In this document: one piece after another, positions 1 to 64,000 of the stretch
Layout: every line of letters starts with the position of its first letter
Numbering within the stretch: the first letter of the stretch is position 1
DNA from: Methanobacteriota archaeon
Lineage (GTDB): Archaea > Thermoplasmatota > E2 > DHVEG-1
Assembly (NCBI GenBank): GCA_903877165.1
Contig: CAIRCU010000044.1
Location: 1-64,000 of the forward strand
Direction of reading: 5' to 3'
DNA: 64,000 nucleotides
Translations under genes and position numbers: made by a program
The notes under the pieces: model-generated
Databases searched by the model: none
Seen by the model: only the letters and a program-made list of their open reading frames with translations
What the model was told of the DNA's origin: nothing

Positions 1-399
1 ATCATCCATATTTTTTTCGCCATCTCCGTCACCTCTCCATAATGTTTTACTTTGATTTGTTAATATTCATCAATGTTACTATTTTAACTTAATATGTCAT
101 AATATCAAAATGAAATTTTTCATTACCTTTTTATGCATTTTATTAATAAAATTATTATTGACTTGGTTCATAATTCCCGACTGGAGGAAATTATATAGGA
201 ACATCGCATCTGAGGTGGGGCTGAGAACTGACTAACTGGAAAAGGAGATCCCGATAACAATGGCTGTTCATGTTCAATGACATAAACAACAGGATAGCTG
301 AATTAGAACCAGGCTCAATAGAATTTTAATATCAATGGTGGCTGGTAATATTAGAGGGAAAATGCTTCTATCGACAAGCTGGCCCATAATTATTTTTTT
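1..399. other. AT-rich stretch without a recognisable gene
   Basis: No reading frame of convincing length or composition is visible on either strand. The stretch is AT-rich with a few GGAG-like patches (around 183 and 243), each followed only by very short frames. It may be a decayed gene or the intergenic end of a neighbour outside the window. Confidence 0.5.
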
Positions 400-1377
400 T
401 TAAAAACCATCCCAGTCGCCGATTTGTATCCGCCAGTCGCTTCGTATAACTTTTTCTGATAGATCGCCTGGCTTTGCAAAGACCATGAGTACTTGTCTTT
501 TAGGAAGCAGCCATGCGGGAACAGAAATAAATCCCATGTTGAGTCCACTAAGGATTGATTGACCATTGTCCTGGAAAACAATCCATTTCAGATGTTGTTC
601 GGTTGTCCATTGGACCATGCTGTTCAACAGACATTTTTTAATCGATGGGTGGATGCCCCACAGTTCCATGATTAATGCTATTTTTCTGCCCATGAGTTCA
701 GCACATCGTACAACAGAATATCCTTGGCATTCATTGCCTTCCCGATAGGAATACAGGACGTATTCGACCACAGGATGGTTTGTGTAACGCCAATTTAAGT
801 AGTCTGCCGATCGAGAGATGAGCACGCTATCACATGTTGTGAACTGTTCTGCTAGCTTGTCTTGGTCTTTTTCAAACCTCGTTATTCTGGCTACCTTTGG
901 GGAGATTCTTTTTTTAGAGAGCAGAGTTGACTTTATCCATGTGGTGATTATTCCTTTCTTGTGAGCACCCATCGCGTTGACGTACCGAACTGAATTTTTG
1001 TTGGGAAAGAGGAAAAGTGCCTCGTTGTTCTGAAGTGAATCAAACAGCGTTCGTAAACACCCTGAAGAATACCCTTTGCGTTGAGCAGAAATCAGTGTCG
1101 CTGCATCGCAAGCCTGCCAACCTCGGATGGTGTGTTGTTGAAGGCGAATATCTACAGGTATCATCGTATTAGTAGAGACCATACGGCCATTCTCGAGAAC
1201 AAGCGCAATCTTAGCGGATCCAGCGGGTGGATGAAATTTCCATCGATAGAACTCTGGGCTCATGTACACATCCGAAAACTTCATGGTTGCCAGAAGATCT
1301 GCGTATGCCTCTCGTTGCATTGTGGCGAACGCATCGTAATCGAGATGGTCCGCATCTAGAAGTTCAAACGCAGTCAT
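400..1377 (-). CDS. GNAT-like N-acetyltransferase family protein
   Basis: A 325-residue protein. The first half has the look of a GNAT fold: a YxWKF segment near residue 45, then a strand with ALVLENGRMVSTN and a GKGY-like turn (RKGYSSG, about residue 100) where acetyl-CoA would bind, followed by the FPNKNS stretch typical of a group of uncharacterised GNAT enzymes. The acceptor is unknown. The start ATG at 1377 has GGAG about 8 nt upstream. It is transcribed away from the zinc-ribbon gene at 1503, so the two share a divergent AT-rich spacer. Family call is from pattern recognition; the specific function is not known. Confidence 0.65.
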   Translation of the reverse strand: MTAFELLDADHLDYDAFATMQREAYADLLATMKFSDVYMSPEFYRWKFHPPAGSAKIALVLENGRMVSTNTMIPVDIRLQQHTIRGWQACDAATLISAQRKGYSSGCLRTLFDSLQNNEALFLFPNKNSVRYVNAMGAHKKGIITTWIKSTLLSKKRISPKVARITRFEKDQDKLAEQFTTCDSVLISRSADYLNWRYTNHPVVEYVLYSYREGNECQGYSVVRCAELMGRKIALIMELWGIHPSIKKCLLNSMVQWTTEQHLKWIVFQDNGQSILSGLNMGFISVPAWLLPKRQVLMVFAKPGDLSEKVIRSDWRIQIGDWDGF

Positions 1378-1502
1378 CGTTTCTCCATCACGAATCTTCC
1401 TTTATAGAAAGTTATCTTTAATATACTATTGCAGTTCTGATTTAAATTCAGACGATGCTCCCCAAATCATATAAAGTATAAAAGAATTAAGGAGTGAACA
1501 TC

Positions 1503-2366
1503 ATGGTTGCTATAGATTCGAATATTATTGTTGTCGTTGTTTTGATCGCCTTCTTTTTTATTTTCTTACTGAAAAAGATCAGTTTTAAAATCATCGTGAT
1601 TATCGGCATGATTTTCCTTGTGGTCGCGGCAGGATTTTACGTATATGGACAACTGCAGCAAGCAAATACCATCGCGGTTTTTGCCTTCGGTGTTTTTATT
1701 GTTGCCGTCTCCTTAGCAACTATAGCATATTCAAGAGACTTGAGATGGGAAGATTTAGTTATCACCTGTCCTTCTTGTGGAACTGAAGTTCAACCTGGTT
1801 TCAAGTTTTGTCCAGAATGCGGAAAACCAGTGCCGGTTCCTCAAAACGCAATAGATCGTGATACAGAAAAGCAAAATAAAAAGAACGAGTCCAGGAAAAA
1901 AATATCAATATTGAGATTGGACAAAAAAATATCTAGAAAAATGATGATGTCTATCATCACCATTGTCTGCATTGCGATACTTGTCGTTGCCGCTGCTTTT
2001 TATATCATCCACCAGGGAGAACAAAACACCAATATCAATGCAAGCGGTGGAAGAACGTTTGCTATAGCCGTTACCAATAATTTTACTTCAAACGCCTCAT
2101 GTTATTTACTCATTGACGACCTCAGGCAGGGAACATATGGCAATCCGGGATTCATAATAAATGCGAGTGATATTACCATCGTCACTATTGATGAGGATAA
2201 TCTGAGCTCTAGAAATACTTCTCATTCAATAGAACTCGTTGTCACCATTAATAATGTTCAAGAATCTGATGTTGCTGCTGCCGTAACAAAATCTGCTACA
2301 TTTCTGATTACCAATGTTGCAGGTCAGTTTGATGAATTTAAAGTGAATTGTATCACCTATTCCTGA
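1503..2366 (+). CDS. Zinc-ribbon integral membrane protein
   Basis: About 287 residues. The N-terminal ~75 residues form three hydrophobic segments. A cytosolic zinc ribbon follows, with paired CPSCG and CPECG knuckles about 15 residues apart (near residues 87-105), then a lysine-rich linker, a fourth membrane segment near 145-165 and an exported or luminal C-terminal domain of about 120 residues with N-glycosylation sequons. An in-frame GTG lies at 1494, but the AAGGAG at 1489-1494 overlaps it and is properly spaced from ATG 1503, so 1503 is preferred. Zinc-ribbon membrane proteins of this sort are common in archaea and mostly uncharacterised; no function is assigned. Confidence 0.7.
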   Translation: MVAIDSNIIVVVVLIAFFFIFLLKKISFKIIVIIGMIFLVVAAGFYVYGQLQQANTIAVFAFGVFIVAVSLATIAYSRDLRWEDLVITCPSCGTEVQPGFKFCPECGKPVPVPQNAIDRDTEKQNKKNESRKKISILRLDKKISRKMMMSIITIVCIAILVVAAAFYIIHQGEQNTNINASGGRTFAIAVTNNFTSNASCYLLIDDLRQGTYGNPGFIINASDITIVTIDEDNLSSRNTSHSIELVVTINNVQESDVAAAVTKSATFLITNVAGQFDEFKVNCITYS

Positions 2367-2508
2367 AGCAGTTGCATTGTAATGCGTCTGCCTTTATTAT
2401 GTTTATATTCTAGTTTGTACTAAAACAAATAGGAAAAAATAGTGTTATTTTATATAATTATTTTAGTAAATTTATTTTTCGTCATCTTTTCTTCATATTT
2501 TATCTGTC

Positions 2509-2522
2509 GGAAACATTTATAT
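2509..2522 (+). promoter_or_regulatory. BRE/TATA promoter of surface protein gene
   Basis: GGAAACATTTATAT is a good archaeal BRE plus TATA box about 45 nt before ATG 2562. The same CGGAAACATTTATA block occurs before the paralogous gene at 5689, so the promoter was duplicated with the gene. Confidence 0.7.
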
Positions 2523-2561
2523 TGTATAATAGTATAATAATGCCGGCCACGGGGAAGTCCT

Positions 2562-5417
2562 ATGCAGAAGAAAATATTTCAAAATATGGCGACTTTAGGA
2601 ATATTACTCTTATTTGTTGGTTGCAGCATTGTATCAAGTGTGAGTGGTACCGGAACGAATAATCTACCTCCAGAAACACCTGGGGCACCATCCGGTCCTG
2701 CACTGTTATTTGTCGGAGAAAATGGTCATTTTAGTACCTCTGCGACTGATTCTGATGGAGATTATGTGTCGTATCGGTTTGATTGGAACGCCACGGGTGC
2801 TCATGATTATAGCGGCTGGACGCCTTTGGTTCCTTCAGGCGAACCTGGGAGTAAGATGCATTCTTGGGATTCTCCAGGAACCTATGTGGTGCGGGCGCAG
2901 GCACGTGATGAACATTGGGCTTTTAGTAACTGGTCTAGTGATTTAGTGGTTATCATCGTTGATAATAGCCCACCAAATATCCCCTCTGTACCCTCTGGTC
3001 CCACCGCGGTGGTTGTTGGTGAGACTACCGCATACAGCACGAGTGCTATTGATCCCGATGGGAATCAGGTAGCATATCTGTTCGATTGGGATGTCACTGG
3101 CGCTCATGATTATAGTGGCTGGATGCCTTTGGTTCCTTCGGGTGAGTCTGGGAGTATAACGCACATATGGCATACTTCAGGGGCATATGTCGTAAGGGCG
3201 CAGGCTCGTGATGAGCATTGGGCTTTCAGTGGCTGGTCTGGTGACTTGGTGGTTGTCGTCCATGTTAATACCCCTCCTGTGGCAAATGATGATTACGCAA
3301 CAGTCTTAGAAAACTCTCAAAATAATCAAAACAATGTATTGGCCAATGACTCTGATGTCGATGGCGACATGCTATCCGTTGTATCAGTGACACAGCCGTC
3401 CCACGGTTCATCCTCTACTGATGGTGCTTTCTGCTACTATACACCCGCTTCTCTCTACTCCGGCTCTGATTCGTTTACCTATGTCATCAACGACGGTCAC
3501 GGGGGATCTGCAACTGCAGCCATCTTTCTCACCGTCACTCATGTGAATAACCCGTCAAATATTCCTCCGATTGTCGATTTTACGTTCCAACCAACATTTC
3601 CAACGATTAACGATACCATCATCTTCACTGATGCCTCATCTGACCTGGATGGTCACATAGTAGGTTGGGCATGGCATCTCAGTGATGGCACTAACGTCAA
3701 CGCCAGGAATTTGACACATCAATTCGCCGACAATAGAATCACTTATGATATAACCTTGAACGCGACTGATAACGATGGTGGTGTAAGTTCTCTCACCAAA
3801 CATATTATCATGAGAGCCGCCTATAGTACTCCGACTTTGCCCGGCGTTGACACCGTCGTCGATCTCCGGAGTCAGATTGACATCAGTGTGACCGTGCATA
3901 CGACCAGCGCCACCAGCATTGATATCTCGAGATACTCAGGCAATCCAGTAGGAGAAAATATCACCCATAATATCGCTGCGCTCGGAAAATATTATGATGT
4001 GTCCGTTCTCAATGAAAATGTTATCCAGTGGCCGATAACCATCAAGTTCTATTATACTCAAAGCGATTTGGACGCGTCTCATCTTGACGAATCCCAGTTG
4101 TGCGGCGTCTATTTCTGGAACACCACCGCGGGGCAATGGGAACTGTGCAACGATACCGGTGTGAATACGACGTATAACCAGGACGGATATGAAGGGTATT
4201 GTTGGGTAACCCTCTGGCATCTCACGACGTTTACCTTAGGTGGAGACAATGAACCCCCATCGAAAGTTACCGGATTGACGGTTACTAACGAAAAAGATGG
4301 GAAGCTCTTACTTGGATGGAATTCAGCCACAGACAACATAGGTATCGACCACTATAAGATCTATCGAGATGGTGTTTTCGTACACACCGAGACAACGGCG
4401 ACCTATCAGGATACCGGATTGGTCAATGGGCACTCCTATACGTACATAGTTTCCGCAGTCGATGCCTCAGGAAATGAAGGAACGCCGTCCGATCCGTCCT
4501 CTGGGACACCCACTGCATCTGCCAGCGGTGGTACCGGTGGTAATGATGGAGGCGGCGGTGGTACCGGTGGTGGAAATCTTCCGCCTGTCGCCAACCTCTC
4601 TGCCGGAAAACCCTATCAAGGTTTTATTAATTCAGACGTCACCTTCAACGGGTCGAGTAGTCATGATTCCGATGGAAACATCGTGAAATGGTTCTGGACG
4701 TTTGGGGATAATACAAATGCAACTGGGAACATCGTACTCCATAGCTATTCAAAGATAGGGACGTACACTGTTACCCTTACCGTGACGGACGACCAAGGAG
4801 CCACCGGTAAAGACCAGACAACGTGTGTTATCGTTCAACCAAACAGACCGCCTTCACCTCCGTTAATCGGTGGAACGACGAGCGGCAAAAAGAAGGTCCT
4901 TTATTCCTACACAGCTCGGGCAACTGATCTCGACAACGATACGCTCCAATATACGTTCACCTGGGGGAACGGAGCATCGTCTATGAACGAAAGCGGATTT
5001 TTACCCAATGGTGCAGCATACACAGCGGCCCATATGTGGAGCACGGCGGGAAAATACACCGTAATCGTACAAGTGAGTGACAATCATACTGTGTCGTCAT
5101 CTGCGTTTTTCGTATATATCGATGCGATAAACGTGGGAACAATCGGCTACCTCACTGATGACAATGGTGACGGTATCTACGACACGTTCCATAATGGAAC
5201 GACGGGCCAGCAAACGGCACTTGTGAAAACAGGGTCAAGCTACCTCATCGATAGTAACGGAGACGGTACCGCAGACTATATCTTTAATCCTGTCATAGGA
5301 TTAATGGCATACCAAACACAAAAGAATTCAGGGATACCCGGGTTTGAACTCATTCTTGTTGTCATCGCTATCTCTTTCGTTGTGTTCTGGACAAGAAAAA
5401 AGAGTGTTGATCGTTAA
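2562..5417 (+). CDS. Large multidomain surface protein with PKD, cadherin-like and FN3 domains and a PGF-CTERM-like anchor
   Basis: A 951-residue exported protein. Order: signal peptide (1-30); two near-identical ~100-residue PKD-like repeats (36-235) with DSDGD/DPDGN and FDWN motifs; a cadherin-like module with ANDSDVDGD (about 245-330); a PKD domain (about 335-420); a beta-rich region; a fibronectin type III domain (about 565-650); a Gly-rich linker (about 652-672); two further PKD-like domains; an NGDG-rich segment (about 860-915) that may bind calcium; and a C-terminal IPGFE motif, hydrophobic helix and basic tail resembling a PGF-CTERM archaeosortase anchor. It is probably a cell-surface adhesin or glycoprotein. 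Nucleotide similarity to the next gene shows tandem duplication. Confidence 0.85.
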   Translation: MQKKIFQNMATLGILLLFVGCSIVSSVSGTGTNNLPPETPGAPSGPALLFVGENGHFSTSATDSDGDYVSYRFDWNATGAHDYSGWTPLVPSGEPGSKMHSWDSPGTYVVRAQARDEHWAFSNWSSDLVVIIVDNSPPNIPSVPSGPTAVVVGETTAYSTSAIDPDGNQVAYLFDWDVTGAHDYSGWMPLVPSGESGSITHIWHTSGAYVVRAQARDEHWAFSGWSGDLVVVVHVNTPPVANDDYATVLENSQNNQNNVLANDSDVDGDMLSVVSVTQPSHGSSSTDGAFCYYTPASLYSGSDSFTYVINDGHGGSATAAIFLTVTHVNNPSNIPPIVDFTFQPTFPTINDTIIFTDASSDLDGHIVGWAWHLSDGTNVNARNLTHQFADNRITYDITLNATDNDGGVSSLTKHIIMRAAYSTPTLPGVDTVVDLRSQIDISVTVHTTSATSIDISRYSGNPVGENITHNIAALGKYYDVSVLNENVIQWPITIKFYYTQSDLDASHLDESQLCGVYFWNTTAGQWELCNDTGVNTTYNQDGYEGYCWVTLWHLTTFTLGGDNEPPSKVTGLTVTNEKDGKLLLGWNSATDNIGIDHYKIYRDGVFVHTETTATYQDTGLVNGHSYTYIVSAVDASGNEGTPSDPSSGTPTASASGGTGGNDGGGGGTGGGNLPPVANLSAGKPYQGFINSDVTFNGSSSHDSDGNIVKWFWTFGDNTNATGNIVLHSYSKIGTYTVTLTVTDDQGATGKDQTTCVIVQPNRPPSPPLIGGTTSGKKKVLYSYTARATDLDNDTLQYTFTWGNGASSMNESGFLPNGAAYTAAHMWSTAGKYTVIVQVSDNHTVSSSAFFVYIDAINVGTIGYLTDDNGDGIYDTFHNGTTGQQTALVKTGSSYLIDSNGDGTADYIFNPVIGLMAYQTQKNSGIPGFELILVVIAISFVVFWTRKKSVDR

Positions 5418-5633
5418 ATAAAAAACACCCTGGTTTCCGCTTCCAACTAAAGAGAGCAGAGAGCAAGAAATGATTGGATGCGTCTCTTTTTCTTTTTCCT
5501 TGATTCTTTCCGTAGGACTTATTTGTCATGCCTTGTATATAAATGAATAATTGGTCTTCTAAAAAATATATTTGCTGGGCGAGAAGAGATGCAAAATGTA
5601 GGTTCTCCCCCCTATATTTCAGGCTACTTCTGA

Positions 5634-5648
5634 CGGAAACATTTATAA
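5634..5648 (+). promoter_or_regulatory. BRE/TATA promoter duplicated from the 2509 promoter
   Basis: CGGAAACATTTATAA matches the promoter at 2509-2522 and lies about 45 nt before ATG 5689. The rest of the 5418-5688 spacer shows no convincing gene; a minus-strand frame there has no supporting features. Confidence 0.7.
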
Positions 5649-5688
5649 CCTCTTGACATATAATAACCCCAGGCCCAGGAGGAAGTTC

Positions 5689-7593
5689 ATGAAGAAACAA
5701 TTATCTATAGCCATCGCCGCGTGCGGTATATTACTCATTTTCATAGGATCTGCAGTTATGTCCGGTGTGGTAGGTACAGCAGTGACAAATTACCCGCCAG
5801 CAACGCCCAGTGCGCCATCTGGTCCTACCGCGTTAATAGTCGGAGGAACAGGCCTTTATACAACATCAACCACCGATCCCGATGGGAACTATGTATCGTA
5901 TCGGTTTGATTGGAACGCCGCTGGCACTCATGATTATAGTGGCTTTACATCTTTAGTTCCTTCAGGTGATCCTGGGAGTATGACACATTCTTGGAGCTCT
6001 GCAGGGACCTATATGGTGAAGGCGCAGGCTCGCGATGAACATGGGGCTTACAGTGGCTGGTCAGATAGCTTGGCGGTTGTCGTCGTTTTCAATAACCCAC
6101 CAAATACTCCAACTGCACCATCCGGTCCTACCGTGGTGATTGCTGGTGAGACTGCCACATACAGCACGAGTGCTGTTGATCCCGATGGGGATCAGGTGGC
6201 ATATTGGTTCGATTGGAACGCCGCTGGCGCTCATGATTACAGTGGCTGGACGCCTTTGGTTCCCTCAGGTGAGCCTGGAAGTTTGACGCACGTATGGCCT
6301 TCTGCAGGGACGTATGTCGTAAGAGCGCAGGCTCGCGATGAACACTGGGCATACAGTGAATGGTCCAGTGACGTGGTGGTTGTCGTCCATGCGAATACCG
6401 CACCAGTAGCAAATGATGATTACGCAACAGTCTTTGAAGACTCTCAGAATAATCAAATTAATGTCATGACCTCGGTCACAGATATCGATGGTGACACACT
6501 CATGATCACATCCGTTACACAGCCATCTCACGGTACATCCTCCACCGATGGAGCTTATTGTTACTACACACCGACTCTTCTCTTTGAAGGCTCTGATTCT
6601 TTTGCCTATGCCGTAAGCGACGGACACGGGGGGTCTGCAACTGCGGCCATCTATCTTACCGTTCTTCACGTGAATCACGCACCGGTTGCACAGGATGACT
6701 ATGTCGTCCTTGATTACACAGCCCACAACCAGATTAATGTGCTGGCTAATGACTCGGATATCGATGGCGACGCACTCACGATCATATCTATCACCCAGCC
6801 ATCCCATTGCCACTCCTTTACGAACGGTGTGTATTGTTACTGTAAACCCGTAGGCGGAACTGAAGATAATGTGTATAGTGGTGAGGATTCGTTTACCTAT
6901 ACAATAAGCGATGGGCAAGGTGGCTTTGCGACCGCTACTGTCCATGTGACATACATTAGTATGCATCTACCAAACATACCAAGTGCACCCTCGGGACCTA
7001 ATCAACTGCTTGTTGGGCAGAATGGTATCTATTTAGCGAACACGACGGATCCTGATGGAGATATGGTCTCGTATCTCTTTGATTGGGACGCCGCTGGATC
7101 TCATGCCTATAGTGACAAATTTACACCTTGGATTGATTCAGGATGTTATTATGGGAAAGCGCAACATTCATGGGATGCCCCTGGTACGTATGTAGTTAAG
7201 GTGCGGGCTCGCGATGCACATGGCCTCTGGACTGACTGGTCAAGTGGCTATACCGTAACAGTCATCGAAAATCATCCACCAAACACCCCTAATGTTCCCG
7301 CTGGTCCTAACAGATTGTTAACGGGGAGAACCGTTCGATATTTTACCAGCACTACAGATCCTGATGGCGATCGGGTCGCGTATCTCTTTGATTGGGACGC
7401 CGCTGGTTCGCATGACTACAGCAGCTGGACTGCTTTGATGAATTCCGGATTCTACTATGGAAGGATGTCACATGCATGGAGTTCCTCCGGGACGTATGTG
7501 GTGAAGGTCCAGGCTCGCGATGCGCATGGTGCTCTCAGTGACTGGTCGGATGGTTTTACGGTACACGTAAGGAATCAACCAGACAGATCATAG
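5689..7593 (+). CDS. Secreted PKD/cadherin-like repeat protein, tandem paralogue of the upstream gene
   Basis: About 634 residues. The start ATG 5689 has an AGGAGG ribosome binding site 6 nt upstream; an earlier in-frame start at 5653 would overlap the promoter. A signal peptide (about 1-25) is followed by two PKD-like repeats, two cadherin-like modules with DSDIDGD-type motifs, and two more PKD-like repeats in which the WTPLVPSG motif is replaced by a YYGK/YYGR variant. The first two repeats match the upstream gene closely even at the DNA level. Unlike that gene it ends abruptly (NQPDRS) with no hydrophobic anchor, so it is probably released or attached through partners, or has lost its 3' end. 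Confidence 0.8.
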   Translation: MKKQLSIAIAACGILLIFIGSAVMSGVVGTAVTNYPPATPSAPSGPTALIVGGTGLYTTSTTDPDGNYVSYRFDWNAAGTHDYSGFTSLVPSGDPGSMTHSWSSAGTYMVKAQARDEHGAYSGWSDSLAVVVVFNNPPNTPTAPSGPTVVIAGETATYSTSAVDPDGDQVAYWFDWNAAGAHDYSGWTPLVPSGEPGSLTHVWPSAGTYVVRAQARDEHWAYSEWSSDVVVVVHANTAPVANDDYATVFEDSQNNQINVMTSVTDIDGDTLMITSVTQPSHGTSSTDGAYCYYTPTLLFEGSDSFAYAVSDGHGGSATAAIYLTVLHVNHAPVAQDDYVVLDYTAHNQINVLANDSDIDGDALTIISITQPSHCHSFTNGVYCYCKPVGGTEDNVYSGEDSFTYTISDGQGGFATATVHVTYISMHLPNIPSAPSGPNQLLVGQNGIYLANTTDPDGDMVSYLFDWDAAGSHAYSDKFTPWIDSGCYYGKAQHSWDAPGTYVVKVRARDAHGLWTDWSSGYTVTVIENHPPNTPNVPAGPNRLLTGRTVRYFTSTTDPDGDRVAYLFDWDAAGSHDYSSWTALMNSGFYYGRMSHAWSSSGTYVVKVQARDAHGALSDWSDGFTVHVRNQPDRS

Positions 7594-7720
7594 AGCTCTC
7601 CTCATTTATCCCAGAGCTCTCTTCCTATTTTTTTTCCTTTCAGTGCTCGAAGCATCTATCCTTGAAGAATATCGCTTTTCGTTCCTCGAGCGCCCCCCTC
7701 AGTTATCCTTGGCGGACATC

Positions 7721-7730
7721 TTTTTATAAC
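7721..7730 (+). promoter_or_regulatory. TATA box of ribonucleotide reductase gene (leaderless)
   Basis: TTTTTATAAC is centred about 25 nt before ATG 7751, so the transcript should start at or a few bases before the start codon. Confidence 0.6.
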
Positions 7731-7750
7731 AACCGGATGTTACGAAACCT

Positions 7751-9808
7751 ATGCCGACCCAGGTGAGGAAACGCACAGGAGATCTCGTCGCCTTCGACCC
7801 GGACAAAATCACCGCAGCCATCCGCAAGGCCATGGCCGCCCTCGACCTCCACGACGACGCGACCACCGCACGACTCTCCACTCACGTCACCGGCACCCTC
7901 GCAGACGCCGGGCCTGTCGTCGACATCGAATACATCCAGGACCGCGTCGAAGACGTGCTTGAGACGTACGACGAACGCCTCTACAAAGCCTACAGCCTCT
8001 ACCGCCGCAGCCGAGGCCTCGCCCGAGAGATTAAATCGTACTTCCACATCCACGACGACCTCAAACTAGGCGTCAACGCACTCAAAGTCCTCGAAGAACG
8101 CTACCTCCGACGCGACGAACACGGCCACATCACCGAGACACCCACCCAGCTCTTCAGACGCGTCGCCAAGGCCATCGCCAGCGTCGAAGACCGCTACGGC
8201 GGCAACGTCCAGGAGACCGAAGACGCCTTCTACACGATGATGGCGAACCTGGAGTTCCTCCCCAACTCACCCACCCTCATGAACGCAGGCACACCACTCG
8301 GACAGCTCGCCGCCTGCTTCGTCCTCCCCATAGACGACAGCCTAGACAGCATCTTCACCACCCTTCGAGACATGGCTCTCATCCAGCAGTCCGGCGGCGG
8401 CACCGGCTTCAGCTTCAGCCGCCTGCGGGAGAACGGCGCGGTCGTCCGTAGCACCAGCGGCGTCGCCAGCGGCCCCGTCTCCTTCATGAACATCTACGAC
8501 CAGACCACAGAGATCATCAAACAAGGCGGTAAACGACGCGGCGCCAACATCGGCATCCTTTCCTGCACCCACCCGGACATCGAAGCCTTCATCACCGCCA
8601 AGACAGGCCATAAGCTCTCCAACTTCAACATCTCGGTCGCAGTCACCGACGCCTTCATGCACAAAGTCCAACACAAGGAAACCCTAGCCCTGCGAAGCCC
8701 CAAGACCGGTAAGATCACCAAGAAGATAATGGCGACCGCGGTCTTCGACCAGATCGCCCATAACGCCTGGGCGACCGGCGACCCCGGCATCCTCTTCATC
8801 GACGAGATCAACCGCCGCCACCCACTCAAAAAAATCGGGACGATCGAGGCGACGAACCCCTGCGGCGAAGTCCCTCTCCTCCCCTACGAATCCTGCAACC
8901 TCGGCAGCATCAACCTCCGTAGAATGGTCCGTAACGGCCGCATCGACTACCCGAAACTGCGGGCCACCGTCCATCTCGGAGTCCAGTTCCTCGACGACGT
9001 CATCGACGCCAACCGATACCCCCTCCAACACACACAACAAGTCACTGTAGCACATCGCAAGATCGGCCTCGGTGTCATGGGCTTCGCCGAGATGCTGTTC
9101 ACCCTCGGAATCCCGTACGACAGCAAGGAAGCGCTGACGACGGCTGAACGGCTCATCCGGTTCATCGCCACCGAAGCCAGGAAGAAATCCGTGGAGCTTG
9201 GCAGGCAGCGCGGGTCCTTCCCCGCCTTTTCGCAGAGCATCTGGACCCGCCGGTACCCCGCGATGCGCAACGCGACCCACCTCACCATCGCGCCAACCGG
9301 CACCATCAGCATCATCGCAGGCTGCTCCTCAGGAATCGAACCCGTCTTCGCCTTGGTCTTCTACCGCCGCGTCATGGAAGGCAAACAACTCCAGGAGATC
9401 AGCGAACCCTTCAAACTCGCCTTGATCAAACGAGGACTGTACACCGAAGAACTCATCAAGAAACTTACCACCACACGATCCGTCACCAACCTACCCTTAC
9501 CGCGAGACGTCAAGAAGATCTTCGTCACCGCCGCCGACATCCCCCCAGAAGCCCACCTCCGCATGCAGGCCGTCTTCCAACGCCACGTGGACAACGCCGT
9601 CAGCAAAACCGTGAACCTCCCCCACACAGCGACCTGGAAGGATGTCCGAGCCATCTACCTACGTGCCTGGCAGCTCCGCTGCAAAGGCGTCACCGTGTAC
9701 CGCTACGGCAGTAAAGCAGAACAAGTCCTCTACTACGGTGCGAAGAAACCACTGGTCGCACCCGTGGATTACGCTGGCGGCTGCCCCTCAGGCGACTGCA
9801 AACTCTAA
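7751..9808 (+). CDS. nrdJ: Adenosylcobalamin-dependent (class II) ribonucleotide reductase
   Basis: 685 residues; reduces ribonucleotides to deoxyribonucleotides with a thiyl radical generated from adenosylcobalamin, without oxygen. An ATP-cone regulatory domain occupies about residues 3-95. The barrel carries FLPNSPTLMNAG (about 167-178), then Cys189. Asn369, Cys371 and Glu373 of the NPCGE motif match the radical-site triad of class II enzymes, and Cys382 (in YESCNLGS) would pair with Cys189 to reduce the substrate. The phosphate-binding APTGTIS motif is present, and the C-terminal Cys678/Cys683 pair is the shuttle for thioredoxin. All key residues are intact. Codon use is strongly GC-rich. 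Confidence 0.97.
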   Translation: MPTQVRKRTGDLVAFDPDKITAAIRKAMAALDLHDDATTARLSTHVTGTLADAGPVVDIEYIQDRVEDVLETYDERLYKAYSLYRRSRGLAREIKSYFHIHDDLKLGVNALKVLEERYLRRDEHGHITETPTQLFRRVAKAIASVEDRYGGNVQETEDAFYTMMANLEFLPNSPTLMNAGTPLGQLAACFVLPIDDSLDSIFTTLRDMALIQQSGGGTGFSFSRLRENGAVVRSTSGVASGPVSFMNIYDQTTEIIKQGGKRRGANIGILSCTHPDIEAFITAKTGHKLSNFNISVAVTDAFMHKVQHKETLALRSPKTGKITKKIMATAVFDQIAHNAWATGDPGILFIDEINRRHPLKKIGTIEATNPCGEVPLLPYESCNLGSINLRRMVRNGRIDYPKLRATVHLGVQFLDDVIDANRYPLQHTQQVTVAHRKIGLGVMGFAEMLFTLGIPYDSKEALTTAERLIRFIATEARKKSVELGRQRGSFPAFSQSIWTRRYPAMRNATHLTIAPTGTISIIAGCSSGIEPVFALVFYRRVMEGKQLQEISEPFKLALIKRGLYTEELIKKLTTTRSVTNLPLPRDVKKIFVTAADIPPEAHLRMQAVFQRHVDNAVSKTVNLPHTATWKDVRAIYLRAWQLRCKGVTVYRYGSKAEQVLYYGAKKPLVAPVDYAGGCPSGDCKL

Positions 9809-9813
9809 AAAAA
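9807..9813 (-). terminator. Poly-T terminator of the hydrogenase operon
   Basis: Seven A on the plus strand read as T7 on the minus strand, a few bases after the stop of the last operon gene; T-runs terminate archaeal RNA polymerase. Confidence 0.5.
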
Positions 9814-9816
9814 GGT

Positions 9817-10239
9817 CTAGTGTGTCCGTGACGGTGTCAGCGGCCCGAGCTTCTTGATCTCCGCGACGAACTCGGTCACAACCGAGGCGAACTTCTGACC
9901 CTCAGCCGCAGAAATATATTCGAAACGGATGCGCTGCGGCTCAATGCCCAGCTCCTCCACCAGCTTCTTCAGCAGCTTGATGCGCCGGTTGGTCTTGTAG
10001 TTGCCGGACTGGTAATGGCAGTCCCCGGGGTGGCACCCCGCGATTAAAACTCCGTCTGCGCCTCGCGATAAGGCCTCAAGGATGAACGCGGGGTCGACGC
10101 GCCCGCTGCACATCACGCGGATCGCCTTGAGGTTCGGCGGGTACTTCATCCGGCTCGTCCCCGCGAGGTCCGCGCCCGCGTAGCTGCACCAGTTGCACAG
10201 GAATCCGATGATGTTGGGTTCAAATTCCTTTTCGGTCAT
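9817..10239 (-). CDS. mvhD: F420-non-reducing hydrogenase iron-sulfur subunit D (MvhD family)
   Basis: 140 residues. MvhD carries a [2Fe-2S] cluster and passes electrons between the hydrogenase and heterodisulfide reductase HdrA. The family pattern is visible: CNWCSYAGAD near the N-terminus (Cys15, Cys18), a VMCSGRVDP block (Cys44) and GCHPGDCHY (Cys69, Cys74). It overlaps the maturation protease by 4 nt, so translation is probably coupled. No hdrA follows in the window, so its electron partner must be encoded elsewhere. Confidence 0.93.
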   Translation of the reverse strand: MTEKEFEPNIIGFLCNWCSYAGADLAGTSRMKYPPNLKAIRVMCSGRVDPAFILEALSRGADGVLIAGCHPGDCHYQSGNYKTNRRIKLLKKLVEELGIEPQRIRFEYISAAEGQKFASVVTEFVAEIKKLGPLTPSRTH

Positions 10240-10706
10240 GGCCGTCGCCTCATCACAGAGGGGAGTTCCGCAAGGACCATGTCAACCGCACGAGGGATCG
10301 CGTCCCTGGCTTCAGGGCTGATGTCTTCCCCGAATTCCTCCGGCATGGGGACGGAGACACCGATGACGACGACTTCCTTAGGGAGGTTCGTATCGCCAAG
10401 CGCCTTGGCAAACTGCAGCGCCTCTTGCAGAGAGCAGTCATGCAGGTTACAGGAGTGACCCATGGGTAGCGTCGTGAGAGTGAACCGACTCACCGTCCCG
10501 ATAGCCTGGGAGTCTCTGACGGCATCAATGAGGATCACTTTCTCATAACCGCGCATACAGTCCACGAGATTCAACCCGCCGGTGTAGACAGTGTCGACAT
10601 TAACCTCGGGATCCCTGATGCTCTTCTCAAGCTCATCTGCGATGCGTAGGCCGATGCTGTCGTTCTGCAGGATCGGGTTGCCGATGCCGAGGATTAAGGT
10701 CTTCAT
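10236..10706 (-). CDS. Hydrogenase maturation endopeptidase (HyaD/HycI/FrhD family)
   Basis: 156 residues. This family removes the C-terminal peptide of the hydrogenase large subunit once nickel is in place. The N-terminus has LILGIGNPILQNDSIG, the family's opening strand with a metal-sensing acidic residue (Asp16), followed by a GLNLVD segment and VILIDAVRD, which supplies a second acidic ligand. It lies between mvhA and mvhD in one operon. Its substrate is almost certainly the adjacent large subunit, which keeps a cleavable tail. Confidence 0.9.
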   Translation of the reverse strand: MKTLILGIGNPILQNDSIGLRIADELEKSIRDPEVNVDTVYTGGLNLVDCMRGYEKVILIDAVRDSQAIGTVSRFTLTTLPMGHSCNLHDCSLQEALQFAKALGDTNLPKEVVVIGVSVPMPEEFGEDISPEARDAIPRAVDMVLAELPSVMRRRP

Positions 10707-10714
10707 ATTCTAAC

Positions 10715-12178
10715 CTATGGGGCGAGGTTCTGCGAGTACGTATGAATGCGACGTTTGTGGCTGTCGTAGATGTCAACAGCAAGCGGCATGCCGCCAGGGA
10801 GGGTATGGGTGGCGCAGCCGAAGCATGGGTCGTAGGCGCGGAAGGCCATCTCGATGCGGTTCAGCAGGCCGTCGTTGACGGCCCCATGATGGATGACGGC
10901 TTTGGCGGCGTCGCGCACCGACATGGTGATCGCGCCTGCGTTGTTCGTGGTCGCGACGATCATGTTCGCTTTGGCGATGAGGCCGTCTGCTGTGAGCTGG
11001 TAGTGATGGATGAGGGTGCCGCGTGCGGCTTCCACGACGCCGACGCCCTCCGTGGGCTTGCCGACAGGGGTGCGGATGTCCGGTGAGGTGATGTGCGGGT
11101 CGTCGATGAGTTCCTGTGCGCGTTCGGTGGCGTAGAGGAGTTCGATGAGGCGTGCCCAGTGGAACGCAAGCGTGGAGTGCACGGGTCTGCCAAGGGTCTC
11201 CATGAGTCTAGTGTCTTCCTTGTTGGCGAGCGGTGTGGCCATGCCGTCTGCGGCGTTGAGTCTGCCGAGGGGTCCGACGCGGTAGATGCCGCTGGTCTTG
11301 CCGTCGGTGAGGCCGTGCCAGCCGAGGGCTTTGAGGTACGGGAATTTCATATAACTCCAGGGTTCGACGTGCTCGGCGATGTGAGACGCATAGTCTTTGG
11401 CCTGGAAGGAGAGGTATTCATCACCAAGAGGATCGGTGACGCGGATGCGTCCATCGTAGAAGGCGACGTGGTTGTTTTTGTCGACGAGGCCCATATTGTA
11501 CGTCTTCAGCCGATAGCCGTCGGATTTGATGAGCTTGAGATATTCGGTATTCTGGAGGACGACCTCGTCGAAGAGCTTGAGGGTGAAGCTGGCGAAGGTC
11601 TTGCAGGAATTGACCATGGGTTTGATCCTTTGGACCTCGTCTTGGGTGAGGCCTTTGGTGACGCCTCCGGGGAGTCCGCAGACGGGATGGGTGGCTTTGC
11701 CTCCGAGTATCGCGGTGATCTGCTGGCCGTAGGCGCGGTGTTTGATGACGTCTTTGCCGACGTCGAGGCCTGCTTTTTCCAAGACGCCAAGAATGTTACG
11801 TTTCCCGGCTGGTGCATCAGGGCCGACGATGAAGTCCGGGCCGCCGAGGAAGTAGAAATGGAGGATGTGGTCGTAGATGAGGTAGCCGCAGTAGAGGAGT
11901 TCGCGAAGTTTCTGCGCGGTGGGGGGCGGTGAGGCGTTGAAGGCGGCGTCCAAGGCTTTCGTTGCGGCCATGTGGTGGGCGACGGGGCAGACGCCGCAGA
12001 TGCGGCTGGTGATCTGGGGCATGTCTTCGGCGCGGCGGCCCTGGGCGAAGCGTTCGAAGCCTCTAAGCTCGGGGATTTGGAGGTACGCGTTGTCGACGTC
12101 TCCGGCGTCGTTGAGGAAAATGGTGATCTTGCCGTGTCCTTCGAGGCGGGTGACGGGGTCGATGGTGATGGTCTTCAT
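10715..12178 (-). CDS. mvhA: [NiFe] hydrogenase large (catalytic) subunit, Mvh type
   Basis: 487 residues. It holds the Ni-Fe(CN)2CO site that splits or forms H2. Nickel ligands are in RICGVC (Cys61, Cys64) and DPCFGC (Cys452, Cys455). Processing would be expected after His458, removing a 29-residue tail; the matching protease gene is next downstream. RLEGHGK near residue 11 is the usual first motif. The start overlaps the small subunit stop by 4 nt. The gene order mvhG-mvhA-protease-mvhD and the sequence style place it in group 3 (3c-like) cytoplasmic hydrogenases. Confidence 0.95.
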   Translation of the reverse strand: MKTITIDPVTRLEGHGKITIFLNDAGDVDNAYLQIPELRGFERFAQGRRAEDMPQITSRICGVCPVAHHMAATKALDAAFNASPPPTAQKLRELLYCGYLIYDHILHFYFLGGPDFIVGPDAPAGKRNILGVLEKAGLDVGKDVIKHRAYGQQITAILGGKATHPVCGLPGGVTKGLTQDEVQRIKPMVNSCKTFASFTLKLFDEVVLQNTEYLKLIKSDGYRLKTYNMGLVDKNNHVAFYDGRIRVTDPLGDEYLSFQAKDYASHIAEHVEPWSYMKFPYLKALGWHGLTDGKTSGIYRVGPLGRLNAADGMATPLANKEDTRLMETLGRPVHSTLAFHWARLIELLYATERAQELIDDPHITSPDIRTPVGKPTEGVGVVEAARGTLIHHYQLTADGLIAKANMIVATTNNAGAITMSVRDAAKAVIHHGAVNDGLLNRIEMAFRAYDPCFGCATHTLPGGMPLAVDIYDSHKRRIHTYSQNLAP

Positions 12179-13173
12179 GGGGTCCTCCGCCGTGGGATGA
12201 GTGATGCTGGGAGGGTGTATTTGTAGAAGGTGCCGGCGAGGTCGTGGATCTGGGCGATGAGGGCGTCGAGGTCTGCGTCCGTGGTCTTATCTTCGGTGTC
12301 GAGTCCAAGCAATGAGGCGAGCGCGGAGATCATGCCTGCGCCTTGGTCGAGGGCGCTGGGGAGGACTCCGCCACAGCCGGTGCAGGGGGCGTTGGCGTCC
12401 ATGCAGCGGCCGTTGCAGCCGCTGCGGGTCGCAGGTCCGAGGCAGACGACGTTCTGCTCCAGGAAGCAGGTGTCTTTGATGGTGTCGAGTTCGTAGAGGC
12501 GTTTGACGCTGGTGATCTTCTTGTCGCTTTTCTTGAAACGGCAGTCGTCGCAGACGGATTTCAGGGGGGCGAGGACCGAGCCTTTCTCCGGGAGTTTCTT
12601 GGTGACGATGGCGGTGAAGGCGTCCAGGATGAGGTTGGTGGGTGGCGGGCAGCCGGGGAGGTAGTAGTCCACGGGGACGACTTGGTCTAGTGTTTTCACG
12701 GTCTCATAGAACTCAGGGATGGTGAGGGTTCCCTCGGGGGCCTTGGTGGTGGGCTGCGGGAGGGTCTTGTTTGGATTCGGAGTGCTGGGATTGTCGAGGT
12801 ACGCTGTCTTGAAGATCTCTTGTTTGGTGGTGAGGTTGGCGAGCCCTGGGATGCCGCCGCTGACCGCGCAGGCGCCGAACGCGATGAGCGTCTTGGCTTT
12901 CGTGCGCAGCAGCTTAGCCATGTGTTCGTTCTCGCTGGTGCGTATGGCTCCGTTGAAGAGGCAGACGTCGATGCTTTTATCCGGCATGGCTTCGACGTCC
13001 TTGTATTTGATGTCGAGGGCGACGGGCCAGAAGACGAGGTCCGCGGCTGCGACCACGTCGAGGATTTTTTCGTCGAGGTCCAGCATCGCGATTTCGCAGC
13101 CACCGCAGCTGGCTGCCCAGTACAAGGCGACGGAGAGCTTAGAAGAGCCGGGTTTCGCAGGTGAGGCGCTCAT
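12175..13173 (-). CDS. mvhG: [NiFe] hydrogenase small subunit, Mvh type
   Basis: About 332 residues. It carries the Fe-S relay. The proximal cluster ligands lie in the ASCGGCE motif, GACAVSGG and LPGCPPP; a Cys-rich block in the C-terminal third (CDDC, then cysteines to CTGCGG) would hold two further clusters. No Tat signal is present, consistent with a cytoplasmic enzyme. ATG 13173 starts just before the conserved region; an in-frame GTG at 13212 would add 13 poorly conserved residues and has no ribosome binding site. A TATA-like element near 13263-13275 would place the operon promoter about 30 nt upstream of the leader. Confidence 0.93.
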   Translation of the reverse strand: MSASPAKPGSSKLSVALYWAASCGGCEIAMLDLDEKILDVVAAADLVFWPVALDIKYKDVEAMPDKSIDVCLFNGAIRTSENEHMAKLLRTKAKTLIAFGACAVSGGIPGLANLTTKQEIFKTAYLDNPSTPNPNKTLPQPTTKAPEGTLTIPEFYETVKTLDQVVPVDYYLPGCPPPTNLILDAFTAIVTKKLPEKGSVLAPLKSVCDDCRFKKSDKKITSVKRLYELDTIKDTCFLEQNVVCLGPATRSGCNGRCMDANAPCTGCGGVLPSALDQGAGMISALASLLGLDTEDKTTDADLDALIAQIHDLAGTFYKYTLPASLIPRRRTP

Positions 13174-13380
13174 AGGTTGATTCCACGTGGTGCTATGTTC
13201 CCTATCCCCCACAGAGATGCATAGGAGCGGATACAGGTGATGTGGGTGTTGGTAATGACGAGGTTCTATATGTGTTTAACTGTCGAGATGGGGTGGGTAT
13301 GTGGGCTGGATAATCAAAAAATTGTATGAGAAATCTTCATTAAGCATCTTGGGTTATGATTACGGTGAGGTTGTTGGACG

Positions 13381-13677
13381 ATGCGGATGGATAAATATAA
13401 TTTGTTCACCCTCGGTCTCGTGGGTGGCATCATGCTGTTTTTCATCGGGATGGCCGCGAACATCGTGCTGGGGCCTAGCTCGGAGACCTATATCCTGCCG
13501 CGGCAGGTGTCCGCGACGTTGAAGCTGACGGGGATGGGGATTGTCTGCATCTCCATGATCCTCGGGGCGGTGTTCGTGGAACGTATCGAGAAGGACTCGA
13601 AATACCTCATCGTCATCTTCGGGGTGATCCTGCTGCTCATCAACATCTTGATGATGTCGTACGTGAAGGGGTACTAG
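13381..13677 (+). CDS. Small membrane protein, paralogue of the next gene
   Basis: 98 residues with three hydrophobic segments (about 8-30, 48-66, 74-92). A SSETYILP segment between the first two helices corresponds to STETNMVP in the next protein, showing they are paralogues. No known family recognised. It starts the run 13381-14559 of three membrane protein genes. ATG 13381 and ATG 13387 are both possible starts. Confidence 0.7.
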   Translation: MRMDKYNLFTLGLVGGIMLFFIGMAANIVLGPSSETYILPRQVSATLKLTGMGIVCISMILGAVFVERIEKDSKYLIVIFGVILLLINILMMSYVKGY

Positions 13678-13690
13678 GAGGCAAAAGACC

Positions 13691-14131
13691 ATGAAACTGG
13701 GGATGAAGGAACTGGTGATGCTTGGGTTTTCCGTCGGGATTGCGATGCTGTTCTTCGGGGCGATCGTCAGCAACGTGTTCCCGAGCACCGAGACGAACAT
13801 GGTGCCGTATAAGGCCTCCTCGTCCATCAAGCTTCTGGGCATCGGCGTGTTGATCTGCACCATGCTGGTCGCCGGGATCCGGCTCGACGGCGTGGACAAG
13901 AACCTGAAGCTCCTGCTGCTGATCCTTGGGCTGGTCCTGCTCATCGTCTACACCGTCGGGTCCGCGTCGCTGGAATGGAACCTGCCGACGACGCAGAGCG
14001 GGGGGAACCAAAACAACAGTGGGTACAGCACGCGGCCGACGGGCTACGGCATCCCTGGGTTTGAGGCGTGGATGGCTCTTGGGGCGCTCGCGGCTGTGTT
14101 TGCCGTTCTGTACCTTCAACGGCGTCGTTGA
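13691..14131 (+). CDS. Membrane protein with PGF-CTERM-like C-terminal anchor
   Basis: 146 residues. The first ~95 mirror the preceding protein (three hydrophobic segments, STETNMVP loop). A low-complexity Asn/Ser/Gly linker follows and the protein ends with IPGFE, a hydrophobic helix and RRR, the pattern of PGF-CTERM proteins handled by archaeosortases. AGGAGG lies just upstream of ATG 13691. The pair looks like a duplication in which one copy gained or kept a surface-sorting tail. Function unknown. Confidence 0.75.
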   Translation: MKLGMKELVMLGFSVGIAMLFFGAIVSNVFPSTETNMVPYKASSSIKLLGIGVLICTMLVAGIRLDGVDKNLKLLLLILGLVLLIVYTVGSASLEWNLPTTQSGGNQNNSGYSTRPTGYGIPGFEAWMALGALAAVFAVLYLQRRR

Positions 14132-14133
14132 TC

Positions 14134-14559
14134 ATGCGCCCTGAATCAGCCGCCACAAAGGATCCCCCTGTAGGGATTCTGCTGATTGCCAGCTTCTGGT
14201 TCCTCCTAGGATCCTTCGGGCTGGTCATCACGATGAGTTTCTTTCGGAACTATCCGACGTACATGATGATCGGGCTGCTCATCAGTCTCGGTCTGATCTT
14301 TGAAGGCTGGGGGCTCATCCTGGCTCGACTCTGGGCGATGGTTATTGCATTCGTCTTCTCCCTCTTGTTCGCTCTTGTTTCCCTTGAAATCTTTATCGGC
14401 ATCGTTCAAAGCTTGATCTCTGGGGGTTTTTCAGGATCATCGGTCTTGTACGACCTCGTATGGATTAGCCTTCCGTTCATGTCCCTCCTGATGACCGGCT
14501 ACCTCGCCAAGCTCTTTTCTCAATGGGGGAAAGAGCAATCTTTATCACAACCCCCCTGA
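14134..14559 (+). CDS. Small integral membrane protein
   Basis: 141 residues, mostly hydrophobic, with four likely membrane helices (about 13-35, 42-60, 66-88, 100-125). It starts 3 nt after the previous stop, so it is probably cotranscribed. An in-frame start further upstream (14068) would lie inside the previous gene and is rejected. No family recognised. Confidence 0.7.
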   Translation: MRPESAATKDPPVGILLIASFWFLLGSFGLVITMSFFRNYPTYMMIGLLISLGLIFEGWGLILARLWAMVIAFVFSLLFALVSLEIFIGIVQSLISGGFSGSSVLYDLVWISLPFMSLLMTGYLAKLFSQWGKEQSLSQPP

Positions 14560-14572
14560 TGTCGAACCAGCG

Positions 14573-15607
14573 ATGAAGAACGCGTTCATCTACCATGAGG
14601 ATTTCAACAAGTACGACCTTGGGACGGACCATCCGCTCATCGGCGACAAACCACGAAACTCCTTGGAGTATCTCAAGGCCAACGGACTGCTCTCCCACTT
14701 CGACGTCCTCACGCCCACGTCCGCAAGCTACGACGACCTCCTGCGCGCCCATACCCCGGAGTACCTCAAACACGTCCGGTACCTCAGCATAAATGGAGGC
14801 TACCTGTCTGCGGACACCCCAGCGCCGAAAGGCATCTTCGAGGTCGCAAGCCTTGCCGCCGGCGGCAGCATGCTCGCGGCGGACAAGCTCTTCGACGGTT
14901 ACCACCTCACGGTCAACCCGCTGGGTGGGTTCCATCACGCCTGCCGCGCGAGCTCCAGTGGCTTCTGTTTCTTCAACGACATCGCAGTCGCCATAGAATA
15001 TCTGCGACACAAGCGGAAGATCAAGCGGTTCCTCATCATCGACCTCGACGTCCACCACGGCAACGGAACCCAGGACATTTACTTCGAAGACCCAAGCGTC
15101 CTGAACATCTCCATGCATCAGGACGGTAGGACCCTGTACCCCGGGACCGGGGACGTGGATGCGATTGGCCGCGGGCCAGGCGAAGGCTACACCGTCAACC
15201 TCCCGCTCCCGCCAGGCACCGCTAGCGCCAGCTACCTGAAAGCCTTCCATGAGATTATTCCACCCTTGGTCATGCAGTTCTCCCCCGAAGTCATCATATA
15301 TCAGTCCGGCGTCGATACGCATCATGCCGACCCGCTCGCAGATCTCAACCTGCCCCTGCAGACCTACTACATGCTTGCCACCCAGGTCGCAGCGCTCTCC
15401 AGAAGCACCTGCAGCCGGCTTGCGGTCCTCTTCGGCGGAGGCTACAACAGCGAGTCCTGCATCCAGGCCTATTCGAACATCGTCAGCGGCCTCCTCGGAG
15501 AAAAAACCTTCCTCTCCGAACCTGAGCCTACGGATGCGGACCCAAGCGCCGTCGACACGATGCTTTCAGACCTTAAGATGCGGCTTGCGGACTACTGGGA
15601 ACTCTGA
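14573..15607 (+). CDS. Histone deacetylase superfamily (AcuC/acetylpolyamine amidohydrolase-like) enzyme
   Basis: 344 residues; the family hydrolyses N-acetyl groups from lysine, polyamines or other amides with a zinc ion. The charge-relay His121/His122 sit in PLGGFHHA. Asp159 and His161 in DLDVHHGNGT, with Asp253 in DTHHADPLADL, match the zinc ligands, and the FGGGY motif near residue 287 supplies the glycine-rich end of the active site. All catalytic residues are present. A TATA-like CTTTATC is centred about 30 nt before ATG 14573, suggesting a leaderless transcript beginning inside the previous gene's 3' end. A protein-lysine substrate is possible given the GNAT-fused gene at 23059, but unproven. 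Confidence 0.92.
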   Translation: MKNAFIYHEDFNKYDLGTDHPLIGDKPRNSLEYLKANGLLSHFDVLTPTSASYDDLLRAHTPEYLKHVRYLSINGGYLSADTPAPKGIFEVASLAAGGSMLAADKLFDGYHLTVNPLGGFHHACRASSSGFCFFNDIAVAIEYLRHKRKIKRFLIIDLDVHHGNGTQDIYFEDPSVLNISMHQDGRTLYPGTGDVDAIGRGPGEGYTVNLPLPPGTASASYLKAFHEIIPPLVMQFSPEVIIYQSGVDTHHADPLADLNLPLQTYYMLATQVAALSRSTCSRLAVLFGGGYNSESCIQAYSNIVSGLLGEKTFLSEPEPTDADPSAVDTMLSDLKMRLADYWEL

Positions 15608-15773
15608 TTCTAGGAAAAGAGAGACTCTGAAACGCTCCTCGATAGCAGAATTGACGTGATCCTTTCCCATGCTTCAGTATGGGAAATCTTCGTTGATTCT
15701 TGTTCGAAGTTTTTCAAATAATCTTTTTGTATCCAGATTGAATTTCCCCCCTAATAGATGGGAGGTTAAGAAG

Positions 15774-16772
15774 ATGGAAAAAAAGAAGTTAGGAAAATAT
15801 TGTATATTTTTAGCAGTAGTCTCTTGTGTGGTCATACTCACACCCCCGCCCGTAATCGCTCTCGGCAATAGCCTTGATTGGTTCGCTGGAACAACAGTAA
15901 ATGGCACGCAAAAAATCTTGGTTACAGAAAATGGTAGCCAAGAAAAACAAATCGAAAAAGCAGATGAACTTCCGTACTGGTTGGATGGTACTCTCCTCGA
16001 TGGCACACATAGAGTAGTAGTCTCAGATACTGGTCTGCCACCGCCATACCAGAAACCAGGTTCTTATGAGTATGCTATTACTTTTGAAGAAGCTCAACGA
16101 ATAGCTGAGAGTGCAAGGAAAAAGTATATAGATTTATTTGGTATCGATCCCTGTACGTCTGACCTGCCACAACGCAAGATTACTTTGTTCGACAACCCCT
16201 TTGAATCCGATATGGTCACGACATCGGCTCCTATGGGTGGCCCGCACCAGACGAGCGGGCAATTATACGCCCTTGTATTTCCCGCGAAAAACACTAGAGA
16301 CAAACCAAATTTTCCAACTCTATTGTTTGATTACACAAAGAGTGGGTTCGATCGATTTCATACGTTTAACAACGTTCAGACACTCACGTACCTAGAGCTG
16401 GGATATTGGGATGCAAGCGATGTTCCATCAGGATCGGATATTTTCTCGTATAATTATTATCTAAATGAAGACCTGAGCGATTATTGGCTCGAGGATGCCC
16501 CTTCAACATTTTTAGTAGGATGGGTGAAAGATAGTGCAGGCAATTATGAAGGATGCGGCGGGGGTTGGTCCTGTACACTACGAGAACATTCACACTATAT
16601 GTTCCCACCAGCATCTTCCGTACAACATGAAATATCCCATATTTTTTGGGCAGATGATCATGGTTGGACCCTTTGGCCTATCTGTCTCATGAGTTACTTC
16701 TGGCTATGGATAGGGTATAGCCACTGGTGTTCCACCTGTTATAGTACAATAAAAAATGCTATATGGAGGTAA
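15774..16772 (+). CDS. Secreted putative zinc metalloprotease with a metzincin-like motif
   Basis: About 332 residues. ATG 15774 has GGAGGT 8 nt upstream and begins a signal peptide (about 1-28). Near the C-terminus HEISH is an HExxH zinc motif; a third histidine follows at the twelfth position of the motif, and CLMSY some ten residues later resembles the Met-turn of metzincins. Several cysteines cluster at the C-terminus (WCSTCYS) and could form disulfides. Codon use is more AT-rich than in the housekeeping genes. The protease assignment is from the motif only. The stop overlaps the next start. Confidence 0.65.
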   Translation: MEKKKLGKYCIFLAVVSCVVILTPPPVIALGNSLDWFAGTTVNGTQKILVTENGSQEKQIEKADELPYWLDGTLLDGTHRVVVSDTGLPPPYQKPGSYEYAITFEEAQRIAESARKKYIDLFGIDPCTSDLPQRKITLFDNPFESDMVTTSAPMGGPHQTSGQLYALVFPAKNTRDKPNFPTLLFDYTKSGFDRFHTFNNVQTLTYLELGYWDASDVPSGSDIFSYNYYLNEDLSDYWLEDAPSTFLVGWVKDSAGNYEGCGGGWSCTLREHSHYMFPPASSVQHEISHIFWADDHGWTLWPICLMSYFWLWIGYSHWCSTCYSTIKNAIWR

Positions 16773-17098
16773 TGACTATTAAGATAAGTTATCTCCTCAT
16801 ATTTTTTTTCTTTCTTTCTCTTAGTTTCGTATTCTATTCAGGATGTATAGATCTGATGGGTGGTAATGGAGCTATCCAGGCAGACAAGCTATCGAACATC
16901 CCACAGGACTCTGTCAATCTCACTTCAGAAAACATGCGACAATTTCCTCATCTGATGCAAGCTTTCAATTCCTCAGGTCAAATAGTAGAAGTCCCCGGCT
17001 CTGAATGGTACGCGATGAAAGACTTCTTCAAGGGGTATTCAAGAAACGTCACGTATGAGGGGGCATATTATCGCATTCACCTTTCAGGGATAATATGA
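16772..17098 (+). CDS. Small putative lipoprotein
   Basis: 108 residues from ATG 16772, which overlaps the stop of the protease-like gene (TAATG); ATG 16763 in the same frame is an alternative. A very hydrophobic N-terminus ends in FYSGC, which fits a lipobox with a lipid-modified cysteine. The rest is polar with N-glycosylation sequons. Tight coupling suggests it works with the upstream putative protease, perhaps as an inhibitor or membrane anchor, but this is a guess. Confidence 0.65.
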   Translation: MTIKISYLLIFFFFLSLSFVFYSGCIDLMGGNGAIQADKLSNIPQDSVNLTSENMRQFPHLMQAFNSSGQIVEVPGSEWYAMKDFFKGYSRNVTYEGAYYRIHLSGII

Positions 17099-17175
17099 AA
17101 AAGACATGGTTTCTCATGGGAATCGTGTTGGTTGTCGTAGGGGTTTTTGGCATCGTTCTACATTTTTTTCGGTGA
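17095..17175 (+). CDS. 26-residue single-helix micro-protein
   Basis: ATG 17095 overlaps the TGA of the lipoprotein gene by 4 nt (ATGA). The product starts with two lysines and is otherwise one hydrophobic helix ending HFFR. The coupling and clean membrane segment argue for translation; length makes this uncertain. Confidence 0.45.
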   Translation: MKKTWFLMGIVLVVVGVFGIVLHFFR

Positions 17176-17256
17176 TAATCTCCTCGGCTTTGCAACCCTT
17201 GTAATGTAATCAGATACCCGCCGAAAAGATTCTCAGTTTAAAAGAGTTCAGACAAA

Positions 17257-17266
17257 AACTTATAAG
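17257..17266 (+). promoter_or_regulatory. TATA box upstream of leader ORF and sulfotransferase gene
   Basis: AAACTTATAA is followed about 35 nt later by GGGGGA and the ATG of a short leader ORF. Confidence 0.55.
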
Positions 17267-17300
17267 GCTCTTGGAGACTTACTACATAAGGGGGATTCCC

Positions 17301-17402
17301 ATGCAGAAGTCGGCGTCGTTAGTTAAATGGTTTATTCTTGTCAGTAACACCAGCATCGGTATCTTGCCCTATCAAAAGTCATGGATGAGGTCAGAGACAT
17401 GA
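17301..17402 (+). CDS. 33-residue leader ORF coupled to the arylsulfotransferase gene
   Basis: ATG 17301 has GGGGGA about 5 nt upstream and a promoter just before it. The frame ends in TGA overlapping ATG 17399 of the next gene by 4 nt, the classic arrangement for coupled translation. The peptide is moderately hydrophobic with no recognised family. It may be a real small protein or a regulatory leader. Confidence 0.4.
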   Translation: MQKSASLVKWFILVSNTSIGILPYQKSWMRSET

Positions 17403-19138
17403 AACACAATAAATACTCCATAGTTGTGGTGTTTACCGCTACCATTCTTTTTTTGACGACAACCATAAACTCCGGAGCCTTCCCAAAGAATCAAGAGCAT
17501 ATGACCCCACCCATACCTAGCGACCTCAAAGAAGGTCATTTCCTCTATTCGCCAATCTACGGCACGACAAGTTACCTCATCAATGAAACCGGAGTCGTCA
17601 ATCACACCTGGTCTAGTGTTTATACACCCAACATCGACTCCTATATGCTTGACAACGGTACGATTCTCTATAGCATCGCGTCTGGCAATGGTGGGTTCCA
17701 AAAAATCGCATGGGATAGTACCATCCTCTGGGAGTACTACTATACACGAGACGGATCCTACGCCAGCCATGACGTCGTGCCGCTCCCCAACGGCGACGTC
17801 GTCATGATCATGCAAGAAGTAAAAACAGGTAACCAGGCCATCGCCGCAGGACGCAACCCCGCAACCGTCGGTTCGGCTTTCTATCCTGACTTCCTCATCC
17901 AAGTCCATAAAACAGGACCGACCAGCGGTGAAATCGTCTGGGAATGGCATATCTGGGACCACCTCATCCAAGATTACGATTCATCAAAGAATAACTACGG
18001 TGTCGTCGGTGATCACCCGGAGCTCATCAATATCAATTTCGGCGAGGACTTCACGGGGGACTGGATCCATATGAACTCGGTGGACTACAACCCAGCCTAC
18101 GACCAGATCCTCATGAGTGCCCATAACTTCGACGAGGTCTGGATCATCGACCACAGCACGAACACCGATCAGGCAGCAGGCCATGACGGAGGACAATACG
18201 GCCACGGCGGTGACCTCCTGTACCGCTGGGGCAACCCCCAGGCCTATGACAGAGGAGACGCCAGCAATAAAAAACTGTTCTTCCAACATCAATGCACCTG
18301 GATCAAACCCGGCCTCCCCGGCGCGGGAAACATCCTTGTCTTCGCCAACGGCAATAACCACCCAGATGGCTCCTATTCGACCGTGGACGAGTTCACCCCA
18401 CCAGTCAACATCAACGGTGACTATTATCTTCCACCCGGAGGAACCTATGGTCCTGAGAACTACTCATGGCTATATCGCCTGCCGGACAACCTCTATTCAA
18501 GCATCTGGAGCGGCGCTCAGCGCATGCTTAATGGTAACACGCTCATCTGCTCTGGCGTCCCTGGAACCTTCATCGAGGTCACACCGGACCACGACATCGT
18601 ATGGACCTATGTCAATCCCTACCCAATTGGCAATATGAATTCAGTCTACAGAACCCAGTACATTCCTCCTCCACCACCGCCAATAAAACCGAAGCTATAT
18701 ATCATCGGCCACCTCTACTGGAGCAACATCGCACCAGGCGCAACCGTCAAAGGAAGCTTTCAAGTGCAGAACTTTGGTGATCCCAACTCGTGGCTCAACT
18801 GGACCGTCAATACCTCATCCTTGACCTGGGGAACATGGACGGTTTCTCCAACATCGGGGTACAATCTCACCCCCCGCGAGGGGCCCGTGACCATCAATGT
18901 CACGTGTGTTATTCCCTCTGAAAAGAAAAAAGAATTTCTAGGTACACTGAAGGTTCAGGACCAGAATAATGCATCGGACTCCGGCAACGTATCAATCATT
19001 CTCCAGACGCCGGCAAGTACACCGTACTCGCCACCTCATCTCTTTCCGAGATTCTGGCAGTGGATCACCCTTTTACACGAGGTATTGCAAGCGTTCAGAC
19101 ACCATCCGCAATTTATCCGACCTCTCTTGCCACCTTAA
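17399..19138 (+). CDS. Arylsulfotransferase (ASST) family secreted protein
   Basis: About 579 residues. ATG 17399 (GAGGT 8 nt upstream) begins a signal peptide of about 25 residues; ATG 17381 would add six residues. The main domain (about 35-425) has the beta-propeller-like ASST pattern, with GTTSYLINETG, VPLPNGDVVMI, DWIHMNSVDYNP, EVWIIDHSTNT and FFQHQCTWI; histidines in the last three motifs are candidates for the sulfo-transfer residue. A PPPPPP linker leads to an Ig-like domain (about 430-545), and a short aromatic/hydrophobic tail ends the protein. Known ASSTs move sulfate between phenols without PAPS; many archaeal members are uncharacterised, so the substrate here is open. Confidence 0.82.
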   Translation: MKHNKYSIVVVFTATILFLTTTINSGAFPKNQEHMTPPIPSDLKEGHFLYSPIYGTTSYLINETGVVNHTWSSVYTPNIDSYMLDNGTILYSIASGNGGFQKIAWDSTILWEYYYTRDGSYASHDVVPLPNGDVVMIMQEVKTGNQAIAAGRNPATVGSAFYPDFLIQVHKTGPTSGEIVWEWHIWDHLIQDYDSSKNNYGVVGDHPELININFGEDFTGDWIHMNSVDYNPAYDQILMSAHNFDEVWIIDHSTNTDQAAGHDGGQYGHGGDLLYRWGNPQAYDRGDASNKKLFFQHQCTWIKPGLPGAGNILVFANGNNHPDGSYSTVDEFTPPVNINGDYYLPPGGTYGPENYSWLYRLPDNLYSSIWSGAQRMLNGNTLICSGVPGTFIEVTPDHDIVWTYVNPYPIGNMNSVYRTQYIPPPPPPIKPKLYIIGHLYWSNIAPGATVKGSFQVQNFGDPNSWLNWTVNTSSLTWGTWTVSPTSGYNLTPREGPVTINVTCVIPSEKKKEFLGTLKVQDQNNASDSGNVSIILQTPASTPYSPPHLFPRFWQWITLLHEVLQAFRHHPQFIRPLLPP

Positions 19139-19284
19139 GGATAAGAACGAGAAAGGGCGACAAAACGTGATCTGCGGGTAGCGCTCCCTCGACTCCAAAG
19201 GAATGGGGGCTAACAGAGAAAAACTGGGTTGTTCCGACTTCCTTCTGACGCCTATTTAAACCGCCTGTATCCAAATCTTTATGA

Positions 19285-22920
<3,636 letters not shown>

Positions 22921-22933
22921 CTGTCTCGCCCTC

Positions 22934-22956
22934 CGTCTTTCTTTTTTCCTTTTTAA
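22934..22956 (+). terminator. T-rich terminator after PFOR
   Basis: Pyrimidine-rich tract with T6 and T5 runs 15 nt after the stop codon; no strong hairpin is needed in archaea. Confidence 0.4.
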
Positions 22957-23058
22957 AGAACCAGATGGATTTGTTCGATACTATTAAATAGTGTACGGCC
23001 ATGTCAGGCCATCGAATTTAGGAACGTATATCCAACGAATTATTAGGAGGGAAGTTGG

Positions 23059-25842
23059 ATGAATGGAACGACTTTAGATAAGATCTTCAAGCCTAAGAGC
23101 ATCGCCGTCATCGGCGCAAGTGAGACCCCAGGGACTGCGGGGTACCGTGTTTTCCGCAACCTCATCGGCTCAGGGTACAGCGGTGTTGTCTACCCCGTTA
23201 ACCCGAAGCGTGAGAGTGTCCAGGGCGTCCAGGCGTACCCGTCGATTAACGATGTTCCTAAGGTCGTAGATCTCGCGATCATCGCTACCCCGGCAGTCAT
23301 CGTTGTTGATATCGTCGAACAATGCGGGAAGCGCGGGGTCCAGGGGATTCTGATTATTTCCGCTGGGTTCAAAGAAATCGGGCCGGAGGGTGTTGCCCGT
23401 GAGCAGCAGCTCCTGGAGCTCAAGAAGAAGTATAATCTGCGGATTGTCGGGCCGAACTGCGTCGGTTTCATCATGCCGTATTTGAACCTGAATGCGACGT
23501 TCGCCGGCTCCATGCCGTTGCAAGGCTCGATTGCGCTGCTGTCTCAGAGTGGTGCGATCTGTGGTGCGATCCTGGACTGGGCGGCAGCCGCGAACGTGGG
23601 TTTCAGCTCCTTTGTCTCCGTCGGCTCCATGCTGGATGTGGACTTCGGCGACCTGATCGATTACTTCGGGATGGATATACATACCAGGAGCATCGTCTTG
23701 TACGTCGAGTCGATTACCGATGCCCGGCAGTTCATGAGTTCCACGAAGGCGTTCGCCCGTGCGAAGCCTATCATTGTGATTAAATCCGGTCGGTTCAAGG
23801 AAGGCGCAAAGGCCGCGGCCTCCCATACGGGTGCGCTGGCCGGCGAGGACGCGATTTACGAGGCCGCGTTCCGCCGCAGCGGCGTCGTCCGTGTCAAGAA
23901 CATCATGGATTTGTTTGATTGTGCCGCGATTCTGGCGAAGCAGACCCGGCCGATGGGCCCGAACATCGCGGTCGTCACGAACGCTGGAGGGCCTGGTGTG
24001 CTCGCCACGGACTCGATTGTCGAGCATGGCGGTAAACTCGCGGCCCTAGCACCTGAGACGATTGAGAAGTTGAATAAGGTCCTGCCCTCGCATTGGAGCC
24101 ATGGGAATCCCGTGGATATCATCGGGGACGGTGACGAGGAGCGGTATCAGCAGGCCATTGACATCTGCCTTGAAGACAAGAACATCGATGGTTTGCTCGT
24201 GATCTGCGTACCGCAGGTCATGGCGGATCCGAACAAGCTCGCCGAGAAGCTCATTGATATCTCTCGGCGGACCACGAAGCCGATTCTTACCACGATGATA
24301 GGTGAGACGAGCGTGTACCATGCTCGTGAGACGCTGAACCGTAACAACGTGCCCTCCTACCCAAGCCCTGATGAGGCGGTGGAGGCGTACATGTATCTGT
24401 ATCAATACGAGCGGCATCTCGCTCAGCTGTATGAGACGCCTGAGGAGCTCAACATCCGCACCACGGCGCATAAGGAGATTCTGCAGCGGATCATCAAGAC
24501 GGCGATGAAGGACAACCGCTTGATCCTCAATGAGAGTGAGGCGAAGACGTTCCTGGAGATCTATGGGATTCCGACGACGAAGCCAGTTATAGCGGAGTCT
24601 GCTGAGAAGGCCGTGCAGGCTGCGGAGAAAATCGGGTACCCGGTGGTCATGAAGATTCTGTCGCCGCAGATTACGCATAAGACGGACGTCGGCGGTGTCG
24701 TCCTGGACTTGCATTCGGGCGCTGAGGTGAAGGACGCGTTCCAGAAAATGGTCGCGACCGCCAAACAGAAAGTCCCGGACGCAGAAATCCTTGGGGTGAC
24801 GATTCAGCGGCAGATTAAGAACTTCAAGTACGAGTTGATCCTGGGGTCGAAGAAGGATCCAATCTTCGGCTCGGTGATTCTGTTCGGCCTTGGTGGCATT
24901 TACACGGAGTTGTTCAAGGACCGGGCGATCGGGTTCCCGCCGCTCAATCAAGTGCTCGCGCAGCGCATCATGGAGAAGACGAAAGCCTACGACCTGCTGA
25001 AAGGCTTCCGTGGTATCCCGCCGGTGGACATGCGCAAGGTGGAGGAGATCATGGTGAAGTTCTCCCAGATGATCATTGACCATCCTGAGATCAAGGAGGT
25101 CGACATCAACCCGCTTCTCCCGGAGGGTAGCGATCTGACCGCGGTCGACGCACGCATCGTGCTTGACCCGGAGCCGGAGAAGCATCCGCATCTCATCATC
25201 AGTCCCTATCCGACGAAGTACATGAAGACCGTGACGCTCAAGGATGGTAAAAAGGTCATGCTGCGGCCGATTAAGCCTGAGGACGAGCTGATGTGGCTGG
25301 ATATGTTCAAGAGTTTCTCGGAGGAAACAGTCCGGTTCCGGTTCTTCCGTATGATCAAGGACACGCCTCATGAGGTCCGCACGCGGTTCTGTAACATTGA
25401 CTATGACCGTGAGATGGCAATCGTCGGTGATGTCATGGAGGACGGCAAGCACAAGCTGCTTGGGGTCACCCGGTTGATTTCCGATCCGGTGAAGCCTGAG
25501 GAGGCGGAGTTCGCGCTCGTCGTCACCGACAAGTACCAACGGCTTGGGCTAGGCTCGGAGTTCATCGATTACACGTTCGCTATAGCCCGGGACAAGGGCA
25601 TCCGGCGGATGACCGGCGTGGTCCTCAAGGACAACTACCCGATGATCGCGTTGTGCCGAGAGAAAGGCTTCAAGTTCTCTGAGGGCGATCCTGGTGAGTA
25701 CAAAATCGAGTACGACCTGAACGTGGAGTTCGCCAACGAGACGCTGGAGAGCGGGACGACGCTTGCGTCCAACGCAGGAACCAGTGCCCAACCGGATGTA
25801 AAAAAAAAGCCGCCAAAAAAACCCGTTAAGGTAGAGTTATAG
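23059..25842 (+). CDS. ADP-forming acetate/acyl-CoA ligase (alpha-beta fusion) with C-terminal GNAT domain
   Basis: 927 residues. AGGAGGG lies 8 nt before ATG 23059. Order: CoA-binding domain (about 8-135), flavodoxin-like succinyl-CoA-ligase domains (about 150-455), ATP-grasp domain (about 480-700) and a GNAT acetyltransferase domain (about 727-885), then a lysine/proline tail. His256 in ASHTGALAG and His540 in THKTDVGGV match the two histidines that relay the phosphoryl group in archaeal ADP-forming acetyl-CoA synthetases, so the ligase half looks active, unlike the bacterial Pat-type protein acetylases in which it is often degenerate. Role: ATP from acetyl-CoA, with a possible protein-lysine acetyltransferase activity. 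Confidence 0.92.
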   Translation: MNGTTLDKIFKPKSIAVIGASETPGTAGYRVFRNLIGSGYSGVVYPVNPKRESVQGVQAYPSINDVPKVVDLAIIATPAVIVVDIVEQCGKRGVQGILIISAGFKEIGPEGVAREQQLLELKKKYNLRIVGPNCVGFIMPYLNLNATFAGSMPLQGSIALLSQSGAICGAILDWAAAANVGFSSFVSVGSMLDVDFGDLIDYFGMDIHTRSIVLYVESITDARQFMSSTKAFARAKPIIVIKSGRFKEGAKAAASHTGALAGEDAIYEAAFRRSGVVRVKNIMDLFDCAAILAKQTRPMGPNIAVVTNAGGPGVLATDSIVEHGGKLAALAPETIEKLNKVLPSHWSHGNPVDIIGDGDEERYQQAIDICLEDKNIDGLLVICVPQVMADPNKLAEKLIDISRRTTKPILTTMIGETSVYHARETLNRNNVPSYPSPDEAVEAYMYLYQYERHLAQLYETPEELNIRTTAHKEILQRIIKTAMKDNRLILNESEAKTFLEIYGIPTTKPVIAESAEKAVQAAEKIGYPVVMKILSPQITHKTDVGGVVLDLHSGAEVKDAFQKMVATAKQKVPDAEILGVTIQRQIKNFKYELILGSKKDPIFGSVILFGLGGIYTELFKDRAIGFPPLNQVLAQRIMEKTKAYDLLKGFRGIPPVDMRKVEEIMVKFSQMIIDHPEIKEVDINPLLPEGSDLTAVDARIVLDPEPEKHPHLIISPYPTKYMKTVTLKDGKKVMLRPIKPEDELMWLDMFKSFSEETVRFRFFRMIKDTPHEVRTRFCNIDYDREMAIVGDVMEDGKHKLLGVTRLISDPVKPEEAEFALVVTDKYQRLGLGSEFIDYTFAIARDKGIRRMTGVVLKDNYPMIALCREKGFKFSEGDPGEYKIEYDLNVEFANETLESGTTLASNAGTSAQPDVKKKPPKKPVKVEL

Positions 25843-25938
25843 GAACGGGGCTGAGTCGTTCACAGTCTCCACGACGTTGACCCAGATGATTGGGATGTCC
25901 GTGGGGACGATTTTTTTCTTCTTTTGCACGTGCGCCAT
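25837..25938 (-). CDS. 33-residue basic small protein
   Basis: Opens with MAHVQKKKK and continues with a hydrophobic IPIIWVNVVE stretch. GAGGAG lies 9 nt before ATG 25938, inside the 3' end of the small gene upstream on the same strand. Its stop overlaps the convergent acyl-CoA ligase gene by 6 nt. No family recognised; the well-placed ribosome binding site and paired arrangement are the evidence. Confidence 0.55.
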   Translation of the reverse strand: MAHVQKKKKIVPTDIPIIWVNVVETVNDSAPFL

Positions 25939-25943
25939 GGTCT

Positions 25944-26063
25944 TTACTCCTCGTGGAGGCTCTGGGCGAGCGTGCGGGCGCGGGTCCCGACGACAAAGGA
26001 CTTCATAATAGCTTCAATTTCAAGGGCTTCAGTCTTGGTTGCTACCTGGCCAACGATCATCAT
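25944..26063 (-). CDS. 39-residue small protein, first of a two-gene minus-strand unit
   Basis: Starts MMIVGQVATK and is predicted to be helical through the middle, ending in LAQSLHEE. GAGGAG lies about 8 nt before the first ATG (26063), and a CTTTAAAG element near 26098-26105 would serve as TATA box. The stop is 5 nt from the next minus-strand start, and the ribosome binding site of that gene overlaps its last codons. The region 25843-26213 holds these two genes and no convincing plus-strand gene. Confidence 0.55.
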   Translation of the reverse strand: MMIVGQVATKTEALEIEAIMKSFVVGTRARTLAQSLHEE

Positions 26064-26174
26064 CTTGTCTCACTCCTCGCCCCCTCTTTTGTCAGTTTTC
26101 TTTAAAGCGTGTTGTTGTACACGTCATGCCCAGCTTCTGGACACTCGTTACCCGTTTTGTTTTTCTTCGGCTGG

Positions 26175-26183
26175 TTAATATAA
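26175..26183 (+). promoter_or_regulatory. TATA box of EamA transporter gene
   Basis: TTAATATAA centred about 35 nt before ATG 26214; the transcript should have a very short leader. Confidence 0.55.
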
Positions 26184-26213
26184 CGCCCCGGCGTTGTCCC
26201 CGACAGAAATAGG

Positions 26214-27098
26214 ATGTCTAGCAAGGCGCTTTTGTCCGGGCTGCTGCTCCTCGTCGCCGTCATCTGGGGCGGCTCGTTCATCGTCGTGAAAGAAGCGACC
26301 GCGGAGATGGATCCCCTTGTCCTGGGCGCCGTTCGGTTCCTCGTCGCCACCCCCCTCATGGTCATCCTGCTTATTGTGATGAAGGCGAACCCGCGAGTAC
26401 CGCGGAAAGAATGGCCGTCGCTGATTGTCCTGGGGCTTACCGGCGTCACCCTCCTCTACGTACTGCAATATATCGGGATTGCGTACACGAATGCGTCGAC
26501 GTCCTCCGTGCTGACCGACATGGACGTCTTATTCATCGTCCTGCTGTCCTTTCTCCTCCTGCATGAGCCTGTGACGCGCCTGCGGATCCTTGGCATCGGT
26601 CTGTCGTTCATCGGGGTGATCGTCGTCGTGTTCTCCAACATCGACGTTGCATCGATGACGGTCTCCACCCAGTTCATCCTCGGCTCTGTCCTCGTCGTCT
26701 CCTCCTCGCTGTGTTGGGGCGTGTTTTCCATCGTGGGTAAACGCCTCCTGCAGACGTATAACGAGATCACCATCATGACCTATGCCTTCGCTCTGGGCAC
26801 GCTCTTCTACCTCCCTATTGTGGGCGGCAGTCTCGTCTCCTCGCTACAGCGGACTTCGCTGTTCGGCTGGGGAGCGATCCTGTACCTCGCAGTCGTCAGC
26901 ACCATCATCGCGTACCTCGGGTGGTACTACGCGTTGAAACGCGTGGATGCCAGCCAGGCGGCCGTGTACCTCAACTTCATCCCGCTCTCCACGATCCTGA
27001 TGGCGATCCTCCTAGGAGAACACATGACGGTCGCCTTTTTCGTCGGCGCAGGCTTAATAATCTATGGCGTATATTTGACGCAAGATAGGAAAAAATAA
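26214..27098 (+). CDS. EamA/DMT-family transporter with altered 3' end
   Basis: 294 residues, ten membrane segments in two EamA repeats (about 5-135 and 150-285), with WGGSFIVVKEA in the first and WGVFSIVGKRLL in the second. The family exports or imports small metabolites such as amino acids; the substrate cannot be read from sequence. The last codons (TAT TTG ACG CAA GAT AGG AAA AAA) are AT-rich and differ from the displaced native ending found at 28548-28568 (TAC CTC ACG CAG CGA CAC stop). The gene end was therefore replaced by the inserted unit that follows, leaving the protein nearly unchanged. It would originally have been followed directly by NMD3. Confidence 0.88.
   Translation: MSSKALLSGLLLLVAVIWGGSFIVVKEATAEMDPLVLGAVRFLVATPLMVILLIVMKANPRVPRKEWPSLIVLGLTGVTLLYVLQYIGIAYTNASTSSVLTDMDVLFIVLLSFLLLHEPVTRLRILGIGLSFIGVIVVVFSNIDVASMTVSTQFILGSVLVVSSSLCWGVFSIVGKRLLQTYNEITIMTYAFALGTLFYLPIVGGSLVSSLQRTSLFGWGAILYLAVVSTIIAYLGWYYALKRVDASQAAVYLNFIPLSTILMAILLGEHMTVAFFVGAGLIIYGVYLTQDRKK
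27052..27073 (+). repeat. Left direct repeat of inserted unit (attL-like)
   Basis: 22 bp identical to 28528-28549. A further ACGCA block matches at the same offset of 1,476 bp (27078 and 28554). The repeat lies inside the last codons of the EamA gene. Confidence 0.8.
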
Positions 27099-27099
27099 A

Positions 27100-28374
27100 T
27101 TGGAATTAAGAATGAAGAAAGTATTTATTGACGCAGAATTTGTTTGTGATAGAAGAAAATTAGATATGACTCGAATTTCAAAATATTTACTTAGAAATGG
27201 TTATGAGATTGTTGATAGTCCTAAAAAAGCAGATGTTATTTTAATTAGTACTTGTGGTTTTGGAAATTCTCTTGCAGACACATCCTTTAAAAAGATAAAG
27301 GAATTAAAAAAATATGATGGGGAGGTTATAGTAACAGGTTGTGTACCAGACACGGATAAAAAAAGATTTGACTATTTTTTCAATGGCCGGTCTTTTAGTA
27401 CAAAACATATTGATGAAATTGAAACTTATTTCCCTGGAAATAAAGTCAGTTTTTCTGAAATTGAGGATGGTAATTCTCTTTGGATTAATTTAAACAGAGA
27501 TAAAATCAGTGATACTTTTCGACTATTATTTTTAAAATTTAATTTAATAAAAAAAGCGTATGTAGGTTTTTTCGATCAGATGTTTAGAAATAACATTGGA
27601 GAAAATCATTTGATTTTACAAACTTTTTATGGATTGAATCTCCCTATAGATGATCTCTATGATATTAGAATTGCATCTGGTTGCTGGCAGAATTGTTCCT
27701 ATTGTGCAATTAAAAAGGGCGTGGGCGGATTTAAAAGCAAACCTCTAGATATTTGTTTAAATGAATTTAAAAATGGTTTAGAAAAAGGGTATTCAAATTT
27801 TTTTCTTACAGCCGAAGATACGGGATGTTACGGGTTAGATATCAATAGCAATTTTCCCGATTTGCTTGATAAGATTATGAACATTGATGGAGAGTATAGG
27901 ATTAATATTTATGCGTTAAATCCTAGGTGGGTTGTAAAATATATTGATGAACTTGAAGAGATTGTAAAAAAAGGAAAAATTAAGGCTATATTAATTCCTA
28001 TTCAATCAGGGGATAATAGAATCCTTCAGCATATGAATCGGTATTCAGATGTTGAAAAAATAAAATCTGCTTTTATGAGATTAAAAAAAGCAAATTCGGA
28101 TCTTACTCTTGCTACACATTGTATTGTAGGTTTTCCTTCTGAAACGGATCAGGAATTCAAAGAAACTTTGGATTTTATCAAAGCAGCAAATCTTGATTTA
28201 GGTATAATCATGTCAATGTCTATTAAAGCCGATACTGAAGCAGAAAGTATTGAACCAAAAGTATCAAGAAAAGAAATATCCAAACGATTGAGGTCTGCTC
28301 AGAAATATCTAAGAAACTTAGGATATATGACTTTCAAAGTAAAAGGTACTCTTTATTATAGAAAAAAGGAATAG
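27100..28374 (+). CDS. AT-rich radical SAM protein, methylthiotransferase-like
   Basis: 424 residues from TTG 27100, or 420 from ATG 27112; the paralogue at 58271 also keeps codons ahead of the inner ATG, which favours the longer form. An N-terminal domain keeps three cysteines (Cys16, Cys52, Cys81) in the places where MiaB/MtaB-type enzymes hold an auxiliary [4Fe-4S] cluster. The radical SAM motif is CWQNCSYC (Cys195, Cys199, Cys202). HCIVGFPSETDQEF near residue 350 is the usual late motif. A C-terminal TRAM domain is lacking, and residues about 95-190 form an insertion. The substrate may not be tRNA. Base composition is far more AT-rich than the neighbours, a sign of transfer. Confidence 0.85.
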   Translation: MELRMKKVFIDAEFVCDRRKLDMTRISKYLLRNGYEIVDSPKKADVILISTCGFGNSLADTSFKKIKELKKYDGEVIVTGCVPDTDKKRFDYFFNGRSFSTKHIDEIETYFPGNKVSFSEIEDGNSLWINLNRDKISDTFRLLFLKFNLIKKAYVGFFDQMFRNNIGENHLILQTFYGLNLPIDDLYDIRIASGCWQNCSYCAIKKGVGGFKSKPLDICLNEFKNGLEKGYSNFFLTAEDTGCYGLDINSNFPDLLDKIMNIDGEYRINIYALNPRWVVKYIDELEEIVKKGKIKAILIPIQSGDNRILQHMNRYSDVEKIKSAFMRLKKANSDLTLATHCIVGFPSETDQEFKETLDFIKAANLDLGIIMSMSIKADTEAESIEPKVSRKEISKRLRSAQKYLRNLGYMTFKVKGTLYYRKKE

Positions 28375-28527
28375 ATTGATACATTGTAATTCTCTCAGGC
28401 TTGAATGCTAGGGAGTATGTCTGGCACCCCGCCGCTAGCCCTATAATAACAGCAGGTCGTAGTATCATATAAAAGAATCAAGCTCCTCATTATTTTTATT
28501 TTAATCTAATGAATAAAATTAACACAA
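28375..28527. other. Right non-coding flank of the inserted unit
   Basis: Mostly AT-rich with one GC-rich island near 28406-28465. No gene recognised; the island was examined as a tRNA and does not fold as one. Confidence 0.4.
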
Positions 28528-28568
28528 GCTTAATAATCTATGGCGTATACCTCACGCAGCGACACTAA
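28528..28568 (+). pseudogene. Right direct repeat and displaced native 3' end of the EamA gene
   Basis: 28528-28549 repeats 27052-27073. The frame then continues as the GC-rich codons TAC CTC ACG CAG CGA CAC and stops at 28566-28568, about 18 nt before the NMD3 start. This is the original tail of the transporter, cut off by the insertion. Confidence 0.8.
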
Positions 28569-28586
28569 CCCTGTGAGTTGAAGCGA

Positions 28587-29618
28587 ATGTTCTGCGTCGA
28601 ATGCGGCACTGAAGGACCGATATACAAGAACGGCGTCTGCCTGAAGTGTTACCTGAAGGGTACCCGGTTCAGCAAAGGACCCGTGATTCTGGATATCACG
28701 ACGTGTCCTCGTTGTGATGCGTATAAGTTCAAGAGCACCTGGATTCGGGAGTCTTTTCATGAGGCCCTTCAACGCCATCTGAAGACCTCGTTCACCGTCG
28801 ACCCGGAGCTTGGGAACCCCCGGTTCCAGGCCGACTGCAAGGAGCAGGACCGGATGCTCTCCTGCCTCATCTCCATCTCTGGTACTGTGGGTGGTCAGGC
28901 CGTCGTCGAACAGCATCCGCTCACCGTTCGACTCAAGAATATCACCTGTGATGTCTGCTCGCGTGAGGCGGGCGGCTACTACGAGGCGATTCTGCAGATC
29001 CGCGCGGACCAACGCATCTTCACCCCAGAAGAGCTCGAAGCCCTCGAAACGAAGGTCGATACCCTCGTCAAGAACGCGCAGAAGGACAAACGCAGCGTGT
29101 ACATCACCGATTACGAGATCAAGCGCGAAGGCCTTGATTTCTTCCTCAGCGATAAGGGCGTTGCCCAGACGATCGCCAGGCGGCTCCAGGAGCAGTACGG
29201 CGGGGAGTTCAAACAGTCCGCCTCGAACGTCGGCATGAAGGACAGCCGGCAGCTCTACCGCGTCACCTATCTGGTGCGTCTTCCCCGGTATCAGCCTGGT
29301 GACTTCCTCCTGTATCAGCGTACTCCGATGCGCGTCCGCAGCATTCGCGGGAATAAAGCGCACTTGCAGAGTCTTGCCACATGGGAGGATTCCACGGTCG
29401 ATGCGAAATCCTTGCAGCAGGCGTCGCCGATTTCTGATTCCGTGAGGCGAAAGGAAATGATCGTGGTCAGCCAGACCTCCTCCGAGGTTCAGCTCATGGA
29501 CCCGGATTCGTATAGGATTATGACGATTCCCAAGCCCAAGAAACATACGTTTTCTAAAGAGAAAACCACGGTCGTACGCATCAACGACCTTGATTATCTT
29601 CTTCCCGAGAAAGACTAG
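28587..29618 (+). CDS. nmd3: NMD3-family ribosome-associated protein
   Basis: 343 residues from ATG 28587 (MFCVECG, the usual NMD3 start); TTG 28578 would add three residues. NMD3 in eukaryotes is the 60S export adaptor; archaeal members are thought to act in large-subunit biogenesis. Zinc-binding CxxC pairs are visible at the N-terminus (CVEC, CLKC), at CPRC and at CDVC (about residue 130), followed by the two beta-barrel-like domains of the family. It stops 1 nt before the TruA start region and was originally transcribed with the EamA gene. Confidence 0.93.
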   Translation: MFCVECGTEGPIYKNGVCLKCYLKGTRFSKGPVILDITTCPRCDAYKFKSTWIRESFHEALQRHLKTSFTVDPELGNPRFQADCKEQDRMLSCLISISGTVGGQAVVEQHPLTVRLKNITCDVCSREAGGYYEAILQIRADQRIFTPEELEALETKVDTLVKNAQKDKRSVYITDYEIKREGLDFFLSDKGVAQTIARRLQEQYGGEFKQSASNVGMKDSRQLYRVTYLVRLPRYQPGDFLLYQRTPMRVRSIRGNKAHLQSLATWEDSTVDAKSLQQASPISDSVRRKEMIVVSQTSSEVQLMDPDSYRIMTIPKPKKHTFSKEKTTVVRINDLDYLLPEKD

Positions 29619-29619
29619 T

Positions 29620-30375
29620 ATGCGTATCGCGGTGAAGTTCGCGTATGACGGGCGAGGGTTCTCGGGGTATGCACGACAGCCGGGACGCCGGACCGTGGAA
29701 GGCGATTTGCTCGAGATGTTCAAGGAATGGGGGGCGATAGGGAATTTGGAAGAGGCGCGGTTTCGTGCGGGGAGCCGGACGGACCGCGGGGTCTCTGCGC
29801 TGGGGAACGTGGTGGCTTTCTCTACGTCCCTGCCACTAGAGGATTTCCGTCGTCATATGCCGGGGTCTGCCCCTGGTATTCTTGTGTACGGTATCCGTGA
29901 GGTGGAGGAATCGTTTTATCCGCGGTACGCACTGCAGCGTCGGTATCGGTATTATCTACGGACGGAGGGGTTGGATTGTCCTGCGATCCGTGAGGCTACG
30001 GATGTGTTCGTAGGTGAGCATGATTTCCGGAACTTCGCGAAACTTGAGGAGGGAAAGGATCCGATGCGGTGCCTTGAGGAGTTATTGGTGGCTGACTCGG
30101 GGCGGTTCTTGGTGCTGGATTTCGCTGCGCAGACATTCCTGTGGCATCAGGTGCGTCGGATGGTCGCGGGATTGATCAAGGTCGGGTTCGGGAAGCTGTC
30201 AAGGGAAGATCTTGCCGAGGCGTTGGCGCATCCAGAGATTCGGGTGGATTTCGGGCTGGCGCCGGCGGAACCGTTGATATTGCAAGAAGTTCGGTACCCA
30301 TTCCTGTCTGACAATCTACTAGTGAGCCCGGAGATGCTTCTACGGCTGGAGCAGGAAATTATTAGCCGACTGTGA
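29620..30375 (+). CDS. truA: tRNA pseudouridine synthase A (TruA family)
   Basis: 251 residues; isomerises uridines in the tRNA anticodon arm (positions 38-40). ATG 29620 lies one base after the NMD3 stop, and the protein begins MRIAVKFAYDG as the family does; an upstream in-frame start at 29590 lies inside NMD3 and is rejected. The catalytic aspartate is Asp55 in SRTDRGVSA. The late motif FLWHQVRRMVA near residue 180 is also intact. The pairing with NMD3 places two RNA and ribosome functions in one transcript. Confidence 0.93.
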   Translation: MRIAVKFAYDGRGFSGYARQPGRRTVEGDLLEMFKEWGAIGNLEEARFRAGSRTDRGVSALGNVVAFSTSLPLEDFRRHMPGSAPGILVYGIREVEESFYPRYALQRRYRYYLRTEGLDCPAIREATDVFVGEHDFRNFAKLEEGKDPMRCLEELLVADSGRFLVLDFAAQTFLWHQVRRMVAGLIKVGFGKLSREDLAEALAHPEIRVDFGLAPAEPLILQEVRYPFLSDNLLVSPEMLLRLEQEIISRL

Positions 30376-30449
30376 GCTCCTGTGGTTATTTTGGTGAGTC
30401 CCGAACGTGTTTGAAGGATATTTATGCTTCTTCAGGAGATGTGTGGTAC

Positions 30450-30593
30450 ATGACTGGGTTTAATATGTGTAAGGCGACGGAAAAACTCTATCGGGATGCG
30501 TTGTACGTCCATCTGGTCCGGCATGGGTGCCCGCGCATCATTGCTTTGATGAAAACCCGCCTTCTCTTCTACATCCTGTCGAGTCTTCGTTAG
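30450..30593 (+). CDS. 47-residue small basic protein
   Basis: ATG 30450 has AGGAG about 11 nt upstream and a TATA-like ATATTTATG near 30417-30425. The product is helical and basic (KLYRDALYVHLVRHG, then KTRLLFYILSSLR). It is convergent with the phosphofructokinase gene and overlaps its stop by 4 nt. No family recognised. Confidence 0.4.
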   Translation: MTGFNMCKATEKLYRDALYVHLVRHGCPRIIALMKTRLLFYILSSLR

Positions 30594-31564
30594 GATGAGA
30601 GGATGTCGTTCATGGCGAGGTACGAGAGGTCGAGGTCCTTTTTCTTCGTCCAGGTCTCCGCGAGCGGTGTGAGGGTGACAGCCTTGTCGACGATGCCGAC
30701 CATCTTGTCGGTCTCGTTGCGCATGACCGCGAAGACCGCCTCGTAGCCGAGGCGGCTGGCGAGGAACCGGTCGAACGCGCTGGGTGCGCCACCGCGCTGG
30801 ATGTGGCCAAGGATGCTGACTTTGACTTCCCAATCCGAATATTTCTCGATGTGGGCTTTGACGGCTGCGGCGCCGCCGGTACGTTCGCCTTCGGCGACGA
30901 CGATAATACTGCTTTTCTTGCCGCGGGCCCTCCCCATGTTGAGGCGCGCCCAGATCTTACTGAGGTCCACGGGGGATTCGGGGATGATGATATCCTCTGC
31001 GCCTCCGCCCACGCCGGTGTAGAGGGCGATGTAGCCGGAGGTGTGCCCCATGACTTCGATGATGAAGAGCCGGGAATGCGAGGTGGCGGTGTCGCGGATC
31101 TTGTCGATCGCGTCCAAGGCTGTGTTCACTGCGGTGTCGAAGCCGATGGTGAAGTCGGTGCCGTAGAGGTCGTTGTCGATGGTGCCGGGGACGCCGATGC
31201 CTTGGATGCCGTGCTCCAGGATCAGTTCGTGCAGGCCGTGGAACGAACCGTCTCCTCCGATGACGATGAGGCTGCTGATGTTGCGTTTCTTTATGTTCTC
31301 GTAGGCTTTCTGTCGTCCTTCGGGGGTGAGAAAGGCGGGGCTGCGTGCGGTCTGGATGACGGTGCCGCCGTATTTGATGATGTTGCTGACGGAGCCTGCG
31401 TTGAGTGGTTCCATGTCGTCGTTGATGAGGCCTTCATAGCCGTGTTTGATGCCGTAGATGGTGTGTCCGAAGTTCAGCGCGGTGCGTACGATTGCGCGCA
31501 GTGCTGCATTCATGCCGGGGGCATCGCCGCCGCTAGAGAGTACTCCGATGGTTTTGGTTTCGAT
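30590..31564 (-). CDS. pfkA: ATP-dependent 6-phosphofructokinase with a non-canonical (ATC?) start
   Basis: About 324 residues if read from the ATC codon at 31564-31562, matching the ~320 of bacterial-type PfkA. GGDAPG (residues 12-17) is the nucleotide-binding loop; GGDGS (103-107) and PGTIDND (126-132, catalytic Asp130) are intact, and the glycines in the last two motifs mark the ATP rather than PPi type. The first ATG (31513) would remove the loop and give an inactive 307-residue protein. Between it and the in-frame TGA at 31570-31568 there is no ATG, GTG or TTG. AAGGAG and GGTGAG lie just upstream of the ATC. Either ATC initiates or the base call is wrong. Promoter at 31614-31625. Confidence 0.9.
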   Translation of the reverse strand: METKTIGVLSSGGDAPGMNAALRAIVRTALNFGHTIYGIKHGYEGLINDDMEPLNAGSVSNIIKYGGTVIQTARSPAFLTPEGRQKAYENIKKRNISSLIVIGGDGSFHGLHELILEHGIQGIGVPGTIDNDLYGTDFTIGFDTAVNTALDAIDKIRDTATSHSRLFIIEVMGHTSGYIALYTGVGGGAEDIIIPESPVDLSKIWARLNMGRARGKKSSIIVVAEGERTGGAAAVKAHIEKYSDWEVKVSILGHIQRGGAPSAFDRFLASRLGYEAVFAVMRNETDKMVGIVDKAVTLTPLAETWTKKKDLDLSYLAMNDILSS

Positions 31565-31613
31565 GTCTCACCACACTCCTTATCGTTGTCGGTGGGATGG
31601 GTAGGTGGTGAAG

Positions 31614-31625
31614 GGATTTAAAGCA
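31614..31625 (-). promoter_or_regulatory. TATA box of phosphofructokinase gene
   Basis: On the minus strand the sequence reads TGCTTTAAATCC, about 55 nt before the proposed ATC start. Confidence 0.5.
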
Positions 31626-31667
31626 TTTGTCTGGCCGGGAGTCTTTGGGTGTGGTTTTACCTAAATG

Positions 31668-31678
31668 TTTATTATAAG
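31668..31678 (+). promoter_or_regulatory. TATA box of tRNA-Leu gene
   Basis: TTTATTATAAG about 30 nt before the mature tRNA 5' end, the usual distance. Confidence 0.6.
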
Positions 31679-31703
31679 TCAGTGGATTTGCGGTGACTTG
31701 AGT

Positions 31704-31788
31704 GCAGGGGTAGCCAAGCTCGGTCAACGGCGACAGACTCAAGATCTGTTCCTGCAGAGGTTCGGGGGTTCAAATCCCTTCCCCTGCA
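31704..31788 (+). tRNA. tRNA-Leu (anticodon CAA)
   Basis: 85 nt. The acceptor arm GCAGGGG pairs with CCCCTGC. The D-arm, anticodon stem ACAGA/TCTGT with loop CTCAAGA (anticodon CAA, reading UUG), a long variable arm with a CCT/AGG stem and the T-arm with TTCAAAT are all present, as expected for a class II leucine tRNA. CCA is not encoded and no intron is visible. A T7 run follows directly as terminator. Its 3' end is repeated at 32656-32680. Confidence 0.95.
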
Positions 31789-32141
31789 CTTTTTTTCATC
31801 CTCTTATCAGCAACACACTCAGCCTGATACGTTGAATAAAATATAAGGGACTTGTTGAGATCAAGACATCTCCAACATCAACATGTGGTTCGTGCCATTC
31901 CCCAGAGCCATGTTGCATGACCATGCAGTACATGGCCCCCCCATGTTTTAGTATCCCCCCAGCCACTGTCTATGTTCATCCTGGTGATTCACCCATTTTC
32001 AGTGTTCTGGTCGATAATTCTATTTTTTTTATAGTGTTGATACAGAATTGGAGAGATCAATACTGTTGAGTTAATTTACCCAAGGTAGTGATGAGAGAGA
32101 GGATAAAAAAGAAAATAGATGAGTCTGTAAGAGAAGACTCA
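31789..32141. other. Non-coding stretch between tRNA-Leu and small membrane protein gene
   Basis: No supported gene. Only frames under 30 codons are visible, none with a convincing ribosome binding site. The stretch lies inside the interval bounded by the tRNA and its repeated 3' end and may be remnant element DNA. Confidence 0.4.
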
Positions 32142-32351
32142 TTATGCGCGTTTATAATAAAACCTTAAGAGAGCAATGACCAGTAGCACGACACCTAACA
32201 CAATTGAGGCGGTGCCTGCACCTGAGCCTCGCATAGGGGCACCAGGAATATATACTATTGCTGCTCCGACGATAACTAAGATTATTCCTAGCACAGCCAG
32301 AATAGTGGCATGCATGTTTCTACTGTTCGCAGTCTTCTCCTCTCCATTCAT
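32142..32351 (-). CDS. Small two-helix membrane protein
   Basis: 69 residues from ATG 32351; the GGAGG of its ribosome binding site overlaps an in-frame ATG at 32366, which argues for the inner start. Two hydrophobic segments (about 15-36 and 45-62) flank a Pro/Gly-rich loop with PGAPMRGSG. No family recognised. A TATA-like TTATAAATTTA lies at 32392-32402 on the minus strand. The gene sits between the tRNA-Leu and the repeated tRNA 3' end, so it could have arrived with an integrated element. Confidence 0.65.
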   Translation of the reverse strand: MNGEEKTANSRNMHATILAVLGIILVIVGAAIVYIPGAPMRGSGAGTASIVLGVVLLVIALLRFYYKRA

Positions 32352-32655
32352 TTTTAAGGCCTCCATTGTTCACATCGTTTCTAATCACAAATAAATTTAT
32401 AACCAACTGATGTGCTCTTTTATGAGTTTCTCACTGGACATGTTTCAGCGTGATATATATTTTTCCATTTTTTGTTTTTTCGCTAAGCCATCGTACACAT
32501 GCTCTCGTGCGAGAAAGAGGATGAGACATGGAAAAACGCACGAAACATCACCATGAAGGTCAATTGAAAACAACAAGAACGTCAAGGTAATCGACCGATA
32601 ATCTGACTTATACTGGATTTCGACTAATTGTCAATCATTGTCGTACTGGTAAGTT
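32352..32655. other. Non-coding stretch upstream of the repeated tRNA end
   Basis: Contains the promoter of the small membrane protein gene (32392-32402). No other gene or structure recognised; the DNA is AT-rich with short purine runs. Confidence 0.4.
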
Positions 32656-32680
32656 GGGGGTTCAAATCCTTTTCACTGCA
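32656..32680 (+). repeat. Truncated copy of the tRNA-Leu 3' end (attR-like)
   Basis: The block from GGGGGTTCAAATCC to CTGCA, followed by CTTTT, matches 31764-31788 and its T-run with three mismatches in about 30 bases. No 5' half of a tRNA lies upstream. It has the form of an old integration site in which the element carried a tRNA 3' end. Confidence 0.7.
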
Positions 32681-32762
32681 CTTTTCTTTTTCACTGAGAG
32701 GTACTTTGATATACTGTTCGCTGAATCCACGAAAAAAAGAGAAAAAAAGATGGGGGGGCGTT

Positions 32763-33365
32763 CTATGCTGAAGTCGGTGGAAAATCAAAGTGCCAGAAAT
32801 CCAGCGTCTTCCAGATGGCGGGATTCGGAACATAGATGCCGTTGTCAAGGATCCAGCTGTTGGTAACCCAGGTGTTGTCCGGTTGCGCTTCGAAATCAAC
32901 GGGCCGGTGCGTGGTCCCCGACAGCCACAGGTAGGTGATCATGCCGGAGCCATTGACGGTGTCGTAGCCCTGTAAGAACTGCTGAAATTCGGTCTTATAC
33001 CGGTACTCCAGGTATAACGTGGCGTACCAGTTGCGAAAATCGTCGGTCCCGAACCAAATAACGGTGAACGGAAGCATGAATAAGACGGTGAGTTTCTTGA
33101 ATTCCGAGCGCCAGGCTTTGTCGAATCCCGACTGGTTAATGCGGGAGATCCATTCCAGGGTTTGTTTCTGGTCGGAGCAGAACATGAGAACCCGGTAGCT
33201 TTTTCCATCTGGCGAGGGGACGGGCGCGAGACTTTTGTAGTTCTTATAGTTACCGACTATTTTCGTATCCACAGGGACCGTGTGTCGGGTGGCGGTTGCA
33301 GACATAGGGATCACGGTGGTCATCAACAGCATACAAAAAGCAATGCCCAGGACCTTGGGATTCAT
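32763..33365 (-). CDS. Secreted protein of unknown function
   Basis: 200 residues with a signal peptide (about 1-26). AGGAGG lies about 10 nt before ATG 33365. The mature part is rich in Trp, Tyr and Phe and ends WHFDFPPTSA, with no cysteine pairs or known motifs that I recognise. It is monocistronic by position. Confidence 0.7.
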   Translation of the reverse strand: MNPKVLGIAFCMLLMTTVIPMSATATRHTVPVDTKIVGNYKNYKSLAPVPSPDGKSYRVLMFCSDQKQTLEWISRINQSGFDKAWRSEFKKLTVLFMLPFTVIWFGTDDFRNWYATLYLEYRYKTEFQQFLQGYDTVNGSGMITYLWLSGTTHRPVDFEAQPDNTWVTNSWILDNGIYVPNPAIWKTLDFWHFDFPPTSA

Positions 33366-33427
33366 GTTTCTCTTTCCTCCTATGCGATGTTAATGCATGT
33401 CATTTATATTAAATTATTGGGAAATGC

Positions 33428-33553
33428 CTATCTATGCTCACATGTCACTCGATAGATTCCTTTATATGAGAATAATTCCTTTTTTAGCACAGGAATGTTA
33501 AATTCCCAGAACTCCACTTCGTAACCCAGATCCTCATAAACGCTGCAGTAAAG
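33428..33553 (-). pseudogene. Possible gene remnant
   Basis: A 41-codon frame with protein-like composition (YEDLGYEVEFWEFNIP), ending at 33428, without a start codon or ribosome binding site at its upstream end, where it runs into the promoter of the convergently placed amidotransferase gene. It may be a truncated 3' end or chance. Confidence 0.2.
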
Positions 33554-33592
33554 GCTGCCGTGACAGTGTGGAGTCTCCCAGGAGGGCAGGAG

Positions 33593-33609
33593 GGAAACAT
33601 TTATTATAT
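33593..33609 (+). promoter_or_regulatory. BRE/TATA promoter of amidotransferase gene
   Basis: GGAAACATTTATTATAT resembles the surface-protein promoters at 2509 and 5634 and lies about 40 nt before ATG 33643. Confidence 0.6.
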
Positions 33610-33642
33610 AGAAGAATATAGGCGTTTTCAAGAGGAAAAACA

Positions 33643-34743
33643 ATGGACCGATGTACCCGCTGCATTCTCCCGACAAACTATCCAGGGATACAAATGGACG
33701 CACAAGGCGTCTGCCAATACTGCAAGCAAGACAAACAGAAGATAAACTACGTTGGACTCGACTCGTTCGTCAAGGAAATGCGGGCGTTTCAAGAGAAGCA
33801 CCCAGAGCGAAACAAAGACTACGACTGCCTCCTCGGCTTCAGCGGCGGACGGGACAGCACCTACCTCCTCTATCTCCTCACAAAACAGCTTGGACTAAGC
33901 GTCCTGTGCTACAATGCGGATCACGGATACGTTCCGGAAGTCACCACACAAAACATGAACTATGCTACTGACATTCTCAAATCAAAGCTAGTAATCGAAA
34001 AACACGACTACCTGAAACAAAGCCTGCGGCATGTTCTCGCCACCTGGATGCACCGGCCGTCGATGCCGATGATTGAGACGTTTTGCACAGGATGCAAACG
34101 CGGCATCGAAAGCGGCACCATCGCATTCGCGCAGAAGAACAAAATCCCTGTCGTTATCAGGGGAGAGACCCCATTTGAATTCCCCAATTACCGCTATAAC
34201 CTGATACGGTTGTACCCCCAGGAGGGATGGTTGCCGATGATGTTTGGGTACGGGGCATGCGTGGCCAAAAACCCACTGTGGTTCACGAACTTGACCTATG
34301 TGGACAACCAAGTCAAAGATTTCATGTTCTTCCATGATTTCAAGAAAAACTTCCGAGACCATGGACTGATCCTCCTCGAGCCTTTCTTAGGAAACATTCG
34401 ATGGGAAGAGAAAGTCGTGATGTCAACCATCGAAAAGGAACTCCACTGGAGCAAAAACCCGCGGGTCCGGTCCTCCTGGCGAGGAGACTGCTCGGTCGCT
34501 CTCCTGAAACTCTACGTCTACAACAACATCCTCGGCTTCAACGATAAAACCGAAGGCCTCAGCTATTTGATTCGAGACGGCCAGATCACCCGTGATGAAG
34601 CGTTAGAGCGCGTGAAACAAGAGGAGAATGTCCCCGAGGACATCATCCAAGAGATCCTCCAAGGCCTCGGGTTAAAACTCACGGATTTCTCAAGCGCAAC
34701 CGCCAGACTCAAGGAGCGATATTCCCAGGGGAAACGGTTCTAA
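33643..34743 (+). CDS. N-acetyl sugar amidotransferase (WbpG-like, PP-loop ATPase)
   Basis: 366 residues. The family adenylates and aminates an N-acetyl sugar in making surface polysaccharides or glycans, usually with HisF/HisH-like partners. A zinc-binding CTRC...CQYC pair opens the protein. The PP-loop GFSGGRDSTY lies near residues 64-73. A second pair, CTGC, is near residue 149. The late SWRGDCS block near 284 is also typical. No HisH/HisF-like genes adjoin it, so the ammonia source must be elsewhere. It fits with the glycosylation sequons abundant in the neighbouring surface proteins. Confidence 0.8.
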   Translation: MDRCTRCILPTNYPGIQMDAQGVCQYCKQDKQKINYVGLDSFVKEMRAFQEKHPERNKDYDCLLGFSGGRDSTYLLYLLTKQLGLSVLCYNADHGYVPEVTTQNMNYATDILKSKLVIEKHDYLKQSLRHVLATWMHRPSMPMIETFCTGCKRGIESGTIAFAQKNKIPVVIRGETPFEFPNYRYNLIRLYPQEGWLPMMFGYGACVAKNPLWFTNLTYVDNQVKDFMFFHDFKKNFRDHGLILLEPFLGNIRWEEKVVMSTIEKELHWSKNPRVRSSWRGDCSVALLKLYVYNNILGFNDKTEGLSYLIRDGQITRDEALERVKQEENVPEDIIQEILQGLGLKLTDFSSATARLKERYSQGKRF

Positions 34744-34940
34744 CACCACGCACTGAAACGCCACCCTGCATTAGTGATACATCATGGTATTTTCACAGTA
34801 GGTACTGCGTCGGCATACTCCTTTCCCCTACGGCTCCCAACAGATGGCTCACCACCGATACAAGAGACATCGATAACAATCAATGAGAAATCAACATTTA
34901 TTAACCTGAAGGACGTCTATATTCTCGAGGGAGAAAGACC

Positions 34941-37133
34941 ATGCAACACCAGAACGCGAAGCACAATCACCTGATTTTTACCGCAATATTCGCAATACTC
35001 CTCAGTTCAGCATCCATCGGACCCTTGGTGAACCACACACCGACGGCCGAGGCGCGCACTACCGACCAGATCACCTTCGTCGAAAAAACAACAGGCCTCG
35101 ATAACCCCGCCAAGGAAGGCGGCAACACCGAGCTCGAACTCTACGACGTCAACCAAGACGGCCAACCAGACATCGTCAGCCTCGGCGACCACGGCAACCC
35201 ATACATCAACACCCAAGAACACGGCATCATGGTCTGGCTCAACAACGGCGACGGCACCTGGGCCATCCACCAAAACGGCGACTTCGGGTACGGCGGATGC
35301 GCACTCGGCGACCTCAACCTCGACGGCCACCCGGACATCGTCTGGGGCATCCACCACAACTACGGCCCCACAGGCTACGGCGACACCCTCATCGGCGCAG
35401 CCCTCGGCGACGGCACCGGCACCACATGGACGGGCTGGGCCACAGGACTTGGCACCGGCGGAGAGACCTACGGGATGTTCGCAACCGACCTCGCAGACTT
35501 CAACAACGACGGCCTCCTCGACCTCGTCTCCCAGTCCTTCGGCTACGGCAATGGCTACCACGTCTACCAGAACAACGGCGACGGCACCTGGACCCACCGC
35601 TGGTCCAGCACGGTTGACAACACCAACGACGACCTCAAAGCCTGCGACATCAACGCAGACGGAAACATGGATTTCATCGGCACCAAAGCCAACACCTACG
35701 TGTACCTCGGCGACGGCGCCTTCCACTTCACCCTCTCCCAAAACGGACTGCCCACGGCCGTGGCCCTTGGGCTCGAGCGCGGCGACGTAAACAACGACGG
35801 CTGTGACGACCTCATCATCGCCTACGACAACCTCGGCGTCCGCTGCTACCTCTATGACAAACCAACCGATTCATGGACGTCAACCTCCAACGGCCTGCCG
35901 ACGACCGGGGACTACAACGTCCAATGCGGCGACCTCAACGGCGACGGCCTCCTCGACATTCTCGCCTACAGTGGTACCACCGGCCACGCCTACCTCGGCG
36001 ATGGCACCGGAAACTGGGTTGCGGACGCGACCTTCACCGTCGGCTCTCCAGGTGATTACTCCGCCTTGCGCGTCGACGGCGACTTCGATCACGACGGCCG
36101 CGAGGACGTCCTCATCCAGGTGGATCAAGGAACCTGGCCTTCAGAGTTGAACACGCTACGCGCCTTTTCCCCCTGGAGCGAGCCGACGACGTTGTCGGTG
36201 TACGTGAAATCCCCCCATGGCGGGGAGACCTTCAAAGGCAACTCCATCCGGAACATCCGCTGGCTGTCAGCAGTCCCAACCACACAAGGTGCCTCGACGG
36301 TGGATATCCAGCTCTCCCTCACCGGAGCCTCCGGCCCCTGGCAGACCCTAGCAAACAACATCCCTGACAATGGCTGCTATCAATGGAATGTCATCGGCAG
36401 CGGCTCCACCCATTGCCGCATCAAGATCACGGTGCATACCGGCTCCTCAAGCGCCCAGGCGATATCCCCCGCGGATTTCACGATCATCGGCGGCTGCATC
36501 GCGGATGCGCACGGCCCGTACAGCGGCATGGTCAATGTGCCTGTGCAGTTCATCGGGTCAGCGGAGAACGGAGTACCTCCGTATCAATTCCATTGGACGT
36601 TCGGTGACGGGGCGACCGCTGAGCAGCAGAATCCTTCACACACATATACCTTCATGGGGAATTTCTCCGTGGTCCTCAAGGTGACTGATGGTACGGGGGC
36701 GACGGCGTTCGACGACACCTGGGCCTTGATCTTGGGAAACAATACTCCGCCCGCGACGCCAGTCATTGACGGACCCGCGAAGGCGAAGGCTGGAACACCC
36801 GTGGAATACACCTTTTCGACCACTGATCCTGAAGGGGATACCGTGTTCTATCTCATCGACTGGGGAGACAACACGAGCAGTCGATGGCTCGGACCGTACC
36901 CCTCAGGAGTTGGAGAAAACCAATCGCATACATGGGCGAAACAAGGTTCATATACGATTAGGTGTCAAGCCCGGGATGACGCCGGGGCGGAGAGCGGTTG
37001 GGGGGTCCTCTCGGTGAGGATGCCACTAGTGCTGTCCCTGCAGGTTCCACCGTTAGTCCAGTGGCTGCTGGAGCGGTTCCCGCACCTGTACCCGATTCTC
37101 CGGTTCCTCTACCACGGATTGCTTCCGGGTTGA
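34941..37133 (+). CDS. Secreted FG-GAP/VCBS propeller protein with PKD domains
   Basis: 730 residues. The signal peptide covers about residues 1-38. Residues about 45-410 hold at least six FG-GAP/VCBS repeats with DxNxDGxxD calcium loops (DVNQDGQPD, DLNLDGHPD, DFNNDGLLD, DINADGNMD, DVNNDGCDD, DLNGDGLLD), as in integrin-alpha-like propellers. An Ig-like domain (about 425-515) and two PKD domains (about 525-600 and 605-695) follow. The last ~30 residues are hydrophobic and aromatic (WLLERFPHLYPILRF), like a sorting or anchoring tail. The propeller part is very GC-rich. It is probably an extracellular binding protein. Confidence 0.85.
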   Translation: MQHQNAKHNHLIFTAIFAILLSSASIGPLVNHTPTAEARTTDQITFVEKTTGLDNPAKEGGNTELELYDVNQDGQPDIVSLGDHGNPYINTQEHGIMVWLNNGDGTWAIHQNGDFGYGGCALGDLNLDGHPDIVWGIHHNYGPTGYGDTLIGAALGDGTGTTWTGWATGLGTGGETYGMFATDLADFNNDGLLDLVSQSFGYGNGYHVYQNNGDGTWTHRWSSTVDNTNDDLKACDINADGNMDFIGTKANTYVYLGDGAFHFTLSQNGLPTAVALGLERGDVNNDGCDDLIIAYDNLGVRCYLYDKPTDSWTSTSNGLPTTGDYNVQCGDLNGDGLLDILAYSGTTGHAYLGDGTGNWVADATFTVGSPGDYSALRVDGDFDHDGREDVLIQVDQGTWPSELNTLRAFSPWSEPTTLSVYVKSPHGGETFKGNSIRNIRWLSAVPTTQGASTVDIQLSLTGASGPWQTLANNIPDNGCYQWNVIGSGSTHCRIKITVHTGSSSAQAISPADFTIIGGCIADAHGPYSGMVNVPVQFIGSAENGVPPYQFHWTFGDGATAEQQNPSHTYTFMGNFSVVLKVTDGTGATAFDDTWALILGNNTPPATPVIDGPAKAKAGTPVEYTFSTTDPEGDTVFYLIDWGDNTSSRWLGPYPSGVGENQSHTWAKQGSYTIRCQARDDAGAESGWGVLSVRMPLVLSLQVPPLVQWLLERFPHLYPILRFLYHGLLPG

Positions 37134-37300
37134 CGACCCCGGTCCTCTACCGTATTTCTTCTCTATACCGGGCGTGAGCGTTTTGCGACATTCGTTTCAT
37201 TTAAATAGGGTCTGATAGAATCCTTCTAGCCTGTGGGAGAGGCATTTCTTGTGAAAAAGCGTGGATTCTCCTTCTTTTTCTTATGCCTTCCTGGGGATAG

Positions 37301-37315
37301 GAAACAGTTATAAAT
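37301..37315 (+). promoter_or_regulatory. BRE/TATA promoter
   Basis: GAAACAGTTATAAAT about 35 nt before the TTG start at 37347. Confidence 0.55.
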
Positions 37316-37346
37316 TCCCTCACCTATAGACAATTGGGGAGTTACC

Positions 37347-38033
37347 TTGAAGAAAATGCGTCTTCACACGTACTTCATAATTGGTGTTCTCGTGGCTTGC
37401 TTGACTGTGTCGAACCTACCAGCAGCACCCGTGACGCACTCCTCACAGGTACTAGGCACCACTTTCGATGACGGCAATGACACGGCCCCGCCCGTCACCG
37501 ATGTCATCCTCGACGGCATGATTCAAGGCGACGTATTCATCAGTAACGTTACCGTATCGTTCAATGCGACCGACGACGTCTCTGGCGTCAACGCGACGTA
37601 CTACAGCCTGGATGCTGTGAACTTCTCTGTGTATTTCGAGCCGTTCAACATCTCCGGGGATGGCCAGTACACCATCACGTACTATTCCATAGACAATGTC
37701 GGGAACCAGGAGACGCCCAAGAACACGACCTTCACGATCCTGCTTGTCGGCCCGGTCGCTATCAATATCTCTGGTGGCGTCGGCCCGATCGTGACTATCA
37801 AGAACATCGGGACGAAAGACCTCGTGGACGCTCCCTTCAGCATCGCCTTGACTAGCGGCATCTACCTGTATGGTCAGTACCGGAACGGCACCATCTCGAT
37901 CCCCGTAGGGGCGACCAAGATCCTGCGGTCCTTTGTCGTCGGTATTGGAGAACCGACCATCCTGGTGACCGTGGGACAAACCCAGGCTACCATGGACGCG
38001 TTCGTCTTCGGCTTCCTTGTCATTAAACTCTAG
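37347..38033 (+). CDS. Secreted protein with an OmpL47-like Ig domain
   Basis: 228 residues from TTG 37347 (GGGGAG about 5 nt upstream); ATG 37356 in the same frame is the alternative. Signal peptide about 1-27. Residues about 45-130 follow the pattern of OmpL47-type repeats: DTAPPVTD, SVNATDDVSGV, TYYSLD and the TYYSIDNVGN ending. The C-terminal ~95 residues form a second beta-rich domain with no membrane anchor. The protein at 53929 shares the first domain. Probably a surface-associated protein. Confidence 0.75.
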   Translation: MKKMRLHTYFIIGVLVACLTVSNLPAAPVTHSSQVLGTTFDDGNDTAPPVTDVILDGMIQGDVFISNVTVSFNATDDVSGVNATYYSLDAVNFSVYFEPFNISGDGQYTITYYSIDNVGNQETPKNTTFTILLVGPVAINISGGVGPIVTIKNIGTKDLVDAPFSIALTSGIYLYGQYRNGTISIPVGATKILRSFVVGIGEPTILVTVGQTQATMDAFVFGFLVIKL

Positions 38034-38048
38034 ACCCCCCTTATTTTT

Positions 38049-38057
38049 TTTATAATA
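38049..38057 (+). promoter_or_regulatory. TATA box of MutY-like gene
   Basis: TTTATAATA about 20 nt before GTG 38071; a leaderless GTG-initiated transcript is likely. Confidence 0.5.
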
Positions 38058-38070
38058 AAGTTGATAGCCG

Positions 38071-38922
38071 GTGTATCCTTTGTCTCCCTTCGTGAAGGCG
38101 ACAGCGACGTACTTGAAAGTCTCTGGGGATCAGATTCGGCGGTTTCAGAGGTGCGTCCTCACGTTCTACAAACAGCATGGCCGGATGCTTCCCTGGCGTT
38201 CGACCATGGATTCGTACAAGATCCTGGTTTCGGAGGTGATGCTGCAGCAGACTCAGGTCTCCCGCGTCATCCCGTATTATATTCGATGGGTTGAGACGTG
38301 GCCGACGGTCCAGGCTCTCGCCCGCGCCTCACGCCCTGAGGTCCTGCGCGCATGGCTCGGGCTTGGGTACAACTCACGGGCAGTTCGTCTCCAGCAAGCA
38401 TCCCGGGTCATCACTCATGACTTCGGAGGTGATGTGCTTGCGGCCATGCAGGACTACCAAAAGGTGCCAGGGGTGGGTCGGTACACCGCGCAGGCGGTAC
38501 TGATCTTCGCGACGAACGCCGACCTCGTCACCGTCGATACGAACATTCGTCGGATTCTGCTTGCTTCCTTTGGGCTGCCGGCGTCGACCGCGGACCGGGA
38601 CCTCTGGGATCTCGCCTTGCGGTGTCTGCCGAAAGGGCGGAGCCGGGAGTGGCATAACGCACTGATGGATTACGGGGCGTTGCAGGTGACGGCTCGCCGG
38701 ACCAATATTCCTCCGAAGACACGGCAGTCGAAGTTCGAGGGGTCCTCCCGGCAGTTGCGGGCGCAGGTCCTTCGAGTGCTGCTCGACGCCCCACGAACCA
38801 CGCAGACCCTTCAGCAAATGCTGTGTTGTGATGAGGAGGCTCTCTCAGAAGTCCTTCTCAGGATGTGCCAGGAGGGTATCCTTACGTGTGACGGAGCACG
38901 ATTCGTGGTGGCAAGCGATTGA
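38071..38922 (+). CDS. MutY-like adenine DNA glycosylase without iron-sulfur cluster
   Basis: 283 residues from GTG 38071. The HhH-GPD fold is clear: LPWR, the catalytic-glutamate segment SEVMLQQTQV, WLGLGYNSRA, the helix-hairpin-helix VPGVGRYTAQAV and the catalytic aspartate in VDTNIRRIL. The family removes adenine opposite 8-oxoguanine. After the NALMDYGA motif the four cysteines that hold a [4Fe-4S] cluster in classical MutY are absent; instead a KFEGSSRQLRAQVL block follows, as in a known cluster-less group. A C-terminal winged-helix-like segment ends the protein. The 8-oxoG recognition domain of bacterial MutY is missing. Confidence 0.85.
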   Translation: MYPLSPFVKATATYLKVSGDQIRRFQRCVLTFYKQHGRMLPWRSTMDSYKILVSEVMLQQTQVSRVIPYYIRWVETWPTVQALARASRPEVLRAWLGLGYNSRAVRLQQASRVITHDFGGDVLAAMQDYQKVPGVGRYTAQAVLIFATNADLVTVDTNIRRILLASFGLPASTADRDLWDLALRCLPKGRSREWHNALMDYGALQVTARRTNIPPKTRQSKFEGSSRQLRAQVLRVLLDAPRTTQTLQQMLCCDEEALSEVLLRMCQEGILTCDGARFVVASD

Positions 38923-38958
38923 AACGAAGTACCCTGTGTGTTCCACATTTTCACTAAG

Positions 38959-38967
38959 TTTATAAAG
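38959..38967 (+). promoter_or_regulatory. TATA box of giant repeat protein gene
   Basis: TTTATAAAG about 105 nt before ATG 39071, implying an unusually long leader of about 80 nt. Confidence 0.55.
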
Positions 38968-39070
38968 TTGTATCTGTTGTTAAACAGCCATAGGCCTGAG
39001 GAGAGTACAAGAATCCCGCAGATGTGAGCTCCAAACGGCGCTTTGAATAGTCAATAGTGGTGAGGGAATT

Positions 39071-42000
39071 ATGCAGACTTACAAAATAGCTAGTATTATT
39101 TTCGCAGTGCTGCTGCTTCCAATCATCATGCCCTGTACTCACGATGGATCGATGACAGAGGCAATGAGTCGTGTCTCCCGGAGCACCACCGAACCCGTCT
39201 CCGAGGTAGGCGCACGCGTTGAAGGACTTCATGACACAGTATTGACTAATCGGGAGGTTGGTCCGTTTCCAGCCGGTGGTGGACCCTCGTTCGGCGATAC
39301 CACACGTCCTACATGCACGATTGCGTTCGACAACCCTGATCGGTACAACATCAGCGGGGCTACGATTAGAATCTTCGCGAATTTCACGGAAAACGGCTCC
39401 GGCATCGACCCGGCCACGGTGAGGATCAATATCACCGTCGCCGGTAATCTCTCCATTGAGAATTACAGCATGGATAGCCTGAACAACACGCGGTGGTACT
39501 ATGATTGGGCGGTTCCAGGCGTTGACGGACCGGTGAAGGTCAGCATCTTCGCAGCCGACAATGCCTCGAACCTGCTGGATCCCTACCCAACCTTTAACAC
39601 CTCCAGGTTCATCGATACCACCCTTCCAAGCGCCACCATCACCTATAACCAATCCGCCGCATACCTTACCCAAGGCACCCTCCTCAAAATATTCGTCAAC
39701 TTCACCGATGCTTCCTCCGGCATCATACCGAACAGCGCCAAAATCAACATCAGCGCGGGCGGCAGCCAACTTGTCACCGATAACTCCTTGATAGAGACGA
39801 ACGAAACGCATTGGTACTTTGACTGGGTTATTCCTACGGGCCATGACGGCGTGATTAACGTTAGTGTCTACGCCATGGACCACGCTGGCCATCAACTCGA
39901 CCCCGAACAATCCACGAACGTATCGAAAAGCATTGACAACACCGCGCCTTCCTGCACCATCGCCTACAACACCACTGCGACCTACCTCAACGCAGAAACC
40001 ACACTCTGCATCTATGCGAACTTCACGGAAAACGGCTCCGGCATCGACCCTGCCTCCGTCCATATAAACATCACGACTACCGGTCATGGCGTCACCGGCA
40101 ACTACAGCATGCAAAGTACCAACAACACCCACTGGTACTACAACTGGACGGTGCCTGCTGGCAACGATGGGCCGGTCACCATCAAGGTTTACGCGAAGGA
40201 TAACGTCAACCATCTCCTCGCACAGTACCCGACCACCAACCTCTCCAAGATTATCGACAACACCGCACCCACCTGCACCATCGGCTACAACATCACCAGG
40301 CACGCACTTAAAGAAGGAGACGCAGTCAAGATCTATGCGAATTTCACCGACGCGGGTGCAGGCATAGACCCAGCGAGCATTCTCATCAACATCTCCACGG
40401 TCGGCCTCGGCGGTCTCCTCAGCACCGCCATGCAGCAAATCAACATAACACACTGGTATTACAACTGGACCATCCCCGCTGGCAACGACGGTCCAATGAC
40501 CGTCAAGGTCTACGCTAAAGACAACCTCGGCCAGCCCCTCACCGAATACCCCGCCATCAACGACTCCAAGATCATCGACAACACCCCACCATCCTGTATC
40601 ATCGACTACAACCGCACCACCACCTACCTCAAAGTCGGACAAAAACTCAAAATCTACACGAACTTCACAGACACCAGCTCCGGCATCGACCCCGCCACCA
40701 TCCACATAAACATCACGACCGCCAGCCATGGCGTCACCGGCAACTACAGCATGCAAAGTACCAACAACACCCACTGGTACTACAACTGGACGGTGCCTGC
40801 AGGCAACGACGGACCGGTCACCATCAACGTCTACGCCCATGACAACGCCACCAACCCCATGAGCCCCTACCCCACCACCAACACCAGCAAACACATCGAC
40901 AACACCCCGCCGTCTCTAACTATCGGCTTCGATACCCCCAACCCATACCTCACCGACGACGACAGCATAACCATCTACGCCAACTTCACAGAAAACGGCT
41001 CCGGCATCAACCCAGACTCCGTCACCATCACCATCCACACCACCGGCACACCAGTCTTTGACATCCCCATGACCAAAACTGACCTTACCCACTATACCTA
41101 CACTTGGGATGTCCCCAGCGCAAGCGACGGCTCTACCAATATCACCATCAAAGCCGCGGACAACGCCACCAACCCTATCGCCGGTGCCAACTTCACCACC
41201 GCGAAAACCATCGACAACACCCCACCATCCTGCATCATCGGTTTCAACCGCACCGCCACCTACCTCAACGCAGAAACCAAACTCCGCGTCTATGCGAACT
41301 TCACGGAAAACGGCTCCGGCATCGATTCCGCAACCGTCCACATAGACATCACGACCGCCAGCCATGGCGTCACCGGCAACCACAGCATGCAAAGTACCAA
41401 CAACACCCACTGGTACTACAACTGGACGGTGCCTGCAGGCAACGACGGGCATGTCAACATCAGCGTCTACGCAAAGGATAACGTCAACCATCTCCTCACG
41501 CAGTACCCGACCACCAACGTCTCCAAGATCATCGACAACAACGCACCCACCTGCACCATCGCCTTCAACACCACACAAACCACGCTTACCAGCGGCAACA
41601 AACTCCGCATCTACGCCAACTTCACAGAAAACGACTCCGGCATCAACCCCGGCTCCATCAAGATAAGCATCACTACCGTCGGCAATGGCGACACTGCAAA
41701 CACATCTATGGTGAGGACTAACATTACACACTGGTACTATAATTGGACCGTACCCTCAGGAACAGACGACAACGGCGTCGCGACCATCCACATCTACGCC
41801 ACAGATAATGCGACTAACTTCTTAGACCCCTGGCCGACGAACAACACCGCGAAAACCATCGCAAATACCGGGGGAACCGGTGGAGGCACAGGTGGCGGTT
41901 CAGACGGTGGAAGCAATACCCCGCCGATTGCGGACGCTGGCGGGCCGTACACCGGCTCGGACGGCTATCCTGTCACCCTGGATGCTTCCAAGAGCCGGAG

Positions 42001-43078
42001 CAATGACACCGGCATTCAGATAGTCGGCTACCGCTGGGATTTCACCAGCGACGGCGTCTACGACACCGACTGGCTCACCAGCCCGACCATCACCCATACG
42101 TATCCGAAGGGGAACTACACGGTCATGGTCCAGGTCCAGGATAACCGCTCTGGGACCGATACGGCTACCGCACATGTCACTATCGTTAAAGGCCTGGTCA
42201 CCGGGTCGGATGCTTCTCGGGACGAGCTGGACTCCATCTTCGGCGTCACCCTCAATCAATCCTTCTACGCGAGGGACACGAACGGCGATGGCATCATGGA
42301 TACCTTCGTCGACCCCAACTTCCTCCTCACCGGAGTCCACCAGACATCGGTCAGCGGCCACACCGTCTTCTTACTCTCCTTGAGTACTGAGGCTTCTCCG
42401 AAGGCGTTCTGGGATGTCGCGACGAACACGATTACTCCCGTTGTGTCTACCACGGGGACTACGACGTCCACCGTTGATACGACTGACCAAACCGTGACCG
42501 TCACCGTCATAGTCGAAAAAACACAGTGGATCTACCTGGACATCGTCGACTCCTACCCCGTGGATATGTACCCGACGTACACCCTGACGGTCCGTACCGG
42601 GAACCGGACGATCCCTGCAGATCATGTCTGGCGTGAGGGCGGCCGCATCCATATCTTCGATGACGCCGCGACCACGTACGTCATCATCTATGCCTATGAC
42701 ATGCTTCCTCCTGAAGTCACCCCTGTCTCTGACACAAACCTGACGACTGCTCAGCCGACCTTCACTATCACATTCAAAGAACCGGTGGAGATCACGTACG
42801 CGACCCTGAACTACAACGATATCAGGGCTCAGTTGCGGACCAGCAACGGCCAAGTCTTCACATTCACCCCCGTAACGCCACTTACCAGCGGTCAGTACCA
42901 TCTCTTCGTCACCGGCAGGGATCGAGATAATAACACGAGGACATTGACAGCGACCTATACGGTTACGGTAGCTTCGGTCCCGGTGCAGTTCCCCTGGATG
43001 TACATCGGTGTCGCTCTCGTGATCATCGGCGTCCTCATCATCGTGCTTGTGTTCCTGCGCCGGAATTACTATATTTAA
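39071..43078 (+). CDS. Giant surface glycoprotein with eight tandem Ig-like repeats
   Basis: 1335 residues. A signal peptide is followed by eight repeats of roughly 100 residues (about 75-935), each opening DNTxPxCTI and containing IYANFTENGSGIDP and a WYYNWTVP block. N-glycosylation sequons are very dense (NFT, NIT, NYS, NNT). A Gly-rich linker, a PKD domain (about 950-1040), an NGDG segment and beta-rich domains follow. The protein ends in a membrane helix and RRNYYI, a simple anchor without a PGF motif. Repeats 3, 5 and 7 are almost identical at the DNA level over about 120 bases, so they have exchanged sequence recently. GGTGAGG precedes the ATG. Likely an S-layer or adhesin-like protein. 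Confidence 0.85.
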   Translation: MQTYKIASIIFAVLLLPIIMPCTHDGSMTEAMSRVSRSTTEPVSEVGARVEGLHDTVLTNREVGPFPAGGGPSFGDTTRPTCTIAFDNPDRYNISGATIRIFANFTENGSGIDPATVRINITVAGNLSIENYSMDSLNNTRWYYDWAVPGVDGPVKVSIFAADNASNLLDPYPTFNTSRFIDTTLPSATITYNQSAAYLTQGTLLKIFVNFTDASSGIIPNSAKINISAGGSQLVTDNSLIETNETHWYFDWVIPTGHDGVINVSVYAMDHAGHQLDPEQSTNVSKSIDNTAPSCTIAYNTTATYLNAETTLCIYANFTENGSGIDPASVHINITTTGHGVTGNYSMQSTNNTHWYYNWTVPAGNDGPVTIKVYAKDNVNHLLAQYPTTNLSKIIDNTAPTCTIGYNITRHALKEGDAVKIYANFTDAGAGIDPASILINISTVGLGGLLSTAMQQINITHWYYNWTIPAGNDGPMTVKVYAKDNLGQPLTEYPAINDSKIIDNTPPSCIIDYNRTTTYLKVGQKLKIYTNFTDTSSGIDPATIHINITTASHGVTGNYSMQSTNNTHWYYNWTVPAGNDGPVTINVYAHDNATNPMSPYPTTNTSKHIDNTPPSLTIGFDTPNPYLTDDDSITIYANFTENGSGINPDSVTITIHTTGTPVFDIPMTKTDLTHYTYTWDVPSASDGSTNITIKAADNATNPIAGANFTTAKTIDNTPPSCIIGFNRTATYLNAETKLRVYANFTENGSGIDSATVHIDITTASHGVTGNHSMQSTNNTHWYYNWTVPAGNDGHVNISVYAKDNVNHLLTQYPTTNVSKIIDNNAPTCTIAFNTTQTTLTSGNKLRIYANFTENDSGINPGSIKISITTVGNGDTANTSMVRTNITHWYYNWTVPSGTDDNGVATIHIYATDNATNFLDPWPTNNTAKTIANTGGTGGGTGGGSDGGSNTPPIADAGGPYTGSDGYPVTLDASKSRSNDTGIQIVGYRWDFTSDGVYDTDWLTSPTITHTYPKGNYTVMVQVQDNRSGTDTATAHVTIVKGLVTGSDASRDELDSIFGVTLNQSFYARDTNGDGIMDTFVDPNFLLTGVHQTSVSGHTVFLLSLSTEASPKAFWDVATNTITPVVSTTGTTTSTVDTTDQTVTVTVIVEKTQWIYLDIVDSYPVDMYPTYTLTVRTGNRTIPADHVWREGGRIHIFDDAATTYVIIYAYDMLPPEVTPVSDTNLTTAQPTFTITFKEPVEITYATLNYNDIRAQLRTSNGQVFTFTPVTPLTSGQYHLFVTGRDRDNNTRTLTATYTVTVASVPVQFPWMYIGVALVIIGVLIIVLVFLRRNYYI

Positions 43079-43085
43079 AAAAAAA
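43077..43085 (-). terminator. Poly-T terminator of cysDNC
   Basis: T9 on the minus strand about 20 nt after the cysC stop, overlapping the end of the convergent surface protein gene. Confidence 0.5.
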
Positions 43086-43104
43086 TTCGGTTTCTTCCCT
43101 TTCT

Positions 43105-43659
43105 TTATTGTTCTTCCGTGATGTACCCTTGATTCCTGAGGAGGTTGAGAATCTTGGCCGTGCTTTCGTCGATGGTCTCCGTGTCGGTATCGATAATGAG
43201 GTCGGGGTGTTGTGGTTCCTCATAGGGGTCGTCCACGCCCGTGAACCCGTGGAGTTTACCTGCAAGCGCCTGTTTGTACATGCCTTTGACGTCGCGTTGC
43301 TTGCATACCTCGAGAGGGCATCGGGCGTAGACCTCAAGGAAAGAGTGAATCGTCGCGCGGGCTTTGTCTCGGCGGTCGCGGTAGGGGGAAACGAAGGTGG
43401 CGAGGACGATATTGCCTTTGTCGGTCTTCTGCCTGGCGATTTCGGTGACTCGTCTGAGGTTCTCATCGCGGTCTTGCCGTGAGAATCCGAGGTCCTTGGT
43501 CAGGTCGCGGCGGACGACATCGCCATCGAGGCGCTCGACCGGGTGGCCTTTGGCGCGGAGGTGGTCGGCGACATGGTCAGCAACCGTAGTCTTGCCGCTG
43601 CAGGGGAGTCCTGTGATCCAGACAGTAACGCCCCTGGGCTGCTTTCGTGGGTTAGTCAC
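43105..43659 (-). CDS. cysC: Adenylylsulfate kinase
   Basis: 184 residues; phosphorylates APS to PAPS. Walker A is GLPCSGKT (17-24), followed by the DGDVVRRDLTKDLGFSRQDRDEN block that binds APS and the FVSPYRDRRD motif. It overlaps cysN by 8 nt. A phosphorylated product implies PAPS use by a reductase or by sulfotransferases; no PAPS reductase is in the window. Confidence 0.95.
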   Translation of the reverse strand: MTNPRKQPRGVTVWITGLPCSGKTTVADHVADHLRAKGHPVERLDGDVVRRDLTKDLGFSRQDRDENLRRVTEIARQKTDKGNIVLATFVSPYRDRRDKARATIHSFLEVYARCPLEVCKQRDVKGMYKQALAGKLHGFTGVDDPYEEPQHPDLIIDTDTETIDESTAKILNLLRNQGYITEEQ

Positions 43660-44917
43660 GTATCATCCCTGCCCCAACGGTCTCGTTGGTCCGTTCGTCG
43701 ATGAGGATAATGCTGCCGGTCGCGCGGTTCCGCCGATAGCTGTCGTAGAACAGCGGCTGTGCGGTCCGCACGGAGATCCGGCCGATCTCGTTGAGCCCGA
43801 GGTCTGGGACGTTCTCGATGCGGTGGAGGGTGTTGATGTCGAGCTTGTAGTAGAGGTTCCGCACCATGGCTTTAGTCTCTTTCGTGGTATGCCGCAGGAT
43901 GTACGTCTGCATCGGCTGCAGTGGGGTGGAGGACATCCAGCAGATCATGAGGTCGATGTCCTGGCTGACATTAGGCTGGTTGTGCTCACGGACAATCATA
44001 TCCCCGCGGCTGATGTCGATGTCGTCTTGCAGCTGCATGACCACGGACATGGGCGGGAAAGCCTCGGTGACGGGGCCGGAGGGTGATTCGATGCTGGTGA
44101 TTTCGGAGGAGAGGTTGCTGGGGAGGATTTTGACTTTGTCGCCTGGTTTGAAGATGCCGCCCGATATTTTACCGGCGTAGCCTCGGTAGTCGTGGTACTG
44201 ATCGTTTCGGGGGCGGATGACGTACTGGACGGGGAAGCGGCAGTCGACGAGGTTCTCGTCGCTGGTGATGTTGATGTTCTCCAGGGTGTAGAGGAGGGCG
44301 GGTCCTTTGTACCAGGGCATATTGACGGAGGGGTTGACGACGTTGTCGCCGAGGAGTGCGCTGATCGGGATGAAGGTGATGTCCGGGATGCTGAGTTTGG
44401 CGACGAAGCCTTTGAGGTCGTCTTTGATGCGTTCGTAGACGTCCTCGCGGAACTCGACGAGGTCCATTTTGTTGATGCAGATGATGAAATGCGGGATGCC
44501 AAGTAAGGAGGCGATGAAGATATGGCGGTGGGTCTGTTCGATGACGCCGTTGCGGGCGTCGATGAGGATGATTGCGAGGTTGGCGGTGCTGGCGCCGGTG
44601 ACCATGTTGCGGGTGTACTGGATGTGGCCTGGGGTGTCCGCGATGATGAATTTTCGGTGGGGGGTGGAGAAGTAGCGGTAGGCGACGTCGATGGTGATGC
44701 CTTGTTCGCGTTCCGCGCGCAGCCCGTCCGTCAGCAGCGCGAGGTTGAGGGTTTCGCCGCGTTGGACTGCGAGGCGCTGGAGGCTGTCGAGCTGGTCCTG
44801 GAAGATGGTCTTGGTGTCGTACATGAGCCGGCCGATGAGTGTGCTTTTACCGTCGTCGACGCTGCCTGCGGTGGTGAATCGCAGGAGATCCATTTCGGGT
44901 GGTGTTTGGTCGCTCAT
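43652..44917 (-). CDS. cysN: Sulfate adenylyltransferase GTPase subunit
   Basis: 421 residues from ATG 44917, just inside the cysD stop; a start at 45034 would lie within cysD and is rejected. An EF-Tu-like GTPase drives the sulfate activation done by CysD. G1 is GSVDDGKS (18-25), G3 DTPGH and G4 NKMD. Two beta-barrel domains follow. It is not fused to the kinase domain found in some bacterial CysNC proteins; here cysC is separate and follows directly. Confidence 0.95.
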   Translation of the reverse strand: MSDQTPPEMDLLRFTTAGSVDDGKSTLIGRLMYDTKTIFQDQLDSLQRLAVQRGETLNLALLTDGLRAEREQGITIDVAYRYFSTPHRKFIIADTPGHIQYTRNMVTGASTANLAIILIDARNGVIEQTHRHIFIASLLGIPHFIICINKMDLVEFREDVYERIKDDLKGFVAKLSIPDITFIPISALLGDNVVNPSVNMPWYKGPALLYTLENINITSDENLVDCRFPVQYVIRPRNDQYHDYRGYAGKISGGIFKPGDKVKILPSNLSSEITSIESPSGPVTEAFPPMSVVMQLQDDIDISRGDMIVREHNQPNVSQDIDLMICWMSSTPLQPMQTYILRHTTKETKAMVRNLYYKLDINTLHRIENVPDLGLNEIGRISVRTAQPLFYDSYRRNRATGSIILIDERTNETVGAGMIRD

Positions 44918-44918
44918 G

Positions 44919-45836
44919 TTAGAAGTATCCCTCCCGTTTGCGGTCTTCCATGGCAGAATCGGATCTGAGGTCGTCGGCGCGGCTGACGCGCTCCGAGCTG
45001 CGGCTGGCCGCGACTTCGCGGATGATGTCTTCAACGGTCGATGCCGTGGATTCGACGAGACCGGTGCAGGTCATGTCGCCGACGGTGCGGCAGCGGACGA
45101 GGCGTTCAGCGAGGGTTTCTTTATCCGCGTCATTCAGGGTGAGGAACTCGGAGTAGGCGAGGAGGACCCCGTTGCGCAGGATGCAGCGGCGTCTGTGAGC
45201 AAAATAGATGCAGGGGATGGGGATGTTTTCTTGGAGGATGTACTGCCAGATATCGAGCTCGGTCCAGTTGCTGAGCGGGAAGACTCGGAAGTGTTCGCCG
45301 TGGTGGCGTCGTCCGTTGTAGAGGTCCCAGAGCTCTGGCCGCTGGTTCTTAGGGTCCCATTGGCCGAATTCGTTGCGGTGGGAGAAGAAGCGCTCTTTGG
45401 CTCTGGCTTTCTCCTCGTCGCGTCGCCCGCCGCCGATAGCGGCGTCGAGGTTGAGCTCGCGGATGGTGTCAAGCAGGGTGGTGGTCTGCAGGTAGTTGCG
45501 GCTGGCGTTGCGGCCTTTCTCTTCGATGACTCTGCCGGCGTCGATGCTGGCCTGGACGGATCCGACGATGAGGTGGACGCCGAGGTGTTTGATGAGGTCG
45601 TCGCGGAAGACGATGGTCTCGGGGAAGTTATGCCCGGTGTCGATGTGGAGGAACGGGTACGGGATAGGGGCGGGCTGGAAGGCTTTCTTGGAGAGGTGGC
45701 TGAGCACGATGGAGTCTTTGCCGCCGGAGAAGAGGAGGGCAGAGCGGTGGAACTGAGCCGCAACCTCTCGGAGGACGAAGATGGCTTCCGCTTCGAGTTT
45801 TTCGAGGTGGCTGACGGCGTAGGTAGTCATGGTCAT
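44919..45836 (-). CDS. cysD: Sulfate adenylyltransferase catalytic subunit
   Basis: About 305 residues from ATG 45836; TTG 45848 and ATG 45830 are alternatives in frame. It makes APS from ATP and sulfate. The PP-loop is SGGKDS (37-42), with HIDTGHNFPET and GGGRRDEEKARAKER as the further substrate-binding motifs. First gene of the minus-strand cysDNC operon, with one base between it and cysN. A bacterial-like arrangement in an archaeon suggests old transfer. Confidence 0.95.
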   Translation of the reverse strand: MTMTTYAVSHLEKLEAEAIFVLREVAAQFHRSALLFSGGKDSIVLSHLSKKAFQPAPIPYPFLHIDTGHNFPETIVFRDDLIKHLGVHLIVGSVQASIDAGRVIEEKGRNASRNYLQTTTLLDTIRELNLDAAIGGGRRDEEKARAKERFFSHRNEFGQWDPKNQRPELWDLYNGRRHHGEHFRVFPLSNWTELDIWQYILQENIPIPCIYFAHRRRCILRNGVLLAYSEFLTLNDADKETLAERLVRCRTVGDMTCTGLVESTASTVEDIIREVAASRSSERVSRADDLRSDSAMEDRKREGYF

Positions 45837-45931
45837 ATGACCCTTCAATTCCTGTGAATTTTCAAGGACGGAAGGTATGGATGGGTTGTGGTCCTTGAAG
45901 GGAAAGTGAGGTGTAATCCTGAGGAGGGCAA

Positions 45932-45982
45932 ATGAAACTACCAGTTAAGAACATTGTGCTTGGATGCGGCCTACCCTTCTAG
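45932..45982 (+). CDS. Possible 16-residue micro-ORF
   Basis: GAGGAGGG lies about 5 nt before ATG 45932, a strong site, and the frame reads MKLPVKNIVLGCGLPF before a stop. It sits between the cys operon and the TATA box of the next gene. It could be chance; there is no other support. Confidence 0.2.
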   Translation: MKLPVKNIVLGCGLPF

Positions 45983-45994
45983 GAGGAGCCGCAG

Positions 45995-46004
45995 TATTTA
46001 AATA
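45995..46004 (+). promoter_or_regulatory. TATA box of surface thioredoxin-fold gene
   Basis: TATTTAAATA about 35 nt before ATG 46035, with a leader of only a few bases. Confidence 0.55.
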
Positions 46005-46034
46005 TCCCTTAAAAGAATATTAATTTCAGACAGT

Positions 46035-47531
46035 ATGGCTCGATTGCTCAAGCTCCTGATTATTCTTATCCTTGCCGCCGCGCTAGTGGGGTCATCTGCG
46101 TACGTGTTCCTGATGAATGGCACGAAGAACGGAGATGATGGCGGGGATGGAGGGACGACGCCAGTGCCGGATACTACGCCGCCGACGATCAACAGCTCGA
46201 CGGTCGATACTATCGGATCTCCAGGAAAAACGACGCAGATCAACGCGCAGTACTGGGACAACAAAGGGGTGACTTCCGCCATCTTATATTATCGAATCCA
46301 TGGCGAGACGACATGGAAGAACCTCTCGATGATACCTAACGGCTTCGCGGATATCGTGATTCCTGTGGGAGACACAGCGAACTACGAGTTCTACATCACG
46401 GTGGATGACGCCGCGGGGAACGGACCGGTCGGCGCCCCGTCCACCGATGGCAGCACCTATTACACGATCACGGTCCAGCAGCAGAATGTGACACTGGTGC
46501 ACAATGTCTTCATTGAAGAGGGTACGACGACCTGGTGCACGAACTGCCCTTGGGTTGCAGATAGCCTCCATAACCTTGAGAGCCTAGGGACGTACCATTT
46601 CTTCTACGTCGCGCTCATCGCAGACATGAACCCGCAGGCATTGGCTCGAACCGTCGAATACAATGAATACGGCTATCCAGAATTGTATATCGACGGGGGA
46701 TACTACATTATCCTAGGGACGAAACTGACCAAAGAGGAGACGCAAGCGGCGATCGCGGAGAACATCACCGCCGCGGAAAATCGCGATGTCCCACCGCTCC
46801 TGCTGACGGTCTCAGCCTTATTTGATAATACGACGAATCAGACGACCATTGTTGTCATGGTTACCAATTATGGGTCGTCCAACTATGCCGGGACACTGCG
46901 TGTATACCTCGCGCAGCGCAACTCCTATCCCTACTCCGGTGGCACCGGGATTTACCACCACGGGTTCGTCAGCTTCCTCACAAACGAGTCCATTACAGTG
47001 ACCGCTGCCGGAACAGAGATAAAGAACTACACCTTGGCGGGCAACAGCTCCTATGTCGCCAACCTCGAGGTGCTGGCCGCGGTGTTCAGCAACCAGGGGA
47101 TTCCCAAGGACTCCTACCCTCCAAACGGGAAAAACAACTCGTTCAACGCCTTCAATGTCGATGCATGTAACTCCACACTAATTGTACCCGGCGGCAAACT
47201 GCCTCCGGCCATCGGCATCACGTTCCCGACAGCATATTCACTGAACATTTTCAACCGCCATATCCTGAAGGAGATAAAACCGAAGACTACGACCTGCTAT
47301 GGTCGGTTCACGGTCACCGCCCTAGAACTCAACGGCTCAGCGATTGTCCGGGTGGAGTTCTATCTTGATGGGAAACTGGTGCAGAACCTGACCGCCGCCC
47401 CCTATTCCTGGAAATGGCCGCTCTTAAGACCCTCCTTAGGACTCAAGAAACATACTATAACAGTCACCGCGTACGATGCAAGCGGGGAGAGCGCATCGAC
47501 ATCGATAACGATCCGGGTCCGAGCTCTATAA
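46035..47531 (+). CDS. Membrane-anchored surface protein with thioredoxin-like domain
   Basis: 498 residues. An uncleaved or cleaved N-terminal helix (about 5-27) and an Asp/Gly/Thr linker lead to an Ig-like domain (about 47-150). A thioredoxin-like domain follows (about 150-260) with TTWCTNCPWV (Cys168, Cys171) and a cis-proline-like YPELYIDG. A long beta-rich region with many N-glycosylation sequons completes the protein, with an Ig-like C-terminal domain. It resembles Omp28-like extracellular thiol proteins. It would need a source of electrons or disulfides outside the membrane, which the redox operon at 50.6-53.8 kb could provide. Confidence 0.75.
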   Translation: MARLLKLLIILILAAALVGSSAYVFLMNGTKNGDDGGDGGTTPVPDTTPPTINSSTVDTIGSPGKTTQINAQYWDNKGVTSAILYYRIHGETTWKNLSMIPNGFADIVIPVGDTANYEFYITVDDAAGNGPVGAPSTDGSTYYTITVQQQNVTLVHNVFIEEGTTTWCTNCPWVADSLHNLESLGTYHFFYVALIADMNPQALARTVEYNEYGYPELYIDGGYYIILGTKLTKEETQAAIAENITAAENRDVPPLLLTVSALFDNTTNQTTIVVMVTNYGSSNYAGTLRVYLAQRNSYPYSGGTGIYHHGFVSFLTNESITVTAAGTEIKNYTLAGNSSYVANLEVLAAVFSNQGIPKDSYPPNGKNNSFNAFNVDACNSTLIVPGGKLPPAIGITFPTAYSLNIFNRHILKEIKPKTTTCYGRFTVTALELNGSAIVRVEFYLDGKLVQNLTAAPYSWKWPLLRPSLGLKKHTITVTAYDASGESASTSITIRVRAL

Positions 47532-47540
47532 AAAAAAGAG

Positions 47541-48851
47541 CTATGGTTTTTGGAAGAGCCGTCGCGCAACCATGGTCGCGACGATGTTGCGCGCCGCGAC
47601 GGCAACAAACCCTGTAAACCCAAACCGCAGGCTGCGGACGAGCCGTCTCACCGTGTTTTTCGGTCTGTAGAACCAAGCATACAGCCCTTGCGTCCCCGCG
47701 ATGAGCTGATGCACCGACATCTGCCGCGGCTGGAACACGACCTGGTTAAGGGTGTACCGTGACCAGTCCTTACTGAGGATCCGGCCTTCCGCCTCCAACC
47801 GCCTAAACAACGGCGTCCCCGGCAGTGGAGTCAGGATGCAGAAATCGACGACATCAAGATCAAGGTCGCTTAGCAGCTCTCTGGTCCGGGAGAACACCTC
47901 TGGTGTTTCGCCATCTGCTCCAAGTATGAAGCTACCGAAGACCGCCATCCGGTTCCCATGGATGTTGTCCACTGCCCGATGGTACTCTTCGATACGGTTC
48001 GTACGCTTGTGGTAGGAGTCCAAAGACTGCTCGCAGATGGACTCAAACCCGATGAACCAGCCGAGGCATCCCGCCTGCCGAGACAACTTCACCAGTTCAG
48101 GGTCCTTGGCTAATACATCAACGTTTCCGTTGCAGAAAAACCGCTTCTTTACATCGATGAGTCTGGTGAACAGCTCTCGGGCGTACGCGGGATCCGCGGT
48201 CAGCGTCTCATCGTAGAACATGACGGTGCGCTGCGGCAGACTCTTGATTTCCTCTACGACGTCATTCACCGGTCGTTTGTAGAAGGGTTGGCTGCCGGAG
48301 AGGTGGGTCTCTGGGCAGAAGTCGCAGTGATATGGACAACCGCGGGTCGCTTCGACCGCGCCGGTCAGGACGAATCCAGGGAGGTCAATCCTTGTTGGCG
48401 GAATCACAAGATTAGACGAATACGGGACTGGAGGATAGAAGGACTGGAGCCGATGGTGTTCAAGGTCCTCAAGAACCGTAGGCCAGGTCGGCTCCCCGCG
48501 GCCGAGGAGGACCGCGTCCGCATGCTGTTTCGCCTCTTCAGGAACAGCGGAGGCGTGGATCCCGCTGAGGACCACGGGGATGTGCCGTGCGCGGAAGGCA
48601 TCCGCGATCTCGTACGCCCGCGGCGCGGTCGACGTCGTGAAATTAATCAGCACCGCATCATACGGCTTGGTGACATCCACAGGCTGGTACCGCTCATTGA
48701 TCAGCGTTACCGTATGATTTTTTGGAGTAATGGCCGCAAGCTGTCGCGCCTGCAGGGTTGGGAGAATCGAGAAGGCCGTCATTACGGTCTTATCAAAGAG
48801 CCCGTACTGTGCGCGTCCCATCCAGACGGTCTCGACGATCAGGATATGCAT
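47541..48851 (-). CDS. Cobalamin-binding-type radical SAM protein
   Basis: 436 residues from ATG 48851; GTG 48863 adds four. The N-terminal ~130 residues form a Rossmann-like B12-binding-type domain without a clear DxHxxG, ending in LLGRGEPTWP. The radical SAM motif is RGCPYHCDFC (Cys162, Cys166, Cys169). GFESICEQSLDSYHKR and the LTPLPGTPLFRRL block are standard for this BchE/HpnP-like superfamily, and the C-terminus is basic and amphipathic. Members methylate or rearrange lipids and cofactors. Divergent from a PaaK-like gene with a shared promoter, so the two may act together. Confidence 0.85.
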   Translation of the reverse strand: MHILIVETVWMGRAQYGLFDKTVMTAFSILPTLQARQLAAITPKNHTVTLINERYQPVDVTKPYDAVLINFTTSTAPRAYEIADAFRARHIPVVLSGIHASAVPEEAKQHADAVLLGRGEPTWPTVLEDLEHHRLQSFYPPVPYSSNLVIPPTRIDLPGFVLTGAVEATRGCPYHCDFCPETHLSGSQPFYKRPVNDVVEEIKSLPQRTVMFYDETLTADPAYARELFTRLIDVKKRFFCNGNVDVLAKDPELVKLSRQAGCLGWFIGFESICEQSLDSYHKRTNRIEEYHRAVDNIHGNRMAVFGSFILGADGETPEVFSRTRELLSDLDLDVVDFCILTPLPGTPLFRRLEAEGRILSKDWSRYTLNQVVFQPRQMSVHQLIAGTQGLYAWFYRPKNTVRRLVRSLRFGFTGFVAVAARNIVATMVARRLFQKP

Positions 48852-48885
48852 AGCAGCCTGCACGGCGCTTGAACTAGGCTCAGCT

Positions 48886-48895
48886 ATTTAAGTAA
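48886..48895. promoter_or_regulatory. Shared divergent TATA region
   Basis: A near-palindromic CTATTTAAGT element serves both the PaaK-like gene (ATG 48919, about 28 nt away) and the radical SAM gene on the minus strand (ATG 48851). Confidence 0.5.
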
Positions 48896-48918
48896 TTGGT
48901 TCCATCCCATCCCTCGCG

Positions 48919-50295
48919 ATGAATCCCTTTCACAACCCTGTGTTCCTGACAAGGATGCTGAAGAGCTACATGGTGGACATGGGACGGCTGTCGCGCTGGG
49001 ACGAGACGACGCTACAACACTACCAAGATCAGCAGCTCCGCCGGATCCTCACCTTCGCGCAGACCGTGCCTTTATATCAATCCCTCTATCAACAGGCGGG
49101 TCTTGACGTACGGAGCATCCAAGGCATCAAGGCTGTATCACGTCTCCCCATGGTCTCCAAGGAGGACATCGCACGATATTCGCCGGACGGTATCGTCTCC
49201 CAGACGGCTGACCGAAAACAGCTCGTGCAGGTCGCCACCTCGGGTACAACCGGGAAATCCCTGATGGTGTACGTGGATCTCTCCGAAGTCGTCATCGGAT
49301 TGCTCGGCTACCTGCGGATGCTGCAGCACTACGGAGTGCATTGGAGGCGGGACCGCATTAGCATCATTGGTGATTTCGCGCCCCATACCGCAGAGAGTGG
49401 GTACATCAACCGCGGCATCACCCCCCGGTTCAGCACCGGATTTCTCTTCAAGAACGTCCAATGGCTGGATACCAACGCGAACCCAGAAAAGGTCATGGAG
49501 GACCTTGAACAGTTTCAACCGGACTGCATCTGGGGCTACGTAGGCATGCTTGGGCATCTGTCGCTTCTGAAGGAGCAGGGGAAAGGTCCGCATGTGACTC
49601 CACGGGTGATTACGGCGACCGGCTCCGTCCTCGACCCAGCCCTGAAGCGGGTCATCGAGCAGGCGTTCCATGCGCAGCTGTACGAAGTCTACGGGGCGAC
49701 TGAGACTGGGCCTATCGCGTACCAATGTACGCAGGGCGGGTACCACGTGCTCTCCGACCTCCTGTATCTGGAGGTTGTGCGCGAGGGTCAGCCGGTGGCG
49801 CCGGGGAAGGCAGGTCGCCTGGTGGTCACGAAGCTGTATGGCGGCGGTACGCCGATCATCCGGTACGACGCAGTGAATGATATCATCAGCCTACGGCTGA
49901 CGCCCTGCCCGTGTGGGCAGGTGGGTCAGCTGATTGGGAGAATCTACGGTCGGGACGATCTCTCCTTGATCCTACCCGGGGGTCGGATCATGCTGCCGGC
50001 GTCGTTCGCGGAGATCTACAGTAAGCTGTTATATGAGATGCGGACGCGCAAAGTACGGAACACCAAGATCATCCAGCATGACTTGAACTCCATCGAGGTC
50101 CTGGTGGAGCTGGACCAGTCGATTGCATCGCCGTCTGATGAGAAGGTCTGCCAGTTCCTGCAGGCGCAGTTCTCCGAAAAAATCGGGACGGGAGTGACAG
50201 TGACGGTGCGGCCCGTGGAGGAAATCGAGAAGGGCAGCCCGCGGATCGTCTCCCATGTGGACCATACAGCGATGGTCCTGTCGGATTATATTTAA
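48919..50295 (+). CDS. PaaK/CapK-family acyl-CoA ligase-like protein
   Basis: 458 residues. The adenylate-forming fold is indicated by the P-loop-like ATSGTTGKS (about residues 97-105), the YGATETG motif (about 256) and GRDDLSL near 343, the hinge where the C-terminal domain begins. Phenylacetate-CoA ligases and CapK proteins of polysaccharide loci share this pattern. The substrate is unknown; a surface-polysaccharide or lipid role is as likely as aromatic catabolism, since no paa genes are nearby. A leaderless transcript is likely. Confidence 0.85.
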   Translation: MNPFHNPVFLTRMLKSYMVDMGRLSRWDETTLQHYQDQQLRRILTFAQTVPLYQSLYQQAGLDVRSIQGIKAVSRLPMVSKEDIARYSPDGIVSQTADRKQLVQVATSGTTGKSLMVYVDLSEVVIGLLGYLRMLQHYGVHWRRDRISIIGDFAPHTAESGYINRGITPRFSTGFLFKNVQWLDTNANPEKVMEDLEQFQPDCIWGYVGMLGHLSLLKEQGKGPHVTPRVITATGSVLDPALKRVIEQAFHAQLYEVYGATETGPIAYQCTQGGYHVLSDLLYLEVVREGQPVAPGKAGRLVVTKLYGGGTPIIRYDAVNDIISLRLTPCPCGQVGQLIGRIYGRDDLSLILPGGRIMLPASFAEIYSKLLYEMRTRKVRNTKIIQHDLNSIEVLVELDQSIASPSDEKVCQFLQAQFSEKIGTGVTVTVRPVEEIEKGSPRIVSHVDHTAMVLSDYI

Positions 50296-50328
50296 GCCGT
50301 CAGCATAATCTATATAAAGTTCAGGAGC

Positions 50329-50338
50329 CTTTATATAT
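50329..50338 (+). promoter_or_regulatory. TATA box of small cysteine-containing protein gene
   Basis: CTTTATATATAG region about 30-35 nt before ATG 50367. Confidence 0.6.
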
Positions 50339-50366
50339 AGTAAGAATATCTGAAAACGGGGATACT

Positions 50367-50531
50367 ATGAAAGTCGTTCTATGTAATGATGGAATCTGCG
50401 TTCCCCAGAAATGCCCGGCCGTCGACGTTCGCGAGGACCGCGTCATTATCGGGGAGAAAAGCAACGTCTGCACATTGACCAGAACTCAGTTCGATATCTT
50501 GAAGCAGAAGATTAAGAGCGGCGAGCTCTAA
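50367..50531 (+). CDS. 54-residue small protein with four cysteines
   Basis: The frame has its own promoter, a GGGGAT site before ATG 50367 and a strong hairpin terminator overlapping the stop. Cysteines at 6, 11, 16 and 35 could bind a metal or form disulfides. The charged C-terminal helix (QFDILKQKIKSGEL) looks DNA- or protein-binding. No family recognised. It lies next to the convergent redox operon. Confidence 0.75.
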   Translation: MKVVLCNDGICVPQKCPAVDVREDRVIIGEKSNVCTLTRTQFDILKQKIKSGEL

Positions 50532-50560
50532 AGGGAAACGCGTTCTCTTTTCCCTTTTTT
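50530..50560 (+). terminator. Hairpin plus T-tract terminator
   Basis: AAAGGGAAA (50530-50538) pairs with TTTCCCTTT (50548-50556), followed by further T-runs. Overlaps the stop codon of the small cysteine protein gene. Confidence 0.7.
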
Positions 50561-50578
50561 TCCTTTTTGTTCTTTCTT

Positions 50579-51208
50579 CTATGGTTGGTAGCCGACTCTG
50601 TTCTCGTGGTAGAGGTGGATGCTGTCCTCAAGGATGCCTGCGAGGAACGCCTCGCGCTGCTCCGGGGTCGGCAGACCCAATGTGCCATAGACGCTGGTGT
50701 AGTAGGGTCGGACCGTGCCCTCGTCGTACCGCAGCGTGATGAAGGTGAACATCGGCACGCCGTTAACGTAGTCTTTATCGTAGGTCGCCCTGGATTGCTG
50801 TAGCACAGCCGTCGTGTGGTCGATGTTAATGAACAGGAACGTCACGTTCGAGTCATGGTAGGTGACGTGTTTGACTAGCATGTCTGTTTTGTTGAAGGAG
50901 ACGTTTAGGAGGTGTTTGACGACGGGGTACATCTGCTCGCAAGCGTCACAGACGTCCTCGCTGTACATGATGACAATGGGCCCGGTGGTGAGGTTGGTAC
51001 GTACAAACGCGGGGTGCGGATCCCCGTTTGCGGTCTGGAACGTGAACGCCGTGGAGGTGCGCGGCTCGAGTTTGATGCAGCTGAGGCAGAGGACCTTGAC
51101 GATGTTGTTCTCGACGTCGGAGTAGACGCTTGTGGTGAGGAGCACGCCGCCAAGAGTAATAGCGACGACGACGAGCAGGCCGACTTGGACAGGAAGCAGG
51201 GATTTCAT
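50579..51208 (-). CDS. Membrane-anchored thioredoxin-like protein
   Basis: 209 residues. One N-terminal membrane helix (about 7-28) is followed by an extracytoplasmic part with a first pair Cys41/Cys44 (CLSC) and a thioredoxin-like domain holding VCDACEQM (Cys87/Cys90). NFT/NVT-type sequons fit an outside location. It overlaps the start of the membrane ferredoxin gene by 4 nt, and is the last gene of the redox operon. Likely an oxidoreductase that receives electrons from that protein; not a known family by name. Confidence 0.8.
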   Translation of the reverse strand: MKSLLPVQVGLLVVVAITLGGVLLTTSVYSDVENNIVKVLCLSCIKLEPRTSTAFTFQTANGDPHPAFVRTNLTTGPIVIMYSEDVCDACEQMYPVVKHLLNVSFNKTDMLVKHVTYHDSNVTFLFINIDHTTAVLQQSRATYDKDYVNGVPMFTFITLRYDEGTVRPYYTSVYGTLGLPTPEQREAFLAGILEDSIHLYHENRVGYQP

Positions 51209-52017
51209 GAGTTCACCTTGTACTGGATGAATTTATTCGGGCATGCGTCCACACATTTGCCGCAGAGGATGCACTCCGGGTCGCGGTGCATGTTGGGCAC
51301 GTCGATGCCCATCGGGCAGACGAGGGAGCAGAGGTTGCAGTGTATGCAGCCGTCGGTCTTGACGTCCATGTGGAGCATGCTGACCTTGTTCATCGGTGCG
51401 AGCATCGCGCCGACGGGGCAGAAGTAGCGGCACCAACCGCGCTCCACGGTGAAGATTAAGACGAGGAATAAGGCGAAGATGATCAAGGCGATGGGGAAGA
51501 AGTAGTTCGGCACGAACTTGCCGGGGTTTAGTACCATGATCGGTAATGTTCCAACCAGGACGCCGACCGGGCAGATGTCGGTGAAGATGAAGCCGATGAG
51601 CAGCGAGGTGATGAAGACGAAGACGACGACCATGACGTATTTGTTGTAGCGGAGATATTTCTCATACTTCCAGGAGCCAAGTTTTTTCGCGAGGGGACGT
51701 CGTTTGACTTTTCTGGCGACGTTGCTGGTACCGCGCTGCAGGAAGCCGATGGGGCAGGCCCAGGCGCAGACCGCGCGTCCGGTTGCGATGCCAACAGCTC
51801 CGAGGATTGCGAGGGGATAGAGGAGGAGTCGCCAGGTGAGCGAGCCGCGGAATACGCTCTGTTCGAGGGCTCGGATTGGGCAGGCGGCGTCTGCGGCAGG
51901 GCAGGCTTGACAGTAGAAGAAGGGGTAGCAGAATCCGGTCTTGATGCCGAAGGCTCCAAGGTTCGCCGCGATGAGGAGGCTGAGCTCTGAGAGGAGCCGT
52001 TTCGGTTGGACTTTCAT
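51205..52017 (-). CDS. NapH/MauN-like membrane iron-sulfur protein
   Basis: 270 residues, four or five membrane helices. Cysteine pairs stand at helix ends: Cys30/36/39/46 near the N-terminus, Cys84/Cys88 (CAWACP), Cys149 (ICPVG) and Cys196/Cys200 (CRYFCP). A C-terminal double [4Fe-4S] ferredoxin has Cys224/227/230/234 and Cys249/252/255/259. Proteins of this style carry electrons from cytoplasmic donors to membrane or outside acceptors. In this operon the acceptor is probably the thioredoxin-like partners, but that is inference. Confidence 0.88.
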   Translation of the reverse strand: MKVQPKRLLSELSLLIAANLGAFGIKTGFCYPFFYCQACPAADAACPIRALEQSVFRGSLTWRLLLYPLAILGAVGIATGRAVCAWACPIGFLQRGTSNVARKVKRRPLAKKLGSWKYEKYLRYNKYVMVVVFVFITSLLIGFIFTDICPVGVLVGTLPIMVLNPGKFVPNYFFPIALIIFALFLVLIFTVERGWCRYFCPVGAMLAPMNKVSMLHMDVKTDGCIHCNLCSLVCPMGIDVPNMHRDPECILCGKCVDACPNKFIQYKVNS

Positions 52018-52511
52018 CAGGATCGCTTTCGGCGGATCAGGATGAGTGCGACTGCGATAGCAGCGATGACCGGGACGACTTCAAAGCCAGGGCTTTTTTT
52101 CCCTGTCCCATTGGTGTTGTTGCTGTTGTTATTGTTGTTAGTGGAGAAATAGATGGTGTTGTTCAGACTTTTTATCCAGGTGGTGCCGCTCTTGATGACT
52201 GCATGGGCTTCGACGTAGGTGGTGTCGGCTTCTGTGAAGGTGACGGTGCATTGGTAGGTACTGCCCTTCAGTGTCATGGTCACGTTATGTTCAAGTCTAC
52301 AGATTGAGGGGTTGCATTCGTGGTAGACGAGGTACACGCCGTCAATCGGCGATATTGTGGTGGTGACTGAGAAAGTCGCGGTGGATCGTGGTGTCGGGGA
52401 TGCAGGGGTGCATGTCGGTAATGGGACGATGATTCGTGTTTGGGGTAGGGCGGCGTTGACGCTTATTGCGCCGAGCGATATGAGAAACATGGCCAGGATA
52501 ATTTTCTTCAT
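52017..52511 (-). CDS. Surface protein with PGF-CTERM-like anchor and four cysteines
   Basis: 164 residues. AGGAGG lies before ATG 52511. Signal peptide about 1-20; a beta-rich domain with Cys34, Cys66, Cys71 and Cys88; an Asn-rich linker; then SPGFE, a hydrophobic helix and RRKRS. The stop overlaps the start of the membrane ferredoxin gene by one base. Its cysteines make it a possible substrate of the neighbouring thioredoxin-like proteins. Confidence 0.75.
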   Translation of the reverse strand: MKKIILAMFLISLGAISVNAALPQTRIIVPLPTCTPASPTPRSTATFSVTTTISPIDGVYLVYHECNPSICRLEHNVTMTLKGSTYQCTVTFTEADTTYVEAHAVIKSGTTWIKSLNNTIYFSTNNNNNSNNTNGTGKKSPGFEVVPVIAAIAVALILIRRKRS

Positions 52512-52525
52512 GCTTTGGTTCCTCC

Positions 52526-53047
52526 TTAGTCGAGTAGTGCTTCGACCTGGGCTGCCAGCGTCGAGTATGCCTCATAACCAAGGTGCGTATAATAAAGGTT
52601 TCCCTGCTTTGTATAGAGGTAGAGGTGGGGGACGCCGTCGCTAGCGAAGCGGCTGCCGAGGGTTCCTTGAGCGTCGTCCAGACCGAAGGTCCAGTCCAGG
52701 ACTATGCCGTATTGTTGTTGGAAGGTGTCTTTGAGCTGTTGGATGCTTTGGGTGGTTTCCCCCTGGGTGGTCCAGACGTCGATGGAGATGATGGAAAGGT
52801 TGCTGAAATTCTGGTGGAGTTGGGCGAGAATGAACATCTCTTGTTGGCAGGGTTGGCAGGCGACGCCCATGAAGTCCAGGAGCACGGCGTGGCCGTGGTA
52901 GTCTGAGAGGTTCTTGGTTTCGCCGGTGACTATGGAAAAGGAGAAGTTGTCGGTGGCTGGCGTGTTCGTCTGGATGCAGCCTTGCATGCTGAGCAGAAAA
53001 AAGAGTGGTATGATGAACGAAAGGATGATTTTCAGGGATGGCTCCAT
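52526..53047 (-). CDS. TlpA-like thiol-disulfide lipoprotein
   Basis: 173 residues. The N-terminus ends in LSMQGC, a lipobox with Cys24 as the lipid site. The thioredoxin/AhpC-TSA-like fold has GVACQPCQQEM (Cys64, Cys67) and a GVPHLYLY cis-proline motif. The family works outside the membrane to reduce or oxidise thiols, for instance in cytochrome c or disulfide handling. Cotranscribed with the thioredoxin upstream. Confidence 0.88.
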   Translation of the reverse strand: MEPSLKIILSFIIPLFFLLSMQGCIQTNTPATDNFSFSIVTGETKNLSDYHGHAVLLDFMGVACQPCQQEMFILAQLHQNFSNLSIISIDVWTTQGETTQSIQQLKDTFQQQYGIVLDWTFGLDDAQGTLGSRFASDGVPHLYLYTKQGNLYYTHLGYEAYSTLAAQVEALLD

Positions 53048-53064
53048 GCTCGTTATCGCTGGTA

Positions 53065-53466
53065 CTATACGCCGAGTTGTTGTTTAAGCGTTTCCTTTGG
53101 GAGGGCGCCGACGAGGCGGTTGACGAGCTGTCCGTTCTTAAAAACGAGGAGGGTCGGGATGCTCATGATCTGGTGCTTCATCGAGGTCTGCGGGTTTTCG
53201 TCGACGTTGAGCTTGGCGAACGTCATCTTGCCTTGGAGTTCCTTGGCGAGCTCGTCGATGATGGGGCCGAGCATCCGGCAGGGGCCGCACCAGGGAGCCC
53301 AGCAGTCGATGACGAGGTTGGGGTATTTCTTGACGGTCGCGTCGAAGTCGGTGTCCGTGATGTGGATCGGGGCGCTTGGGGCGGTGCTCATGGGCTGGTC
53401 TCCTTTTTGGTAGCGATGCGTGAGGGCGTCAAGTTTTCGTTTGCGTATCTCATCGAGCTCAGACAT
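53065..53466 (-). CDS. trxA: Thioredoxin
   Basis: 133 residues. An N-terminal basic helix (MSELDEIRKRKLDAL), common in archaeal thioredoxins, precedes the fold. The active site is WCGPC (Cys60, Cys63), and the cis-proline is in SIPTLLVFKNG. No signal peptide, so cytoplasmic. It can serve ribonucleotide reductase (7751) and the redox operon it belongs to. Confidence 0.95.
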   Translation of the reverse strand: MSELDEIRKRKLDALTHRYQKGDQPMSTAPSAPIHITDTDFDATVKKYPNLVIDCWAPWCGPCRMLGPIIDELAKELQGKMTFAKLNVDENPQTSMKHQIMSIPTLLVFKNGQLVNRLVGALPKETLKQQLGV

Positions 53467-53506
53467 CGGTACGCGGCAAGGAAAAGTAGGGGGTGATAAA
53501 TATAGT

Positions 53507-53773
53507 TTATGACTGACGGCCGGTGTCCTGGAGCCATTTGCGGATGCGGAGGTACCCCACGGTTTTCTCCCCGTCTATCCAGAGGATCGGGGCAGTGATT
53601 TTGAGGTCGTCGAGGACGTGGTGGCCTTCCGCGAACTGCAGGTCCTCAATAGACCAGGCGGTGAGGTCGTGGGGGAAGGTGACGATGTCGACGTCGCTGC
53701 GGCTTCGAAGGAGTTCCTTGGTCTGGTCGCATTTCGGGCAGTGTTCAAGTGAAAACAGGATGGCTTTTCCCAT
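53507..53773 (-). CDS. Glutaredoxin-like protein
   Basis: 88 residues from ATG 53773 (GGAGGG about 13 nt upstream); an in-frame start at 53872 adds 33 residues of unlikely sequence. The active site is HCPKC (Cys12, Cys15) near the start of the first strand, followed by a glutaredoxin-like TAPILWIDG cis-proline motif. First gene of the redox operon. Confidence 0.85.
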   Translation of the reverse strand: MGKAILFSLEHCPKCDQTKELLRSRSDVDIVTFPHDLTAWSIEDLQFAEGHHVLDDLKITAPILWIDGEKTVGYLRIRKWLQDTGRQS

Positions 53774-53928
53774 GGCTTGCGTTCTCCCTCCACCGAATCG
53801 TTCGAGGTCTACATGGTCAATTGTATTTTTTATGTTTGCGGTTTGTCCGTGCCTTTTATATTGATAAGGCATGGTCGAAAATTTGATAAAGCCTGACCGG
53901 CTTAATATCTGTGGTAGGGAGGAATTCT

Positions 53929-54741
53929 ATGCGCAACACCCTGGTTCGAAACGGCAGCGCCGTGCGTTTGGGTACAGTTTTTGTCACATTGTGTTTGATG
54001 TTCGTGCCGCTGACGTCGTTCCATGGATCAGGGATGACCCCGCGCGATGATACCACCCCGCCAGTGACCACCATCTCATTTCATGGATCCTTGGGGGACA
54101 ACGGATGGTACGTCAGCGCCGTGCATGTCACGTTGAACGCTTCGGATGCAGAGTCTGGGGTGAATGACACGTATTACAAAATCAATGACGGGCCGTGGGT
54201 TCTGTACGCGAATAGTTTTCAGGTTTCGAATTCAGGAAATTACAGCATCGCCTTCTATTCCACCGACAATGCTGGGAATGTCGAGCCTCAGCAGACTCAG
54301 CCTCTGAAGATTGACACTGCTATGCCAACGATTAATAACTTTATACATAGATCTTTAAACGAGATGGCGTTTGCCGCAGAAGCTCAAGACGATATCAGTG
54401 GAATGAATAGAGTAGAATTCTATGTCGGTGATTTTTTACAGAAAGTTGATACCACGCCACTGTATTGTTGGGTGCTCCGCGGTATACCGAGGAATCTTTA
54501 TTATAACGTGACGCAAATTGCGATTGATAATGCAGGAAATAGGTGCTCGGTCGAGGATGGCTGGGGTGACATCAGGCACATCGAGGGATTTGTCCGCGAC
54601 GTCGTCGTCACGAACACCTCGATTACCTTCCGGTCCGTACTCGCTTGGAAGGGTCTGCTTCCCCTCCTGCCATTCAAGTACACGATTACAAATTATGACG
54701 GGTTTGTCCACCCGCACTGGATCGATATCTACTACCTCTAA
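53929..54741 (+). CDS. Secreted protein with OmpL47-like Ig domain
   Basis: 270 residues from ATG 53929, which has GGAGG 7 nt upstream. Signal peptide (about 1-32), then a domain like that of the protein at 37347 (DTTPPVTT, NASDAESGV, AFYSTDNAGN). The rest is a second beta-rich domain with no anchor. A TATA-like TTAATATC near 53901 lies upstream. Divergent from the redox operon. Confidence 0.72.
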   Translation: MRNTLVRNGSAVRLGTVFVTLCLMFVPLTSFHGSGMTPRDDTTPPVTTISFHGSLGDNGWYVSAVHVTLNASDAESGVNDTYYKINDGPWVLYANSFQVSNSGNYSIAFYSTDNAGNVEPQQTQPLKIDTAMPTINNFIHRSLNEMAFAAEAQDDISGMNRVEFYVGDFLQKVDTTPLYCWVLRGIPRNLYYNVTQIAIDNAGNRCSVEDGWGDIRHIEGFVRDVVVTNTSITFRSVLAWKGLLPLLPFKYTITNYDGFVHPHWIDIYYL

Positions 54742-54804
54742 AGTAAGAAGAGGGAACACAAGTTATTTCAAACAACCACCTGTTTTCGACCACTGATACC
54801 TACG

Positions 54805-56058
54805 ATGAATACTTCCTCTAAAGTCATCCGCGACCCTATCCACGGCGACATCAAGGTCTCCGGCCTCTTGCTTAGGCTCCTGCAGACACCGGAGGTCCAG
54901 CGGCTGCACCACATCAAGCAGCTGGGGTTCGCACAGCTTGTGTTCCCGGGTGCGCACCATACGCGCTTCGAGCACTCGCTGGGCGCCGCCGCGATCATGA
55001 CGAGACTGTGTGACGTCCTCGGCCTTAAAGAAGACCGAGAACTGTTGACGGCGGCCGCGCTCCTCCACGACATCGGCCACGGGCCGTTCTCCCATACACT
55101 CGAGTCGATCCTCATGGAGCAGTTCGGCGTGGACCACGTCGGACTCACCCTCAAACTCCTCAACGGCGACTACGAAGTCTTTGAGCCAGCTGAACGCAGA
55201 TACATCTCATCGCCGACCGCCCATGCGGTCCTCACGAAGGCAGGCCTGGACCTTGACCTCATCGGCAAGATCATTCAGGGCCGGACTCCGAAGACGCCGT
55301 ACCTCGGGCAGCTGCTGTGCAGCACCATCGATGTCGACCAGCTCGATTACCTCATGCGCGACGCGTACTACACAGGCGTCGCCTATGGCATGATCGACCT
55401 GCAGCGGCTCCTTCAGACCATCACAATCCTACGCAAGATGATCGTGGTGAAGCGCAAGGGCGTCAGCGTCGTCGAAAGCATCCTTATGGCACGCGGACTG
55501 ATGTACTCCTCGGTGTACTTCCATAAGACCGTGCGTATCGCGGAACTGATGTTGCTGAGGGCTCTGGAGAAGACGCCGGGCAGCGAACCGTTCGCCTTCT
55601 ATCGCATGACGGATGCGGAGATTATCCACACCTTGAAGGGAAAAGGCGCGTATCAGGAAGAGATGATGACGCGATTAAAGTACCGTACGTTGTTCAAACA
55701 GGCGTACACAGCGTCGTTTAACGATTTCTCGACTCAGCAGCGCAGCATTGTCCGAGGCCTTGAGGATCCTGAGGCATGCAAGTCTAAAGAACGTGAGCTT
55801 GAGGAGACCTTGAAGATTCCGGCCGGTCATCTCATCCTTGATGTCCCGCGCCAGGAACTGTTGCGCACGGAGCCGCGCATCAACCTCACCGAGATCGGCG
55901 TGGAGGACAACAAGAAGCGTCGGTCCTTGGATGAGTTCACGCCTATCGCGTTGGCGATTCGGTCGCGGCTCGCCCCCGACTGGGCGGTCATGGTCGCGAC
56001 CGATGAACGGCATCGGGCGTTGGTCGCGAAGCGGGTGAAACGCTACCTATTCGCATGA
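54805..56058 (+). CDS. HD-domain phosphohydrolase (SAMHD1/dGTPase-like)
   Basis: 417 residues. The metal site is built from His57 (HTRFEHSLG), His88/Asp89 (LLHDIGH) and an aspartate in DVDQLDYL (about residue 173). RDPIHGDI at the N-terminus and the YMTGVAYG-like segment are typical of SAMHD1/YfbR-like dNTPases of archaea. It likely hydrolyses deoxynucleotides. Start ATG 54805 is leaderless-like, without a good ribosome binding site. Confidence 0.9.
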   Translation: MNTSSKVIRDPIHGDIKVSGLLLRLLQTPEVQRLHHIKQLGFAQLVFPGAHHTRFEHSLGAAAIMTRLCDVLGLKEDRELLTAAALLHDIGHGPFSHTLESILMEQFGVDHVGLTLKLLNGDYEVFEPAERRYISSPTAHAVLTKAGLDLDLIGKIIQGRTPKTPYLGQLLCSTIDVDQLDYLMRDAYYTGVAYGMIDLQRLLQTITILRKMIVVKRKGVSVVESILMARGLMYSSVYFHKTVRIAELMLLRALEKTPGSEPFAFYRMTDAEIIHTLKGKGAYQEEMMTRLKYRTLFKQAYTASFNDFSTQQRSIVRGLEDPEACKSKERELEETLKIPAGHLILDVPRQELLRTEPRINLTEIGVEDNKKRRSLDEFTPIALAIRSRLAPDWAVMVATDERHRALVAKRVKRYLFA

Positions 56059-56245
56059 GAAGGAGAGAATGGGGAAGATTGAAGGTGGTGAGGAGAGATT
56101 TAATAAAAGATGTCCGACTCCCCCATTCTTGATAACCGAAAAGGGAGAAGGTATTTAAATTTTTTTATAATAATAATGGAATTTCTCTTGTTTTTCAAGA
56201 TAAAATGAGGTGTTTTCACGTGGCAAATTATTCATGATATAATTA
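56059..56245. other. Spacer between convergent genes
   Basis: AT-rich with several T-runs on both strands; probably terminators for the HD and PfkB genes. No gene seen. Confidence 0.4.
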
Positions 56246-57289
56246 TCATTTTGTTTGAAGGAACGTTTTCACGGTGTCGAGGGTGGGTGGCTGAGGGTTC
56301 GCGGAGGAGATGTAGAGTCCCGCGACGAGGTTGGCGAACGCCAGGCGTTCCGGCGTCGGGAACTTGAGGAGTGTGGCGAGGATGTTCGCGGCGTTCCAAG
56401 CGTCCCCCGCCCCGGTCGTGCGGATAATCGCCGGGATCGTCTCCGTCGGGATCACCGTGCGGGAGCCGTCTAGAGAAGCGGAAAACGCACCGGTGTGCAG
56501 GTCGAGGCGTGCAGGGATTTTCTGTTTCAGAGTCTGGGCGGCAGCAAGGATTTCCTCTTGCGAGGAGGCGGGTCGTCCGCTGAAATGCCGCAGCTCGTTT
56601 TCGTTCAGCCCGAAAACGTCGACGAGCGGCGGGGTGAGGACGTCACGTAGCACGGTGGGCACTTCGTGGAGTTTAGGTGAGGGGTCCCCGGTGTCGAAGA
56701 AGGTGGTGACGTGATTACTTTTAGCGAAACGGAACACGTCGTGGGCAAGCGCAGTTCCGTAGTTGTTGAGGTTCCAGTTGACGACGGCGACGAGGTCCGC
56801 ATCCGCGATGCACTCGTAATCCTGCTCCGTGAGTAGGTCGGGGGAGAAGTCGGCGACGGATCCAGGGTCTCCGAGCATCACGTTCGCTCGCGGGTCACTG
56901 AGCTCCAGGGCGGTGGTGAGGGCGAGCCTGCCGTCGGTCTTGACGTGGGTGAGGTCGACGCCGGAGCCTCCGAGGAAGTAGGAGATGAGATGCTGGCCAA
57001 GCGCGCTGGTGCGGCAGATGAGGTGCGCCTGGACTCCGAATCTGGCGAGTCCGAGGGCGGTGTTGGCCGCGTTGCCTCCTTGTTGGATGGATTGGGGGAT
57101 GTTGGGGTAGTTGCCGCCGCCTTGGGCCGCAAGTCGGCGGATCTGGGTTTCCAAGGTGGTCGTATTGGTGATGCTGAGGATATGGTCGAGGAAGAAGTCG
57201 GGCAGGAGGACGACGTGGAGGCTGGTGAGGGTCTGGGTTGTGAGGCCCGAAAGCCTTTTCTGCAGTGCACGCGTTAGTAATGTGTCCAT
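56246..57289 (-). CDS. PfkB-family carbohydrate kinase
   Basis: 347 residues from ATG 57289; an in-frame start at 57421 would overlap the promoter. A GGNAANTALGLARFG block (about residue 77) binds the sugar, and GAGDAWNA (293-300) holds the catalytic Asp296 and anion hole. The family includes ribokinase, fructokinase and nucleoside kinases; the substrate cannot be named. Divergent from the DUF6015-like gene with a shared promoter. Confidence 0.88.
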   Translation of the reverse strand: MDTLLTRALQKRLSGLTTQTLTSLHVVLLPDFFLDHILSITNTTTLETQIRRLAAQGGGNYPNIPQSIQQGGNAANTALGLARFGVQAHLICRTSALGQHLISYFLGGSGVDLTHVKTDGRLALTTALELSDPRANVMLGDPGSVADFSPDLLTEQDYECIADADLVAVVNWNLNNYGTALAHDVFRFAKSNHVTTFFDTGDPSPKLHEVPTVLRDVLTPPLVDVFGLNENELRHFSGRPASSQEEILAAAQTLKQKIPARLDLHTGAFSASLDGSRTVIPTETIPAIIRTTGAGDAWNAANILATLLKFPTPERLAFANLVAGLYISSANPQPPTLDTVKTFLQTK

Positions 57290-57382
57290 GGTGCTTGGCC
57301 GGGGGCATGGGCGTGGCGCCTTATTTGTGTATTGAATTTGCAGGCAGCCTGGTCTCCCACATTCTTCCCCAAAAAATAGGAA

Positions 57383-57397
57383 AGGTTTAAATAAAAG
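57383..57397. promoter_or_regulatory. Bidirectional TATA region
   Basis: GGTTTAAATAAAAGG reads as a TATA box both ways: toward the plus-strand gene at 57485 and toward the PfkB gene at 57289. Both leaders would be about 65-70 nt. Confidence 0.5.
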
Positions 57398-57484
57398 GTC
57401 CGTGCAAATGGTACAGCGCATCCCGTCAAGGATGCGGTGAATGTCCGGATTGAAGGAAGCAGAAGCAGGAATGGAGATTTTCGC

Positions 57485-57883
57485 ATGACCCTTATTACCT
57501 TGGATGACTTATCGAAAGCTATAGCGAACCGCGTCGGCATCGACATCGAAGAAGCACGCCGGGACGCCGGGTTCGTCATGGACATCTTCGGGTTCGACGA
57601 CCGCGTGATCGACAACGTCCTGGACCCAGAGGACCGTCAGCTGTTCTACATCCTCGAAGAAGAAGGGATGTTGACGACGGAGCGCGAAGAGACCACCCTG
57701 TACGACGGCCGGGAATGGCGGACGCATTACTGGCGGCTGAAGAAAGATACCATCGCCAAGTACTCCAAGGAGCGCACCGACCACGGTCAGCTGATGGACA
57801 GGAAGCAGTCCAAGTCCGTCTCCTTTGACGACCTCTACAGCGGCCTGGACGAGGACACCTGGACCACCCGGAAGATCGGATAG
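57485..57883 (+). CDS. DUF6015-like archaeal protein
   Basis: 132 residues from ATG 57485 (GGAG about 9 nt upstream); an in-frame start at 57437 adds 16 unlikely residues. The block VMDIFGFDDRVIDNVLDPED and the REETTLYDGREWRTHYW segment match my memory of the DUF6015 family, small acidic proteins conserved in Thermoplasmatota. A winged-helix-like fold is possible, which would suggest a regulatory role. The family name is recalled and not checked. Confidence 0.7.
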   Translation: MTLITLDDLSKAIANRVGIDIEEARRDAGFVMDIFGFDDRVIDNVLDPEDRQLFYILEEEGMLTTEREETTLYDGREWRTHYWRLKKDTIAKYSKERTDHGQLMDRKQSKSVSFDDLYSGLDEDTWTTRKIG

Positions 57884-58270
57884 AGTCCACGTCCTTTTTT
57901 CCTCCCTTTTTTTCTACATTTCAATGGTATCCTAGACGAACTGAAAATATGGACTTTTCACAAACGCTAAAAAGATGATTAGACCTTCGGGATATTTACT
58001 CGCAATTGTATGATAGATTAGAACGAGAATGTACTAGTAATAAATTCATCGTGCCACTTTACGTTGTCACCAAGATATTCATTAGCAAATATTGAAATAT
58101 TGAATTTTCTTTATAAAAATTTGTTCTCTGCCATTGTGTGAAACGAATACCCCGAAACTTTACAATTTTGGTAAAAAGGAGAATCAACCCACATAGCATG
58201 GATATAACAAGATTTTTAAACAAAAATCTCCTATAATTTAATTATAATATTATAGTAAAAAAATAAAAAT
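57884..58270. other. AT-rich spacer before the second radical SAM gene
   Basis: A T-rich tract follows the DUF6015-like stop. The rest is AT-rich, with TATA-like elements just before 58271. No gene recognised and no direct repeat found with the other flank of the radical SAM gene. Confidence 0.5.
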
Positions 58271-59548
58271 ATGCTGGAATTACGAATGAAGAAAGTATTT
58301 ATTACCGCAGGCATAATTTGTGATAAAAGAAAATTAGAACTAAATCGAATTACACAATATTTAATCAGAAATGATTACGAGATTGTAGATAGCCCTAAAA
58401 AAGCAGATGTTATTTTAATTAGTACGTGTGGCGTCGGGAATTCTTCTACAAATATATCTTTTAACAAGATCAAAGAATTCAGTAGATTTAATGGGAAGGT
58501 TATCGTAACTGGTTGCCTACCAGATACCGATAAAAAAAAATTTGACGAGTTTTTTAAGGGCAAGTCTTTTAGTACAAAACATCTTGATGAAGTTGAACTG
58601 TATTTCCCTAGAACAAAAGTTAGTTTTTCTGAAATTGAAGATTGTAATTATCTTTGGATTAATGAAAACAGAGATACAATCAATGATGTCGTTAAATTAT
58701 TATGTCTAAAATTTGATTTGATAAAAAGATTTTATGTAAGTTTTTTCAATAATTTGTCTAGATTTTTAATGGGAGAAAATCATTGGATGTTACAGGCTTT
58801 CTATGCTTTGAATCTCCCTCTTGATAATCAGTACTTTATTAGAATTGCATCTGGTTGTTGGGGAAATTGTTCTTATTGCGCAACTAGAAAAGCAGTGGGA
58901 GACTATACAAGTAAACCTCTCAACATCTGTGTAAATGAATTTAAAAACGGCTTAGAAAAGGGATATTCACATTTTTTTCTTACCGCTGAAGACACAGGAG
59001 GGTACGGGTTAGATAGCAATAGCAATTTACCCGAATTGCTTGACACGATGACAAACATCGATGGAGAGTATTGGATTAATATTTATACGTTAAACCCTCA
59101 GTGGGCCGTAAAATATATTGATGAACTTGAAGAGATCGTAAAAAAAGGAAAAATTAAGGCAATATGCATTCCTATTCAATCAGGAAATCATAGGATTCTT
59201 CAACAGATGAATCGGTATTCAGATGTCGAAAAAATAAAATCTGCTTTAATTAGATTAAAAAAGGCAAATCCGAATCTTTCTGTTGCTACACACTGCATTA
59301 TTGGTTTCCCTTCTGAAACCGACCAGGAATTCAAAGAGACATTGGATTTTATTACATCAACAGATCTTGATCTAGGCCTCATGCTATCAATATCTATCAA
59401 AGCCGATACTGAAGCAGAAAATTTTGAGCCCAAAGTATCAAGAAAAGAGATATCCAAAAGATTGAGGTATACTCAGAAATATCTAAGAAATTCAGGATAT
59501 AAAACGTTCAAAATAAAAGACGATATTATTTTTAGGAAAAACCGATAA
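58271..59548 (+). CDS. AT-rich radical SAM protein, paralogue of 27100
   Basis: 425 residues. It aligns with the protein at 27100 from end to end: N-terminal Cys17/Cys53/Cys82, radical SAM motif CWGNCSYC (Cys196/Cys200/Cys203), HCIIGFPSETDQEF near residue 350 and the same C-terminus without a TRAM domain. Divergence is spread along the whole length, including silent sites, so the copies are not a recent duplication. AT content is far above that of the neighbours. It stands alone between divergent promoters with no partner gene. A methylthiotransferase-like reaction is the best guess. Confidence 0.85.
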   Translation: MLELRMKKVFITAGIICDKRKLELNRITQYLIRNDYEIVDSPKKADVILISTCGVGNSSTNISFNKIKEFSRFNGKVIVTGCLPDTDKKKFDEFFKGKSFSTKHLDEVELYFPRTKVSFSEIEDCNYLWINENRDTINDVVKLLCLKFDLIKRFYVSFFNNLSRFLMGENHWMLQAFYALNLPLDNQYFIRIASGCWGNCSYCATRKAVGDYTSKPLNICVNEFKNGLEKGYSHFFLTAEDTGGYGLDSNSNLPELLDTMTNIDGEYWINIYTLNPQWAVKYIDELEEIVKKGKIKAICIPIQSGNHRILQQMNRYSDVEKIKSALIRLKKANPNLSVATHCIIGFPSETDQEFKETLDFITSTDLDLGLMLSISIKADTEAENFEPKVSRKEISKRLRYTQKYLRNSGYKTFKIKDDIIFRKNR

Positions 59549-59802
59549 GATGACAAAATATTTTGCCCTTGCTGACATCAGATTTTACCATTTATAATGA
59601 TTACAAAATGAATTTACCAGTAAATAGGTGTTCAAATCTGTTTAATTAAAAAAATCTTAATAAAAGAGAGTTTAAGGTTTATCGATTAAATTAATTGAAA
59701 GAAAAAAGATATTAGAAGAGACATACCCACTCGTCCTACTTTTATATCAATTCAATATTCTACTCTTATTAACTCTTCTATAGGAAGGACTCCTAGAAAG
59801 AA
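59549..59802. other. AT-rich right flank of the radical SAM gene
   Basis: No gene recognised; AT-rich DNA similar in composition to the radical SAM gene, ending where the GC-rich metK region begins. Confidence 0.45.
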
Positions 59803-59812
59803 CGTTTATAAG
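59803..59812 (+). promoter_or_regulatory. TATA box of metK
   Basis: CGTTTATAAG about 65 nt before ATG 59871, giving a leader of about 35 nt that contains the ribosome binding site. Confidence 0.6.
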
Positions 59813-59848
59813 GGATGGAACATTGTCCTAGCCTCAACCATACCCCCA

Positions 59849-59870
59849 AGGAGGAGGTACGAGAACTCCT
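59849..59870 (+). promoter_or_regulatory. metK ribosome binding site in a possible small hairpin
   Basis: AGGAG (59852-59856) can pair with CTCCT (59866-59870), which directly precedes the start codon, with a 9-nt loop. The pairing would hide the ribosome binding site. Only five pairs, so this may be chance. Confidence 0.3.
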
Positions 59871-61034
59871 ATGGTGAAACGTAAGATCATCCTCAGCTCA
59901 GAATCTGTCACCGAAGGACACCCGGACAAGATGTGTGACCTTATCTCCGACTCTATTGTTGACGAAGCCATCCGCCAGGACAAAGACAGCCGCGTCGCCA
60001 TCGAAACCGCCACCAAGAACGGTGGCGTCATGGTCTTCGGGGAAATGACCACCCTCGGTTACGTCGACATCCCCCACGTCGTCCGCGACACCATCAAAGA
60101 CATCGGCTACACCCGCTCCGAATACGGCATTGAATGGGAGACCTGCAGCGTCTGGGTCCAGATCACCGAACAAAGCCCGGACATCAGCCAGGGCGTCACC
60201 GAGAAAGCCCACCATGAACAAGGCGCCGGGGACCAAGGCATGATGTACGGCTACGCCAGCAACGAGACCAAGGAATACATGCCGCTGCCCATCAGCCTTG
60301 CGCATAAGCTCACCAAACGCCTCGCCGAAGCCCGTAAGAAAGGCGAGATCTCCTACCTGCGCCCTGACGGCAAATCCCAGGTCTCAATCGAATACGACAC
60401 CAAGGGCAAACCCCTGCGCGCCGACGCCATCGTCGTCTCCACCCAGCATGACGGCGGCATCGCCCACGACCGTATCAAAAAAGATGTCATCGCTAGCATC
60501 ATCACCCCCGTTTGCTCCGAGTGGATGGACGCGGATACCAAGTTCTTCGTCAACCCCACCGGCTCGTTCGTCCGCGGCGGCCCCTACGCCGACGCAGGGC
60601 TCACCGGCCGTAAAATTATCGTCGACACTTACGGCGGCATCGGTCGACACGGCGGCGGCGCCTTTAGCGGTAAAGACCCCTCCAAAGTCGACCGCAGCGG
60701 CGCGTACGCCACCCGGTACATCGCCAAGAACATCGTCGCCGCAGGACTCGCAGACAAATGCGAGCTGCAGATCGCGTACGCGATCGGCGTCGCCGAGCCC
60801 GTCTCTATCAACATCGACTGCTTCGGCACCAACAAGATTCCGCTAGAATCCATAGAGCCGATGGTCCGGCAGTTCTTCCCTCTCAAACCCCGCGAGATCA
60901 TCGACGTCCTCGACCTCCGACGCCCTATCTACAAGAAGACGGCCGCCTACGGCCACTTCGGACGCAGCGACCCTGATTTCACCTGGGAGCGGCTCGATAA
61001 AGTCAAGCTCCTCAGCAAAGAAATCAGCCACTAA
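59871..61034 (+). CDS. metK: S-adenosylmethionine synthetase, bacterial type
   Basis: 387 residues. It makes SAM from methionine and ATP. The order EGHPDK (15-20), [11 protein letters not shown] (about 120), [21 protein letters not shown] and [19 protein letters not shown] matches the bacterial/eukaryotic MetK family rather than the separate archaeal-type enzyme. All metal and substrate motifs are present. Base composition matches the other GC-rich genes, so any transfer is old. SAM supply is relevant to the several radical SAM enzymes of the window. Confidence 0.95.
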
Positions 61035-61040
61035 GAAAAC

Positions 61041-61056
61041 AAGAATGCTTATTCTT
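61041..61056. terminator. Short bidirectional hairpin between convergent genes
   Basis: AAGAAT pairs with ATTCTT around a 4-nt loop, between the metK stop and the UPF0179 stop. Confidence 0.4.
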
Positions 61057-61474
61057 TAACGTCGACACGGTACAAGGTGGCACCCTTCGGGCAATCCACC
61101 TTCGCATATCTTTTATTCACCACGTAACTGCGGTCCGGTTGGATCGCCGGGTTCGTACAGACCTCAAAATATTGACAAGACAGGTGTCGGCACACGAGTT
61201 TCTGCAGCGTCACCGTCGCGCCTTCGCTTGGCTCACGGTCGACCATACCTGCCAGCGGCAGCTCCTCGACCTCGACGACTACGACCTGGCCTTCATGCAC
61301 CGCACAATTATGCCGCTTGTCCCGCAGCTTCGAAATTCGGTAGCTGTGCCCAGGCTTGAGGTTGAAGCAGACGGTCTTCAGCTGGCAGTTCCGACACTCG
61401 CTGTTCGCCCCAACGTAAGTGAACTCCGCGCCTTCTTTCGCCAGATCCTCGCCGACCAGCGTCACGATCACCAT
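61049..61474 (-). CDS. UPF0179 family protein
   Basis: 141 residues. Cysteine-rich, with Cys27/Cys30/Cys36 and Cys57 in the first half and CRHLSCQYFEVC in the second, plausibly binding two zinc ions or Fe-S clusters. The family is archaeal and of unknown function. It starts 3 nt after the glycerol-1-phosphate dehydrogenase stop, so the two form an operon. Confidence 0.9.
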   Translation of the reverse strand: MVIVTLVGEDLAKEGAEFTYVGANSECRNCQLKTVCFNLKPGHSYRISKLRDKRHNCAVHEGQVVVVEVEELPLAGMVDREPSEGATVTLQKLVCRHLSCQYFEVCTNPAIQPDRSYVVNKRYAKVDCPKGATLYRVDVKE

Positions 61475-61477
61475 GGG

Positions 61478-62575
61478 TTAGGCGACCCCCGTGATCTTCG
61501 CCAGCTTCTTCGCGGCCTCCTCGGTCAGCCCCTGATCCCCCAGTATCGTGTACCGCTCAGGACGGATCTTCTGCGCCCCCAGCAACGCCTCGATGATCTT
61601 CTTCTTCGGGATGTTGAGCTCTTTGGCGTTAATGGGCGCCCCGATGGTCTTGAGGCTATCCCGGATCTGCTCCCAGTCCTCCCCATGGAGGTACATCATC
61701 ATGATGGCGCCGACGCCGCACTGCTCCCCATGCAGGGCTTTGCCCGGGGCAATCATATCCAGCATATGGCTGAACATGTGTTCCGCGCCGGACGCGGGAC
61801 GGGTCGTCCCCGCCACGCTCATCGCGACCCCGGAGACGATCATGCATTTCACTGCATCCCAGACCGCCTCCTCAAGTCCGGACCGGATGTCTTCGGCTTT
61901 CTCAAGCAGCAGCTGCGAGGCCGTCTGCGACAGAGAAGCGGCAAACGTGCTGAACTCCTCGTTCTTCAGGCGATGCGCCAGCTCCCAGTCCTTGATGGCC
62001 GAGAGGTTCGAGATGACGTCCGCGCACCCGGAGGCCAGCATCTGGTACGGCGCTTTAGAGATGACCGCGGTATCCGCCAAGACCGCGATTGGTGAAACCG
62101 CGGTCTTCGACAGCGACCCCCGCCGGTCCTTCAATGAGGCCCGCGGGGAGGCGATCCCATCATGGGACGCAACCGTCGGGATGCTGATGAAATTCTTGGA
62201 TAACTCATACGCCGCGAGTTTGGTGACGTCGATGACGGAGCCGCCCCCAACCCCCAGCAGAATCTCGGAGTCCGCCTTTTCCGCGGACCGCACCACCTTG
62301 GAGACCTCACGCATGGTCGGCCATGCGCTATGCCGATGCCGGGTGGTCAGCAGCGGCTGGGCGAGGATGACACCCTCGACTTCGTAGCCGGAGCCGGCGA
62401 GGATCTTATGGATCAGATCCCCGGAGATCTTCCGCGTGTTCCGATCGCAGACGAGCAGGACCTTGTTGCCGATGATCAGCCGGCTGCACATGCCCTTGAT
62501 TTGGTCCGTGGTGTTATGTCCGACGACGACCTCGCGGGGAAAGATCATGGTCTTCAGTTTGCTGAATCGCTCCAT
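61478..62575 (-). CDS. egsA: sn-glycerol-1-phosphate dehydrogenase
   Basis: 365 residues from ATG 62575; an in-frame start at 62740 would add 55 unlikely residues across the promoter. It reduces dihydroxyacetone phosphate to sn-glycerol-1-phosphate, the backbone of archaeal ether lipids. MIFPREVVVGHNT opens the fold, GVGGGSVIDVTKLAA (about residue 108) is the NAD(P)-binding loop, and the zinc ligands are in the SHDGIASPRAS and GEQCGVGAIM regions with the intervening histidines. A firm archaeal marker. Confidence 0.95.
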   Translation of the reverse strand: MERFSKLKTMIFPREVVVGHNTTDQIKGMCSRLIIGNKVLLVCDRNTRKISGDLIHKILAGSGYEVEGVILAQPLLTTRHRHSAWPTMREVSKVVRSAEKADSEILLGVGGGSVIDVTKLAAYELSKNFISIPTVASHDGIASPRASLKDRRGSLSKTAVSPIAVLADTAVISKAPYQMLASGCADVISNLSAIKDWELAHRLKNEEFSTFAASLSQTASQLLLEKAEDIRSGLEEAVWDAVKCMIVSGVAMSVAGTTRPASGAEHMFSHMLDMIAPGKALHGEQCGVGAIMMMYLHGEDWEQIRDSLKTIGAPINAKELNIPKKKIIEALLGAQKIRPERYTILGDQGLTEEAAKKLAKITGVA

Positions 62576-62750
62576 AGACTCTAGGGTAGTAAACCAGAGG
62601 TTCGTTATATTACTTTTTTCCCCTAATACAGGAGGGGAACCATGCCAAACAGGCTCAGAGCGCCCACAAGAGCATATAAAAAGAAAGCCTCCCCCACGAA
62701 CCACGCAATGACGAAAAAAGCACATTAGGCCTACCCGCAAAGAAAGCTAG

Positions 62751-62758
62751 ATTAATAA
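62751..62758 (+). promoter_or_regulatory. TATA box of DUF63 gene
   Basis: ATTAATAA about 29 nt before ATG 62784; leaderless transcript expected. Confidence 0.5.
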
Positions 62759-62783
62759 ACACGCCAGGGCTTGCACGCCCAAC

Positions 62784-63998
62784 ATGAGGATGTCCCACTG
62801 GGTTCGGCAGCATCTCCTCGCCGTAAGCCTTCTTCTCCTGGCCGTCGTCATCGCGATTATTGTCCTGGGCTGCCTTTTGCTTCCCACCGTCTTCTATGAC
62901 CAGTGGATCTGGCGGTACTACTGGGGTCCGGTCGTCGCCGACGGACAAGGCCACCCCGCGACCCTGCACGGCGTCACCACCTACGAAGGCTACACCCTCA
63001 TCTCCGAACTCACATACGGCGTCATCCTCATCCTCGCCCTCCTCGGCATTTACAAACTGCTCAAACGCCTCGACATCCGCATCGACTGGCAGTTCTGCCT
63101 CGCGCTGCTCCCGTACATCCTCTTCGGCCCCGTCACCAGAGTCCTGGAGGACACCGCGTACTTCACCCAGCCCACTACCTTCCTCTTCATCTCCCCATTC
63201 ATCTACCTCCAGACCGCCGCCTACGTCTTCGTCTTCCTCTTCCTCGGCTACGCCATAGAGCACCGCCTCGCGAAACAGCAGAAGCCCCGCACCATCGCCG
63301 CCATCCTCCTCGCCGCCTTCCTCCTCTGCGACCTCGCCTACAGCCTGCTGTGGGCCACCCAGACCACCGGCGATGTCCAACCCGTCCATCCCCTCGTCTT
63401 CCTCCTCCTTTCCCTCGTCGCGTTCCTACCTATCACCTGGACTGCAGCCAGAAAGAAAATCCCAACGATGAACACCGTGATCTTCAGCGGCGGGCTGCTC
63501 ATCCTCCTCCCCTGCCTGTTCCTCATCGCCCAGTTCACCATCACACCCTGGAGCAGGACCGCAGGCGACTACCCAACCATCCTCGCAGCAGTCCTCGGCA
63601 TCACCGCAGCCGTCACCGCCGCGGTCTGGTCCGTCGGCCACCACTTTCGCACCACCATACTCAAAGCATACACGCAGCCGCTGAACCTCGCGATGCTCGC
63701 CGGCCACACCATCGACGGCGTCACCAGCTACCTCAGTATCTACGACCCCCTCCGCCTAGGCCTCCCGCCCTATCTCGAGAAACACCCTGCCAGCAACGCC
63801 CTCCTCACCGCCTGGCCGCCCCTCTACCCCATCGTCAAAGTCATCCTCATCCTGCTCGTCATCTACTTCTTCGACATCGCGTACGCCAAGGAGATGGCAC
63901 GCTACCAGCGCCTCATCAACCTCCTGAAGATTGGGATCTTCATCCTCGGCGTCTCTCCAGGCCTGCGCGACCTGTTGCGTGTCAGCATCGGCGTCTAG
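62784..63998 (+). CDS. DUF63 family membrane protein
   Basis: 404 residues with about ten membrane helices. The PYILFGPVTRVLEDT block near residue 110 and the HTIDGVTSYLSI block near 311 are the recognisable DUF63 motifs. The family is almost entirely archaeal and of unknown function. The stop lies 2 nt before the window end, so the gene is complete. ATG 62790 is an alternative start. Confidence 0.9.
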   Translation: MRMSHWVRQHLLAVSLLLLAVVIAIIVLGCLLLPTVFYDQWIWRYYWGPVVADGQGHPATLHGVTTYEGYTLISELTYGVILILALLGIYKLLKRLDIRIDWQFCLALLPYILFGPVTRVLEDTAYFTQPTTFLFISPFIYLQTAAYVFVFLFLGYAIEHRLAKQQKPRTIAAILLAAFLLCDLAYSLLWATQTTGDVQPVHPLVFLLLSLVAFLPITWTAARKKIPTMNTVIFSGGLLILLPCLFLIAQFTITPWSRTAGDYPTILAAVLGITAAVTAAVWSVGHHFRTTILKAYTQPLNLAMLAGHTIDGVTSYLSIYDPLRLGLPPYLEKHPASNALLTAWPPLYPIVKVILILLVIYFFDIAYAKEMARYQRLINLLKIGIFILGVSPGLRDLLRVSIGV

Positions 63999-64000
63999 CC

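Follow-up and report, generated by a model that had tools for sequence, protein, structure and literature searches.

A foreign DNA segment of ~1.45 kb, whose only gene encodes a radical SAM/UPF0004 protein, has been inserted between the genes for an EamA transporter and for NMD3 in the window (the whole 64,000-nt stretch of archaeal DNA analysed here), duplicating a 22-bp core and replacing the 3′ end of the EamA gene. We think that this probably happened by site-specific integration at the 3′ end of a protein gene, with the EamA 3′ end acting as a recurrent attachment site and the recombinase provided in trans or since lost.

Architecture of the EamA–NMD3 locus

An earlier note had described a direct repeat bracketing a single AT-rich radical SAM gene at this locus, and our analysis confirmed the observation. 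The 22-bp repeat (GCTTAATAATCTATGGCGTATA) is perfect, its copies at 27052-27073 and 28528-28549 are spaced by 1476 bp, and an imperfect extension brings it to 34 nt with 88% identity (27049-27082 and 28525-28558). The longest word common to the EamA side and to the side that follows the radical SAM gene and leads into NMD3 is 22 nt, as compared with at most 13 nt in 300 dinucleotide shuffles, and no third copy of the core was found genome-wide in the source genome at up to 3 mismatches. GC content is ~57-59% left of the insert, 28-31% between the repeats and ~57% again to the right, consistent with the contrast pointed out before between AT-rich codons inside the repeats and GC-rich codons outside. 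The features of the locus, all on the forward strand, are as follows.

26214-27098, +, EamA transporter gene (Pfam EamA, 1.3e-51); orthologs end in GLIIYGVYLTQ(R/K)
27052-27073, +, left core copy, attL-like, also a putative promoter copy; perfect repeat, single-copy in empty sites
27074-27098, +, replacement EamA 3′ end from the insert, reading YLTQDRKK and a stop codon; its AT-rich YLTQ codons are synonymous with the native ones
27112-28374, +, cargo gene for a methylthiotransferase-like radical SAM protein without TRAM (Pfam PF04055 and PF00919)
28390-28418, +, segment after the cargo stop codon, conserved with locus L034 in the alignment (TTCTCTCAGG.TTGAAT..)
28528-28549, +, right core copy, attR-like, keeping the putative NMD3 TATA box TTAATAATC; perfect repeat
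28550-28568, +, displaced native EamA 3′ end CCTCACGCAGCGACACTAA, matching the empty sites of relatives
28587-29618, +, NMD3 gene, the ancestral EamA neighbour (Pfam PF04981, 2.8e-47), adjoining EamA in 18 relatives

The source assembly (G000) consists of 57 contigs, and the insert might have been joined to its surroundings artificially through the 22-bp word. We consider this extremely unlikely, given that the contig (83,880 bp) extends far beyond both sides of the insert, that the same architecture is seen in a single-contig genome (G026) and in G068, and that the synonymous EamA codons would not be accounted for by a chimera.

The empty site proposed earlier as a check on insertion was found in relatives from other genera, most of them represented by fragmented, incomplete assemblies. 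Within the family, NMD3 follows EamA directly in 17 other genomes, typically 7-15 bp past the stop codon, with one copy of the core, and an eighteenth such site is present in a genome of another family (G038). Because EamA and NMD3 are adjacent in all 18, with one core and no radical SAM gene between them, the genome comparison shows that the radical SAM segment is an insertion.

The insertion also exchanged the end of the target gene. The EamA reading frame, which stops at 27098, is native up to the end of the core (27073), and its final 25 nt come from the insert. Codons before the core are native and GC-rich; those after it are AT-rich (TAT TTG ACG CAA ...). The native end, TAC CTC ACG CAG CGA CAC TAA, stands orphaned ahead of NMD3, as had been noticed before; its stop codon is at 28566-28568 and the NMD3 ATG at 28587. 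Both ends encode YLTQ, with 4 of 12 nt different, which bears out the proposal that a short shared core within a protein gene's 3′ end received the DNA together with a replacement end. The same difference argues against a transposon-type origin, in which a transposase or casposase would cut with a stagger of ~22-34 bp and the repeat would be a target-site duplication. The length of the repeat is within the possible range, and duplications are also left by casposons, which insert at the 3′ ends of archaeal genes (PMC6563490); a target-site duplication, however, would begin as two identical copies, and a fresh one would not carry four synonymous changes in the 12 nt directly past the perfect 22. 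These changes fit an att site that carries a gene-end mimic of its own. Unlike a casposon or transposon, the insert has no terminal inverted repeats and encodes neither a transposase nor Cas1, and we regard such an origin as rather improbable.

Identity and origin of the cargo gene

The cargo protein resembles the methylthiotransferases MiaB, RimO and MtaB in having UPF0004 and radical SAM domains, but it has no TRAM domain in the Pfam search and stays under all NCBIfam cut-offs (218.7 bits with TIGR00089, for which the cut-off is 251). A CxxxCxxC motif is present in its sequence, along with three cysteines in the N-terminal part, and the reading frame, with its ATG at 27112, has an alternative TTG start at 27100. 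The closest relative, at locus L034 in another genus, is 83% identical at the amino acid level, whereas the EamA and NMD3 proteins of the same genome pair are 54% and 51% identical (the L034 genome is taken to be G065, on the basis of an identical EamA match). Judged from this disparity, the radical SAM gene is foreign and was acquired horizontally. The L034 copy sits at a different locus, after a tRNA-Phe gene, and the EamA–NMD3 site of that genome is empty. The segment 28390-28418 past the cargo stop codon is also conserved at L034 and, on the evidence of the alignment, moved together with the gene. Local duplication of the paralog at 58286 was rejected as the source of the insert, since the insert is 87.5% identical to L034 at the nucleotide level as opposed to 82.3% to the paralog. 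The tRNA-Phe gene beside the L034 copy was rejected as an att site, there being no duplicated tRNA end. On phages and plasmids we found just distant MiaB-like proteins, at less than 30% among the matches listed.

The cargo family is multi-copy and patchily distributed across the archaeal family. TRAM-less methylthiotransferase-like radical SAM genes, whose products stay under every NCBIfam cut-off, lie at 27112-28374 and 58286-59548 of the window and in G009 (contig 79), G027, G034 and G038; some genomes have several divergent copies, and contig 79 of G009 holds a cluster of copies and fragments. These genes are often found near glycosyltransferase-, methyltransferase- or ligase-like genes. 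The paralog in the window occupies an AT-rich island of its own (~2 kb, 57884-59870), which has no direct repeats; its neighbours are a small gene on one side and, on the other, a gene similar to that for archaeal S-adenosylmethionine synthetase.

The EamA core as a reused, promoter-like site

The radical SAM gene had been thought to define the mobile unit, and this part of the earlier account was not supported. When 25 radical SAM loci of the family were scanned for flanking repeats, the present one alone stood out (45 bits against 22.6 expected), and none of the 24 other members was bracketed by repeats of this kind; moreover, the same core holds other cargo in other genera. These comparisons make the radical SAM gene a passenger; what is used repeatedly is the site.

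Other cargo is clearly present at this core in two or more further lineages. In G026, 3.2 kb encoding a secreted protein and an HNH protein fill the EamA–NMD3 gap; EamA terminates within the core, its end unrestored, and a complete core with an EamA end precedes NMD3. In G068 the gap holds a gene for an fn3/PKD surface protein, the EamA end has been replaced (VYITQE) and an orphan end lies ahead of NMD3; G067 has its left end in common with G068. Two more lineages make weaker cases. G013 has a type IIG restriction enzyme gene before NMD3, with the EamA end eroded and the locus split across two contigs. G004, compared with its sibling G025 (95-96% identical), has a right breakpoint between CAATC and TTAATAAT; the core is retained there, but most of EamA is gone and with it the left junction, so that G004 shares the right-hand breakpoint only. 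The right-hand breakpoints each fall within a few bases of the motif YTTAWAAT. Orphan cores ahead of NMD3 in G015, G032, G005, G062, G003 and G022 look like relicts and are too eroded to count.

Two other loci were left out of this count. In G037 (family f3; L175, 992-2637) a single gene for an FG-GAP repeat protein fills the EamA–NMD3 gap, perhaps as an old insertion, with no visible core repeat. Contig 71 of G066 (L172, 1-60) has its first bases precisely at the core, ahead of another NMD3 gene that is ~82% identical to the first; it was rejected as an occupied site because it belongs to a second strain or species, roughly 79-86% identical.

The variety of cargo bears on whether homologous or homology-assisted exchange could have delivered the insert, that is, from a relative that already had an EamA′–radical SAM–NMD3′ arrangement, by crossovers in conserved sequence and without a recombinase acting in the source genome. 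The core is near-identical between genera and could seed recombination, and the gene derives from a lower-GC relative. However, 22 bp of homology is very short, the flanking genes share only ~55% protein identity, no donor with the required arrangement was found, and such an exchange explains neither the first insertion nor the other cargos at the core. We therefore hold it to be unlikely.

The core itself is conserved beyond what its coding role would predict. In 24 EamA orthologs, synonymous conservation peaks at the core (0.70 observed against 0.35 expected for GLIIY), which ranks first among 294 windows. The conserved codons inside the EamA coding end (27040-27085 of the window, aligned with 23 orthologs) are TTA ATA ATC TAT; the Ile codon ATA is common to 92% of ortholog pairs, although in sampled host genes ATA accounts for 6 of 159 codons for Ile and TTA for 3 of 170 codons for Leu. 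As far as codon conservation can tell, the core is under selection at the DNA level. The element TTAATAATC lies ~57 nt upstream of the NMD3 start codon, and TATA-like boxes similar to it are found ahead of other host genes, so the core probably doubles as the NMD3 promoter. The left core copy lies 60 nt ahead of the radical SAM ATG, and the cargo gene may use this duplicate of the putative NMD3 promoter. The EamA end was perhaps chosen as a target since it is frozen by its second role as a promoter, as tRNA genes are by theirs.

Selection on the core could also make breakpoints seem clustered there, if DNA entered the gap at random and the survivors were those that kept the NMD3 promoter. The position of the core ~57 nt before NMD3 and its DNA-level constraint would agree with such selective retention, as would G004, where the core was kept and most of EamA lost. 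Retention, however, yields neither a perfect duplicate nor a replaced EamA end that still codes, and the breakpoints lie right at the core, not anywhere upstream, which makes this explanation very unlikely.

The missing recombinase and comparison with known systems

We favour site-specific integration, which would have proceeded as follows. Incoming foreign DNA would have carried a short sequence mimicking the 3′ end of EamA, and recombination between it and the chromosome would have taken place within the conserved YTTAWAAT core; the incoming end would have restored the EamA frame, and the native end with the NMD3 promoter would have come to lie beyond the insert. A site-specific recombinase of the tyrosine type is suggested by the attB/attP-type geometry, and it may have acted in trans or been deleted later, leaving a CIME-like remnant. 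An excised circle, if formed, would have the junction TTAACACAA-core-TTTGACGC.

The earlier remark that no integrase is present stood up: a six-frame HMM search, in which three control loci scored strongly, found no integrase or integrase remnant in any of the inserts. Across 52 genomes of the order and IMG/VR we likewise found no integrase-bearing or free element with the core, no core copy outside EamA/NMD3 that would point to a free element, and no parental ICE or IME with the same att specificity; the few core matches in IMG/VR were all in unrelated sequence. Near the other radical SAM genes, integrases occur only at G025 contig 2. Several results thus count against the integration reading, namely the recombinase-free inserts, the lack of a parent element, a core without dyad symmetry (none exceeded shuffles at five sites), the unrestored EamA end of G026 and the lost left junction of G004. 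A decayed remnant (CIME) and mobilisation in trans are both compatible with the data.

The undescribed class suggested earlier is not established by these data. Integration at the 3′ ends of protein genes is published for 14 thaumarchaeal elements with short att sites, one of them with a replaced stop codon (PMC6563490). These integrated elements (iMGE) are multigene units of 2.6-140 kb with a median att length of 17 bp, and their cryptic class is defined by the integrase (PMC6563490). The present insert is like them, for example like NitEve-E2, in its target in the 3′-distal part of a protein gene, its direct-repeat att (22 bp here), the element-derived stop codon that restores the frame and the existence of empty sites; it is unlike them in being 1.45 kb long, with one gene and no integrase. 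Integrase-less remnants retaining attL and attR have been described for bacteria as CIME, or cis-mobilizable elements (PMC5704250). The insert shares with CIME the retained attL and attR, the absence of integration and transfer genes and the restored end of the target gene, but its cargo is one gene and its host an archaeon. With dif modules and other Xer-exploiting elements (PMC6449649, PMC12907356) it has in common the size of a gene, the absence of its own recombinase and the flanking recombination sites. However, a dif site is built of two inverted arms of 11 nt each around a 6-nt spacer (PMC6449649, PMC12907356), and the present core, unlike that of dif modules or IMEX, shows no such dyad. 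In integron gene cassettes an attC site that folds into a conserved hairpin follows the gene; in a comparison by Rfam and folding, the segment behind the cargo gene had no Rfam match and no stable fold (z = 0.80 against shuffles).

The insert is thus known in kind, and what is new is that it lacks an integrase, is reduced to nearly one gene and sits at a promoter-embedded site. It is conceivable, if doubtful, that minimal recombinase-free inserts of one to few genes dock at the promoter-embedded EamA core across several genera of this Thermoplasmatota family, mobilised in trans and with their cargo behind a duplicated NMD3-type promoter. The locus gives a little-studied group of archaea an attachment site that is clean and open to testing: it is known both occupied and empty, it has attL- and attR-like copies, and several cargos unrelated to one another are found in it. 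Should there be no parent with an integrase, gene-sized DNA would be placed at one conserved spot by a trans-acting recombinase, which, if true, bears on how archaea acquire single accessory genes.

A conventional integration site is present in the same genome, on contig 22 of G000 (L160, 6298-7647), where a tRNA-Glu gene is directly followed by a tyrosine recombinase gene. Elsewhere in the window, positions 39380-41860 contain several near-identical direct repeats spaced by ~636-642 bp, which likely belong to a long repetitive surface protein.
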